DNA of 64,000 nt from Onchocerca volvulus (Eukaryota; Nematoda; Chromadorea; Rhabditida; Onchocercidae). Shown in pieces: positions 1 to 64,000 of this stretch (position 1 is its first letter; the number at the start of each line of letters is the position of its first letter). Location: contig HG738139.1 of NCBI GenBank assembly GCA_000499405.2, positions 1,616,170 to 1,680,169 on the forward strand, in the 5' to 3' direction. The position numbers were made by a program, and so were the translations under genes. Under the pieces are notes generated by a model. That model had not been told where the DNA came from. It worked only from the letters and a program-made list of their open reading frames with translations, and ran no database searches.

Positions 1-618
1 CAGGTTCACATTAGGTCGTCATCTTAAATTAATCATTTCGATAATTATTACGATCATTATTAAATGATATGGATATAAATAAAAAAATTTAAAAATGATT
101 CTTTTTTTTCAATACTTATTTTATCATATTGGACAGCATTTACATCATTTTCGTGCATACAAAAAAAAAAAAATACTTAATTTATCTTTTGTGGTATTTC
201 AGCGATATTCTTTTCTGATAAGAGATAAGTTTGCTTGATAAGGACAGAAGGATAGGGAAAAGAAGGATGAAATGATAAACTAAAATAAAGCTATTTGCAT
301 GGCTATGTGTATGTGTGTGTGCGTATCATGATATATTAGGGTTGAAATGTTTGGATTAATCATTCTCATTTCCACTTTTTCATATATTTTCATTGAGGAA
401 GGGCTTAAAAATTTAAAATACCATGGAAAATAAGTGGTAGGACTTGGGGTAGATAATGATATATTGGATGAGAAGGAGGAGGAAGAGGAGGAAAAAGGAA
501 ATTTGAAGGAAAGATAGGAGGAAGAAGATAGTATGAAAAAGGATTGATAGGAAATTGGAGAAGGAAAAACGAATAAATCGGTGGATCGTAAAGGAGGGCA
601 TCTATTGCTACCAAGTTC

Positions 619-786
619 AGCATCATCATCATCATCATCATCAGCATCATCATCATTATTATCATCATCATTATTATTATGATTACTATCATCATCATCA
701 TTACTATTATTATTATCAATCATTCATGATCATTCGCCATCAGCATCAGCATCATCATCATCATTGTCATTCTCATCATCATCATT
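619..786. repeat. CAT/ATC trinucleotide microsatellite
   Basis: Runs of cat/tca interrupted by att and tat units. Both strands give open frames (poly-His, poly-Met/Ile, poly-Asp), which explains the long but meaningless ORFs here. Confidence 0.85.
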
Positions 787-865
787 AACAAACAATAACA
801 ATAACGACAATCTGCTACCAGCAAGAAGAAAAGCCAACCAGATGGACACAATTTTCATACAATCT

Positions 866-1045
866 AATCTTCCAATCTTTTCCTTCTCTTCTTCCTTCTC
901 CTCCTCCTCTTCCTCCTCTTCCTCCTTCATCTCCTTCTATCATTATCGTTATTTTTAATCCAAAGTTCATTATTTCTTCTTCTCTTCCTCCTTTTTTCTC
1001 ATTCATTTTTCCTCTCTGTTCCTCCTTCTTCATTTTATTTTCCTT
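866..1045. repeat. Pyrimidine-rich (TTC/TCC) tract
   Basis: Almost uninterrupted T and C on the + strand with ttc/tcc units, broken near 945-975. It is nearly complementary to the purine-rich stretch at about 470-535. Confidence 0.75.
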
Positions 1046-4000
1046 CCATCGTCCTATTTATCTTCAGAATTTCTTTCTTTTACTACAAAATCTATCGTCC
1101 AACAATTGATCAAAGCTTTCATTATACGGTCTGTATTGTCTCATGGCATGATATTACTATCTTTTCATCAATTTCTTTCATTTTTCTTCAAATTTTGCCC
1201 AAAATATTTCCCAATTTCTTTAATATTATCAAAATCTTTTCTATATTTCATTTACCGTAATATTTTCATATAATCTTAAATGCTTTTTTTTCTTTACAAG
1301 AAAAAGGAAGGAAGGATTACGGTATCTTCATAATTGCTTGTAAGAAGAAAAACTAAGATAGTTTGTTGAATTTTTTGGGAAAATTTCTTCAATTGCATTT
1401 CATTTTATTTCTCTTTTCTTTTTTTTTTTCTTAAGCAAATGAATGTGACGAATTTAAATTACAGTTTCAACTTGTGTTAATTATTATCGATTCTTTTTTA
1501 GTTCGAAATGTTCACAAATTATAAGCACTTAAATGAAATGAATCATTTGAGGTTGAAAATATCTACTTAATATTAGAATTGTCAACCGTAATTAATCATA
1601 TACTGAGATGTAATCATATTATGGTTAAAAGGACATGTTTAATTTTATTCTGTTTCAAATTTTTCATTTTCTATTATCAATTTAGAAGTGGTCGCAGAAA
1701 AGTAGCTTTGAGGATGTCATATCTAAAAAAAATTTATTGACTAAGAAACAAATTCTTTAATAGTTTACGAATAACGTATTTTTGATAATTATTAGTCTGA
1801 TTCGACATTTTCGAATTACATCACTTTGTTAAATTATACAAATCAATAATTTCAATGTTAATGATAAAAATTTTTCTCTTTTTTTTTGTAACATGGAAGG
1901 ATCTTTCTCTTTTTTTTTTTCAAAAAATTCATGAAACGAAAATCCTAAACAGTATACAGCAGCTGAGAAATCTAAGTAACAAAAGAAAGATATCAAATTG
2001 TAAAAAATGCGAATTTTTTTGTTAAATTTAAAAAGGATTCCCTTCTTTTTTTTGGAGTTTTTTCATGATGATTGGTTGGAATTAAAAATAATTTGCATTT
2101 AAGTTTTCTTATATTTCAGCAAGCTAAAACTGTAGTTGAGTAAAATTTGAAAAAAGAATAACTATGATATTTTATTGAATTTTACACTGTTGTTTACTTT
2201 TTTTCAAGCTTTAGAAACAGTAGAATATTTAGAAGTTCAATTATAATTAGTTGCGCTGTTTTAAATTAGATTTGAATGATTTGATAATATAAGAAGTTTC
2301 ATTAGCTCCAAATTGGCATAGTTATGTTTAATTTCGAACTTGAAATTTAACCTCAAATTTATTACAAAGCTTTGAATTACTTTAATTAATGATTTAAAAG
2401 AATCATTAAACAGAAGAAAGTGTAAGGATGCTATTATATCACATGTAAACGACAAAAGTCAAATGAATTGGATTAATGTAATAATTCAAATTAGAATTGA
2501 TTCTGAAATTAAACTCCAACCAATTTAATCAGCAAATAAATTTGGATGATATTCCTGAAATTGAGTCGAAAACAGTAACTTGAAATTTTAGTATTGGATT
2601 ATATAAATTTGAATTTACATTCTATTAACATCAAATTTATCAATTACTTAATGCTCAACTTTATTTCAAATATTTCCTCTAAGAAATAAGATACAAACTG
2701 TCCGTTTTTAATCTTCACAGTTTTCATACCAAATCATATTTACTTGATTAATTGATACTATTTCAATTTTTGCAGAACAAAATTATTTTTCAAGAAAATA
2801 TTTGAATCATATTAACAATAATTTATATAAATGTGTTTTAGCATTATTTTTTATAAAATATTCAAAAATCTGAAATGATCTCACAATTATATCGCTTTTT
2901 TTTGCTTTTTAAGAAAAGGCTTAAATAACTTTTAAAAATCTATGCAAATGAAAAATGAAATTTCAATTAATTAAAAAAATGTTATTACTCGTGATCAGAA
3001 AAAGAAATTATTCTTTTAGCTAATATGATCAATATCATATGATCAATTAATTTGTTATTGCAAATAAATTTAATAATATTTTTCATTTTTAAATCACTTT
3101 TCTATCTTACTGTACTAATTATTAGTCTTGAAGTTCGAAATTTTTGAAACTATGTTCCATTGCAATTTAACATATCTCAACCTCAAATATCTTATCGTGT
3201 CATTATTCATTTACTACAAGTCATATCTATTTTCTCTTTTGTTTGATTTTTTCTTTTTTTTTTTTTTGTAATTAATACAAGTATTAAATAAGTATTAATT
3301 AATTTAATTAACTTCATCACATCATTTTCTTGTCATTTTTTTCTCAGCAAATCATACGCAATTTGTAAAATGATTAAATTGAATGAAACGATTAAAATTA
3401 TCAGTGATACAAAAATGAAGAGAATTAAAGAAAACGAAAGAAAAATGATGATTAAATGCTATTATTATATTGGAATTTTTTTTTTCGTGAAATATTCCTA
3501 TTCTCCTCAAATTTTGCCACTTCTAACAATCATCAACAATCAACATAATCCATGATGATTATATGATGATACACTTCATCGATAATTCCATTCTTTTCTT
3601 CCGAAATTCTCCTCTACCATTTTCCTATCTTTTCAATTCTTGTCAACTACATATGTCACCTATCCTATCATTCTCTTCCAATCTACCTCTTCTCATTTTA
3701 CACAGGTGGCTTATTTATATTACTTATATGCAAAATATGTACATATATATGTCAATTCAATTCTCCCCTTTATATTTCATGTAGTATATGTATGAAATCG
3801 ATGGCATCATTCCATCGATGATATGCAAATTAGGTAAGATTAATCCCAAATTATCAAGTACCATGCGAAATTATTAAGTACCATGAAAAAAAATGAATAG
3901 TAATGATATATGCGTTACATGTATGAATCTATAAATACATTAGATATGATTCAGATTTTATGTTTAAGAATTAAACGATGATGAAAAACAATAAATCTTG

Positions 4001-5772
4001 ATTATTAACAGTATCAATTAGAAGTACTAGAAATATAATATAATATTAACATAATATAATATGCTGAAAATTAGTATTAATTGAAATTTAAAATTGTATG
4101 ATATATATTTTTTCATTTTCTCATATGATAAAAACAAAATTGTTTGCATTTCTGCTTGCAAAGATTTTGATTTTACATTAATTTAATTTAAAACAATTAA
4201 ACAAATGGATGGGATAGTGGAAATAAAAATTACTTGATTAAAGAAGAAATGATATCCTTTTTTTATTTTCCTTTTTTTATGTTTTTGTTTTTAGATGGAA
4301 AAATAAAATGAGTGGCAACTGATTACTGAATTATTGAAAATTTAATATGCATTCATCCAAAAATTTCCTCGTCTTCTCTTCCTCTCCTTCGATCAATCAA
4401 ATATTAACTGATAAATCAAACATTCAAATCAAATACCAAATATTTACTGATAAGTGTTAAGCAAAATATTATCAATATGCAGACTTAACCTTTAATTTCT
4501 TTTATTTCATTCATTTGTTGCATGTAATTATTACAGTATCGTCATAATATTACTATCAGTTGTTTTCTTGAAATTCATTGATTTTCTTTTCATACATTAT
4601 CAAAAATCATATCAATGAATGATAATTGAAGAAGAAGAGGAAGAAGATAGCGTATTTATCATTTAGTATCATTTTAGATTATTTATTCAGTTTTATATAA
4701 GCAAACGAGGAGAAGAGTTTGGAGAGTGAAATTTGATAGCCAAATGAAATAGTTGGAGGCAGTAAGAAAAATAACGATAAATTATCACAAATGTATAAAG
4801 TATGGCTGTTAATGATTATAAATCATTTCGTTTCTTCATTCTTACTTATCAATCAAGTTAACTGTTTGATTAAACAATTCAGAGTAATTTATTTCAAAGT
4901 TTTTAACATTTTAGACACTTTCAGGCTCTTTCTAAGTTATCCAATTATTTCATAAACACTGAAAATTGTAATAATTCTCCTTTTGGATAGATTTAAAACA
5001 GAAGAGGAAAATGAAAAGTGAAAAAAAAAAGAACTCAGAAGATAAAAGAAAATGATGAGACAAGAAAAGAAAAAGACTAAATTAAATAACAAATGAAAAT
5101 AAATGAAGCTATTAATTTTAAAAAAAGAAAAAAACAAGAAATTTTATTAAATAATTTTTCTTTCTACCTTTATTTGTGATTGTTTAATCATTAGGAAAAT
5201 AATATATTTATCAATGAATCCTTTTTTTTTTTTTTTTTTATCTCAATCATATCAAATAGCAAAACCAATTGTTTTCTTTTCTCGTTGCTTTTCGTAAAAA
5301 CAAATTATTCAATCTTTACCACTAATTCCTAAATTCTCATCATACTTTGACTCATTTTTATTGAACATTATTATTCTACATGCAATTCATCAACATCTTC
5401 ATCATTATTGGCAAATTCTTAAATGCAAACAAAATAAATCAGCTCGTTAGATGAAAAAAAAAGAGAGAAGAAAAGAAAAACAAACAAACAAATAAACAAT
5501 TGAAATAAATAAATAAACAAACAAACATATATCAATATAATTTACCTATATTAATTAATAATCATATAATTGTTATATTACTAATGAATACAAGTTTAAC
5601 TCATGTTTATTTGATTCAAATTATATATTTATTAATTTTATTCTTTCATTTTTTCTCGTTTTTTTTGGAAGTGAAAAATGCGAAAATAAATGATCAAATT
5701 AGTCAAATTTAGTGTGATATATTATCATATCTTTTAAGAAAACGAAACAACAACAACAAAACTAATTGGTTG

Positions 5773-8700
5773 ATGTCCTCGGGAGAAACACTATCTCAAG
5801 CATTGAACAGGTCATCATCATTTGTTAATCATCATCAAATTTCGAACTTTCCACTATTTAATCAATTAACTCAACAACAACAACAACAGCAGCAGCAACA
5901 ACAACAACAACAACAACCACAACTACAACAACTTCATTATTTTCCTCATCATCACTATCATCCATTTCAACAACAACAACAACAATATCATCAACAATCA
6001 TCGACCATTACCGCTATTAATAGCCATAACAACAACGCCAACCATAACAATAACAATAACAGTAGTACATCACCGCAACAACGTATCAAGCTGAAACGTC
6101 AACGGCAACGTGTCGACGCTGGTGAACCACGTAATCCTTACCAGGTAACTCGATATACCTTAAAAGAGAAAAACCTTCATTTCAATTATTATTTCAAATT
6201 AGAAAGGTGGAAGAAAAACGAGAAGCATAAATTTTATCTTTTAATTATTGCAAAATAATTGAACGATGCGAAAACGGATTCTGATTTCCAGTACCAGGGA
6301 ATCATCAATTAAACCTCATACTATACATTCCGATGATTTCCTTTTCAAGGTATATTTTCGAGTTTTTCATATAATCGTCGATTTCAAAAGAAAAAAAAAT
6401 CAATTGATACTGTAACTGTTCAACATTGTATTCTTGTTGAAAATTTATATAAGAAGGAAGTCTACGGTAAGAATTATTTTTGTAACAAATTTTAACATGA
6501 ATAAAAAAAAATATTTATTTATTACATGTAAAAAATAATGTGCTATTGTTTAAAAAAAGAAAGTAAATTTTATAGGCAACACGTATACCGATGCTTCAAC
6601 ATCATCAACAACAACAACATCAACAACATCAACATCAACATCAACAACAACAACAACAACAACAACGATATACGAATAATTTTCAGCTTAGCAATGTTAT
6701 TAATAAAAATAATAATAATGATGCATATATAACAGCAACAACAACAACAACGGCTCAAAATAGCAACATTAATGCAACTTTAAGTAGTATCTTTCCTTGG
6801 ATAACAACTACGATACCAATAACAACAATAGCAACAACAACAACAACAGCAACAATAACAACAGCAACAACAACAACAAAAACAATGACACAAAGATTTG
6901 AATCATCATTTAATATCATGGAACAAATTAATGATACGGATGATTCAATTCAAGATCTTAGTCAACAACGAGAAATAATTAACGATGATGAACATCAGGT
7001 ACATTTAAAATTATTATTGTTGTTGCTTTTTTTTTTTGTTTGTATAAACATATTTCTAATTAGAATTTCTATTTACAATAATCCTTACTATTTATTTGTC
7101 AACTTGTCTTTTTTGCAATAATCAGTTCTTATCGATTTATTAGTTCATTTATTCAGATATTTTTAATTATAGAATTATTTGTTTGTTTCTTTTCTTCTCT
7201 TTTTTTTCCCTCCATTTTTGCGAAAATATTTTGCAATCCAATAATCTTATTCTTCTACTACCGTAGAGCAAAGATTTAACAACAATAGCAGAGAAATCAC
7301 AAAACATATTTCAGATTAAAATCAAAATCTGCTTTTCTTTTTTTACAATATTTTTGTAAACAACTTCTTTCATGCGACCTTTTTTCTTTTTTTTATTATT
7401 TTATTCCGATTCTCATTGATGATTGGATAAAAAGAAGGGAAAGGTGGAGTTTTTGATTTCATTATTCATATTTTGAATTTCAAATTCTTTTGTATTTTCT
7501 TTTCCTTTTTTCTTCTATTTTTTTTGTTCGAAAAATTAAATTCTTATTTTGTAATTTTTTAATAGTATTAATCATCTATTGAAAAAGTTATTTTTTTTTG
7601 TTCATTATTGTTCAAAGTTTTTAATAGAATTATTATTATTTTCATTTTTTATTAGATAAATAATTTTTTTTATCTAAAGATTTTTAAAATATCATTTTCG
7701 CTTTTTTATGAAATAAATTAAAAATAATATGTTAAATTTTAGTTTTTTAAATTTCTCACTAAATGCATGGTTTGCTACTTATTTATGAATTTTTTGATAT
7801 TTCAGGAATTTCTAACCTCAACGAATCTACAATCATCGATGACAGATATGAATGATACTAACCTCAACGAATCTACAATCATCGATGACAGATATGAATG
7901 ATAATGCTAAAGATAACGATTGCAAGGATGAAACATTAACAACAGTAATTAATCCAACTAATGATGGTGATGATGATGATGTTGATGATGATGAAGTAAT
8001 TACAATGACCATTGATGATCAATCATATGGGTTAAATGTTGATGATGATGATAAAATTGATAATGATGATGAAACAACATCAAATTTAAAAGTTCGTTTA
8101 ATTTTAAACTTCTTATTCACTAATTTTGTTCATTAATCCGTTCAGTCATTCATATTTATTATTCAAATGTTCAAAAAATAAAAAACTAAATCGGAATTGT
8201 GAACATATATGCACAATGATAAACAAAATAAGCAAATTATTAAAAAAGAACATGTAAAATAACAGTAATTGATGGAAATAGTGAAAATTAAAATTTTTAG
8301 TAATTAATTAATTAATTTTTTAATAGGAAGAACATAGTCTGAGTGACACAAGTCCTACACCAAGCGCATCATTTACCGGTGCAGGTGGCAGCAGTTCATC
8401 AAGGCGGAAAAATGCTGCACCACAACGGCAACCGGTTGATATCGATAATGAATGCAGTCCTCAAAATGGTATTGTTTGAATTAAATTTTTAAAATTTTAA
8501 AATTATTTTAAAACATTAAAAATACTTTAGAAAAAAGGAATTCCATATTTTTAATCGAATATTTATGAATAATGCTTTTTTATTTTTTTTTTTTTTAGAA
8601 CAAAACGAAGATTCATTGGAAGATGATAAAATGGCAAGTAAAACCAGTTTAGAAAAATCAGCTGAAATGAAAACGACTAATGAAACACCGAAAAATATTT

Positions 8701-11700
8701 TAGCAGCAAGTTTAGCTGCCAATATTAATCCACAAGTATATATTTATGCATAAATTTTGCAATAAAAATTAAATGGGAAAAAAGTGAATTTGAAACTGAA
8801 TTAATCAAATTAATAAAATGTCTATTATTTCGCAACTTTTTTTTTTCGATAAATTGAATAATTTTCATTTTATACTAAATTAAAATTACTAGTTTATTCG
8901 TTTTTGCCTTTTTTTCTTTCCTTTTACTTTTTTATCAATTGTTTTATTTTGCTGATAATATTTTTGCTTACAGAACAGGATACAAGAAATGATTGATATA
9001 CAAAAACGAATTTATTCGAATTGGATCGAACAGCAGAAAAAATTGTTAGGCGCAAATGATGAAGAACAAAAGCGAGCACAAATTCAACTTATACAACAAC
9101 AAATTCAACGAGATTATGCTAAGTTGGCACAATCATTAAAGCAAGAACTTATCAATGGATTGAATAGTAGCATTGATAAGGTATATCATAATCATAATTT
9201 ATGAAATACTATTTTCAAAATTTCATTTTCATAAGAATAAGATAGATTAAAAAAAAAAAAAAAAAATAGAAAGGACATAGAAAAATGAATAATACAATAA
9301 ATGTATATGATTTCGAATTTAATGAATATTATAAAGTAATATATAATTGAAGTTATTGATTTATACTGCCGATCCGATGTTTTAAATCAAAGTTTTGGAA
9401 AATCTAAAATTATTATTTCGATTCTCTGCTCCATTTAGGAATGAATATGGTATCACAAGGATTAATTCTTAATATTTTAATTAGCAGTTATTGGAAACAT
9501 TTAATTTCATCTGTAATCTTATAATCTTTCCTTTACTATTTTACTAATCTAACGTACGTCATTCACGATAAAATTGGTCATATGTTAGCAATTAGTTAAG
9601 CTACATGCTTATGCATAGCTATAAAATGAGATATACGTGCTGAGAGTGCAGCTAAAGTATGATTCATACTAATGTTTAAGCAGAATTAGAATTTACGAAC
9701 ATGTTTCGCGATAAAACATGTCATAAGTAAATTGTTTGCAATTGATTAAATTTCATCTTTTCCATTGCTTTATATCCTAATAATGAAACTCATGCATAGT
9801 TGCAATTTTGAACGATTAATTTCAGATCATAGCTGAATTTATAGCTGCGGAAGCGGCAAGCAGTGCGCGACGTACGACTGCGGCACTCGCGGAACAACAA
9901 CGTGAACAAGCAGCGGCCGTAGCAGTTAATCGAAATCCATTCCTCTTTCATCCCTTATATCATTCTTTCAACGGTCAATCTGGTCCTTTTCCAAATCCAT
10001 TTATGCAAAATAGCTTACCATTACCGCCACCACCACCACCACCACCATCACATCATTCGCCCGGTATTTTTCCGGCTGCTTCCGCACCTCGTACTACCTT
10101 CAATCCATTTGTACCGCATCTAAAAGCAGCATCACCAGCTACCGCAACATTTCGTAAAATAGATGATTTAAGGTTAAAAATATGCTTCGTTTGAAAATTT
10201 GAAATTTTTAGCCCGAAAATTTAATTTTAACTTAATTTATTTTACCTAAAATTTAGTAAGGTTTATGTTTTGTTTTTTTTTTAAAAAAAAAAAAGAAAAA
10301 TAGGAGCATTATATCTTTTGTTATTATTGTATTATTTATTAAAAATTTCCAAAAAATTTTTATAGCTCATTTGCACCACGAAAGAAACGCTCGAAAGTAA
10401 CAGATTCGTCACGAATAAATAAAGTTCAACCAATCGCTGCTATTCGTGAAGCATCTTCACTTCCTAATAGTGCTCGTTCTTCACCGCAGGTAAATATTTT
10501 TCTTTCGACCTTTTTGGAAATATAATACTTAAAAAGAAATAGGAAATTATTTTAGAGTTTTAAAATTCACGGTTTTAATTGTTTGCAAGAAATTATTACA
10601 AAAGATAATTAATTTATCAGCTCTAATTTAAGATATCGCCAAAATATCTCAATCATCTTTTAGCTATCATCATATTTTCCACCAACAATGGTTGGTCATC
10701 CGTTGTATGGTGGCGGTACCTTTGGTACCGATGATCGAGATAGTCCGATCAATTCGGATGATGCAAGCGATTGCGGACCTTATGATGGAAATATTGGTGG
10801 AAGGTTTGTTATGGCAATTATATCGATTATAATTAAGCAATAAAATTTCTCTGCTTTTCCGAAAATTTTTCGATTTTTTTCTATGAAATTTCATTTTTCT
10901 CACTAAATTGAATAAAATTTAAATTGAGAAAAAAAAGAAGCAAGCAAAAAATTAAAAATTTTCAGTTCAACTTTAACACCAATGCATTTGCGCAAAGCAA
11001 AATTGATGTTTTTTTATACACGTTATCCGAATTCGTCTTTATTGAAGTCTTATTTTCCGGATATTCGTTTCAACAAAAATAACACTGCACAACTCGTTAA
11101 ATGGTTCTCGAATTTCCGGTTTGTTGTAATTATTATTGTTATCATTATTGTTATTATTATTATCATTATTATTATTATCAGTAGTAGTAGTATCGTTATG
11201 ATTATCATTATTATTATTAATTTTAATGGGAAAATTTCAATTTGGTCGAGTAATTTTTCTTTTTTTTCCGTCTTTTATTACTTTTTCTTCTTTTTTCCTT
11301 CTTTTGTTCCTTTTTTTCTTTTTTTTTTGAAATATCAAATTTGTAAAAAATGAAAAAAAGATAGATTAACGAATTTTTCGTTCGCAATCTTTTTTTAATT
11401 TTAATTTAACCATTTATCATCCATCAATTCATCTTGTTAATCTATAATATCTCATTTTATTTTTTTTTTCTTTCATCATCAATTTTCTTATCATTTATTA
11501 ATTTATGGTTTTCTTTTTGGTAAAATTTTTCATTTAAAATTTTTGTCATAATAATGATATGATAAATTTATGTTAAATTAGATATATTTTATTTGATTTT
11601 GAAATTTCAAACAGGAAAATACGATTTTAAGCTAACAAAATAAAGAATTAAATCTGTCAAACACAATTAAATGCAACAAATAAATATTATAATATACATT

Positions 11701-12371
11701 ATATCATATATATTTTGTAATTTTTTATTTTATTTCTTCATAAAGACCTAAAATTATAAAGAATAAATTAAGAATTGATCTACTGCCATGTATACAAATT
11801 ACATTTCATTCCAAAAATGACTTCATTTTTTATTTTTTTAATATTTTCAAATTTTTTCATTTTTTCATTTTCTTTATTATCCAGATCTGATTACAATTAC
11901 AGTATGGAATTTATGCAATCATTAATTACTACTCATGATAATGTTATAAATACATTACTGTAAACCGTTTGAAATATATAATTTATTTCTATTCCTATTA
12001 ATATCTGTTTATTTAAAAAAAAAAAAAAGAAAAAAGAAAAAAACTCCATAAAAATAAATTAGTGAATAAATTTTAGCAGTAAAATATAAATCTTTCTTTT
12101 TTCCATTTTCACATCATTTCTTTTATTATGTTCATAAAATAAAATAGTCAAAATGAAAATTAAAATGAAATAGTCATATTTGAAATAATCAAATTTCATT
12201 TTTCAATTGTTTTTTTATTTACTATTTGTTTTATAATAATTGAATCATAATTATCAAATTTGCTTGCTTACTATTTATTAACATTTATTATATTAATCGT
12301 TACGGTAAATTTACTACGGTATTACCACATCAAATCATTCATTCATTCATCTGCTAAACTATATCTTAGGT

Positions 12372-12440
<69 letters not shown>

Positions 12441-14463
12441 AAAGGAAAAATATTATTAATATATGTATTATTTATTTATCTCTAAATTTGAGTATTTGAT
12501 ATCTGGGGGGTGGGGGGGGGGGGGGGGGGGGGGAAAAAGATAGGCCAAAGGACAAGGACAGGTGTACGATAGAAACAGGTGCGTGCTTTTTGGAAGTTAA
12601 GTAGGAAAAATAGACGAAAATATTGGAATCATTGGATGGAACGGTAAAGATGGATCAAAATGTAAGGTCATCTAAAACCGGTAACTAATTTATAAACAAA
12701 TAATTGGCGCGTTCGTCCTGATCGTTCGAGATGGATGGAAATGTTTGTTTAAATTGTCCCCATTTTGCCTCAAATGTAATTTGACACTTGATTATCATAT
12801 AATTGATGATGATTAAGTGATGGATTGATGGAAAAAAAGAAAAGAATGAAAATGAGGATGAGAATTTGGTAATAATAATGATTGAAACGGGATGATGATG
12901 ATGATGATGATGATGAGGTCATATCAGGTCATCAATCTTCCAATCTCTCTCCCACCTCTATCCTATTACATTTGGAAAAGCTTATTTAACTGTATTTATA
13001 ATTCTGAAGGATTACTGTAATTCTGATTTTTTTTTTTTCATAAAATTAAATTCTCAAAAATTTCTTTAACAATGTTTTTTGAAAATTTGGTAAAAAGAAA
13101 ATAAAAAAAATATTTTATTTGCTTAATAACTGAAATATTATTATGGGAATTCAAATAAGAAATTTCTTTTTTAACTTTTTTCTTTTTCTATTTTTTTTTT
13201 TTAACATATATGTTTTAAAAATTTTTCATACTCAAAATTTTCATCCTGAAAGTTTTTGCTCATGCATATCAATATTCCTTTCTATTTCCTTAGATTTTTT
13301 TTTGTTTTTACTCATAAGTAAACGGATAGGTTAATCTAAATATTATTAATTTTGTATTAATTTGAAATTTATCCACATTTGCAAATTTCACTATTTGCTA
13401 TCAATTATTGCTCATTATTTTAGCTATAGCAAATCTAATTTCTTCCATTTTTTGTTCAGTTAAATAGTGAAAATTTTGAATTTAAAAATTAAAATAATGA
13501 AAACGAAAATCTGAAAAGTTTATGTTAATATTAATGATATATTTGAAATCAAAAAAGAAAAACTGTTTTTTATTAATTCTTTTTTCTGTTCTTTCTTTCA
13601 GAGAATTTTTTTACAATCAAATGGATAAATTTGCAAGAAATTACCTAGCTGAAGGGATCAAAAATAAGGAAGATATTATTGTTACACCTGAATCGGAAAT
13701 TTATAAAAGTCTCAATCAACACTATAATCGTAATAATCATATTCAGGTAAACTGATATTATTGTTTTGGAAATATTTTACAATTAATATTATTACGAAAA
13801 ATAATAATAGGAAATTAAAATTAGATGAAAGTATTATAATTATGATTAGTAATTAAATTATCTTTTTGAATGAGTAAGGAGAGATTTTTCGTGAGTAATT
13901 TTATAAAATAATTCTTTTATCGTTAAAAAATCCATTGTTAAATTATAATCAGTATCTTTCGGATAACTTGATAACTTGATGATTTGACTTTTTAAATTTG
14001 TATAAAATATTTTTTAAAAAATTTTGGTATACTTTCAATATTTTCTTTTATGTTTAGGAGAGAAACATTAAAAATTGCAAAAAAAAAAAGCGAAAGTTTT
14101 GAAAAAATTCCAAAAAGTTTGAAAATTGCAAAAAAATAAAAGTTGAAAAAAAAATTATATATTGTATTTCTATAGAATGCAATTCAAATGAAGAAAAAAG
14201 GGATCGATTTTAAAAGTTTTAAATATTTAAGTAATTAATTTTGAAATTTATAAATTGCAATAAAATTTATTAATTTGTAGCCACCGGAACGATTATCATT
14301 GGTGATACAGGAAACGTTACGTGAATTTTTCTGTGCTGTACAAAGTGGACGTGATGCGGAACCATCGTGGAAGAAGACAATTTATAAAGTAATTAATCGG
14401 ATGGATGATCCGATTCCGGATTACTTTAAAGATCCTAATTTTCTAGAACGTTTGGAGGGTTAA
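5773..14463 (+). CDS. pros-1: Prospero homeobox transcription factor (12 exons; exon 3 frame broken)
   Basis: Nuclear transcription factor of the Prospero/Prox family, which controls neural and glial fates. Exons: 5773-6144, 6576-6998, 7806-8091, 8327-8468, 8599-8735, 8974-9180, 9826-10172, 10366-10489, 10664-10803, 10966-11118, 13602-13746, 14281-14463. The last three exons encode the homeo-Prospero domain, roughly residues 711-868 of about 870: [42 protein letters not shown] short basic [14 protein letters not shown] motif ends exon 1 and RKKRSKVTD lies in exon 8. The N-terminus is rich in Gln, Asn, His and Thr repeats. The start is the ATG at 5773; upstream sequence is non-coding. All intron phases agree except inside exon 3, where an exact 46-bp tandem duplication shifts the frame and gives TGA at 7899-7901. 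The 870-residue length assumes one copy. Exon 3 lies between phase-0 introns, so skipping it would also restore the frame. Confidence 0.93.
5872..5993 (+). repeat. CAA/CAG repeat encoding polyglutamine in pros-1 exon 1
   Basis: Two glutamine runs, mostly CAA with a few CAG codons, separated by a His/Pro/Phe segment. They are part of the pros-1 reading frame. CAA/CAT runs (about 6600-6667) and ACA runs (about 6733-6885) follow in exon 2. Confidence 0.8.
7812..7903 (+). repeat. Exact 46-bp tandem duplication in pros-1 exon 3
   Basis: Copy 1 is 7812-7857 and copy 2 is 7858-7903, identical at all 46 positions. The unit begins ctaacctcaacg and ends gaatgata. It contains no GT, so it cannot be removed as an intron beginning inside it. 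Because 46 is not a multiple of 3, the frame entering from the acceptor at 7805 cannot reach the Asp-rich frame that leaves at the 8091 donor. With one copy the frame is continuous. Confidence 0.95.
12374..12438 (+). repeat. Poly(A) run of 65
   Basis: Uninterrupted run of 65 A inside pros-1 intron 10, followed by an A-rich gaaaagg tail. It could be an expanded homopolymer or the 3' end of an old retroposed copy. No gene-like body was recognised upstream. Confidence 0.9.
12505..12533 (+). repeat. Poly(G) tract (G6-T-G22)
   Basis: Six G, one T, then 22 G, in otherwise very AT-rich DNA. Four or more G triplets in a row can form a G-quadruplex. In C. elegans comparable G-tracts are unstable without the DOG-1/FANCJ helicase (established knowledge). 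Confidence 0.9.
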
Positions 14464-17400
14464 GTGATATCTCCCATATCTTTTCTTGCCTTGCCAAAAC
14501 AATTAATTAATTAATTTTAATTTGAAATTGCATTTTTCTTTCTGAATTATCAATTATTCCAAATTTTTAGATAAATCCGAGAAAAAAAAAAAAACAAATC
14601 GGATTTAAATTTTTCACTTCTTTGAACTTTGATAGAAATTTGCTAAGCAAATTTGTTCTGGAAATTTTGATAAATTAATATTTGACTTTTAAATGTATGT
14701 ATTTATATGTATGTATTTATCATACAAAATATATTTTAATTAAGTAACAAAATTTGGAAAAATGTTTCGTACTATTTGAAATGCAAAAGTTTTAACAAAA
14801 TATGAATTGGAATTTTAAATCTAAAAATATTTAAGCTTTTAAATTGAAACTTACTTAAAATTCGATTATTTCAAATCGTTTTTTTTCATCCTCCCTTTCT
14901 ATAAAAGTTTTTGCTCCTAATAAATGAGGAAATTTTTTCGTTTAAATTTCCAAATGTTGCAGAAAAATATTTTGAGTTACAATCTTTCTCTAAATTCATT
15001 TCCAAAAAAAGTAAAGAATCACTTATGTTAGCAAACTGAAGCGAAATTCGCAAATTTGAAATGAATAAAGAATCCTGTTTTGACGTGTTACAATATGAAG
15101 ATTTTACGAATAATAAATAAAAATTTTCAATTAAATTTTCAATCATCTTAGTTATTCTAATCCGAACGGCGAATTTTCCAATTCATAGAAATTGCGAAAC
15201 TGACAACAATCATTCTTAGAGAACGAATTATAATGCAGATAATAAACGAAATGGATGAATGGATTATCGATTCAGTTTTGGATGTAAATTGATTTGTCTC
15301 ATTTGATCATACAAATATATTTAATTTATTTCCTTTTCGCTTTCTCTCTTTTTCCTATATTAGATTTCAAACATTTACGACTTTATTGAAACGAAACGAA
15401 ACCACTTACTTTTATTGAAATAAAATGAGATTTTACAAAAGATGAATTTGAAAATTAAAATTTAATCGAGAAATTTCTTCAAAATTTTGGGGAAAAATTT
15501 ACATTAAAGGCCTGAATTAATGACAAAAATTTTTCTAGATTCCATGATTATTCCATATGATCTTTTCATTACTTCTTTTTATTTGTTTTTTTATAAAAAT
15601 TTTTGGAGAGAAGAAAAATTGAACTTAAAAAGGCGATTAATTCATTATTTATCAACAAATATACGTACATATATTTGAAAAAAAAGTTCAAGCCAATTTT
15701 AGCAAAATTAATAAATTAAATGGTATGTAATTTTTCATCAGAAATCACAAGGATTTCAATCCTTAATTTCAATTAAATGTTATTCATGCAGCAAAAATTT
15801 AATATTTCTTTACTTTTTAGCTTAATTTATTTAGCAGTTAATAAGTAATAACATTCAAAATTATCAATTCTTTCAAAAAAAAAAAAATTTAAAAAACGAT
15901 ATGAAACAATGAATTATCATATGGAATTTGATAATGACCTGATCATAGTACGATCTCATGCCGATTATACAACCGTAAATATTTATTTACCTCCGGAAAA
16001 TGATTCAATTTTTTAACCAAAGTTGTCAAATTACTTCATTTAATTTGTCCTATTATTATTAATAATTTCTGATAATTTTGAATTATAAATCAGTTAATTG
16101 AAGCAATGAAAATAACAACAATTAATAATGATATTTTGTTAATTTATTCGAATTCTTTTCTTTTTTTTGAAAATATTTTGAATTCATGTTTTAAACCATA
16201 AACATATGATTCATGATGAATTTTAGTGATGAAAAACAAGAATAATCATATTTTGCACAAACTTCTGCAATTGAAATTAAAACAATTTTAGAAAATATAT
16301 TCTATAATAATATTATTACTAAATTTTGGTGATCTTCTTTTTTCAACTTTTTAATTCCTTTTTTTTTTTTTTTTGTTTTCGTTTTTGTTTCGCTTTTTCA
16401 AATGTTATGAAAACGGCTCTTACTTTGTCTGTGATTATAATTGTTTGACTTGTTTTGGCATAATTTTCAATTAATTATTCTCTTTTTTTTTTTCGAAAAA
16501 AATAGAAAGAGCGAAAACGAACTTCTTTTTTTTTTTTTGTTTTCGAAATTCCATTTAAATATGGAAATGGTAAATAATTATTGAATATGACGATTATAAT
16601 TTACTGAATAATTATTATTATTGTTATTATCAAGTATTTTGATGTTTCGTTATTTGATTTGTTTTGCAATTTGAAAATTTAATTCTTTTCTAACAAAATC
16701 CGAGTTTTCATTTTCTGGTTTTCTTTCATTTCCTTTTGCTTGCAACTTTGTCCTATAACTTTTTTTACTTGTTTTCCAAATTTCATGATCAATTTCGATG
16801 ATTCTAAAATTTCCAATAGTTGTGATTTTTTTTGTAATTGTAATTTTTAATTTGTAAAACATAATATTCACAATTAAATTATAAATGATTAAAATGGCAT
16901 CATTCGCTGTCTTTTTTCTAGCAATCGATTTTTTTTTTTTTAAAATTCACTTCCTTGACATTTGAATTGTAGAAATTGAAAAAAATAACAGAGGAAAAAT
17001 TGAAAATTAGCGTACACGTGAAATACAACAAAAATTTGACAGTACAATTATCATACATATTTTGATTGATTACGAATGGAACTAATGAATTTTGATTACT
17101 AATGAATTTTGGTGAAATAGGGATAGATAAAAAATCTAGAAATTTCTTCTTTTTCAGAATAATAATTGATACTGGATCAAAATTGTCGCCCAAAAAAAAA
17201 AAAAGTAGGAATGGTATTTTAAAATTAAATAAACTTGTATAACTATAATTTATTATTCTTTTGATTGATTTCATGAAAAAAAAATTCCCACACTTTTTTT
17301 TTCTTTGATTACTTTCTTTCAGTTCAATTCATTCCAACCAAAAATAAATAATTCGAAGACTTATTTTATTCACGAATAGGCATATTTTAAATTTGTTTAA

Positions 17401-18317
17401 AATATAAAAATTTGCATAAATTAAAATGGAATGAAAAATATAAACTGAATGTAAGCGACTAATGATTCTATTCATTTTTTTCACTTTTGTTAATTTTTAT
17501 AGAAAAAAAAGAAGTAAATTCTTCTCAACGCATTATTTTTAAATTGCCTCATTTGTTTTGATGCATATTATTATGAATTATTATTATTAATTTTGCTTAA
17601 AATAAAACCAAAAACTTGATATTATATATATATATATATATTTAATAATATAAAATGACTCTTTTACTATCATTTTTATTGTTTTTTTCCTTTTTAAATT
17701 TTTCTGTTCTCTTCATTTTATTCGTTATCAGTAAATATTTCTTTGTCTCTTCAAATACGATAAAAAAATCATATTGGAAAAAACAACAGCGAAATTTTAT
17801 AAAATTTATAAATAACATACCGGAATAATAATAATCAGAGTTACGTAAGTTTAGAAATTAATTTTATGAAAAAAAATTTTTCTTTAGTTTTTTTATTTGC
17901 TAAAAAAAAGAGAAGAAAGAGAATAAAGAAAAAACTTTTTTTATGATACTGTAATAAAATAATGACATTTGATTCAACAGTTGTTGTAAACAAAAAAAAA
18001 AAAAAAAAAAGGAAGCAAAAAAATCATTATTTATTTCGTATCATTTTTTTTTTGTCGATTTTTTACTTAATTTTTTTCTGATTTTAAAAGTTAAAAAATC
18101 ATTAGTTTTTGAAAGTGAGAAAAAATTGAGAAAAATTCGACAAAAAATTAAAAAATTAAAAGAAAAATTGACAAACCAAAAATTAAATCAATAAATGATT
18201 TACATAAAATGACTTACATAAAAAGCATGGATAAAGAAGAACGAATTTCAATTGAACAAATTGAAAGCTGAAATTTTTTTTCCAATTAATTTTTGAAAAT
18301 TTTACAAAAAGTGAACA
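14464..18317. other. Tail-to-tail intergenic region
   Basis: AT-rich DNA between the 3' ends of pros-1 (+) and the unidentified minus-strand gene. It includes several T and A homopolymers and a (TA)n run at 17624-17641. An AATAAA at 14919-14924 lies about 460 bp after the pros-1 stop and could be its poly(A) signal. No exon-like sequence was recognised on either strand. Confidence 0.5.
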
Positions 18318-19319
18318 TCATTTGATAGGTTGAAGTTCAGTAACTGTTGAAGCTTCACTTGAAAATTCGCTACTAACTGTACGAGCTGTTGAACTCGTAT
18401 TATTATCGTTTTCAGCGTTGTTCTTATCACCACTGCTAATGTCAGTACTGTTATTTGATAACATTTTCGGATCGCTCTCGCTAGTTTTATGGCTGGAATT
18501 CTTCTTATGCGTTTCGGTTATCAAATTTCTATAATTTCCAAAAAAAGGAATTAAATTTAAAATTATTTCATTTTAATACTATATCATATAATTCAATTAT
18601 AATCAAAAATGAATTTTTTATAAATTAAAAAAATAAAAGAAAGGAAAAAAAAAAGGAAAAGACAACATTCAAATCGGTATTAGAGTAATAATTTATAATT
18701 TTAATCAAATAAATATTTACGAAAAATCAAATCAAAAAAAGAAAAAAAGAAAAAAGAAGAAATTTGCTAACTTTTCAAAATTTTTAGTCAAATTTCGAAC
18801 AGTTGATGGACCGGAAGTGTATTCACTTGTTGTTGCTGTCAGTGATGGTGCTAATTTGTCACTGCTGGCAGTAGAATAATCACTAATTTTGTCACTATCA
18901 TTATCACTTTTATCACTGCTGCTCAATTTTTGTGTTGAGTTTTGCTTTCTAAATTTTGTTGATAACCAATTATTATCTAACATCGAAATGTTGGCGGCGG
19001 TATTTTTGCCTGAAAATAAATGAAAGTATTTACATGCGATTTAATAAGCTAATAATTTAAGAAAAATAAATAATTAATAATAAATAATAATAAATAATAA
19101 TGAATAATAATAACAATAAATAATAACAATAAATAATAATAATAACTAATAATAATAATAAATAATAATAATAATAATTAATAACAATAATAATTAATAA
19201 TGATAATAATTAATAATGATAATAATTAATAATAATAATAATAATTAATAATTAATAATAATAATTAATAATTAATAATAATAATTAATAATTAATAATA
19301 ATAATTAATAATTAATAAT

Positions 19320-19381
<62 letters not shown>

Positions 19382-22252
19382 TATTTTCTTTCTTATCAGT
19401 TCTAAAATTCTCAACAGAATTCAAAATTAAAATTTATTACGAATATAGAATGATAAATAAAGTTAACAACGAACTGAATAATTAACATAAGAAAATAATT
19501 ATACGAAAAAAAAATTGAAGCAAAATATATAACAGTGAATTAAAATACAAACCTGCAGATGATTTCATATTAACCATTTGCTTAGTTGATCGATCTGCTG
19601 GATTAGCAGATGATGATGTTCGACAAAGTCGTTTTATTTTTTGTTTCGAATTTTTCGATCGATTATTTCGGTCAGTCGATTTAATCATACGAATCTTTCG
19701 TAAAATTATCATTTTTTGAGCAATTAATCGATCCAATTTATTGAGTAATTCTCGTCGACAAATAACATTATAACTATTCGATCGATTGTTGATAATATTT
19801 GCATAACGCTGATCTCGAACATCAGTAATTCCTGGCTTGTTACAAAGTTTTTCTGCATTGCATTTTGAACGATTATCATACAAGTTAGCCAATCTTGACG
19901 TACGTAGTCTTTGATATTTTGCCTTTTTTTGAGCTTCATTGAAGTATTCCATACTTTTTGTTATTGGTTTCTTTGAAAAACTAATCGTTTTTCCGGATAG
20001 ATTATCGACTTTAATTCGATTTAAATTCTCATCAATACTTGATAGCTTTTTACCTGAAATTTGATTGCAAAAAATTTAAACTCGAAAGGAACATTCGTAG
20101 ATTACTGAAATGAAATAAAATTCAAGAAAAAAAAAAGAAACAAATAAAAATGCCAAATAAAATAAATTAATATTTGAATTTGTTTTGTTACAAAAGAATG
20201 AGCAATGTTCAAAACTAACATAACGCATCAATGAAAAAAGATTTGTCATAAAATAATTGTTAGAAATTTGAAATTAAAATTTGATAAAAAAAATTAAAAT
20301 TTAAGATGTAATCAAATTTTTACTCGAATAATTGTTATGGATGAAAAAAGGAAAAAAAATGATGATAAAGGAAGAAACGACTGATATAGTAAATGAGAAT
20401 TTGCGAAGAAATAATACTGCAAGAAATTGAAGAGATAATTATTATGAATATTTAAAAGTGGATGAAGATTGTTAATTATGAAATAATTATTTCAATTAAA
20501 AAGAAACAAATTTGTATGATTTATTATTCACTAACTAGGCTGAGCCACGCCTTGCTGTGGTAAAGTTTCATTATTATTATTATTAATATTAATATTATTA
20601 TTTTTATTATTATTGTTATTATTATTTATTATTATTATAATTATCATTATCATTATTATTATTAGTCATTATTATTAATTATTATTATTCTCACTTAATA
20701 ACCTATCTTAATAAATGAAAATTTGATGGCCAAGTATTCATACCGGCATATTTTCGCGATTCTTGCCTTTTTTTATCGGCCTTCAAAACTTGGCTAATTA
20801 TTTCAGCAATTATTTCCGTCATTTGTTGCTGTGAAATTCTTGTAGAAAGTTGAATGGCTGCATCCTTTGTTGTGACATATTTTACCTGTTCCTTTACCTG
20901 TGTCTGCTTATTCTTCGTTTTCTGATGCTTCGTCGAAAAGTAGAATATAATTAAAGAAATAAATAAAAATTAATAAACAATTAATTCAATTAATCATATT
21001 AGAATTACTAATAATTGCAATCATCACTGAAAATCAATGAATGAATTTTACATCAATTTAAAAACAAAAGAAAAAAATAAAAACTAATTGATTAAAATTA
21101 TACAAAGATTTTTATGAAACAATTTAATTTAGTGAATAAAATTACGTAATTTCCATTTTGAATGCATTTGCTACTGAATATCATTACTACATAATAATAC
21201 TTTATGTAATGCTGTTTTTCAAATTAATAAAAATAACTAAAAATTAATTAAACAAATCAAACTTATATTCACTCAATTGATACACAAATATTTGAATCGC
21301 ATTTCGTCATTCTTATCACCGATAATTTCAATTTCGTTGCACAAATAATTTATATTTTTCATGATTTTCACATTTAACTTGCAGAAAGAAAGAAAAAAAT
21401 CAGTCTTTTTTAGCAAAATTTTTTATACTTGTGTAGCAGCATGTCGCATTTTGCCACCTGTCTGAGTCTTTTGATTCATCCGGCAACAATCCGCTTGAAT
21501 ATTCCGGTTTACGGCAAGAGTGGATTGTTGGAAAATTGTAGGATGCATATGATCCGTGTTGAAAATACACATTACAACATGTACATGTAAATTTTTCAAT
21601 GATTTATCAGATGGATATAATTTCATTAGTCCTTTACAATTTACCGAATCCTAAAAGAATCAAACAAATTATATTTTAAATTAAATAAATGCAAAATTTT
21701 TTAAAGATATTTTTTCGAATTAAATTAGTGTTATAATTTAGAAAATTCTAATTTAAAATTTATTTGTTTGAAATAATTGTTTTGAATTAAAAGGTCTTAA
21801 AATTCATTAATTTATTTAATAATAATTGATCAAAATTCCAAGAATTATTTTGAATTAAAAATTTTTAGAATATATTAATATATAGGAAAAAAATTTCTTG
21901 AATATAACCTTACTTATTATTTCATTAAAAAAAAATTCGTGAAATATTTTTTGAAGCAATAAAAATTGATTAATAATTTTCGGTATATTAAAATACATAT
22001 TATATTTTCATCGAATTTCATATCTAATTTCTATCATAAATATTTTGCAGGATTTATTAATTAAATTCAATAGAAGTAAAATGAAATTTTTCATTACTTT
22101 AGTTCCATGAAATGATCCTAAGCTAACATCACACGAATAAATTGACTGATCGTTACAAATTGCTCGAATACGAATATTACCAGTAACCATTTGATTCAAA
22201 AAATTAGTTTCGTTAATAAAGTAACATCGTTTGCCAATATTATTCCAACATT
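18318..22252 (-). CDS. Unidentified Cys- and Ser/Lys-rich protein (6 exons seen, 5' end missing)
   Basis: Not recognised. Exons in coding order: 22252-22098, 21650-21429, 20921-20744, 20053-19553, 19009-18772, 18528-18318, stop at 18320-18318. All six join in phase (1,0,0,1,1,2) with good acceptors, giving about 500 residues. The N-terminal part (first two exons) has spaced cysteines and short beta-like strands (RCYFINETNF, CDVSLGSFHGT, HVHVVMCIFN, ADCCRM) and could be an extracellular or ligand-binding fold. The middle is basic and helical (EAQKKAKYQRLRTSRLANLY, then Arg/Lys/Asn-rich). The C-terminal 140 residues are Ser/Asp/Thr-rich and probably disordered. The first exon needs a preceding exon supplying one base, which I could not find; a signal peptide may lie there. 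Real coding is supported by six phase-consistent exons. The function is unknown. Confidence 0.7.
19067..19380. repeat. Long TAA/AAT microsatellite in an intron
   Basis: More than 300 bp of taa/ataat units with occasional ttaat and gat variants, in the intron between exons 19553 and 19009 of the unidentified gene. The last 50 bp are nearly pure (taa)n. Confidence 0.9.
20563..20692. repeat. ATT/TAT microsatellite in an intron
   Basis: Runs of att and tta with scattered g and c, in the intron between the 20744 and 20053 exon edges of the unidentified gene. Confidence 0.8.
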
Positions 22253-25131
22253 CTGTAAAATAAATTTTGCATTTAAATCAAATTTCTACTTATCAATTTT
22301 GTCATTTTACTTGATAAAATTCTTGTAAAAGTCGATATTTCAACATTTGTTAATTAAAATTTCCAGTTCGTAACTTCTGCGATAAAAAACAACCTTAAAA
22401 ATGTTTAATTATTACTTACATGCGCGATTAATTTAAACATTTTCAGCACTTTATTTAAAATTTCCTTAATTTATTAATACTTTTTAAGAATAAACTTCAA
22501 AAATTGAAATTAAAATCAATTAGATCATTTTTAATCAAAATTGAAATGCATGAACTATCCATGTGAAATTGTAAACCATTCGTAATTATTAAATTTGATT
22601 TCCATTGATTGAACATTCACTGAATCTGATATCATTTCGATAGATTCGATGAAAAATTCGAAACAAAATAAATTCTTCTCTTCAGACGACGACATTCGAT
22701 GAAATAGCATTTCGTGGAATTACACTTTCGTTGCTATGGAAGCGTAATAAGCGTGAAATTTTAACGATAGATAACGGGGCTGTATGAAATCGAAAAATAT
22801 CCAGAAAGTATGCGAAGTAATTTAGATTTGTTAATAATAGTAATATTAGTGATAAGAGCAATAATCAGTGGTAATAGTGATAATGATAATGATAATATTA
22901 ATAATAATAGTGCCAATAGCGATAATAATAATGGTGATAATAAATCATAATACTAATATTTACAATAGTAATAAGTAATGATAATAATAGCAATAATAAT
23001 GATAATATTACTTATATGAATATTGATAAGAATATGCATTCTGAAATGATTATTTTTTTTTATCATTTAAAAATTAGAATGATAAGATAACAGAGATGAT
23101 AAAATATGTTAACAAAATTTTCTGTCTACTTTCGGAAGATATGCTACGCCTACTTTGCATCGAAATATCGAAATAATTGTTTTAATTGAATTATCATTTT
23201 TTAATTTTGTCAAATTATTGCCTATTTATGATTGGCTGATCATAATTTATCAAATTTGTCATCTTTTATAAACTTAGCTCATCATTGTATGTCGTCTTTC
23301 CTACCACTATTAATATTAATTAATTAGCATTAATCTTAAAAAATTAATAATTCAATTAATGCTACAGAAAGTAAACTAAAACAAAAATAAAAAATAACAA
23401 TAATAGATGAAATGAATTCATGTGGAGAGATGTAAAATGATTTAATAAAATAAAAATTTGAAAAACAAAGTACAAATTACGCAAGAGAGAAAGAAAAAAA
23501 AATTAAGGTAAAAAAAAATAAGCAAAGAAAAAAAAAAGATTGGAGTTGATGATTTATTGGTAAAAAAAAGAAAAAAAAAAGTTGATAAAAATGATGAAAG
23601 TTGAAAAATAGGAAAGGAATGATTGATTTGTAGATTAAATTTGACAAACAGGTTTTTCGCCTTCTAAATTTAACGTCAACCCTTTTTGCTAGATAAAATG
23701 TCAAATTCTGTCAGAATGCACAACTTCATCATTAATTTTCAACACTTTCATGAAAAAATCATTTCCACTTTTCAATCTCTTTTACTCGTTCTTTTTTTTT
23801 TCTTTTTTTTTTTCTTTCTAAATTATTTTTTAAAATTGGCGGCGTTCGATACAACTTTTAAGACACTTTTATTTTTATTTTCTCACTTTCATTACTATAA
23901 TATGACGATTGAATATTGTTGACATGAATGATTATCAATTCTCGACATAATATTGGTTATCAATTATTACTATTATCAGAATAATATATTGAATTATTAT
24001 CATGATATCATTCATCATTCATTATCTTCTCGTTTTCTTTTTCACATAATTGATTTTAAACAAATATGACAATACTTTTGAGACGAAAATTTCGTTAAAA
24101 AAAATTTTTTTCTTTTGAGACGAAAATTTCGTTAAAAAAAATTTTTTTTTTCTCATCATTCATTCTAATATTAACAGTTATGCTGTAAATCCTTATCAAA
24201 AATATTAATGATAATTAATTAATTAACAAGATGTTAGAAGGCGAATTTATGCTACAAATTTGAAAATATGCTTTTAATTAGTACATTTTAGGTAAGAATA
24301 ATTGAATGGTGAAAATTTTAAGAAAAAAAAAAGATGTTCTGAAAAGCATCAAATTATTTTTAAAGCAATATATAGCAATAATTGTAAAATATTTCGTTCT
24401 ATTTTATTCCTCATTCAAATCTTCTGATATTATACTCATTTACAAATTAAAAATGAAAAGTTTATCTCTTTCAATTTATCATTACAGTTTGAAATATTAC
24501 ATAATCGTTATAATCAAGTCATTCAATACTATACCTGATAATACCATCAAATTGAAAGTATTGATGAGAAAAAGTTAAATTTAGGGAAAACAAAATTTAA
24601 AAATTGCATTTCATTAAAGATTCGAATATTATACGTATTTTAGTAAAAGAATGTCGAGCGATATTGAAGATAGAAGCTTAAAAAGCAAATGAAAAAAAAA
24701 AGAAATTAGATTTAAAAAGTCAAATTTTAATTAAAGTTTATATTCAAAAATATAATTATAGGATATGATTTGCTTTCTTTTCTGTTTCCAACAATCTTTA
24801 AGATTTTTTTGCTAAATACTTAAAATATTCGAAGTTTTAATGAAATATTCATCTTGCTAAAATTCTAAATATAGTTTTCAGGGATGCCAATTAGTATCAT
24901 TATTCTTTAATACGAAATAATTAATGTCGATTCTATTGTTACTATATTAGTGGAATTGAAATCATTTATACGATGTAAATTTATAGTTAAGATTTTTTTT
25001 TTTTTTTTTTTTGCTGTTCTTTATTTTTTGTTTCTTTTTTTTTTTAAGTAAAAAATTTGATTCCAATAATTTTTGAAATATAAATTTTTCAAATATTTCA
25101 GATTGAAATTTAAATTGACAAGTTTGCAATT
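22253..25131. other. Divergent upstream region
   Basis: Lies between the minus-strand unidentified gene and the plus-strand transporter. It contains a GAT/AAT-rich microsatellite (about 22838-23010), a 37-bp tandem duplication (24075-24148) and long T runs. A minus-strand open frame of 51 codons (22710-22555, starting MLFHRMSSSEEK) could be a 5' exon of the unidentified gene, but no donor with the needed phase was found. The tttcag at 25096-25101, 30 bp before the transporter ATG, is a possible trans-splice acceptor. Confidence 0.45.
24075..24148. repeat. 37-bp two-copy tandem duplication
   Basis: The unit starting cttttgagacgaaaatttcg occurs at 24075 and again at 24112, with the second copy's T run slightly longer. 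It contains the palindrome cgaaaatttcg. Confidence 0.85.
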
Positions 25132-28100
25132 ATGCTATATGATATTAATCGTTTCCATATATTTATTCTAATTACCTGGCAATTTAGCATATTTTTTGCA
25201 TCACAAATGATTTATCCAATTTTTTCAAATTTTATACCACAATGGCGATGCTCGACAAATCAATCATTTTCCAATAATTGTACCATTTTTCTATCATGCA
25301 AAGAGAGTGTTCAATTTGATGAGGTAATTCTCGCTTAATTAATTACTTTTTTTAATGCTAATAACGTATTAATTAATATAATTTCATTCAATTGATGAAT
25401 TCAATCATTTTCAACTTTATTTCTTTAAATTATTCAATATATTTTTATTTGTTTGATCCAATTTTAGTCATTTCTAATTTTAACTCTTTTCTTTTTTTGT
25501 GTGTTAAAATATTTTACTTTTTATTTCGTCGTGACATCATTGTCTTCCACATGACTGTTACCAGAAAATTAAACAATTCTTTCTAATTACTTTCTTTTTC
25601 TTTTACTTTTTCCAATTTTTTTTTCAATTTTGAAAAATTTTATATATTAATTGTAAAGTATTTAAAGAATTTTGAATTGTTGTTTTTTTTTTTTTTTCAA
25701 AAAATTTTCTTACAGTTTTTTGAGAAGAATAATTGGACAAGAAATTGATTAATTCTAATTCTTCTTTAAATTTTAATTAAAAATTAATAAAATCTATTTT
25801 TGGTAAAACTTAAAATGCCTAATTAGAAATATAACCATTTTTGCAATATTAATAATTTAAAACTAATTCTTAGTTATTTGCTATATACAATCATGAATTT
25901 ATATAATTCAGCAAAAATATTGACATAACTCGAACTACCAGTATATTTACGATTATTATATGTCAATAATTAATCTTTAATAAGTTGATTTTATAACTTG
26001 ATGTATTGGAAAACATGTTGAGTACCAAAATAGGTACCACTGGCAGTAATTGAACAACAGAACTTGTTTACAATAATATTAGATCGATATCAAATATATT
26101 TGATACGATTTGAAAATCAAATATAAAATTACCGATTCCCTTTTTTTTTTTTTTTTTTTTCAAAATTCATGATTTATATTATAATATTGATAAAAAATGA
26201 ATTTAATCAATATAATTCGATCCTAAAACATAATAAAATCTTTCAAATCATATTAAATCATATTTCATTATTATAATTATTTTTCTTATGAAATATTTTA
26301 ATTATTATTTAGTTAATAAAGTATTTAAATTTTGATAAATGAGTAAAATATCGATCGTTCGTTTAAAATAATCACAAAATTTTCAGATAGAATTTTACTC
26401 AGCAGCTCTCGAATATGATTGGATTTGTGGTAGTTCGGCATATTGGGCATCATTGTATAGTCAAATACAATTTTTTGGTGTTTTATTGGGTACGATAATT
26501 ACAGGAACATTATCGGATATTTTTGGACGTCGTCCGTTAGCTTTAATTTCACTCTCCTGCGGTATTATCATTTCATTTTGTTCAGGTTTATTTTTATCAC
26601 TGATAATTTTAAATTTTAATATTTTTCAACTAACAAAAAAAAAAAGCACGAAAAAATGTCCCTCATAAAATTAGAATTCTTATCAATTAGTAAACTTTTT
26701 AATATTTGATAAATAAGTAAATTATCTATAATTCCTTTAAACAATATGATTTATTATTGCTGTTCGTAGGTTTGTAACAAGAATTTTTAGATGAATAATG
26801 CGATGAAGTTTTGGAAAAGTTTAGAAAAATCATGAAGATATTACATTTGTTAGTCTGAAATATTTTAATTTAGTTAAAAAATGATTGACTGATATGATAA
26901 GTAAGATTTATTCCGAAAATTTGTATACAATTTTATATCCAACATCAATTTCACATTGAACATCAATTGTTATGTCAAGAATTATATTGTAGATATGAGT
27001 ACTGAATAACTCAGTAATCCATTTAATTTTGATAGCAACATTATAGTAACACAATAATGACATGTTCAATTAATTACTTCCTTTTATCGATTATTGATAC
27101 TGTAACTTTAGTATATGGTACAAATACCGTAACTCACACGGTATAAATACAAATCTTTTGATGAAATATTTGCAGTATTCTTGTTTGAAATATTAAAACA
27201 ATACTTATCCAATTTTTCTCTAATATTTTCACAAAAAAAAGAGGAAAACGAATAATTAATTTTTCTCATTTTTTGTTCAATCAATTTTAAATTGAAATTT
27301 TAGGATTGGCGCCAAGTTGGAAAATTTTGTTGGCTTCAAGATTTTTTGTTGGCATTTCTATTGGTGGTACTATTGTAGTAGTATGTACCTATGTGATGGA
27401 AATGCTTTTACCCAAGCAACGCATGGCACTTCGAGCTTTTTTTAATTGGGTAATTAATGCTTTTATTTTTTTTTTAAAAAAAAGAAAAGAAATCAATGCA
27501 ATTAATTCGAACTAATTTAATTTTATAATGAATGAATACAAAAACAGAAGTAATTAATCATTTAAAAAAAGTTAAGTTAAATTTTTTAATTAAATCTCAC
27601 AGTAAAAGTAATTAAATCAATATAGTTACACCCTATCAATTTATTATTGATTCTTTATATTTACTGCTTTATCAATTATATTTTTATCAGTTTCAACCAT
27701 TTATTTTAATTATTTCAAAGTTAATAATTTAATTAATATATGTGACGATTGTATGGTAGATTTATTCATATTGTTAATTTTAATTGAACAAAATTCATCG
27801 ACAATTAAATTAATTAAATATCTAATTTATTTGCATGATTTTGACAGTTTAATTTTTAATATAAGAAAAATTGCACAATGTTGGATCAAATTATATAAAA
27901 AAAAATTTCTCCAAAGAAAAAAATTAAGCCTTAATCATATCAGTCTCATTTAAATATGATTAAATTTATCCAATTTTTTCCAATTAATATGCTGTAATCT
28001 CTGTTCAATTTTCAAATTCATAAAATATGCATATATTAATTGGAATATATTGGTATTATTTAAATTATAATTATAACAACTGTTTTATATTATATGTTAT

Positions 28101-31100
28101 AATTAATTTCTATATTACAAGAAAATTTTTAATTATCAACCAATTAGCTAATCATTGGGAATGAAATAATTTCAATAACGAAAATCCAATAAATATGATA
28201 AATGAAAAAAGTTGAATATTTTTTAAAATTCAAAATTCAAAATTCAAAAAAAAAAATCGATAAAAAAGCAAGACGTAGATCGTAGGGTATTGCGCGGTTG
28301 ATGATGACAATTATATGTTACCTGTTACCGGAATGGCGTTTAGCATCATTCGGAAATGCTTTAGCTGCTCTACCAGCTCTTCTTATTGTTATTTTCATTT
28401 TTCCGGAAAGTCCAATGTGGCTTCTTAGCAAGGTAAATTTTAATTAATTAATTATTGATTCTTTAGCAAGATAAATTTGATTAATTATTGACTTCTTAGC
28501 TAAGATGAATTTTAATTAATTAATTATTGATTCCTTAGCAAGATAAATTTGATTAATTTTTGATTTCCTAGACACGGTAAATTTAATTAATCACATTCAT
28601 TTTATACCTGTTTCATTTCCTCATCATTTTGAATGAATTAATTTGAAAATTTGATCAAATTAAAAAAGTTTTTTTCACTTTTTTTTTTCAATTTTTTAAT
28701 TTTTAAAAATTTATTAATTTTTCATTTCAAATTTTAGCGTAAAATTAAAAATTTTTTTTTACAGAATCGTATCGATGAAATGCGTGAAAATGAGAAAAAA
28801 ATAGCACGTATAGCTGGTATACCGTATATTGAAGTTGAGCATAAAATGATGGAAAAAAATAAACGTTTAATTGATTTTATTCGACAATCAAATTATGCTA
28901 AACGGTATATGCAAAGTTTTTTTTTTTTAAATTTATCGATAAAAACGAAAAATTTGAAAATTAAAAACAAAAAAAAAATCCAATCGATATAATATTAATA
29001 ATACTGCATAATTCAATTCATTTATACAGTTCTCGATGAATTTTTCAGAGTAATTTTTGTCAATATATAAAAAATTAAGGGTATTAGATTATTGATTGAC
29101 TTCGAAATAATGATAAGATTATTTAGTTTAAAGAAGAAAGATATGTAGATAAATTTCTCTTACTAGTAAGTTCTAATCGATTGTGATTCTCGATGTGATT
29201 AGCAAATTTCTAATTTATTTGCAATTACACATAAATTTTAAAAAAAAAAAAAAAAAAAAATCGATCCATACAAAGAAGAATTTTTAAATTCTCTTCAAAA
29301 TTTATTCTATTATTCCTTAAAAAAATACTTTTTTTTCTTTTTAAAACTTTTTCCCTCATTATCTACAAGCTATCTTTTTTCGTGAAAGTTTATTTTTAAC
29401 AATGTAACTTAAGTTAAACCAAGAAAAAAAAATTATTGAATTTTGGCATATATCTTAATCAATTTTAATTAAATATTATTATTTAAATTCTAATTATTAA
29501 CAATGATAATATATAGAAATGGAAAGCTTGAGAAAAAACTGGAAATATTTATATATTTGTCAAAATGTTGCCATCTAAGTCTTAATTAATTTATTTCACC
29601 TGTTCCAAATGAAGTTAGCCAACAATTTGATATTTCAGCACTAAAATATGGCTAAAATAAGTTAGCCAACAATTTGATATTTCAGCACTAAAATATGGCT
29701 AAAATAAGTTTAATTAATCTTAGATTTTTATTTTTCAAGCAATTCCTTGTGCAATAGAAAAAAAAAATCTCATAAGAACATAAACAAAAGATCGCAATTA
29801 ATTATTAGTTGGTTGAAAGTTCCGCTCGGAATTTATGACTGGTTGGTTGAAAATTTCGGCCAAAAATAATATTGATTGAAATTTGTAATCAAAATCTTGT
29901 AATTGATCGAAATTTGAAAGTCAACCAAAATTTGTTATTTATTTTAATAATCGATTAAAATTTGTAAGTAACCAGAAGTTTGAATCAAAATTTTGAAATT
30001 GATTGAAAGTAAGAACTAAAATTTATAACTGAAATATTTGATTGAAAATTTGTAATTAGTTGAAAATTTTTCAAAATTTGCAGTTAATAGTTTGAAAATT
30101 CTTTAAAGTTAAAATAATTTGAAGTTTTTTTTAAAGTTAATAGTTTGGAAATTTCGATCAAAATTTTACAAATTGCTTAAAAGTTATGGCCAAAATTTAT
30201 AAAATGAAATATTTGATTGAAATTCGTAAATTAGTTGAAAATCGGGATCAAAATTTATGATTAATTGAATGTTCCGATCAGGATGAATTACAATTCCTAT
30301 TTATCATTATTTAGATTATTTATTCTTTGGTTAATGTGGTTTACCGCATCATTATGTGGCTATGCAATTGATTTAAATTCATCACGCATAAGCGGTAATC
30401 TCTTCATTAATCAAGCATTATTTTCCATCCTTATTGCTGCTTCAAAGGTAATTTCGATTTCATATTTACATTTCCTATTTTATTCGTAAAATATTTTATC
30501 CTTCATCATTTTGTCTTTTTATAAATATTTCAATTTATTAAGAAATAAGAAAAAAATTTGTTGAAAAATAATGAAAAACACACAAATCACGCATAAAGTT
30601 TAAAAAAAAAAAAAAACGAAAAAACGAAAAAACGAAAAAACGAAAAAACGAAAAAAACGAAAAATTGAAAAAAAAAAACTTGAAATATTGAAAAGCTAAT
30701 TGCAATTTCTTTCTTTTTCTTTTTAGTTCAACAATTCATCGGGTACAATTTTATCAAACAAAGAACACAAAATTTTGAAAGAAAAAATCGAAAATAGAAC
30801 TAAAATTTGAAAACTTCAAAAACAATTAATTATTAAATGATAATTAATTGACAATACTTCCTTATTCTTCTACTTTCTTTATCATTTTCTAGATAGCAAT
30901 GGTTGTTTATGATACAGTTAATAAAAATTTCAATCGTCGTAAATTACATCAATATGCTCAATTAGCTGTTTGCATATGCTTTCTAACATTAACCATCCTT
31001 GTTTATTTTCAATATCAGGTAAACTTTTTAGATTTCTTCCGAAAATTTACTTTTTTCTTTTTAAACAATATTCTCTATTTTTCTCAAGATATTATCTAAA

Positions 31101-31710
31101 AGTTGGAAATTTTTAAAATGAAAAAAAATTCTTTCATAGAAAAAAGATTTTCTCATTAATTAATTAAAATAAATTCAGTAATTAAATTTATTTCTTGTTC
31201 AATTCAATCGTCCTGATTTAAGGGTATCGCAATACTGGTAATTAATCTAATTGGTACGGTGTTTATCGAGTACACATGGGATGCATGTTATTTATGTGCA
31301 GTTGAATCGATGCCAACATCAATGCGTGCTTCTTCGCTTGGTTCATGCTCTTTTATTGCAAGAATTGGTGCCTTACTTTCACCGACGGTAAAATTTCCCC
31401 AAAAAATTTTTAAAATTAAAAAAAAAAAAAATCAATAAATGTTTTATACTATAATTTTTGAAAATCATTCATTTCGCGTGCAAAATTTTGATTCTATTAA
31501 AAATTATATAATCTTAATTTTTAGATCTTTTTCTTATCAACTATATGGCCACCATCAGCTTATCTTACCGTTGTAATAGTTGGAATGATTAGTTTCACCT
31601 CATCATGCTTATTTCTGGTAGAAACAAAAAATGTCCACCTTGATAGAGTGGATGAAGAAAGTATCAGTGATCACGATCAGCAAGTACCAATGGTGTCAAG
31701 GAAACACTGA
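25132..31710 (+). CDS. SLC22-like organic ion transporter (major facilitator), 9 exons
   Basis: Plasma-membrane major facilitator, most like organic cation/anion transporters of the SLC22 family. Exons: 25132-25323, 26387-26585, 27304-27449, 28286-28432, 28765-28904, 30282-30447, 30893-31018, 31223-31387, 31525-31710. All join in phase to give 488 residues. Visible: a first hydrophobic segment (residues 8-27), a Cys-containing extracellular loop, the family loop motif GTLSDIFGRRPLAL, PEWRLASFGNALAALPALL followed by PESPMWLLSK, a cytoplasmic charged segment in exon 5, six further hydrophobic segments, and a short charged C-terminus after LVETKN. It is a little shorter than typical SLC22 proteins (about 550), mainly in the first extracellular loop. 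The start is the first ATG after a good acceptor 30 bp upstream. The substrate cannot be read from sequence; a synaptic-vesicle SVOP/SV2-type relative is the main alternative. Confidence 0.88.
28421..28590 (+). repeat. Minisatellite derived from the exon 4 splice donor
   Basis: Five imperfect units of 33-39 bp: about 28421-28458, 28459-28491, 28492-28530, 28531-28563, 28564-28590. Unit 1 is the end of transporter exon 4 plus its donor (cttcttagcaag|gtaaat). Later units carry recognisable copies of the same junction with gt changed to at in units 2-4 and retained in unit 5. Confidence 0.8.
29612..29705. repeat. 47-bp two-copy tandem duplication
   Basis: Two copies of a unit starting aagttagccaacaatttgat, at 29612-29658 and 29659-29705, in intron 5 of the transporter gene. 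No differences seen. Confidence 0.9.
29800..30281. repeat. Degenerate repeat array ending at an intron acceptor
   Basis: Many diverged units of about 25-35 bp resembling gttgaaaatttcgatcaaaa followed by tttgtaattgattg. The last unit runs into the acceptor of transporter exon 6 (gttccgatcag|G at 30281/30282), so the splice site itself looks like a repeat unit. Confidence 0.6.
30601..30667. repeat. (ACGAAAA)n microsatellite
   Basis: About six units of cgaaaaa/acgaaaa following a run of A, in intron 6 of the transporter gene. Confidence 0.85.
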
Positions 31711-34459
31711 AAATTGTAATATCAAACATTTTTATATGCAAATAAAAAATTTGTTTAGAACAAACATTTGAAATACATTTGAAAAAATTTGATTGCCCTG
31801 ATGATTGTCTGTTGATTGTCATTGCATTGAAAATAGATTGAAAAATTAAAATGATAATACATTTTGATAAATTGCATGAAAGTTCAATATATTTCAAACA
31901 GTAAAAATCACACTAAAGAATTTAGTTGAAAAAAAGAAAAAAAAAAGGAAAACAAAACCAGAATATAATGATTTCTATGTTGATAAAAAAAATTCAGTAT
32001 AAGATGTGCCAAATATTTTCCTTTCCTTTTTTTTTTTTTTTTTTGCTACTTTTATTAGCCAAAGCAATTTTTCTTCATTTTACACTTGCATTCATATTCT
32101 CAAAATATTTAATTACATCTTTCTTAAATTACTGCTTTGGTTTGAAAAACATTATGACAAAACAATTATGAACATTTCGAATGTCAACTTCAAATAGAAA
32201 AAATATATAGTTCACAACAAAGAAAAACGAAAAATATATAGCACTTATAAATCGAAAATATCATCATATGAATGATAAAAGATAATGAATAATCTGCATT
32301 CAGCGAAATGTCAACAATGATGTAATTTTCACTTGAAAAAAAAAAAAAAAGTGCATGAATGATATCATAATAACTTATGATCATAAAGAAATTCAAAACA
32401 AAGAAATAGCAAAAACTAAAAATAAATGAATATGTCTTACAAAGATCATAATTTTCATTGCAAGAAAGGATCCCACCCGTACGTACAGAAATCAAATATT
32501 ACTGTTCGAGTAAACATGAATTAATAGCAGTATGATACTGTAAAAGTAAAAAAAAAAAAAGATTAATACTGAAAATATGTTCCATTTGCAACATTACAAT
32601 TTGATCTGAAAAAATTCCTTCTGATATTGTTCACGCATTTAATTTCTCCTATTTGTAAAAAAGTAATTAAGTATAGTACTTGAGCAATATTTAACTGAAG
32701 AAATGAAATCAGTGTTAGGCCAAAGAAAAAAAAAAAAGACCCTGAGATATGGCTAACTGCTACGTCAGGTTCAAGATTACTCATCTGTTAAAAATACTGA
32801 AATGAAATAATGATGAATACAGAATAAAAGTGCCAATTGTTTTTAATTTCAATAAAGAAAACTGGCAAAATATCATAAAGATTAAGCAGATAAATTACCA
32901 AGAAAAATTTCAAAAGCAAAAACAACTGCAAATGAGTACCACAATATAAAGTTCATGAAAGACCTATACAATTATAAACCTGAATTAAAAGAATTATCAA
33001 ACAATAATAATGGAACGATAAATTTGTGAAATGGAAATATGCGCATGAATGAAAAAAAAAAAAAGAACAGAGAGAAAGAAGATATAGAAGTTGACTTGAT
33101 TCGATCAAATCTCCATAAGATCTTTCATTTAATTTTAAAATATTTCAAAATGTATCAAGAAATATCACTACTTTCCATCAATTCTTAAGAAGTTGTTGAG
33201 TTTCTATTCTTATTTTAACTTTTGGGACTTAAAAACTCTTCAATTTCTCAAGTCATATAAGTTCCCTACAAATTCACTGACTCAAAATAGTCTGATAATT
33301 CCTATTGCGGTCTTCTCAGTCTTTTCATGTTCTGAAGTCTTATTTGTATTATTCATCATAAATATCTTCATAAAATGAATAATGTTCAAATTAAATATAT
33401 AAAGTGTAAATTATCAGAAGAGCTTATTTAGATAAGTTCTATCTCATTCATTCGCTCACTTGTTTTTGTATAAAAATATTTGCTTTGTACGGAATATTTG
33501 TTTTGTATAGAAATAAACAGACAGCACAAAGAGAGCATATTTGCATTCTATAAAAAAAAAGAAAAAAAAAAACAGCTTCATCAAACTATTTCCTAAACTG
33601 AAGTGAATATTATCAGTGAGAAAAAAAAAAGAATAATTCGGTACACAAATCCTTTTTAAGAATTATAAATTATAACAAGAATGGATTTTCCATGAGCACT
33701 TTGGATTATATATATGAAAGAAAGAAAAATTAAAGAAATGAATAAACAAGATTTAAAACTTAAAAAGATATCCAGTTCGGTTAAACATCATTAATTACAT
33801 CACATTCAGCAAAGATTGGGGTTACCGGTTAAAACAAAGATACTATCATTACCGCAATTAACAATGAAATAGGCATATAAATATTGATTTTATCTAAAAG
33901 AACTTAATCTCATCCTCCCTCCTTCTCTCTCAGCCCTCTTCATTTTCCAAAAAGTATTAAATTGAAATTCGAGAGATCACATTTAATAATTTGCAAGTGT
34001 AAAAATTGATATTAATTATGCTACCTACGAATAAAATATATGAGCTTAATTGAGTATATCGTATTCGTTAATTATACGGAAATGATAATATCTCGAAAAC
34101 CAAAATGCCTAACTACAATTTAAACTAAAGAAAACAGAAAATACTAGCAGAAATATTCTGCTTATTATTCAGAAGAAAAACGCATAATTCAAGCTAAATA
34201 TTTAAAAACAACAAATTCAAGATAAAAAAGAAAGAAAGATTAATACTTGAATTAAAAAGAGATGAAATATTTTCAAAATAATCAAATTTACCTATGATCC
34301 ATTAGCTTGTTGCTATTTTAATGTTTGATGAGAAATGATATGACTGATGTGATATCTCACTAGAACGCATAAGGCATTCGGCTGAGGGATCATCAATAAA
34401 AAGATGGCATATGATATATTTCGGATGCGGTATGAATAATAATAGCCTTACTATGTCCA
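31711..34459. other. Tail-to-tail gap between transporter and TANGO6-like genes
   Basis: No recognisable exon on either strand. It contains the 3' UTR of the transporter (first AATAAA 31 bp after the stop) and presumably that of the TANGO6-like gene. Composition is slightly less extreme than in the introns. A pyrimidine run ending in ctctcag at about 33905-33934 looks like an acceptor, but no open frame follows. Confidence 0.5.
31741..31746 (+). terminator. Candidate poly(A) signal of the transporter gene
   Basis: AATAAA 31 bp downstream of the stop codon. The position suits a short nematode 3' UTR, but in AT-rich DNA this hexamer is common. Confidence 0.45.
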
Positions 34460-37400
34460 TTAAAATCGTATTTTGCGCGTATGAGCTTTTTCAAATTCCA
34501 AAAAACCTTCCTCCATTTGAGCATCGATGTCTTGCAGACATAACATTGCATGAGTTTTAACGACTAGATCCTCATCCTGATCCAAGATGTAGCTCAGCGA
34601 ATCTGCTATATCATAAAGATATGACGGAGCTTCCTGCAAAATTGAACATAATTTCATTTTCGTTTAACGACTTGAAATCTCATATCTTCCCACAAATTGA
34701 AAAAATCATCAAAATATTCATATTTTCCAATTTCGCAGAAATTTTTTATTCAGTTGCGTAAAATTCATGATGCAAACCGTTACAAGCAAGCAAACCATCT
34801 TGAAATTTTTAATACAGCAAAAAAACAATAAGATATTGAAATCATCCAAAATAATATTTAGTATTAAGAAATTAATTTAGTTTTTGAAGAAAATTCTAGA
34901 AAATCATTTACTTGCAAAAGACTAATATCGTATGTCCTGACAATAGCACGCATTAGGTCAACTGCTGCCCGTCGTACTATTTCCGCTTCAGCGTCACGTA
35001 TATACAATTTAGCTGCTAGTAACATCTTAAAAGAACTTTCAGCAAAAATATTCAACTAATATGCAAAGTTTTAAAAGATCGAAAGAAAAAGTTCTTCCAC
35101 GATTAAAATATCGCAAATAATTTCAAAATAATGAAAATGATAGAAGTATCATAATTAAATCTTATATTGAACTGTAAAACGATGATTTATGCTGTTTACC
35201 TCTCATAAAATTCAGTCTCGACAAAAACTAAGTATGTTAAAAATCACGTATACCTCATCAAGATGTTTGTGTATATTTAATCCGCGGCAAGAAACGATAA
35301 GATTGGAAAGAGAAGAGAGTACTGAAGCTCGCAGCAGATCATCTTTAGTATGAAGCATTAATGACAACATTGGATTTACCATGCGGTCAAAATATGATGG
35401 TGCCATTTCACCTGAAAAGGTAAAACTTCTTTCATTTTTATAAAAAAAAAAAGAAAGAAAAAAAAAATAGAATTGTCTTTATTGCCGAACAACAGTCGCT
35501 AATTACATATTTTGCTCATAAAAGACGAAGTCTAAATGTTGTAACTTCTTTTATATCATCAACCTGTATAATTTATGTCATTATCATAACTTTTATGCTT
35601 GTATATACCATATTTGATTTATATTATACTAATATTAATAATGCACTCATGAATGCTATCTTTATATTAGGAATGTTTTTTAAGACTATGTAAAAAAATT
35701 AATCAAATTATATCATAAATAGACTAATTAAAGTTCATAGAATCACGAGCAGACAAACCGAGGTTTTTATTTGCCTTCGCAATTGCTTCGCCGATTTTTA
35801 CTCTTTGTATTAGTAAGTATGTTTCCTTCTCTTCTTCCCGTAAATTATCCACTGAAATATTCTTTGATTATAAATAATGAGATATTTTTTGTAAATGATA
35901 AAAAAATTGAAAGGAAATGAAAGAAAAGAAAACGACAGTGAGTGATGATGAAGACGGAATAGTCATTATAAAGAAATACAAAATATTCGCACGCGAAAGA
36001 ACAAACAAAGAACAAAGTTAGTTTGTTGAGCAGCAAGCTGCTTTTTTGTTTTCCAAAGCACACCGTTTTCATTTTCGAACTATATCAACTGATGGCTGTT
36101 GAAGTAACTTTCAGAAAGATTATTTGATTAATTTGTTTGTATATAATAGAACTTTACAAAATAAAGAAAAAAATACTGTCGAATTCGAGAATAGACTTCA
36201 GTTTTTCTGTCGGGTCCAAAAAGAATTCCACCATATCATCAAAAAATTGTTGCTTCCAATATGCCAGCTCCGCCAATGCATTTATTGCTGCCAAATAAAC
36301 GTAAGAATCGCTATCAGTAACTTGTTCTGAAATACTCCATCAAATTTTTACTTTTCGTAAATAATTCATCACTCACATAAAAGTCAGAAAAACCAATATA
36401 ATTCGATATTCCGCAAGATATAAAAATCTAGAATAGCAAATGTATAACAAATTACAATAAATTAAATCATATGATCGAAAATAGAATTATGATTAAAAAT
36501 TATAATTATGTCGATAGAACTGTATGTCATATATGTTATAATTACGTCTTAAATTATAAAACAAAAAAATCAAAGAAATCAAATAAGTGCACAACTGACT
36601 CAGGACAACACGCATAATTGTAGGACAAGTAGTAATTTCATCCAGAAGCTGTTTGCATTTTCGGCGAATACCTCTTGCTAATTTAATTAAAGCATGTCCA
36701 CGAACAGATTCCGATTCATCCAGAAGATCGGACTGGATTTGCTCCAAAGAAAAAGATTCTGAACTTCGACCACTCATCGGATTATCACTAACATTTAGTG
36801 ATTCATCAAAAAAACTAAAACTTGATATATTTTGAAAGTTCAATAGGACGGTTATTAATAGCTATTAGTTGCTATTGATCATAAAGAATCAATAATTACA
36901 AGATTCATCCAAAATCGAAGAAATTAATCAGTAATCAAAAAGTGGTGATCTAAATTTGGTCAAGCGAAAGTAGTAAAATCGAACATATAAAATTTGAGTA
37001 AAAAGAGCACTAATAACAAATAATGAAATGTCAATCTACCTAGGTGCCGCATCATCTTCCCTTGGTTCAATATTATTTGCTTTTAAAAGTGCAATAATTT
37101 CCCCAACAAGTTGCTGGAAATCCAAATATAGCTTTTTATCCATATCATTCAATTTCGAAACTGTATTCGAGAAAGTTTGCAGAATATTTGCTCCACGTAG
37201 AAGATTTTCTTTGAACTGCAATTTGGAAAACTAGCACAACTTATTGAACTAATAACAAAATTATGAGAAGTTTAAAAAAACAAATAACATTTAGCCAATT
37301 CGAAAAACATTTTAAATCGATATAAATACAGCCCCTCAAATTTCCTTTTTCCTCATATATTTGAATGGCTTTTTAATCAACAATGTGCAATTTGCAAACA

Positions 37401-40400
37401 GAGTTCACGACACTGTTGACATTTAATATCAAAAACATAGAAGTAAATAAATTTGTTACTCCGACAGTGATGTATTATTTTCCTGGCAATGCTCTGGCAA
37501 CAAATTTATTTATTTCTATATGTTTTTGATGTTAAGTGTCAACAGTAGCCTAGATTACAGAACAGTGGCAATGTAAAATAGCTACATCCCTTATTTTAAA
37601 ATTTCTTAAACAGGAAAAGGTTAATGTCGAAATCTTTTGGAGCATTCTTATATATTTTTTTACTTCGCTATCAATTTCGGATTTCGATCCGCTAAAAACC
37701 TGGTAACATTCGATAATACATTATAACGAATAACAATATCCTTTTTTTTTCTTGAAACATAAATCAAGAAAAAATTTTGGTTGCAATATTTTTAAGAGTT
37801 CTTTTTTTTTTCATTAAAACAGTTTTCAAAATAGCTTTTAAGAAGACAAAACGTAATTCTAAAATGAATATTTACTTTCACGAATTCTCCTTGCTTGAAG
37901 ATTAGAATACACTGAAGAATTGTCAGCGCTAAATGAATATTATTTCGATCAGTAGCCTCAAGTTCTTTATCTTCCTCCGATGGCATACCTTTTATGTCCA
38001 CTCCGATCGTATTCATACGCACATTCAATTTTGCAGTGGCGACATCCAGTATGCTCTGTAGTAAAATATGTATTGCATAAGGAAGAAGATCAAATATTGA
38101 AAAAAAATTTGAAATTTATGACGAAAATTTAATTTTTATCATTTTCAAAATTTTATATTGCTTTCTAAAATATACAAACAATATGTATAAGCATATAAAA
38201 GATTTTAGTGAAAACTTTATTCATAATAAACTAAAATTACTAGTTTAGCAAAATTTCAATCGCTTCCCATTGAACAGCCGGTAAGATGCAAAATTATCAG
38301 AACTTCATAAAAGTATGAAAATGAACTAACCAATGGAATGTCAATAAGATTTGCCAAGTTATCATCTGAGAGTGTGCCCGTTTCCGACAAAATAGGTAAT
38401 AAATCATTCAAAAAATAATTCACTTTCTGTTTTCCTGATAATCAAAAATAAACTGTAGTGCAAAGCAACCGAAAATGCTAATAAAATACAAGTCATTTGC
38501 TTGGATTTTCCAGAATCTTCAATTTGATTTTTATAACATTAAATAGCAAATTAGGGTTCGACGATTTAGTACAAATCATGAAATCTATTCTAAGCTTTCT
38601 TTTTGAAACTGAAAATGTCTAATTATAACGATTACTTTCTTCAGTACAAAAAAGCACTCTTACTTCCTTCAAAGCTTGTTTCATCATTGTCCGATGTTTC
38701 GCGAGAGCTACAACTGGTATCATCGGAATCTACTTCTGCCCAACGTTCAATGCAACACATCGCTGTTCTGATTGCTAAACGACGTGATGCTTTTGGTTCC
38801 TCCTCTTGAATTTTCTAAAAGAATTTGTAAAATTAGTTCTTATTCATCGAAAGTATTAAATGTCATTTTAACAATGATATTACTGAAATTGAATAATTTA
38901 CCCATTTCATGTCCTACTTTAATGTTCTAAAGGCATCACTAAAATCAGCATAATACTCTTCATAGAAAAAATTCAAACTGGAACCAAACAAAAAAAAATT
39001 TGCCATTCTACTTTCCTTTATTACTTCATTTTCTTAATTCATTCCTGTTCATCATGATTGTTTTATGATATTTAAATAAAAAAGTAATCTCTCTACCTGC
39101 AAAACTTTCAAAATTCCTTTCTCGAAACGAATGAATGCGCTTTCTGCTTTTTCAGGTTTTATAAGATAGATCCGCAGACTTGCATAGCGGGCTTTAAGCA
39201 GGTTTAGCCAAAAAATATGACTATCACAAATAGTAGAGGTGATCGAGGAAGCATTTTTTTGCTCGTTTTTTTCTTGTTTAACTTCCTCTTGTTCGACCTC
39301 TTCGATCAGAACCTAATAAATGCATTGGTAATCATTATTAAACGAAGAATAGCTCATTTTCCGCAAGAATGCTTCGGAATTTATCAATAAATAATACTTG
39401 AAGCAGAAATAACCTTTTTGTAACTTAATTCTGGTAGATACGAATCATGGTTATCCTCTATTTGCCGAACCAGAAATTCAGCCTGAAATCTTAAGTAGTC
39501 TTAGCAAATATGGTATAAAAACCTCAATTTTATTTATTCTGTATTGAATAGCAGAATATCCATAAAGATGAATGGAGCTAGAGAAAAAAAGACACATATA
39601 AACATAAATATAAAATTTTTGAAAATAAAGCGCTGAAATATCTCATATGATTTGACGCAACCAGCAAAAAACATGATCAACAAAGCTACAAATATGCATT
39701 ACGATCATAGGGTAACTGTTACTATAATTGATGACTATAATTATTTAAAAAATGATGAAATTATTGGAGAATAATAAAAAATTTCGCAACCTTTTCATCG
39801 ACTGTTTCGAATGATGGATCATCGAGAATTCGGTGTAAAATATCAAATATCCCTTGACCAGCATTGTCATACTCCGCTGAGATTCCATGCACTCGATTTT
39901 CTTCATTTTCTATATAACTCGAATACAGAAGGGTCCATAAATTGAAGAGCTATAAACGAGTACTATATTACGTTACAATAGTGCTTGTCATGAATAAAAT
40001 AGATATTTGACGAAGATATTTAGTTACTTCCTTCACAAACTGGAGACCAGATTACACGAATCTATACCAATCGCAGTCCATATTATCCTTGCTTCCTCCC
40101 TCTTCCTTTCCTATCTTTCTTCCACTGTTACCACTTAATCAAGATAAGGGAAATGTTTACAGTAAGTTTTGAAAAGCATTTTAATTTCCACACCAATCAT
40201 TAGGATGACGAGAGTTATTCAGCAAGCTTACTGACGTTAATGATTCTAAAAATGATCCACATCATAAGCCTTACACTACTTCAATAGAGAATTTGATAAA
40301 TTATACAATAAATCGAATTATCTAACGCTAACATCATCCAATCTTTATACTGCTGAAAGATGAGACCTAAGTTTATGTTTCGAGAGAAAGAAAGAAAGAA

Positions 40401-43400
40401 GGGAATTTAACGGATATAAAATTAAAATCATTTACCGCCTTGAATCTGTGGAAGAATGGCAAATGCATTCCTCGTGGAAGAGCTTTGGTATAAAATGATA
40501 AAATGTTGAGTGAACGATCTAGCATAGGGTCGAAAAAATTGGTCTTTCCCGGTGGATATTTTGAAAAGCAATCAATTTTCAGGTTCTGAAATATGAAAAT
40601 TCTATTCGATTATTTGTATTCACTGGTTGCTATCATAATTTGCTTAAGTGATGAAATCCTCAGGCAATTAATTACAATATCTGATGTATTTATGGTAATA
40701 ATTGATGTACCTAAATCTTTAAAAAAGAACATTATGACATACTACAATATATCTTTTTTAAACTAAATTTTAAAAGAATTTCCGATTCACTAACAAAATA
40801 TATGCGAAATTGAAAAAAAAGAAAAAAATCTCCAATATATTTAAGTTCAGCGATAATTTTTTTTTTCTTTCATTCATTTCTAACTATAAAAAACAAACCT
40901 CCCACGGCAATAGCAACGTATCGAAAATCGTTTCGACTAAATTTTTCGGCAACATATCCAACACAACGGCAAAGCAAACGGCGGCATCTCCAGCATTTGG
41001 ATGTTTCTAAAAAATTTAAAATTAGTACTTAATTCCTCACCTCCGATTTTTCTTCTTAGCTTACTTTTTTTCAATTTGCTCATATTTCTCTCGGTTAAAA
41101 AAGACTCTAAATAAAGCAAAAGATTTAAAATATTCAAATGTGTAAATACGGCATAATCTTGGGCGCCATATAACTCTATATCTTTCGCAGTTACCTACGT
41201 TATTCTCCCAGTAAGATCGCGAGGCCTTTTGATTATAAGCTATAATGTGATTCTCAGTGAAGGCATCCTACCATATTTCAATAAAAACATAATGAATGTT
41301 GAAAAGAGTCAAAATCATTTTCTCTGATTTTACGCTAGTGTGACCGTACTATATGTTGGAATAAGATTGTAAATGAGTTACAAATTGATGTGTCCTTTTG
41401 CTTGAATGTTAGAAATATATTCTATTGTGATTAAAATCAATAAAAATTAAAAAAAAAATAGTAAAATTTATAAGTAAGCAAATAATTTACCTCTATAACA
41501 ACCAAAAAATTTTCAATTAAAGAAATATAATATTTTTCTTCCGGTACTTTATAAGGAACTGTAACCAATATTCTTGATAATGACTGCACAAATCCAAAAT
41601 CTCCAAAACAATTTGCACCTGCAAAAACTTTTTTTCAAGGTAGAAATAGAATCGACGAAAATCGCTGATTTGGAATGAAAAGAAAAACAAACCTTCGGTT
41701 ATCGCTGTTATTAAATGATACAATCCATTCTCCAGCAACAAAAGTTTAGTAATATGCTTGCTTATTGCCTTCTGAAAGTCAAAAAAGATAATAAAATGTA
41801 CAGTATGATAAAACTAATGCTTAAAAACCAATATTTGTGCTAGCGGTATATCTGATGAATAAAATATCTATCGTAAAACTATTCTTCAGCGATAGAATTT
41901 GCACTAAATGCATTTTTAAATAAATACCATAAAATTCATAACTTACATGCAACCATTTTGGTTGTTTCTTATTTGCAGTTAATAAAATAAACAACGAAGT
42001 GATTAACATAGGTCTGAAATAACTTCTGTAAAATGATATCCTTTACCAAACAAACATTCTGAGATTATTTCTAAACAACTCGAATAAAACATTATAAAAC
42101 CACCCCAATTATAAGTCTTTGAATAATTATATGATACTCCCAATTATATGTCAGTTAAACAATTACAGATTAATTTGCCGAAAATGTATGTGAAAATAAT
42201 ACCTGTCAACACTTAAAATAAATTCTTCATACTTCTCTCTGTGATCTTTTTCACCCAGTTTAATCAGCTACAAGAATATAATATTATGGCGATAAATACT
42301 TATTGATTTTTGATCCCATTTTGCATAAGAACCATAAAAGCAAAAAAAAAAAAAAGCTGACATTCATATTTCTGTTTTTCTGAATAGTTCTCTCATGAAA
42401 AATAAAGTGTTTCGAAATCATAAAGACAAAAAAGATAAGTCTGGAAAAAAACGAAAACCAACAAACCTGTTCATTTAAGCATATATAATCCGCCAGAAAT
42501 TTCCTCACAACACAATTCTTTATCATTTCGCATGAATTCATCAATACATCAAAAACTTCTAACGCTTTTTTCAGCTAAAAATAGTTCATAAATTAGTCAT
42601 AACATAAGGATAATATATGGAAAACATCAATCACATAATGCAGACATCATTGACAAATCGATCGTTCAAGCTATGTTGGAGTAATCCGATCGATGATGCG
42701 ATCAAAAAATCCCAGAAATACGAAAAACATAAAACCATAAAAAAGTGAAAAATTCTAGTAGCATACTATGCAGACTAACTAACAACAAGTCTCGTAAAAA
42801 ATTAACTATAATAAAGTTAAGCTATTCCTTACTTTCGTTACTGAAATAGCCTGAATTGCTTCAATTAGAGGTATGGAAAAGCAATCAATAACAGATGTTA
42901 ACGATATCTAACATGAATTCTGCCTTAAATTTAAACTCAGAATAAGTTGAAATTTAATCCCCAAACTGCTTGATATTAATAAATTTAAACAATTTCTTGC
43001 CATATATTTTTTAACTAAAGAATATCATCATTAACAAAAATGACCTGCTTCTTTCGAAATTTAATATCGCCAACAATAGGTCTCCAATGCTCCACGAGAT
43101 TACTCCTACCCAGATGTAAAATCACACCTGAATGATAAAACTGGAATGGTAATTAGTTAAGACAAAAAAAAAAAATCATAAAATAAATTTTTAGAGAAAA
43201 AGCAAAAAAAAGTGTTCGAAATTTGTTTCATAAATAATAATTGATAAAAGAAGTAATAAAAAAGATTTTAAAACATCGGGATAGGAAATTTAGAAAGAAA
43301 AAACCATTCACCATCATCAACATATGGTCGAACTGCTGTTGGAATGATAAATTCAAATGCTGTTTCTATAATTGATAATTGGTTAATCGACAGTAGAATT

Positions 43401-44287
43401 GATGGGTTATTTGACGTCTTACGCATATGCTCCAGAAGTTCCGCTACCTACAAACAATACTCTAAACTGTGAATAGTAACCAAAATTCTACAGAAAGAAA
43501 AATTATTAATTTCTAAAAGAATGATTTAAAAAAAAAAAAAAAGAAAAAAAACCAATAAAAAAGGTAAAAAGTATACAAATGGTAACCTTTTTTAGCAAAT
43601 ATAACATGCAGTAAGAATAATGAATTCGATAATCCATTTCAGATTCAACGATATCTGTGGTAGGTGATGGTGGTGAGGGTGATAAAGTGGGAGACCTAGA
43701 ATGATTGTGATCACTCAACAGAGTAATCTCGCCAGTATCCGAATTACATGGAAGATTTTCCGAATTTGGTAATGGGTATTCCTCATCCAACCGTGGATCT
43801 ATCAATCCTTTGCTTCGCATCAGACGTTCCAAATGTATCGTTTGATGTTTCAATGGATCGAATGGTAATCGTCTTACTTTCGGTAAACTCAAAGCTGAAA
43901 AATTTATATGTGCAAAAATATTTTAAACTCTTATTTTACAATTCAAATGGCTTATAAAAAGTATTCTTTGATTTCCAGATGATAAATAAAAAAAAAGGGG
44001 GACTAGGAAATTTCCGAAGGATTCCCTAATAATGATTAAAAACTACTAAAAATTTCATTTATTATAAAACTACTTTATCTTTTTTCAAAATCAGCTGAAA
44101 TTCATCTTTTGTGAAGATTACAGCGTGTCCATACAACTATGTTAAATAACAGCATATATACCAACGTGACATGTACCTTAATCATGAAGCATGAAATAGT
44201 TGATTCAATTTCAACATAAAACTGAAACTTACGCGTGCATCCCATTTGTATCAAATAGAAATAATCGTGAATAGTTATTTGATCCAT
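34460..44287 (-). CDS. TANGO6: TANGO6/RTP1-like HEAT-repeat protein, 25 exons
   Basis: Homologue of Transport and Golgi organization protein 6, related to yeast Rtp1 (nuclear import of RNA polymerase II). Exons: 44287-44233, 43894-43587, 43447-43312, 43127-43045, 42907-42833, 42574-42467, 42267-42203, 42013-41947, 41771-41693, 41618-41491, 41006-40899, 40585-40436, 39949-39791, 39482-39414, 39312-39097, 38814-38664, 38434-38331, 38055-37876, 37215-37040, 36820-36600, 36326-36177, 35851-35759, 35411-35254, 35055-34912, 34633-34460. All join in phase: 1,118 residues, close to the human protein's length. RTP1_C1-like features are DLLDESESVRGHALIKLARG and DSDSYVYLAAINALAELA. RTP1_C2-like features are LLRASVLSSLSNLI and EAEIVRRAAVDLMRAIVR. 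The N-terminus starts MDQITIHDYFYLIQMGC. The exact start is inferred from phase and the nearest ATG. It lies 704 bp downstream of the EF1-beta stop on the same strand. Confidence 0.85.
37412..37546. repeat. Long inverted repeat (hairpin) in a TANGO6 intron
   Basis: Left arm 37412-37457 begins actgttgacatttaat. Right arm 37499-37546 is nearly its reverse complement, ending gttaagtgtcaacagt. About 46-48 bp pair with a handful of mismatches and a small bulge, around a loop of about 41 nt that is less AT-rich. It lies in the intron between exons 37876 and 37215. No flanking target duplication was obvious. Confidence 0.85.
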
Positions 44288-44335
44288 CTTAACAGAAGCA
44301 GGATACAAAACAATGAGAGATCTGAAAACATAAAA

Positions 44336-44734
44336 ATGAAAAAAAAAAAAAAAAAAGAAATAAAAAGAAAAATTGAAGAAAGTTCTAATAAGTTTATTAT
44401 TGAGATTTGTGATAACCTGGTTAGTTCAAAGCAATGCGTTCAAAACACCAACAAGACTGCACTTCTGTATGCCGGAAATACTGAGTTAGCAATCGTTAAG
44501 TCGTTCCATCAAATCGACTCATTGAAAATCATGCCAATCAGATCATCTGAATTCTCGATGGCTAAGGCAAATGATGCCCTATCCACCGACTGGAACTTTT
44601 ACTTCACCAATATGACCGCCTTCACCTATGACTTCCCGCACCTTTACCACAAAACGAAATGCTCAAGTTTTACGAGAAATATCAATTTTGATGCCCCAAG
44701 TGATGGTCTATCGCTTTCTGAAATTAATCGTTGA
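44336..44734 (+). CDS. Orphan ORF, 132 codons, between EF1-beta and TANGO6 genes
   Basis: Not recognised. A single open frame from ATG 44336 to TGA 44734, on the strand opposite to both neighbours and starting 48 bp from the TANGO6 ATG. After a Lys-rich start encoded partly by an A run, the frame from about 44390 has balanced amino-acid use, many C-ending codons (AAC, ACC, TTC, TAC, GAC) and higher GC than its flanks, which looks like real coding sequence. Segments include SSKQCVQNTNKTALLYAGNT and NFYFTNMTAFTYDFPHLY. No signal peptide or membrane helix is evident. It could be a lineage-specific gene, a fragment of an old mobile element or transferred sequence, or chance. It might also be the last exon of a longer gene. 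Confidence 0.4.
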   Translation: MKKKKKKEIKRKIEESSNKFIIEICDNLVSSKQCVQNTNKTALLYAGNTELAIVKSFHQIDSLKIMPIRSSEFSMAKANDALSTDWNFYFTNMTAFTYDFPHLYHKTKCSSFTRNINFDAPSDGLSLSEINR

Positions 44735-44955
44735 AAGATCTTTAACTCTGAAATAATTCAATTCCAATTATGCAACTAAATATAATTTCATCCGATACTT
44801 CGTCCCATATCCACTTCCCGTTATTTCTTTTGTGACTGGATATATTTCAATAAAAATTTTGATTGGAAGTTTCAAGAAGACGGTAATAAGTGGCTTTACC
44901 ATAATAAAAAAAACCAAAAGAAAATTGAAAAAAAACAACTTTTTTAATGAAATGA

Positions 44956-44961
44956 TTTATT
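44956..44961 (-). terminator. Candidate poly(A) signal of EF1-beta
   Basis: AATAAA on the minus strand, 30 bp beyond the EF1-beta stop codon. Confidence 0.5.
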
Positions 44962-44990
44962 CTTCAACAAAATCAACAATAAAACATTCG

Positions 44991-47900
44991 TTATACTTTA
45001 TTGAAAGCTACAATATCAACCGATTGTACTAAATCATCGAAAGCCATAATTTGCTCTTCCAACCAATCCGAAGACACTTTCTCATCTTCCACCACACAAC
45101 AGATCTGGAAAAATTAATTTTCTTTAAGCAGTGCTTAAATTCTAAATTACAAAAAATTTTAACTTTTATCAAAATTTATAATATACAGAAGTTAAATTTT
45201 TCAGAATTACCCAAACACTGTTATATACAGAAGTTAAATTTTTCAGAATTATCCAAACACTTTTAATATCATCAACAACATCGATATCATTATATCTAAT
45301 GTTCTAAATTTTGTCACCACCAAAAAAATTTTTTTCGTTTGTTTTCTTTTTCAGATAATCCTGTCATTAGCATAATTCAGACTATCAAGCTGCTATATAT
45401 TTTATTAAATGTTGTATATATCAGCATTATTTATTATCATTTTCTTTTGATTCTGTCTTATACGTCCTGAACAATAATCCAAATCTACAGTAGCTCTTTT
45501 CTTCGAAGTCATATTTGCAAATACTATAAAAAAAAAACGGAAACTAACAAGCACTCATCAATATATCACAACGAAACCGAGGATAAGTCCTACGACAAAA
45601 AATAATTAAACATACAACAAAAAAAAAAAAATATATATACTAAAAAACAAACTAGAAGTTAAATACCTAAAATAAATCAAACTACCATACTCCCCCCAAA
45701 ATAAAGCAGCAAAACCAATACTAGAGTACTCCACATTAAATCTTCGTATTAATCACTTTCACATTCAGAAAGATCAAAAGAAGCCCAATGAAAATCAACA
45801 AGACAAAAAAGGAAAAACAAAAACTAAAAGACAAACATTAACCCTTACTAAATAATAAAAAAAAAAAAAAAAAACCAACAAATAAAAAGAAAAAGCAATC
45901 TCATAAGTTTGCTTGCTCCAATAAAAGAATATTTTCTACCCCTAAAAACACCAGTAAAGCAAATACATACTTGAAGTTTTTTAATTCCATATGCAACAGG
46001 CAAAACTTTTGCTGCTCCCCAAACAAGTCCATCTAGTTCAATCGTCCTTATATTTTTCTCGATATCAGCTATTTCAATCGAATCATCCCATGGCTTTACA
46101 TCAAAAATGATGTTTGACTTGGCGATCGTAGCTGGCTTTTTCGCTTTTTTCTCTTCATATGCCTTCAAAATTTCGATTTAAGATATTTTATTATAATGAT
46201 TGTTCTGAAATAGCTGTAAAAATCAGCATTTTATAATTTCTTACATTGCTTCAAAAATATCTTTTTTTTCTGTTCTAAAAGGTATTTAACTTTTATGAAG
46301 GTTCTAAAAGGAAAATATTATTCCTTTGATCCGATTGTTACATTCACAGCTGTTTTCTGGCTAATCAAAAATAGATACCACCTTTATTATTTCAATGGGA
46401 CATCGTTCCTTAGTCCGATGAACTGCTATCAACTTGACAAAATATCTCGTAATTTTTTTCAGTTTACATTAAGGAATAGTCTAAAGATATCTTTAAAATG
46501 GAAATCATAATTAATCAACTCAGAACATTTTCCAGGAAGTTGCAATAGATAAGACTTAAAGATCACTACTCTTTTTAATTGTAATATCTCATTATGTCTG
46601 TTCATTTATGTTTATTATTTTGAAATGATCATATTCTGACTTCTAAATAAGTCACATTATAAGCCGATTTCTAGCAACTAACAATTAAAATAATGTAATA
46701 TAATCATATTGAGTTAATGCATATATATATATATATATCAAAATTTCGTGGGGATTTGGAAGGATAAATATATCTGTTTAAAAATTTCGAAACAGATATA
46801 GTGTCTCTCCAATTTTTCAGGAACTTTTAATATCACTGATTCGTTATTTCGTTGTGCAACATTTCAAATGACGATATCACATCGAAAAATCTCAAATATT
46901 TTTCAATTTATTCTTCTATCCTCTCACAGATCTCATTTATAAATACTGTAAGACAAAAAGCTATGTCAAGAATGAGACAATCAACACAAGCTTTTTCAAT
47001 ATAGTATTTGAGAATATTTAAAAACAAATAAAAGACTTGCCTTAAGCCGTGCAGCAGTTATGCGTGCTTTTTCTTCGTCATCTTCATCATCTGAACCAAA
47101 TAAATCAATGTCTTCATCGAGCTCTTTTTTTTCGAGATCCCCATCAGCAGAAGTCATCGGAGTAGGCCATCTAAACAAAAATTTCCAAAACTTTATTCGT
47201 CGCTCTTTTATCAAAAATCAATCAAACCTAACAATCAGTGATTTAATCGAGAAAGGGAATCATGTCATAATGGATAATGATCGTTTGCATCCTACGGCAA
47301 ACTTGTAACCAAACCAATAAAACATAGGAAGAAAAAAAGAACAACATAATATAAGCTATTTTACCATCCTAACTGAATCTCAAATAATTTCTCCATTAAA
47401 TATTTTAATCATATAAAATTTCCTCGGAACAAATTTAACAGTATAAAAGATTCAGGATGGCTTTCTTGTTATATTCTTTTAATGTAGAATTATTTTTAAG
47501 CGAATATATTAATTATCAAGCAATTATAAAATAAGAGGAAAGCAAAATTACGATTTTCGCTCTTCGTCGCTGAAACTTCCTATATTTCGGTACCAACGCA
47601 AAACATTAGCATATTTCGTTGCTGGTTCTGAAGTGAGCGATTTGAACAGCTGTACATCATCGCCAGATGGTGTGTATCTGAAAAGCATATTCCTACAACT
47701 GATTAGTCCCGATCAACACGAAAAACATGAAATGAAGTGGTTAATAATGATATTCGCATATACTACCACTTCTTCGAGAATACTTATCATTTCAAGCTGC
47801 TTCCGGTACCATCAATTCTTATTTCTCCTCTATTCTTTAAATCATAATTATCAACAGCAATGAAATCTCGCAATAAAATTGTACAAAGATAATGAAGTTA

Positions 47901-48257
47901 GAGTTATATAAAAAAAGAAAAATGCGTAAACAAAAAAGTCAATAATAATCCTAAATAAGATCTGTAATACTACTTATAATTTGCCTTTCTCATGAAATTC
48001 TGAGAATTTTAGAATTGCTCACTATCAATCTCTGTTTAATATGCATTTCTTATCTCATAAGAAAAAAATTTACTTTAGCAAATTCTTCAATGTACAAAAA
48101 AAGAGAAAAAAAATACAAACGATGAAGAAATGGAAAATAAAAAAAGAAATCACAAAAATAAGTAAACAAATTACCCGGATGCATAGGCGAAATTCTCCAA
48201 ATGCCTATTAAAAGCTGCTAATCCATTATCTGCCTTCAAATCATACATTGTCGCCAT
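44991..48257 (-). CDS. eef-1B: Translation elongation factor 1-beta (eEF1B alpha), 5 exons
   Basis: Guanine-nucleotide exchange subunit that recycles eEF1A-GDP during cytosolic translation. Exons: 48257-48175, 47677-47552, 47170-47041, 46162-45971, 45104-44991. All join in phase: 214 residues, the usual length. The N-terminal GST-like-derived region starts MATMYDLK and includes [20 protein letters not shown]. An acidic linker follows ([15 protein letters not shown], the classical casein kinase 2 site). The C-terminal EF1-GNE domain has [34 protein letters not shown] and a Val/Asp-rich end (DIVAFNKV). Two in-frame ATGs exist; I chose the upstream one at 48257. Intron 3 has a GC donor (AAG|gcaagt). 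TANGO6 follows on the same strand, so a polycistronic unit is possible. Confidence 0.96.
45181..45263. repeat. 42-bp two-copy tandem duplication
   Basis: Unit starting atatacagaagttaaattt at 45181 and 45223, with a single c/t difference, in intron 4 of EF1-beta close to the last exon's acceptor. Confidence 0.88.
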
Positions 48258-49448
48258 GTGTGAGAAAGAAATTACCTGTCGATTTGGTAAAAGTTTATAT
48301 TGTTAATCTCTATTGAAAATATATCAAATATAACATAAAATACAGAAAAATACCAAAGGGATCAAAAAAGCACAATGGGAAAAAATTGACAACTTATCAG
48401 TTATAAGTAGCGGAATTTATTATAAAATCAAATATATTTTTTCTTCTTTTGGAATGTCTCAAAAATTATCTACTTTTTATTTAAATAAGCAATATGCATC
48501 TATTTAATGTAAATCATTCTTGGCCAAAAAAGATTTGAAGAAAAATTACTGAATATGAATTCTTGAATTTATATTATACACATAAAATTACCAATCCTTC
48601 TAAAAATTTAACTAACTAGTATTTTTGCAAATAAGAATAATCACACAGAAATTATTTTCAAATATAGCAAGGATAAAACTTTCACAATTTTGGGACGAAA
48701 TCTAAATTAGTAATACCTTATAACTTCTTGATTCAAACTGTTTTGAAAATTTGCAGCAATCTGAACTAACCAGCTACTAGGTCATTTATCTCGATACTCA
48801 TCGAAAAAGAAGGAAATACTCATCTAATTAGTTTCATTATTTCTACTATTAAATGAATATCATGTATAGTCCTTAAAATAGTCCCGTCTAATACTCAAGT
48901 AATATTTCTTTCAATGAAAATAATTATGCATAATTTCATTCTTTTTTTTTGGATGAATATTGAACGAAATTTAAATTCGTCAAAAATTTCATAAACATAC
49001 AAAAAAGAATTCTTCAACTGACTCTCTCATAATTCCTGGAACTTAAATCTCAAATCGACAAAACAGCAAGAGGAAAAACCCCCTGCCCGACCCCCGCGAC
49101 TTCCCGAACCAGAATCTCCACCCATCGAGAAAACCGTACAAAAGCCGCTTAAGGTATCTCAATTATTTTACTGTCATAATCACTGCTGAAATTCTTTGCA
49201 AGACCTAAAATCTCTGTCGCAGCACAAAATTTGACGAATTCATTTTGTTGAAATGTAGTTTTTGGAAATTTCACTGGGATTATATTATTCCGAGTGTTCT
49301 TGATGAATCATTATTGTTACCATTATTACAGGTAATTATGTGGTTAATAAAACAATTAGAAGCAAAAAAATCTCGAAATATTGAAACCTAAATTTGTTGA
49401 AAAGAAATCCATCTGTTTCCAAATTGTTGAAGTTGATAAACGAATGGA
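48258..49448. other. Divergent region between EF1-beta and chimaerin, with a proline-rich exon candidate
   Basis: Upstream DNA shared by EF1-beta (-) and chimaerin (+). Mostly AT-rich. At 49067-49153 (+) there is a GC-rich, proline-rich open segment (EEKPPARPPRLPEPESPP ... KPLK) with an acceptor-like aaaacag before it and AAG|gtatct after it. It looks like a coding exon with SH3-ligand PxxP motifs, but it does not join cleanly to the chimaerin frame. A second open frame, 49360-49447 (KPKFVEKKSICFQIVEVDKR), runs into the chimaerin exon in a different frame. Confidence 0.5.
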
Positions 49449-52400
49449 ATGGAGGAAGAAATTGGATATTGGAAGCAAAATTTGTATTTGCTTCAAGAAG
49501 CTGCACCACGACCATTTCCTGTTAAGTGTGCAATATCACCAGAATCCTCACCGCCGCAGGTGTTTTATTTACAATTTTTTTTTTTCATTGAATATTTGTG
49601 ATATTTGATTACCAACATAGAAAGTTGGAAATTGATTTGCTATATTCGCGAATAAATTAAATTTGCTCAAAATATTATGCAAATTAATATTTTATTTAAT
49701 ATCAGTTTACATATTTTATTTAAATTGAGTCAAAACTGGTCGTTGATATTAAAATTAAATTAAACTAATATTGTCGTGAATACTGAATTAAAAATGTTAT
49801 TTGGGAATTGAAGTGTTATAGTGCCGAAATTAAATCAAGTTAAAACAAAATTGTGTTATGATTAAATTGAGTCGAAAATATTAAATTGGAATTGATGTTG
49901 GAGTGAGATTGGATAAAAATTGGTGTGTAATGTTGGAATTGAATTAAAATTGGCGTTGATATTGAAGTTAAGTGATTGCTACAATTTCATAATGTTTGTA
50001 TCTTGTGGGTTATAGTTGTATGCTTTCCACTTTTCTATTTCTTTTTTTTTGCCATGATATTTTGTTATTTTTTACGAAACTTAAAATTTTAAATAATTAT
50101 ATGATTGTGTCTGCATCTTATATTTATTGTCAAGACAGATGATATCGTATTTCATCTTCATTTTTTCTCTCATGCTTAAAATTAATATTTCAGTATGGTG
50201 CCGAATTCCATGGTTTAATCGAGCGAGAAGCAGCGGATAATATGTTGTTAGAAGCTGGTGAAGGTGCTTTTTTGGTACGAGCGTCGAGACGTTCACCTGG
50301 TGCTAATACATTATGTATGTTTTTCGATGGACGTGTATTAAACTATAAGCTATTCTATGATGGTATGCATTATGTTGGCGAAAAAAGGTGAATAATTAAT
50401 ACTTATTTTATACGGAATTACTTCACAATAATCATATCACAATAATCATATCAGTGGCTTTTTTTACGTGAAATAATTAGCCATTATTTAAACTTCTGAT
50501 GTTATATGTGTTGCATTGATTTTTTGTTCAGTGTAAGAAATTAAGGATCGATTTATTGTTATGAAGCAATTTCAAATAATTAAATATCGAGCTCCAGGTT
50601 AAGTTGATAATATTAAAAAGATAATAGAACTATTTCTGGGAACTTTTTAAAGAATTAATATCTAATAGATTAGAAACATGATGGTATTGTGGTTCTAGAC
50701 TAAATCTCAAAAAAAAAAAAAAAAAACAAGATCAGAACTATCATCATTTGAAGATAAGCATAAAAGGAAGATTGTCGTTATGCATGATTATCTTCGATAG
50801 CAGTATTGCTGTCTTAAAAGTTTTATGCAGACTTTATTGAAACATCAAATGAAAATTAAGTTTAGATTCGAACATTTGGAGGATTTAGTCGCAGATGGAT
50901 TGATAACGATGCATATGGAGAAACATGCAAATGATTATATACAACGTATGGCGGATGAAGCGATTTATGAGCAAAGTCCTTATTCGCAGTATCAAAAAGC
51001 AACCGATTGTCGGCGACAGCCATGTGCTCGATGTCATAATTTCACACCAGCTACATTCCGAATACCACATTATTGCGATTATTGTCGCAATTTTATGTGG
51101 GGACTTGTCCAACAGGTTTTTCTTTTTTTTTTTTTTTTTTCCTCTTTTTATGAAATGTGAATTTATGGACATGTTTATTTGTCTTTAGAAATAAAACTAG
51201 ATGATTATTTTACAAAGTTCCCTCTCTTCAATAAAGATCATACAGATAAAATAACAGAATTCCATATTCTCCCATTTCTAAATCAGGTAATTCACTGATT
51301 TGCTCATGTATGTGCCTATGATTTCCGAAACCGCACTGGATTATATATTCATACATTTCACTTAAAAATTACTCAAAAATTGAGACTGAAATAGGAGATA
51401 TCTAAATGTAATGATAATTTTTAGGGTGTTAAGTGCGAAGATTGCGGTTTCTGTGCTCATAAGAAATGCAGCGAGCGTACTATACATGACTGCCGACCGG
51501 AGGCAAAATATGTAAAACGGATGTTTGCTGTAGATATTAGTACTTTATGTATGGCACATGCTGTAAGCATTCCACCTGTTGTTTCTGCTTGCATTAGCGA
51601 GGTTGAACGACGTGGTTTGCGTGCTGAAGGAATCTACAGGGTTTGTTTGTTATCTTTTTAAAATAATTTAATAGTCTTTTTAACTTGAATTAAAATACTT
51701 AAAAGAGGGAGAAAGGGTGGATAAATTTTTTTATTTGTGTCTTTATATGTATAGAAAAACTTCAGTTTCTTCTGTGCCCTTTTTAACCTTCCAACTTCAG
51801 TAGTTAAGATTAAATTAGACAAATAAAAATAAATATTAGAATTTCGAGAGTCATATATCATCGTACAATTTCAGAAAATTAATCAAACTGGAATTTTATT
51901 TCAGGTATCCGGTTCTCATGAACAAATGGAAAGATTACGCCGACAATTCGATACTCTGCATAAAGTTGATCTCTCAGTTATCGAAGATATTCATACTGTA
52001 GCTGGCCTTCTAAAGCTATATCTCAGGCTTTTGCCGCAACAACTTGTGCCATTTTCTGTATATCGATCCTTACTTACCGCTTATACCAATAATCGAGCTT
52101 TTCACGAACGATCAAAAATGTGCAGGTATATTATTGATTTTATGCCGTTAACTACAACACGAATTCCGTTTAGGAAGATCTGATTTTAACAATTGAATAC
52201 TGACAACTGAGAAGATGGTATCAAAACTATGTCATGTATCTGTCAGAAATTCATATATTAAAATACGATTATCAAGTAATTATGGAAGAATGTCTGCAAT
52301 AAAGGATGGGACTTGTATGTATTAAGTTAAAGAAATCATTAAAATTTATTTTTTTTCGAATTTTTAGGAAAGCTTTGAAAGAACTAAATGAAGCAAATGG

Positions 52401-52599
52401 CCGGACGTTATTGGCAATATTGATGCATATGCAAAGAGTAGCTGACAACAGTTCGGAGAATAAAATGAGTATCGAAAATCTAGCAACTATATTTTCACCT
52501 ACATTATTCTGTACCGGTGCTGTTCCAGCATTGCCCCAACAACAGCACCAGCTTCTTCATTTTCTTATCCAGAATCCTAGGATTGTCCCGTTCTCTTAA
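49449..52599 (+). CDS. chin-1: Chimaerin: SH2-C1-RhoGAP protein, 6 exons
   Basis: GTPase-activating protein for Rac-type GTPases, recruited to membranes by diacylglycerol. Exons: 49449-49559, 50194-50387, 50866-51115, 51425-51640, 51905-52125, 52368-52599. All join in phase: 407 residues. The exon 1 stretch YWKQNLYLLQEAAPRP matches the family's pre-SH2 segment. SH2 domain about residues 38-125 (YGAEFHGLIEREAAD, FLVRAS, LNYKLFYDGMHYVGEKR). C1 domain about 159-208 with the full zinc-binding spacing H-X12-C-X2-C-X13-C-X2-C-X4-H-X2-C-X7-C. RhoGAP domain about 225-400 with arginine finger R257 in GIYRVSG and the late motif NLATIFSPTL. The start is uncertain: ATG 49449 is the first in this frame after a stop at 49437, but upstream exon-like sequence suggests other 5' ends. 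Confidence 0.93.
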
Positions 52600-54264
52600 T
52601 TAACGAATGATCTTTTTCTGAATTCACCTGCATTAATTACGTTTATTCTTGTACATCGGGCGCTTCATCGTCATCTTATGTTTTGCTGAACGATAGTGCG
52701 TCGAATGCTTTCATGAAAAATTATGGGTTTTTTTTTAGAGTGAAGTTTTGAAAGGCTTAGCTAATTTTGATTATGTTTTGTACCTATATCGTACTATCAC
52801 TTGTTTGTTGTTTGTATGAAGTGCGAATTGATGTGGTACTTGACTTAGGTGTATTGCTACTTAAAGAGCAGCAAAAATATTTCAGAACAAAGCAATTAGA
52901 CTAGTCCAGCAAGAATTTCATTGTAATGTATGTAGCATTACATAGATTTGTTTTGGAAATTTCATGGAATTGTTAGCCTTTAACTTTTTGTTGCATAATT
53001 GTGATTTTTTTTTAATGTATTTTTATTTGAAAAATGAAACCACTTTTATTATTATTAGAAGATAAGGGGTTTTATTAGAAAGGTTATCATTGACAGAGCT
53101 TAAATTAATCCATAGAATTAGTTCTCCTTCTTTTTAATATCAGAGTATGGAAGGATTTTTTACTAATTCTTATTATGAATAGGTAGTTATTCCTTACTGA
53201 AGATTATCTTTCAGTTGACAGGAAATAATAATATAAGTTATCTCTAAATTTACTATTCACATTTTTCCTCATATAAAGCAGACTAGTTAGTTTTTATTCA
53301 TTGCTAATTTACATTGTTATAATATTTAAAATAATCACCTCCTATTGTTTATATTTTACAAATATAGGAAAAAGATCTCCATTGCAGACATGGCTCACAT
53401 TTTAGAAATTTCAGCCGCAAAATTAGAATTGAAGGAGTGATTAAAAGCTTTCATTGGGAAGGTAAGATATTCGAAGTTCTTCGCATGCTCAGTTATTCCA
53501 TGAATTTAAAAAATTATGTGAATCAGTTCGTAATTTGTAATTATTCAGTGTTATATATAATTATGTAAATTAACTGATCTTTTTTTCTTGAGTGCATAAA
53601 CTGCAATTCCTCATTATCTTCTTCCATCTTTCTGCCACATCTCAACTTATGACCTTTTTTTAACTTTTATTTTCGAATACATTATTCGTTTGCTTTGCAT
53701 GAAAAATGATGTGTAATATATTGAAGAATGTTCTTTATTTACCTGACGATTATGCTTGTGCAGTTCATTATTAGATATTTGTGAATGTGCTCATTTTGAA
53801 GTTTTCCGCACCTTTTTTATTTCTTTGTTATTTATAAAATAGCGATTTTGTTTTCCGTGATGCTCAATTTAATGTCAAAGAAAGACAAACGAACTTTGCA
53901 CAATTGGCAAAAGAAACTTTCAACTTTCCTGGCAAATGATTTATTAGCAAATGAGATTCGATTCTAAAATTTATTTTAAAACATGTAAAAATATGCTTCA
54001 TTGACATATAATTAGTGATTCAATACAATATATCACGAATATTTGTTGACTAAACATTTTGTTGACTTCTGCGAAACATATAGATAACCGAAATAAATAA
54101 AGATGTTTGGTTCTAATCTTTAGTGGAGCTAAAAATAATTAATGTCTTAATAACTGAAATGTCTCAGGTTTGGATGAAATTTTTATTAAAGCATAAACTG
54201 TGAATAAATTTAAAACTTTGTTTAGACAAAAGAGGGAATCTAATTTATTAAATACTATTTCTGA
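52600..54264. other. Tail-to-tail gap between chimaerin and ALDH genes
   Basis: Presumed 3' UTRs and spacer. No exon-like frame was found. The sequence is AT-rich without striking repeats. AATAAA on the minus strand at 54187-54182 suits the ALDH gene. Confidence 0.5.
54182..54187 (-). terminator. Candidate poly(A) signal of the ALDH gene
   Basis: AATAAA on the minus strand, 78 bp beyond the ALDH stop codon. Confidence 0.4.
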
Positions 54265-57200
54265 CTACAGGAATGGATTATCCAATTTCTCGGATGCATT
54301 GACAAATACACTTTTCAGCTGTGAAAAAGCTTCCAGAGCTGCAACACCATTTTCACGTCCAAAACCTGACTGTTTCATACCACCATAAGGTATCATTGCA
54401 TCTTAAAAAGATTGCGGCAAAATCATTTTATTATTAAATCCTTAAAAAACATTGAGAAAAAAAATTTAAGACGACGATCTTATCAATGGACCTATAAAAA
54501 AAGACTTCTAAGTAATTATTCTATCACTGAGTCTTGAAAAAAGGAATTCACGATATCATCTTAATAATTTTGCTTTCTTACTGATTCGTAATAAGATTCC
54601 ATTCCTTGGTAATGTAAACTTCTTAATTAAGTACCTTCTCTATAATTTTAGATATATAATTAAAAAAAGAAGATTTGTCGAAGTCCATTCATATAAATTT
54701 GAAATAAAACTTTACACTTCAAAATATATCATTCCTTTTCAGTCGATAACTATTACCAATCAACATGGCAAATTTGAATAGGTAAAGTTCCAAGCAAGCT
54801 AAAAGTAAGTCGCAAGCATCCATTCAAATCAAATTTTACCCTATTTTAAATCCTAAGTTAAATTCTGTGCCTATCAAAAAACTTACTTGTGATATTGAAT
54901 GTATTTACATAAACGTTGCCGGCATGAAGTTTTGAAGCCAATGAATAAGCCAAATGTAAGTTCCTGGAGAAAGTAGAAAGAGATTCTTTGTAAAGAAATA
55001 AATATAAATTTAAGCTAATTTTAACAATTTGACAAAACATGCCTTGTAAAAATACCAGCAGCAAGTCCATAAGAAGTATCATTTGCCATGCGAATAGCAT
55101 CCTGAAATTTCAATTTCCATAAATTTTTTTGCTTTTATGATCTCTCGAGGTTCGGTATATTTTTAAGATGCAAACAAATTTACTCTCAACGAGATCGAAA
55201 CTCAAATCCGAAAAAATTAAGACATTCACATAAGACAAGTTTACCTCATTGTTCTGGAATGGAATAATTAACATGGCTGCCCCGAAGATTTCTTCTTTAT
55301 AAATTCTCATTTCTTCGGTAATGGAATCCAGAACAGCAGGTGATAAGTAATAACCATCTTCGAGATTTTTAACCTTAACTTTATCACCGCCACATAACAA
55401 TTTGGCACCCTTTAAAATCCAAAATTAAATTAATGAAAAAAAGAAAAGCATCGGCCAATAAGCCTGCAAAATTTCAACCAATCGTTTGGCAGAACTTCTC
55501 ATTACTAAATTTTTTCTTTTTTTATTTATATAAATTTAATATCCAACAAATTTTATCGATCAAAAATTTTCTTTTTCTAAAAAGATCAAGAAATTAGAGG
55601 AAATCAAATTACCTGCTGTACAGCTTCATCAATGTAAGCTTTAACTTTGTTTAAATGTTCACAAGAGATTGTTGCACCTATTTTTGTCTCCTTCAATAAT
55701 GGATCACCGACAGCTAAATTTGTCGTTTGTTTTACAACCTTTCGTCGAAATTCATCATAACATGATATATGCACAAGGACTTTTGTTGCATTCGAACATA
55801 CCGCACCTTGGCTATAAATGTTTTCCAGCAATTTCTTTTCTCAACGGATATTTGAAATATTGCCAATTTCCTTTGTTATATATTCCTTTTTCTGTTAATT
55901 TAAATTCAAATATTCAAAGAAAACTGATAATAATTAGCTTTACAAATGATCTGAAAGGGGAAGATATGCTGAAACAATGGAAAATAGGTTCAAAAGAAAA
56001 GAGATAATTAGATGTTTAGGAAATGACATTAATCATTTCATATATATATACATACAATATTCTAAAAATTTGATAGAAATATGCATTTTATGAGCAAACT
56101 AACGAGAAAAAATTAGCCATAAGAGCGCCCGTAACAGCGACTTCGATATCAGCGTCTTCGCAAACGATCATTGCACTTTTTCCACCTAATTCCAATGTTA
56201 CCGGTTTGATTCGACCTAACAAGCTACATGATGCCAGGATTTTAGATCCAGTTTTGGTGCTACCCGTAAATGTGACTTTATTAATGCCTGCATGTTCGCA
56301 TATCGCTTGACCTGTTTCACCTTCACCCTGAAATATTTCTCGCTCAATGCAAATAGTCACTGAACTCATTAATAGAGTTATCGCTGAAACAATTATTGAA
56401 TAGTTATTGAATTCATAAATTGATAATATTTATTTATTTTTCTTTTCTTTTTATCTTTGAGCAAACTAATAATAATAATAATGAATGATTTTGCAAATGT
56501 GTTACATTTTATATTCGGATATGAAATTACAGTAGTAAATATATGTGTTCATATACACAATTAGAAAACATAATATATTAATTAAATGTAATAATTTAGA
56601 CATATTATATCGAATAAATAACATTATATTGATGCTTAATTCTATTATCACAAATATAAGCAATTTCTGTTGCTGAGGAAACCGGATAAATAAATTATAT
56701 AAGACTAGTTTTCATCGAAAGGTTGATGAAAATTGTTGATAGATAATTGATAAAAGTTGATAAAGCTGATAAAAATTATTGATGAAAAATATTAATAAAA
56801 ATTTGATGAAAAAATTTTAATTAAAATTGGAAATCGAAATAATAGTAAGATTAGTAAATAATCAAAAAAAAAAAAAAAAAAAGAAAAAATTCAAATCAAA
56901 GTGTTTCAAAAAATTGAAAGTAATTCATAATTTTAAGTTTTCTTCAATATTAACTTATCAAATGTCTTTTTTTTTCTCCAATATTTTCTAAAATACATAA
57001 AAAACCATGCCTGTAAAATGGATAATACACCATCAGGAAGACCAGCTGCTTGAAGAATTTGTGCCAAAATTACGGAAGTTACAGGTGCAAAAGGTGATGG
57101 CTTATATATTACAGCATTACCACACATTAATGCTGGAGCAATTTTCCATGCTGCAGTTTGCATCGGATAATTCCAAACACCAATTGCACCAACAACACCC

Positions 57201-59491
57201 AATGGTACACGTTCCGTATATGCATAATTATCATTACTTAATGGGAAATGATTACCTGCAATATAGCAGTATATGGCAATAAGTATTTGCTAATATAAAA
57301 TGAAAAGGATCATATTGAAATAATTTTAGCCAACACTTTGAAAAAAAAAAAAAAAAAAATTGAGGAAATTAAATTTAATTAATACTTTGAAGAATTTTCA
57401 AAAAAAAAATTGCTTTTAACCAACATAAAAGAATTGAAATAATCCATAATAATTTGAACAAATTTTGAATAATCAAAGAATTTCAAGAATTAAAAAATAA
57501 TTTTAAAGTGCTAAAAAAATTTCTTACCAGCAATATTATGCGCAACACCGGCGAAAAATTCGAAAGTTTCCGCAGAATTTTCCATATCCCATCGTGATTC
57601 TTCAATTGGTTTACCACAATCAATTGTTTCCAAATATGCTAATTCATTTTTAACATCCTAAAATATTGATAGTGTGAAAATTCATGGGTATTTTTTTGAA
57701 AAATTAAATGATAGATTCAAATTATAGACTGTAATAATAGAGCCAAGCAGATGAAAGTATCAAGTTGAAACTTGAGGCCAAGATAACTAGTCTAAGTATA
57801 AAGAAAGATGATTGCTTGGAAGTAAAATGGAATAAACATAAAATTATTCATATTTTTACTAACATTGCAATGTTAACACATAAAATCTGGAAAAATTTTA
57901 GTGATATCTTAGATAATTGGTACCACAAAAAAAAAGAAAAAAAAAGGAGATAACGAACATACACGTATGATAGAAGCTGCTTTCCGTAAAATTGTTCCAC
58001 GTTTTTGAGCATTTAAGGTTGCCCAAGATTGTTGTGCTTTATCAGCATCCTTAATCACTTCATCAATCACTTCGGTATCAGCACAACCACACTGCGTTAA
58101 TATCTCACCTGGAAATATTTTTTTGTAACTGAAATTGAGAAAAAAAAACGAATAATCTATGTTGTTATAATTTTCACTTTTTTTTCGTTCATTTTTATTT
58201 TTCTTTATCTTTATTAATTTTATTCTATTCATTTTCAAAAAAGTGAAATTTGAAAAAAAAACCCCCAAAAATTTCCAAAAAAGAATGAAAATTTTTTGAA
58301 AAATAAAATTAATCACCGTTGCTTTTTCTAATGATCATGTATAAATGGTTTGCAATTATAATTATTTATTAATTATCCCTTCTTTTGATCCAAAACATTT
58401 TATTTAATATTAATTAGCTTCAGTTGATAGCAATATAATATACTTTGGTATATAATTATATCAAATGAAAATTCCTTTAAGAAAAATCAAAATTGAAATT
58501 ATTTTTGAAGAAAAAGTAAAATCTTATTTCGTTAACCAAGTTTTTACAAAATAATACCTGAACTAAATTATATGATTATTGCAATTATCTCACAAAAGTA
58601 AATGAGTAAATAAATAGATAAATGAAACAAATAAAAAGACAAAGAAAATGATTTATAAAAATTATAACAACAAAGATGATCAGTAAATTCAGCAAGATGT
58701 ACAAAAATATTAAAGAGATTTAATTACAAAATTAAAAATTTCTAATGAAAGTTAAATTCTTGAAAGGAAATTTGCTAACCATTTCTTGGTTGATATACGT
58801 CGAAATATTTTGTTGCCGTAAGTGCTACACGTGAACCACGTATGAAATGTAACGCTTTATCGATAGTCTTCGGAACGGTGAATTTTATCAACGGCATACA
58901 AAATCTGGCGAAATGTAGTTTCAAATATTTCGAATGAATTAATTTAGCAGGATGTGAACCTGATATACCTTGTGGTACCGATAATGATCGCTTTCGATAA
59001 TATTCCTCCCAAAAGGGTAAAAGTTTTCCATTTGAATCGTTGAAATTTAACTGATGAGATGGACAGAAATCATGAATACCAGCTGCTTCATATGATTTCA
59101 TCACTAATTGACAACAATAGAAGGCTTCATTACCTTCAGAATCACACATGTTAGACGAGAAAATATCGTTGTAATTTGAGCCCATTTTAGATTTTGCCCA
59201 TTGAGTTGCACTGATACGGACTATTTGTGGTACTTGAGCTCGATAGATCTCGAAACTTTCAGGTTGCAACTTTTCTACTACATTCATCAATGATTCTTGG
59301 CAAACGCCAGATTCTTGGGTTGCATGAATCAACCACTGACCCGTATCATCGTATAATAATGCTGTATGTACTACAGCTTCTGAAGCAACAGCAGCAACTG
59401 CTTCGTCAAAAGTTTCCGCACCATTTCTGTTAAAACCTTTTTTGAAGAATACAACATCTCCAATACCAATATCGATTCCTTTCAGAAACAT
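54265..59491 (-). CDS. alh-9: YiiX/C92-type papain-fold domain fused to ALDH9-type aldehyde dehydrogenase, 10 exons
   Basis: Two-domain enzyme. Exons: 59491-58780, 58108-57963, 57657-57528, 57255-57011, 56327-56104, 55811-55613, 55409-55245, 55101-55043, 54963-54887, 54401-54265. All join in phase: 697 residues. Residues about 1-210 resemble permuted papain-like amidases (YaeF/YiiX, peptidase C92): GDVVFF at 11-16, putative catalytic His42 (VVHTALLY) and Cys126 (EAFYCCQLV). Residues about 222-697 are an aldehyde dehydrogenase closest to ALDH9 (4-trimethylaminobutyraldehyde/betaine aldehyde dehydrogenase): [12 protein letters not shown] (431-438), catalytic Glu457 (TLELGG) and Cys491 (GAVCSNATK), spaced 34 residues apart as in ALDH9, then EEIFGAA and [13 protein letters not shown]. 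The first ALDH strand ([11 protein letters not shown]) is encoded in the same exon as the papain-like domain. Introns after 57011 and 55043 have GC donors. The symbol is by similarity only. Confidence 0.92.
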
Positions 59492-62218
59492 TTATCAAAT
59501 ATCTAAGAATCAAAGATTAACGGAGAAAGGTCAAAGTTGACGAAGAAAAAAAAAAAAAAAGAAAAACATACGGTTCATTAACCGTAAACATAAACATGAA
59601 GAATTTTGATAAAAATATTCATATTCATTTGCATATTTTGTGCTAGTAAAATTGAATAAGTTTTATTGAAATAAAAATGAAATTAACAAATTGTTTCGAG
59701 AAAAGTTACGAATTAGAGAAATGAAAAGAAGCAAAATATATTTAAAAATTTGAAACTATTTAACAAGTAAATAACAACATTCATTTCGTTTAAAAATTCG
59801 AATAAATAATTAGAAAACATTAAACTTGCGAAGAAATTTGCACATAATTAGATATCACTTCTAAAAAATATTTAAATATTTATTAATTTATTGCTAATAC
59901 ATATTATTTTATTAGTTTAATATGCAAAACAAAGAGCGAGAAATAAATTGTTACATTAATATATGTCATGATAAGAATAAAAATTTGGAAAAAAAAATTA
60001 AGATTTAAATTGATAAAATATTACGATTATTGCCAATCTACTGTTGAAGTTCAATTATGTTAATCAATATGATCTATGATTGTTGTGCCAAATTTCAATA
60101 TTAACTAATCTTTTTTTTCCCAATCTAATTTTGACTTAAATCCATTGTAACTCTTTATATTTCGCTACATTTTTTGATAGCCGAAAAAATTGATTGAATG
60201 AATGATCAATAATGATTTCAATGATCATAATAAAATTAGTTGCTTGTTTAAATACTTATCCATAGAATAAATAATATAAAAAGTACAATGAAAATATTTA
60301 GTTGTAGTTTAAAGAGCACCGTGAGAGCTCTTAATTAAAGTTCTAAATTTGAAAAAAAAAAGAAAGAAAGAAAAAAAAAATAAGCATTCTTCCCAAAACT
60401 TTATCATAATTAAAAAATTACAATCTTCCGTGCAAATATTAGCTAAAAAGTTCATAATGTGCTTATATATGATTATCAAATAGTAATAGAAAACATAAAA
60501 GAGATTGATATTACATTAATTTTATGAATAAATGATCAATTGATCAAAGAACTCTTTTCCTTTTGTTAATTTTAAAGTGATAAATGTGATTCATAGAGCT
60601 TACATCCAGCTTTTCAGTATCTTATCTTAGTATGATGAAGTTATTTAATTTAATAAGTTACACTTTTCTTGATATGATAAAGTAATAAAGTTACTAAATA
60701 CACTAGTTATATCGATTTTCGTGTATTTTAAAAGTAAATAGAAGGTTATAGAAAAGGAAAGTTACAAGGACATCATGTAGATGTTGGGAGATGGTGCAGT
60801 GAAAAATAATTACAACAATTTATTTTTAAATAATGCAATGATTAAAAAATTGGAGACAATGAATAATTTTCTATTTCATACAATATTAATCTTTGCACTA
60901 TCCAATTTTTCAGGAAAAAACTTTTTTTTTTTTCATTTTAAAATGAAAAATACTTGTACACGAACTGATGAACTGATGTTATTTTGACATAATCTGAATT
61001 TTTTCTTCATATATATTAGGATAATAAAAAGGATAGATATATGCTAAAGTCAGCCAAAACAGATTCCTGAATTATTGGCAAATTTGTCCCGAAATTTCAT
61101 ATGAAATTGTTACCTTGCGATTTCAAATCTGGACTAAATACATCTAAACTGATACTACACTCAATTTAGATTTATTTGTATCAAAAGCTCATTTTAAGGT
61201 TTATTACTACTAGGAAGGATAAAATTTCAAAATTGATCTGGATGTAAATACCGAATTTGACTTCTTAAAAATTACCCTGTACCAATAAATATGATAAATA
61301 AATACAAATATTAGAAAGAAACTATTTACATTAAAACATATTCTGAAAAGAAACTATTATATTATGACACAAACCAACATATAACTGACCTTTTGACCTT
61401 TATAGTTGTTTATTACATGAATAGAAAGATATTACGGGGAAAATGAAAACAGATGAGTATATGATATAATTGAAAGAAAAAAAAGGGAAGAAATCTAATT
61501 GGTCGAATTTTATACAAATGATGAAATTGGAAAAGAGCTAGAGGAAAACAAAAAGTTTGAAGAAAAAAAAAAAAAAAAGACGAGAAATTGACTTGCAAAA
61601 AGTCTCAATATTTAAAATATACATCTTTTTTCAGGTTATGAAAGAAAAATCTATTTCTTAATAATAATGCATACAGACAGATAAACCGCATTTCGGATAA
61701 TTAGAGCTTAGAGCTAATATATTGTCAATAGAGCAATTGGATAAGTGAAATTCAGAACGCTCCAATGAAAGAAAAAATTTAGTAAAAGTGAGTAATGGTA
61801 AAAAATTTTTTGTTGATTTAATTCGACTTTATTCCACAAATTTAATTTTTTGTTAATTTTAAATTTACTATATGCCTTTAATTACAAACAAGAATAATGA
61901 GTCACTCAAAGATGAGTTAGTAGATATCAACTATTTTGAAATATCAGCTTCCTAATCATCATCATGATTATCATGTTTCAGAAAATAAATAACAATAATT
62001 CGATATTGCTCTGCAAATGCATATATTCTAATTGGATGTATTAGTAATAGAAATGATGGGAATAGAAAGATATGCAATAGGCTCATTGTTTATTAATGCC
62101 AAGAAGCCAAGTGATTGGAATATTTACAAAGAATTTAAATTTGCAGCCTACATCAAATAACAAGATCGTATTTATAAATTAAAACATAGAAAATAAAAAA
62201 TTATTATTTTCCTTATCT
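59492..62218. other. Intergenic region upstream of the ALDH fusion gene
   Basis: AT-rich, no recognised exon on either strand. Contains A-rich runs (for example 60351-60380) and probably the promoter of the ALDH fusion gene plus the 3' UTR of the small minus-strand gene. A minus-strand AATAAA at 62094-62089 suits the latter. Confidence 0.45.
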
Positions 62219-63880
62219 TTAAGAACAAAAAATATCACTACATGATGTGACTATTCGAAATAATAGGATACAAAAATATTTCTGTTCAATGTGATTGCGA
62301 TACAAGCAACTTTTGCTTGTTGTATCTGGAATTCTAACAATCTTAATTTTTAAAAAACGTAAACTTATTTCAGATATATTTCTTATTTCACAATAAACCA
62401 TTAATATTGACACGATGAAAATATTACTTACCTTCAGATAACAGCAACCTAATATAAATCATAATAACAATTTAATAACGATATAAAGAAAGGAAAGATA
62501 GAAACAAGCCTAGTAAATATTATCTTGAATAAAATAGATAAGCAGTCAATAAACTATGTAAAAATATTATACATCTAAATTAAGCTCCATGTTAAGCACT
62601 TTTAACACATTGTATGGCATATGGTCACTGATAAAAGCACTTGACAACTTGATCTCATTCAGCGAGCTGTAGTAAAAGTTGATTAGAAATGCAAATAAAT
62701 GATTCAAATTCCATTTTTTAACTAATTTTTTTGGGCAAAATTATTTCGAATGAAATCTAATATATTTTTCACAGTTCAACTTTTCCAAAATAAAGAAATC
62801 ATATGCTATGCTGCTGCATTTCCAGAAAAAATAAATACCTGTGATGGGTCCATCTTTTACAAATCGTTTTCTTTTCCTTATTATTCACCCAGACATGCAA
62901 CAGACATCCTGGTGGAAGGAGCTGCAAGATCACTTTATTTGAATTCAGATTTTAAGTTCAAAAAAGTCCATGATTAAACGATGGATTAGTTTACTAATAA
63001 CTTTCAGTTTGAAGCGCTAATATGACTTGAATCTATAAAAAATTTTGCTTTACATATCCCCATATCATTAGCAAGGAAATAATGCCAAAACAGAACAATG
63101 TATCTTTATCTTTAGAACATGCATACCTTAATCCGTTTTTTTGCCCATCGTTCTGCAGGATTGTTTTCTTCCGCACCATCAGCACATTCATCAATAATGA
63201 ATAGAGAACTATGAAAAACTAATGGGAGTCGATCGTTGATATTTATAGTTACATCATCCGCATGATCTAACAAACAAATTTATTTTAAAAAATTTTAAAC
63301 AAATTTATCAGAAGAAAAAAAAAATCACACCAAAAAAAAAAAAAAGAATGGCCACATTGTAAATGGAACGACTGATGTCACTGATATCATTCCCACTAAT
63401 CTTTTTATTATAAAACCCACAATTTGCGATTTTTTATCATACATATTAAAAAATGTTGAATAATTACCGCTACCAAAGAGAATACGCGTAGATCAGATTA
63501 ATGAACAGATGGAGAGATAAATACATTGATAAATAAGAATAAAAGAAACTAATTATATATCTCATTCAAAAGTTATAATTCCAATAATGAACAAACATAA
63601 TCATCAAATTATGACTAACTCCTCATTCCTCAATTTAATAAGAATTTTGGAAGAAAATTCAAAAATAAATAGCACAACTTTCGACGCCGATGTATTACAT
63701 CTTATACAACTATGCATTAAGAAATTTAAATCTCTGATCCTAAAAAATTACATTCATTCAAATTTGAAAAAGACAAAATGAACTACTCTGATCTGCTTGC
63801 CACGGATGAGAAAAACATAATCGATAAAGGCCACGAAGTAAAATTTTATATTTAGGTGAATTACTGCAGGCCAATGACAT
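62219..63880 (-). CDS. Small unidentified protein, 120 residues, 5 exons including a 17-nt microexon
   Basis: Not recognised. Exons in coding order: 63880-63865 (the exon may begin at 63910 after a ttttcag acceptor), 63266-63127, 62921-62839, 62448-62432, 62325-62219. All phases agree (1,0,2,1) and every junction has an ag acceptor and gt donor. The microexon is flanked by tatattag and gtaagt. The product starts MSLACNHADDVTIN, then LPLVFHSSLFIIDECADGAEE, ERWAKKRIK, LLPPGCLLHVWVNNKEKK, and ends in a Cys-containing tail, stop at 62221-62219. It has eight cysteines. A longer N-terminus is possible, because exon 63910-63865 is open upstream of the ATG and may continue beyond the window edge. Each exon alone is short; the consistent phases are the main support. 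Confidence 0.5.
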
Positions 63881-64000
63881 GATCACATCATATTTCAATT
63901 TACACACTGTCTGAAAATTAAAAAGTCATAGTGACAAAAAAAAAAAAAACTTTCCGGTAATCAAAAACTTCCGATCTTCTATATCATCATTTAAACCTGA

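What the first reader, a model, noticed from the sequence alone, without database searches (positions are those of the whole stretch)
7806..8091. Exact 46-bp tandem duplication breaks the reading frame of the Prospero gene
Seen: two identical 46-bp copies (7812-7857, 7858-7903) in exon 3. With both, the frame from the exon 2/3 junction ends at TGA 7899-7901, about residue 296 of a protein whose DNA-binding domain is C-terminal. With one copy the frame is continuous through the Asp-rich part and the rest of the gene. Known: Prospero proteins are essential regulators, so a fixed null is unlikely. Inference: an assembly error, a heterozygous or recent insertion, or tolerance through skipping of exon 3, which sits between phase-0 introns.
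Basis: partly seen in the sequence, partly recalled or inferred. Interest (0 to 1): 0.75.

Follow-up and report, generated by a model that had tools for sequence, protein, structure and literature searches.

The report
Doubtful 46-base repeat in Prospero gene
In a genome that appears to be that of the river-blindness worm, a 46-base stretch is written twice in a row inside a developmental control gene and breaks its reading frame; a sister species has it once, so this is more likely an assembly slip or a stray gene copy than a truly dead gene.

Summary
Window 7812-7857 and 7858-7903 are identical 46-bp copies in exon 3 of the only Prospero (PF05044) gene found in the genome. As assembled, the frame ends at TGA 7899-7901 after residue 296; exons 4-12 are open and encode an intact Homeo-prospero domain. 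Contig lengths fit the 2016 Onchocerca volvulus assembly. The closest protein, from the sister species O. ochengi, reads through exon 3 with one copy (80 codons; the window's exon is 80 codons plus 46 nt) and differs at 5 of 494 other compared residues. No second lesion was found, which argues against a long-standing null. The published pipeline is short-read (Velvet, SSPACE, Gapfiller, IMAGE) from one adult female, a setting in which an unmerged contig overlap could leave an exact, blunt repeat. I rate artefact about 0.5, a real heterozygous or rare allele about 0.3, and a real common allele tolerated by skipping phase-neutral exon 3 about 0.12. A test for one recurring overlap length failed, and no reads could be examined, so artefact and allele are not separated here. 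Interest is low.

The parts
5773..6144 (+). Prospero exon 1 (124 codons), ends in [14 protein letters not shown]
   Evidence: [11 protein letters not shown] is present in 7 of the 9 aligned relatives, the other 2 (P0001, P0002) lacking the N-terminus
6576..6998 (+). exon 2 (141 codons), ends in phase 0
7806..8091 (+). exon 3 with the duplication, 286 nt (240+46), phase-0 boundaries, acidic segment
   Evidence: O. ochengi exon-3 part is 80 residues
7812..7857 (+). first 46-bp copy
7858..7903 (+). second 46-bp copy, identical
7899..7901 (+). premature TGA in the frame coming from exon 2, after residue 296
7852..8136 (+). ORF from an ATG just before the second copy, in frame with the rest of exon 3; runs past the exon end into the intron
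8327..8468 (+). exon 4
8599..8735 (+). exon 5
8974..9180 (+). exon 6
9826..10172 (+). exon 7
10366..10489 (+). exon 8
10664..10803 (+). exon 9
10966..11118 (+). exon 10, start of the Homeo-prospero domain
13602..13746 (+). exon 11, Homeo-prospero domain
14281..14463 (+). exon 12, end of the Homeo-prospero domain and stop codon

Best explanation
The second 46-bp copy is most likely an error of the reference assembly: two neighbouring short-read contigs, or a gap-closing extension, ended in the same 46 bases and were joined without merging the overlap. The gene in the living worm would then have one copy, as in O. ochengi, and make an ordinary Prospero protein. Shown: the exact blunt duplication, the frame break, the intact remainder of the gene, and one copy in the sister species' protein. 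Inferred: that the assembly is the published O. volvulus one (from contig sizes and protein similarity), and that this junction was such a join.
For: O. ochengi has one copy and an open frame; its exon-3 part differs from the window at 2 of 78 residues and exons 4-10 at 3 of 416. Exons 4-12 are open, and all 11 introns are GT-AG; the Homeo-prospero domain is complete at 258.4 bits. No other PF05044 gene was found, so no paralogue is known that could cover a loss. Contig sizes fit the O. volvulus assembly, made from one adult female by SGA, Velvet (k chosen among odd values from 41 to 81), SSPACE, Gapfiller and IMAGE; 46 is a possible k-1. The boundary has no microhomology. Among isolated two-copy repeats of period 30-120 in 314 kb, 4 are perfect (the finding included) and 2 imperfect, which fits artefacts or very recent events.
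Against: No reads were seen. The other exact duplications sampled have periods 37, 47, 63 and 97, so there is no common k-1 length; those of 47, 63 and 97 carry 5, 8 and 3 bases of spill, as real duplications can. The single-copy state rests on one sister-species protein, from an assembly made by nearly the same pipeline. Real duplications under 100 bp are a known repair product (PMC8355091, passages). The assembly was manually finished and checked with ICORN2 and REAPR.
Confidence: 0.5

Rival explanations
1. A real small tandem duplication carried by the sequenced female on one chromosome or rare in the population: a recessive frameshift allele, made by fill-in and end joining of a staggered break, that the assembler happened to choose.
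For: The libraries came from one adult female. Small tandem duplications under 100 bp arise at staggered breaks, and in wild-type cells they show microhomology less often than those made by theta-mediated joining (PMC8355091, passages). Perfect identity and an otherwise intact gene fit a recent event.
Against: No second copy of the locus was found in the assembly: the full-length match is at one place only. No population data could be examined.
Confidence: 0.3
2. A real, common or fixed duplication that the worm tolerates: exon 3 is skipped (exon 2 joined to exon 4 in frame), or a weak internal acceptor before 7927 is used, or translation starts at 7852 or a later in-frame ATG, giving a Prospero that lacks part of the acidic segment or the N-terminus but keeps the DNA-binding domain.
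For: Joining exon 2 to exon 4 leaves an open frame of 790 residues. The AG at 7925-7926 keeps the frame and leaves the rest of exon 3 open. The region of exon 3 is acidic and poorly conserved in the alignment of 9 nematode proteins (by eye).
Against: O. ochengi keeps exon 3 as 80 coding codons, 2 of 78 compared differing. P0002, a relative's ORF of 1689 nt in a 1767-nt contig and so probably a transcript, includes the end of exon 3 joined to exon 4. The internal acceptor ends in AAG, whereas 11 of 11 modelled acceptors end in CAG or TAG.
Confidence: 0.12
3. A true loss: Prospero is fixed as a null in this species.
For: Frame break in the assembly and no paralogue found.
Against: No second disabling change in the 12 modelled exons and a complete domain; only 5 of 494 compared residues differ from O. 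ochengi. In C. elegans pros-1 is needed for amphid structure and function and for I3 neuron identity (PMC12675366, PMC8989417, passages).
Confidence: 0.03

Closest known systems
Prospero / Prox homeodomain family, nematode pros-1 (ceh-26)
   Same: Complete Homeo-prospero domain (PF05044), N-terminal [11 protein letters not shown] motif, acidic linker; one gene found in the genome.
   Different: Exon 3 carries a 46-bp duplication that breaks the frame in this assembly.
Unmerged-overlap duplications in short-read assemblies (recalled as an error type; no paper read for it here)
   Same: Exact, blunt, two copies, short.
   Different: No common overlap length was found in the 314-kb sample; reads not seen.
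Small tandem duplications from end joining of staggered breaks (PMC8355091, passages)
   Same: Under 100 bp, two copies, no microhomology.
   Different: The passages seen concern human and mouse cells; nothing here shows that the duplication exists in a worm.

Membership tests
Prospero / HPD family | Homeo-prospero domain | tested here: met
   PF05044, 258.4 bits, profile 1-153 of 154
Prospero / HPD family | similarity to nematode Prospero beyond the domain | tested here: met
   Best hits of exons 3-12: O. ochengi 99% over 82% of the query, an unnamed relative 88% over 88%, Ascaris 65% over 94%; exon 1 motif shared
Assembly artefact from an unmerged overlap | exact copies with blunt ends | tested here: met
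   46 of 46 identical, run exactly 46; a real duplication can look the same
Assembly artefact from an unmerged overlap | one overlap length (k-1) recurring across the assembly | tested here: not met
   Periods 37, 46, 47, 63, 97 in 314 kb; gap-closer joins need not share one length, so this weighs against the k-1 form only
Assembly artefact from an unmerged overlap | reads support one copy | not testable with these tools
   no reads available
Pseudogene | further disabling changes or relaxed constraint | tested here: not met
   exons 1-2 open, exons 4-12 open, 5 of 494 residues differ from O. ochengi
Small tandem duplication allele | both copies present in DNA of at least one worm | not testable with these tools
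   no reads available

The most novel reading that the evidence does not exclude
The duplication is real and common in O. volvulus, and the species makes all its Prospero without exon 3 or from an internal start, so that a marked difference from the cattle parasite O. ochengi is a lost acidic or N-terminal part of a conserved developmental regulator.
Probability: 0.08. Interest if true: 0.5.

Novelty: not a real feature. Interest (0 to 1): 0.15.

Why it matters
If it is an assembly slip, the reference sequence of a key developmental regulator in a human parasite is wrong, and looking at existing reads would show it. If it is real, it is a natural loss-of-function or isoform-restricting allele of a gene for which no paralogue was found in this genome. 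Either way, existing reads should settle it.

Tried and rejected
Chance repeat: rejected (about 2e-19 expected).

Removal of the extra copy by splicing: rejected, as the two-copy block holds no GT or GC. Use of an AG within the block (two, at 7844 and 7890): rejected, as only the first gives the right frame and it meets a stop at once.

A second haplotype or paralogous copy in the assembly: not found. The 312-base query (7780-8091) had 48 matches; 1 is itself, and the other 47, at 70-97% identity, lie in 7898-8084, largely the GAT-rich part after the duplication. PF05044 gave three matches, all exons of this gene. Both searches score only their best candidates.

Search for exon-3 alleles among short predicted proteins (window:7852-8136): no candidate. 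Search with the 296-residue truncated product: none of the 7973 scored candidates passed, so no annotated truncated protein was found, and no N-terminal relative either. Exact 46-mer in viral contigs: none, as expected.

Literature (listings only): Onchocerca with Prospero, 20 of 47 papers listed, by title none about this gene; gap-closing errors, 2 of 2; O. volvulus genome and indels, 12 of 24,029. None of the rows seen is about this locus. The other searches served for the assembly, for pros-1 and for duplication mechanisms.

Perfect identity is not proof of recent age: at a copy divergence of 2% a 46-bp pair would still be identical about 40% of the time (my arithmetic; the real divergence was not measured).

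Full report
The finding is real as a feature of the assembly. The two copies at 7812-7857 and 7858-7903 are identical in all 46 bases, and the period-46 identity stops exactly at 46, so there is no shared base beyond the unit on either side. Chance is excluded (about 2e-19 expected in the window).

The gene is Prospero. I modelled 12 exons from 5773 to 14463, with 11 of 11 introns GT-AG. The O. ochengi protein record begins with the residues encoded at 7806, in that phase. The C-terminal exons encode a complete Homeo-prospero domain (PF05044, 258.4 bits). A search of the whole genome with that family finds three matches, all exons of this gene, so no paralogue was found.

As assembled, translation stops at TGA 7899-7901 after residue 296. 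The frame used by the rest of exon 3 has stops at 7813, 7840 and 7849 and is open from 7852. Exons 4-12 then run open to the normal stop.

The genome is very probably the 2016 Onchocerca volvulus assembly. The five contigs whose lengths were shown are 2,816,604; 28,345,163; 25,485,961; 16,639,409 and 16,048,563 bases. The paper (PMC5310847; passages and section 18 read) gives four large scaffolds of 16-31 Mb, an X scaffold of 25.5 Mb, and two late joins among six superscaffolds; the sizes here fit the state before those joins (2.8 + 28.3 Mb against 31 Mb). The total here is 94.7 Mb against 97 Mb in the paper. The closest protein is from Onchocerca ochengi, 99% over 82% of the query. The species name is an inference from these.

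The sister species gives the direction. The O. ochengi protein has 80 residues for exon 3, one copy of the repeated segment and an open frame; the window exon is 286 nt, which is 80 codons plus 46. Exon 3 differs at 2 of 78 compared residues and exons 4-10 at 3 of 416. The O. ochengi record lacks exons 1-2 and ends in exon 10, so the rest was not compared. This is one sequence, compared at protein level, from an assembly made by nearly the same pipeline. The other close relative, P0002, starts after the duplicated segment.

A long-standing null is unlikely: no other lesion was found in the modelled exons, and the compared protein is nearly identical to that of O. ochengi. In C. elegans pros-1 loss disturbs the amphid and the I3 neuron (PMC12675366 and PMC8989417, passages only). 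That nulls die as larvae is recalled, not checked.

What remains is artefact or allele. The libraries came from one adult female; the assembly used short reads with SGA, Velvet with k chosen among odd values from 41 to 81, SSPACE, Gapfiller and IMAGE, then manual finishing, ICORN2 and REAPR. A false copy of a contig end is plausible in such a pipeline (recalled as an error type), and 46 is k-1 for k=47; the k used is not given in that section.

To test for a common overlap length I took 250 kb from elsewhere in the genome, 20 stretches spaced on C2 and 5 others on C3 and C4, plus the window: 314 kb in 26 stretches. Exact tandem pairs of period 30-120 occur at 5 places, with periods 37, 46, 47, 63 and 97 (units of complexity below 0.5 were not listed; these 5 are at 0.65 or more). 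Three of the 5 are in the window, which was chosen for this finding, so outside it the rate is 2 in 250 kb. There is no recurring period, which is a result against the k-1 form of the artefact. Spill beyond the unit is 0, 0, 5, 8 and 3 bases for periods 37, 46, 47, 63 and 97; the 63 one belongs to a longer array. Isolated imperfect pairs of period 30 or more, at 85% identity or more and without gaps, number 2 (36 at 88.9%, 42 at 95.2%) against 4 perfect. This fits either artefacts or recent polymorphism. The numbers are small and do not decide.

In the protein search none of the 120 rows shown, of 739 hits, names O. volvulus in the part of the name that is printed. Many rows have no name, and only lengths of about 0.55 to 1.75 times 603 residues were eligible. 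This would fit a gene model spoiled by the frame break, but it is weak evidence.

Tolerance remains possible. Skipping exon 3 leaves an open frame of 790 residues; a weak AG before 7927 would also keep the frame, though it ends in AAG where 11 of 11 modelled acceptors end in CAG or TAG. Against this, O. ochengi keeps exon 3 coding, and a relative's probable transcript (P0002) includes the end of exon 3 joined to exon 4.

Verdict: observation confirmed; artefact 0.5, heterozygous or rare allele 0.3, tolerated common allele 0.12, fixed null 0.03, with the remainder for causes not thought of. The label 'not a real feature' follows the single most likely reading and is held with that confidence only.

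Noticed in passing
window 24075-24148: Exact two-copy tandem repeat, 37-bp unit, no spill; same type as the finding but with a simpler unit.
   Followed up: partly
window 29607-29710: Near-exact tandem repeat of a 47-bp unit, with an exact identity run of 52 bases from 29612.
   Followed up: partly
window 45181-45265: Two-copy repeat of 42 bp, 95% identical.
   Followed up: partly
L022 7789-7985: Exact two-copy tandem repeat of 97 bp with 3 bases of spill, elsewhere in the genome.
   Followed up: no
L017 about 2249-2788: Repeats with a 63-bp (21-codon) period, neighbouring copies 90-100% alike.
   Followed up: no
window 11885-11963: A short open stretch after an AG that could serve, in phase, as an alternative last exon after exon 10; it would cut the Homeo-prospero domain short.
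   Followed up: no
window 12374-12443 and 12505-12533: Long runs of A and of G in the intron between exons 10 and 11.
   Followed up: no
window 19050-19380: A 331-base TAA-type microsatellite.
   Followed up: no
window 58775-59491 (-), 57909-58316 (-), 45848-46168 (-): Other coding matches over the Pfam cut-off among the 10 ORFs scanned: Peptidase_C92, aldehyde dehydrogenase and EF1_GNE.
   Followed up: no
L034 1-200 (C4:1000000-1000199) and L039 542 (C4:9000541): A stretch of N only, and a single N; they may mark scaffold joins, though the tool says that withheld stretches also read N.
   Followed up: partly
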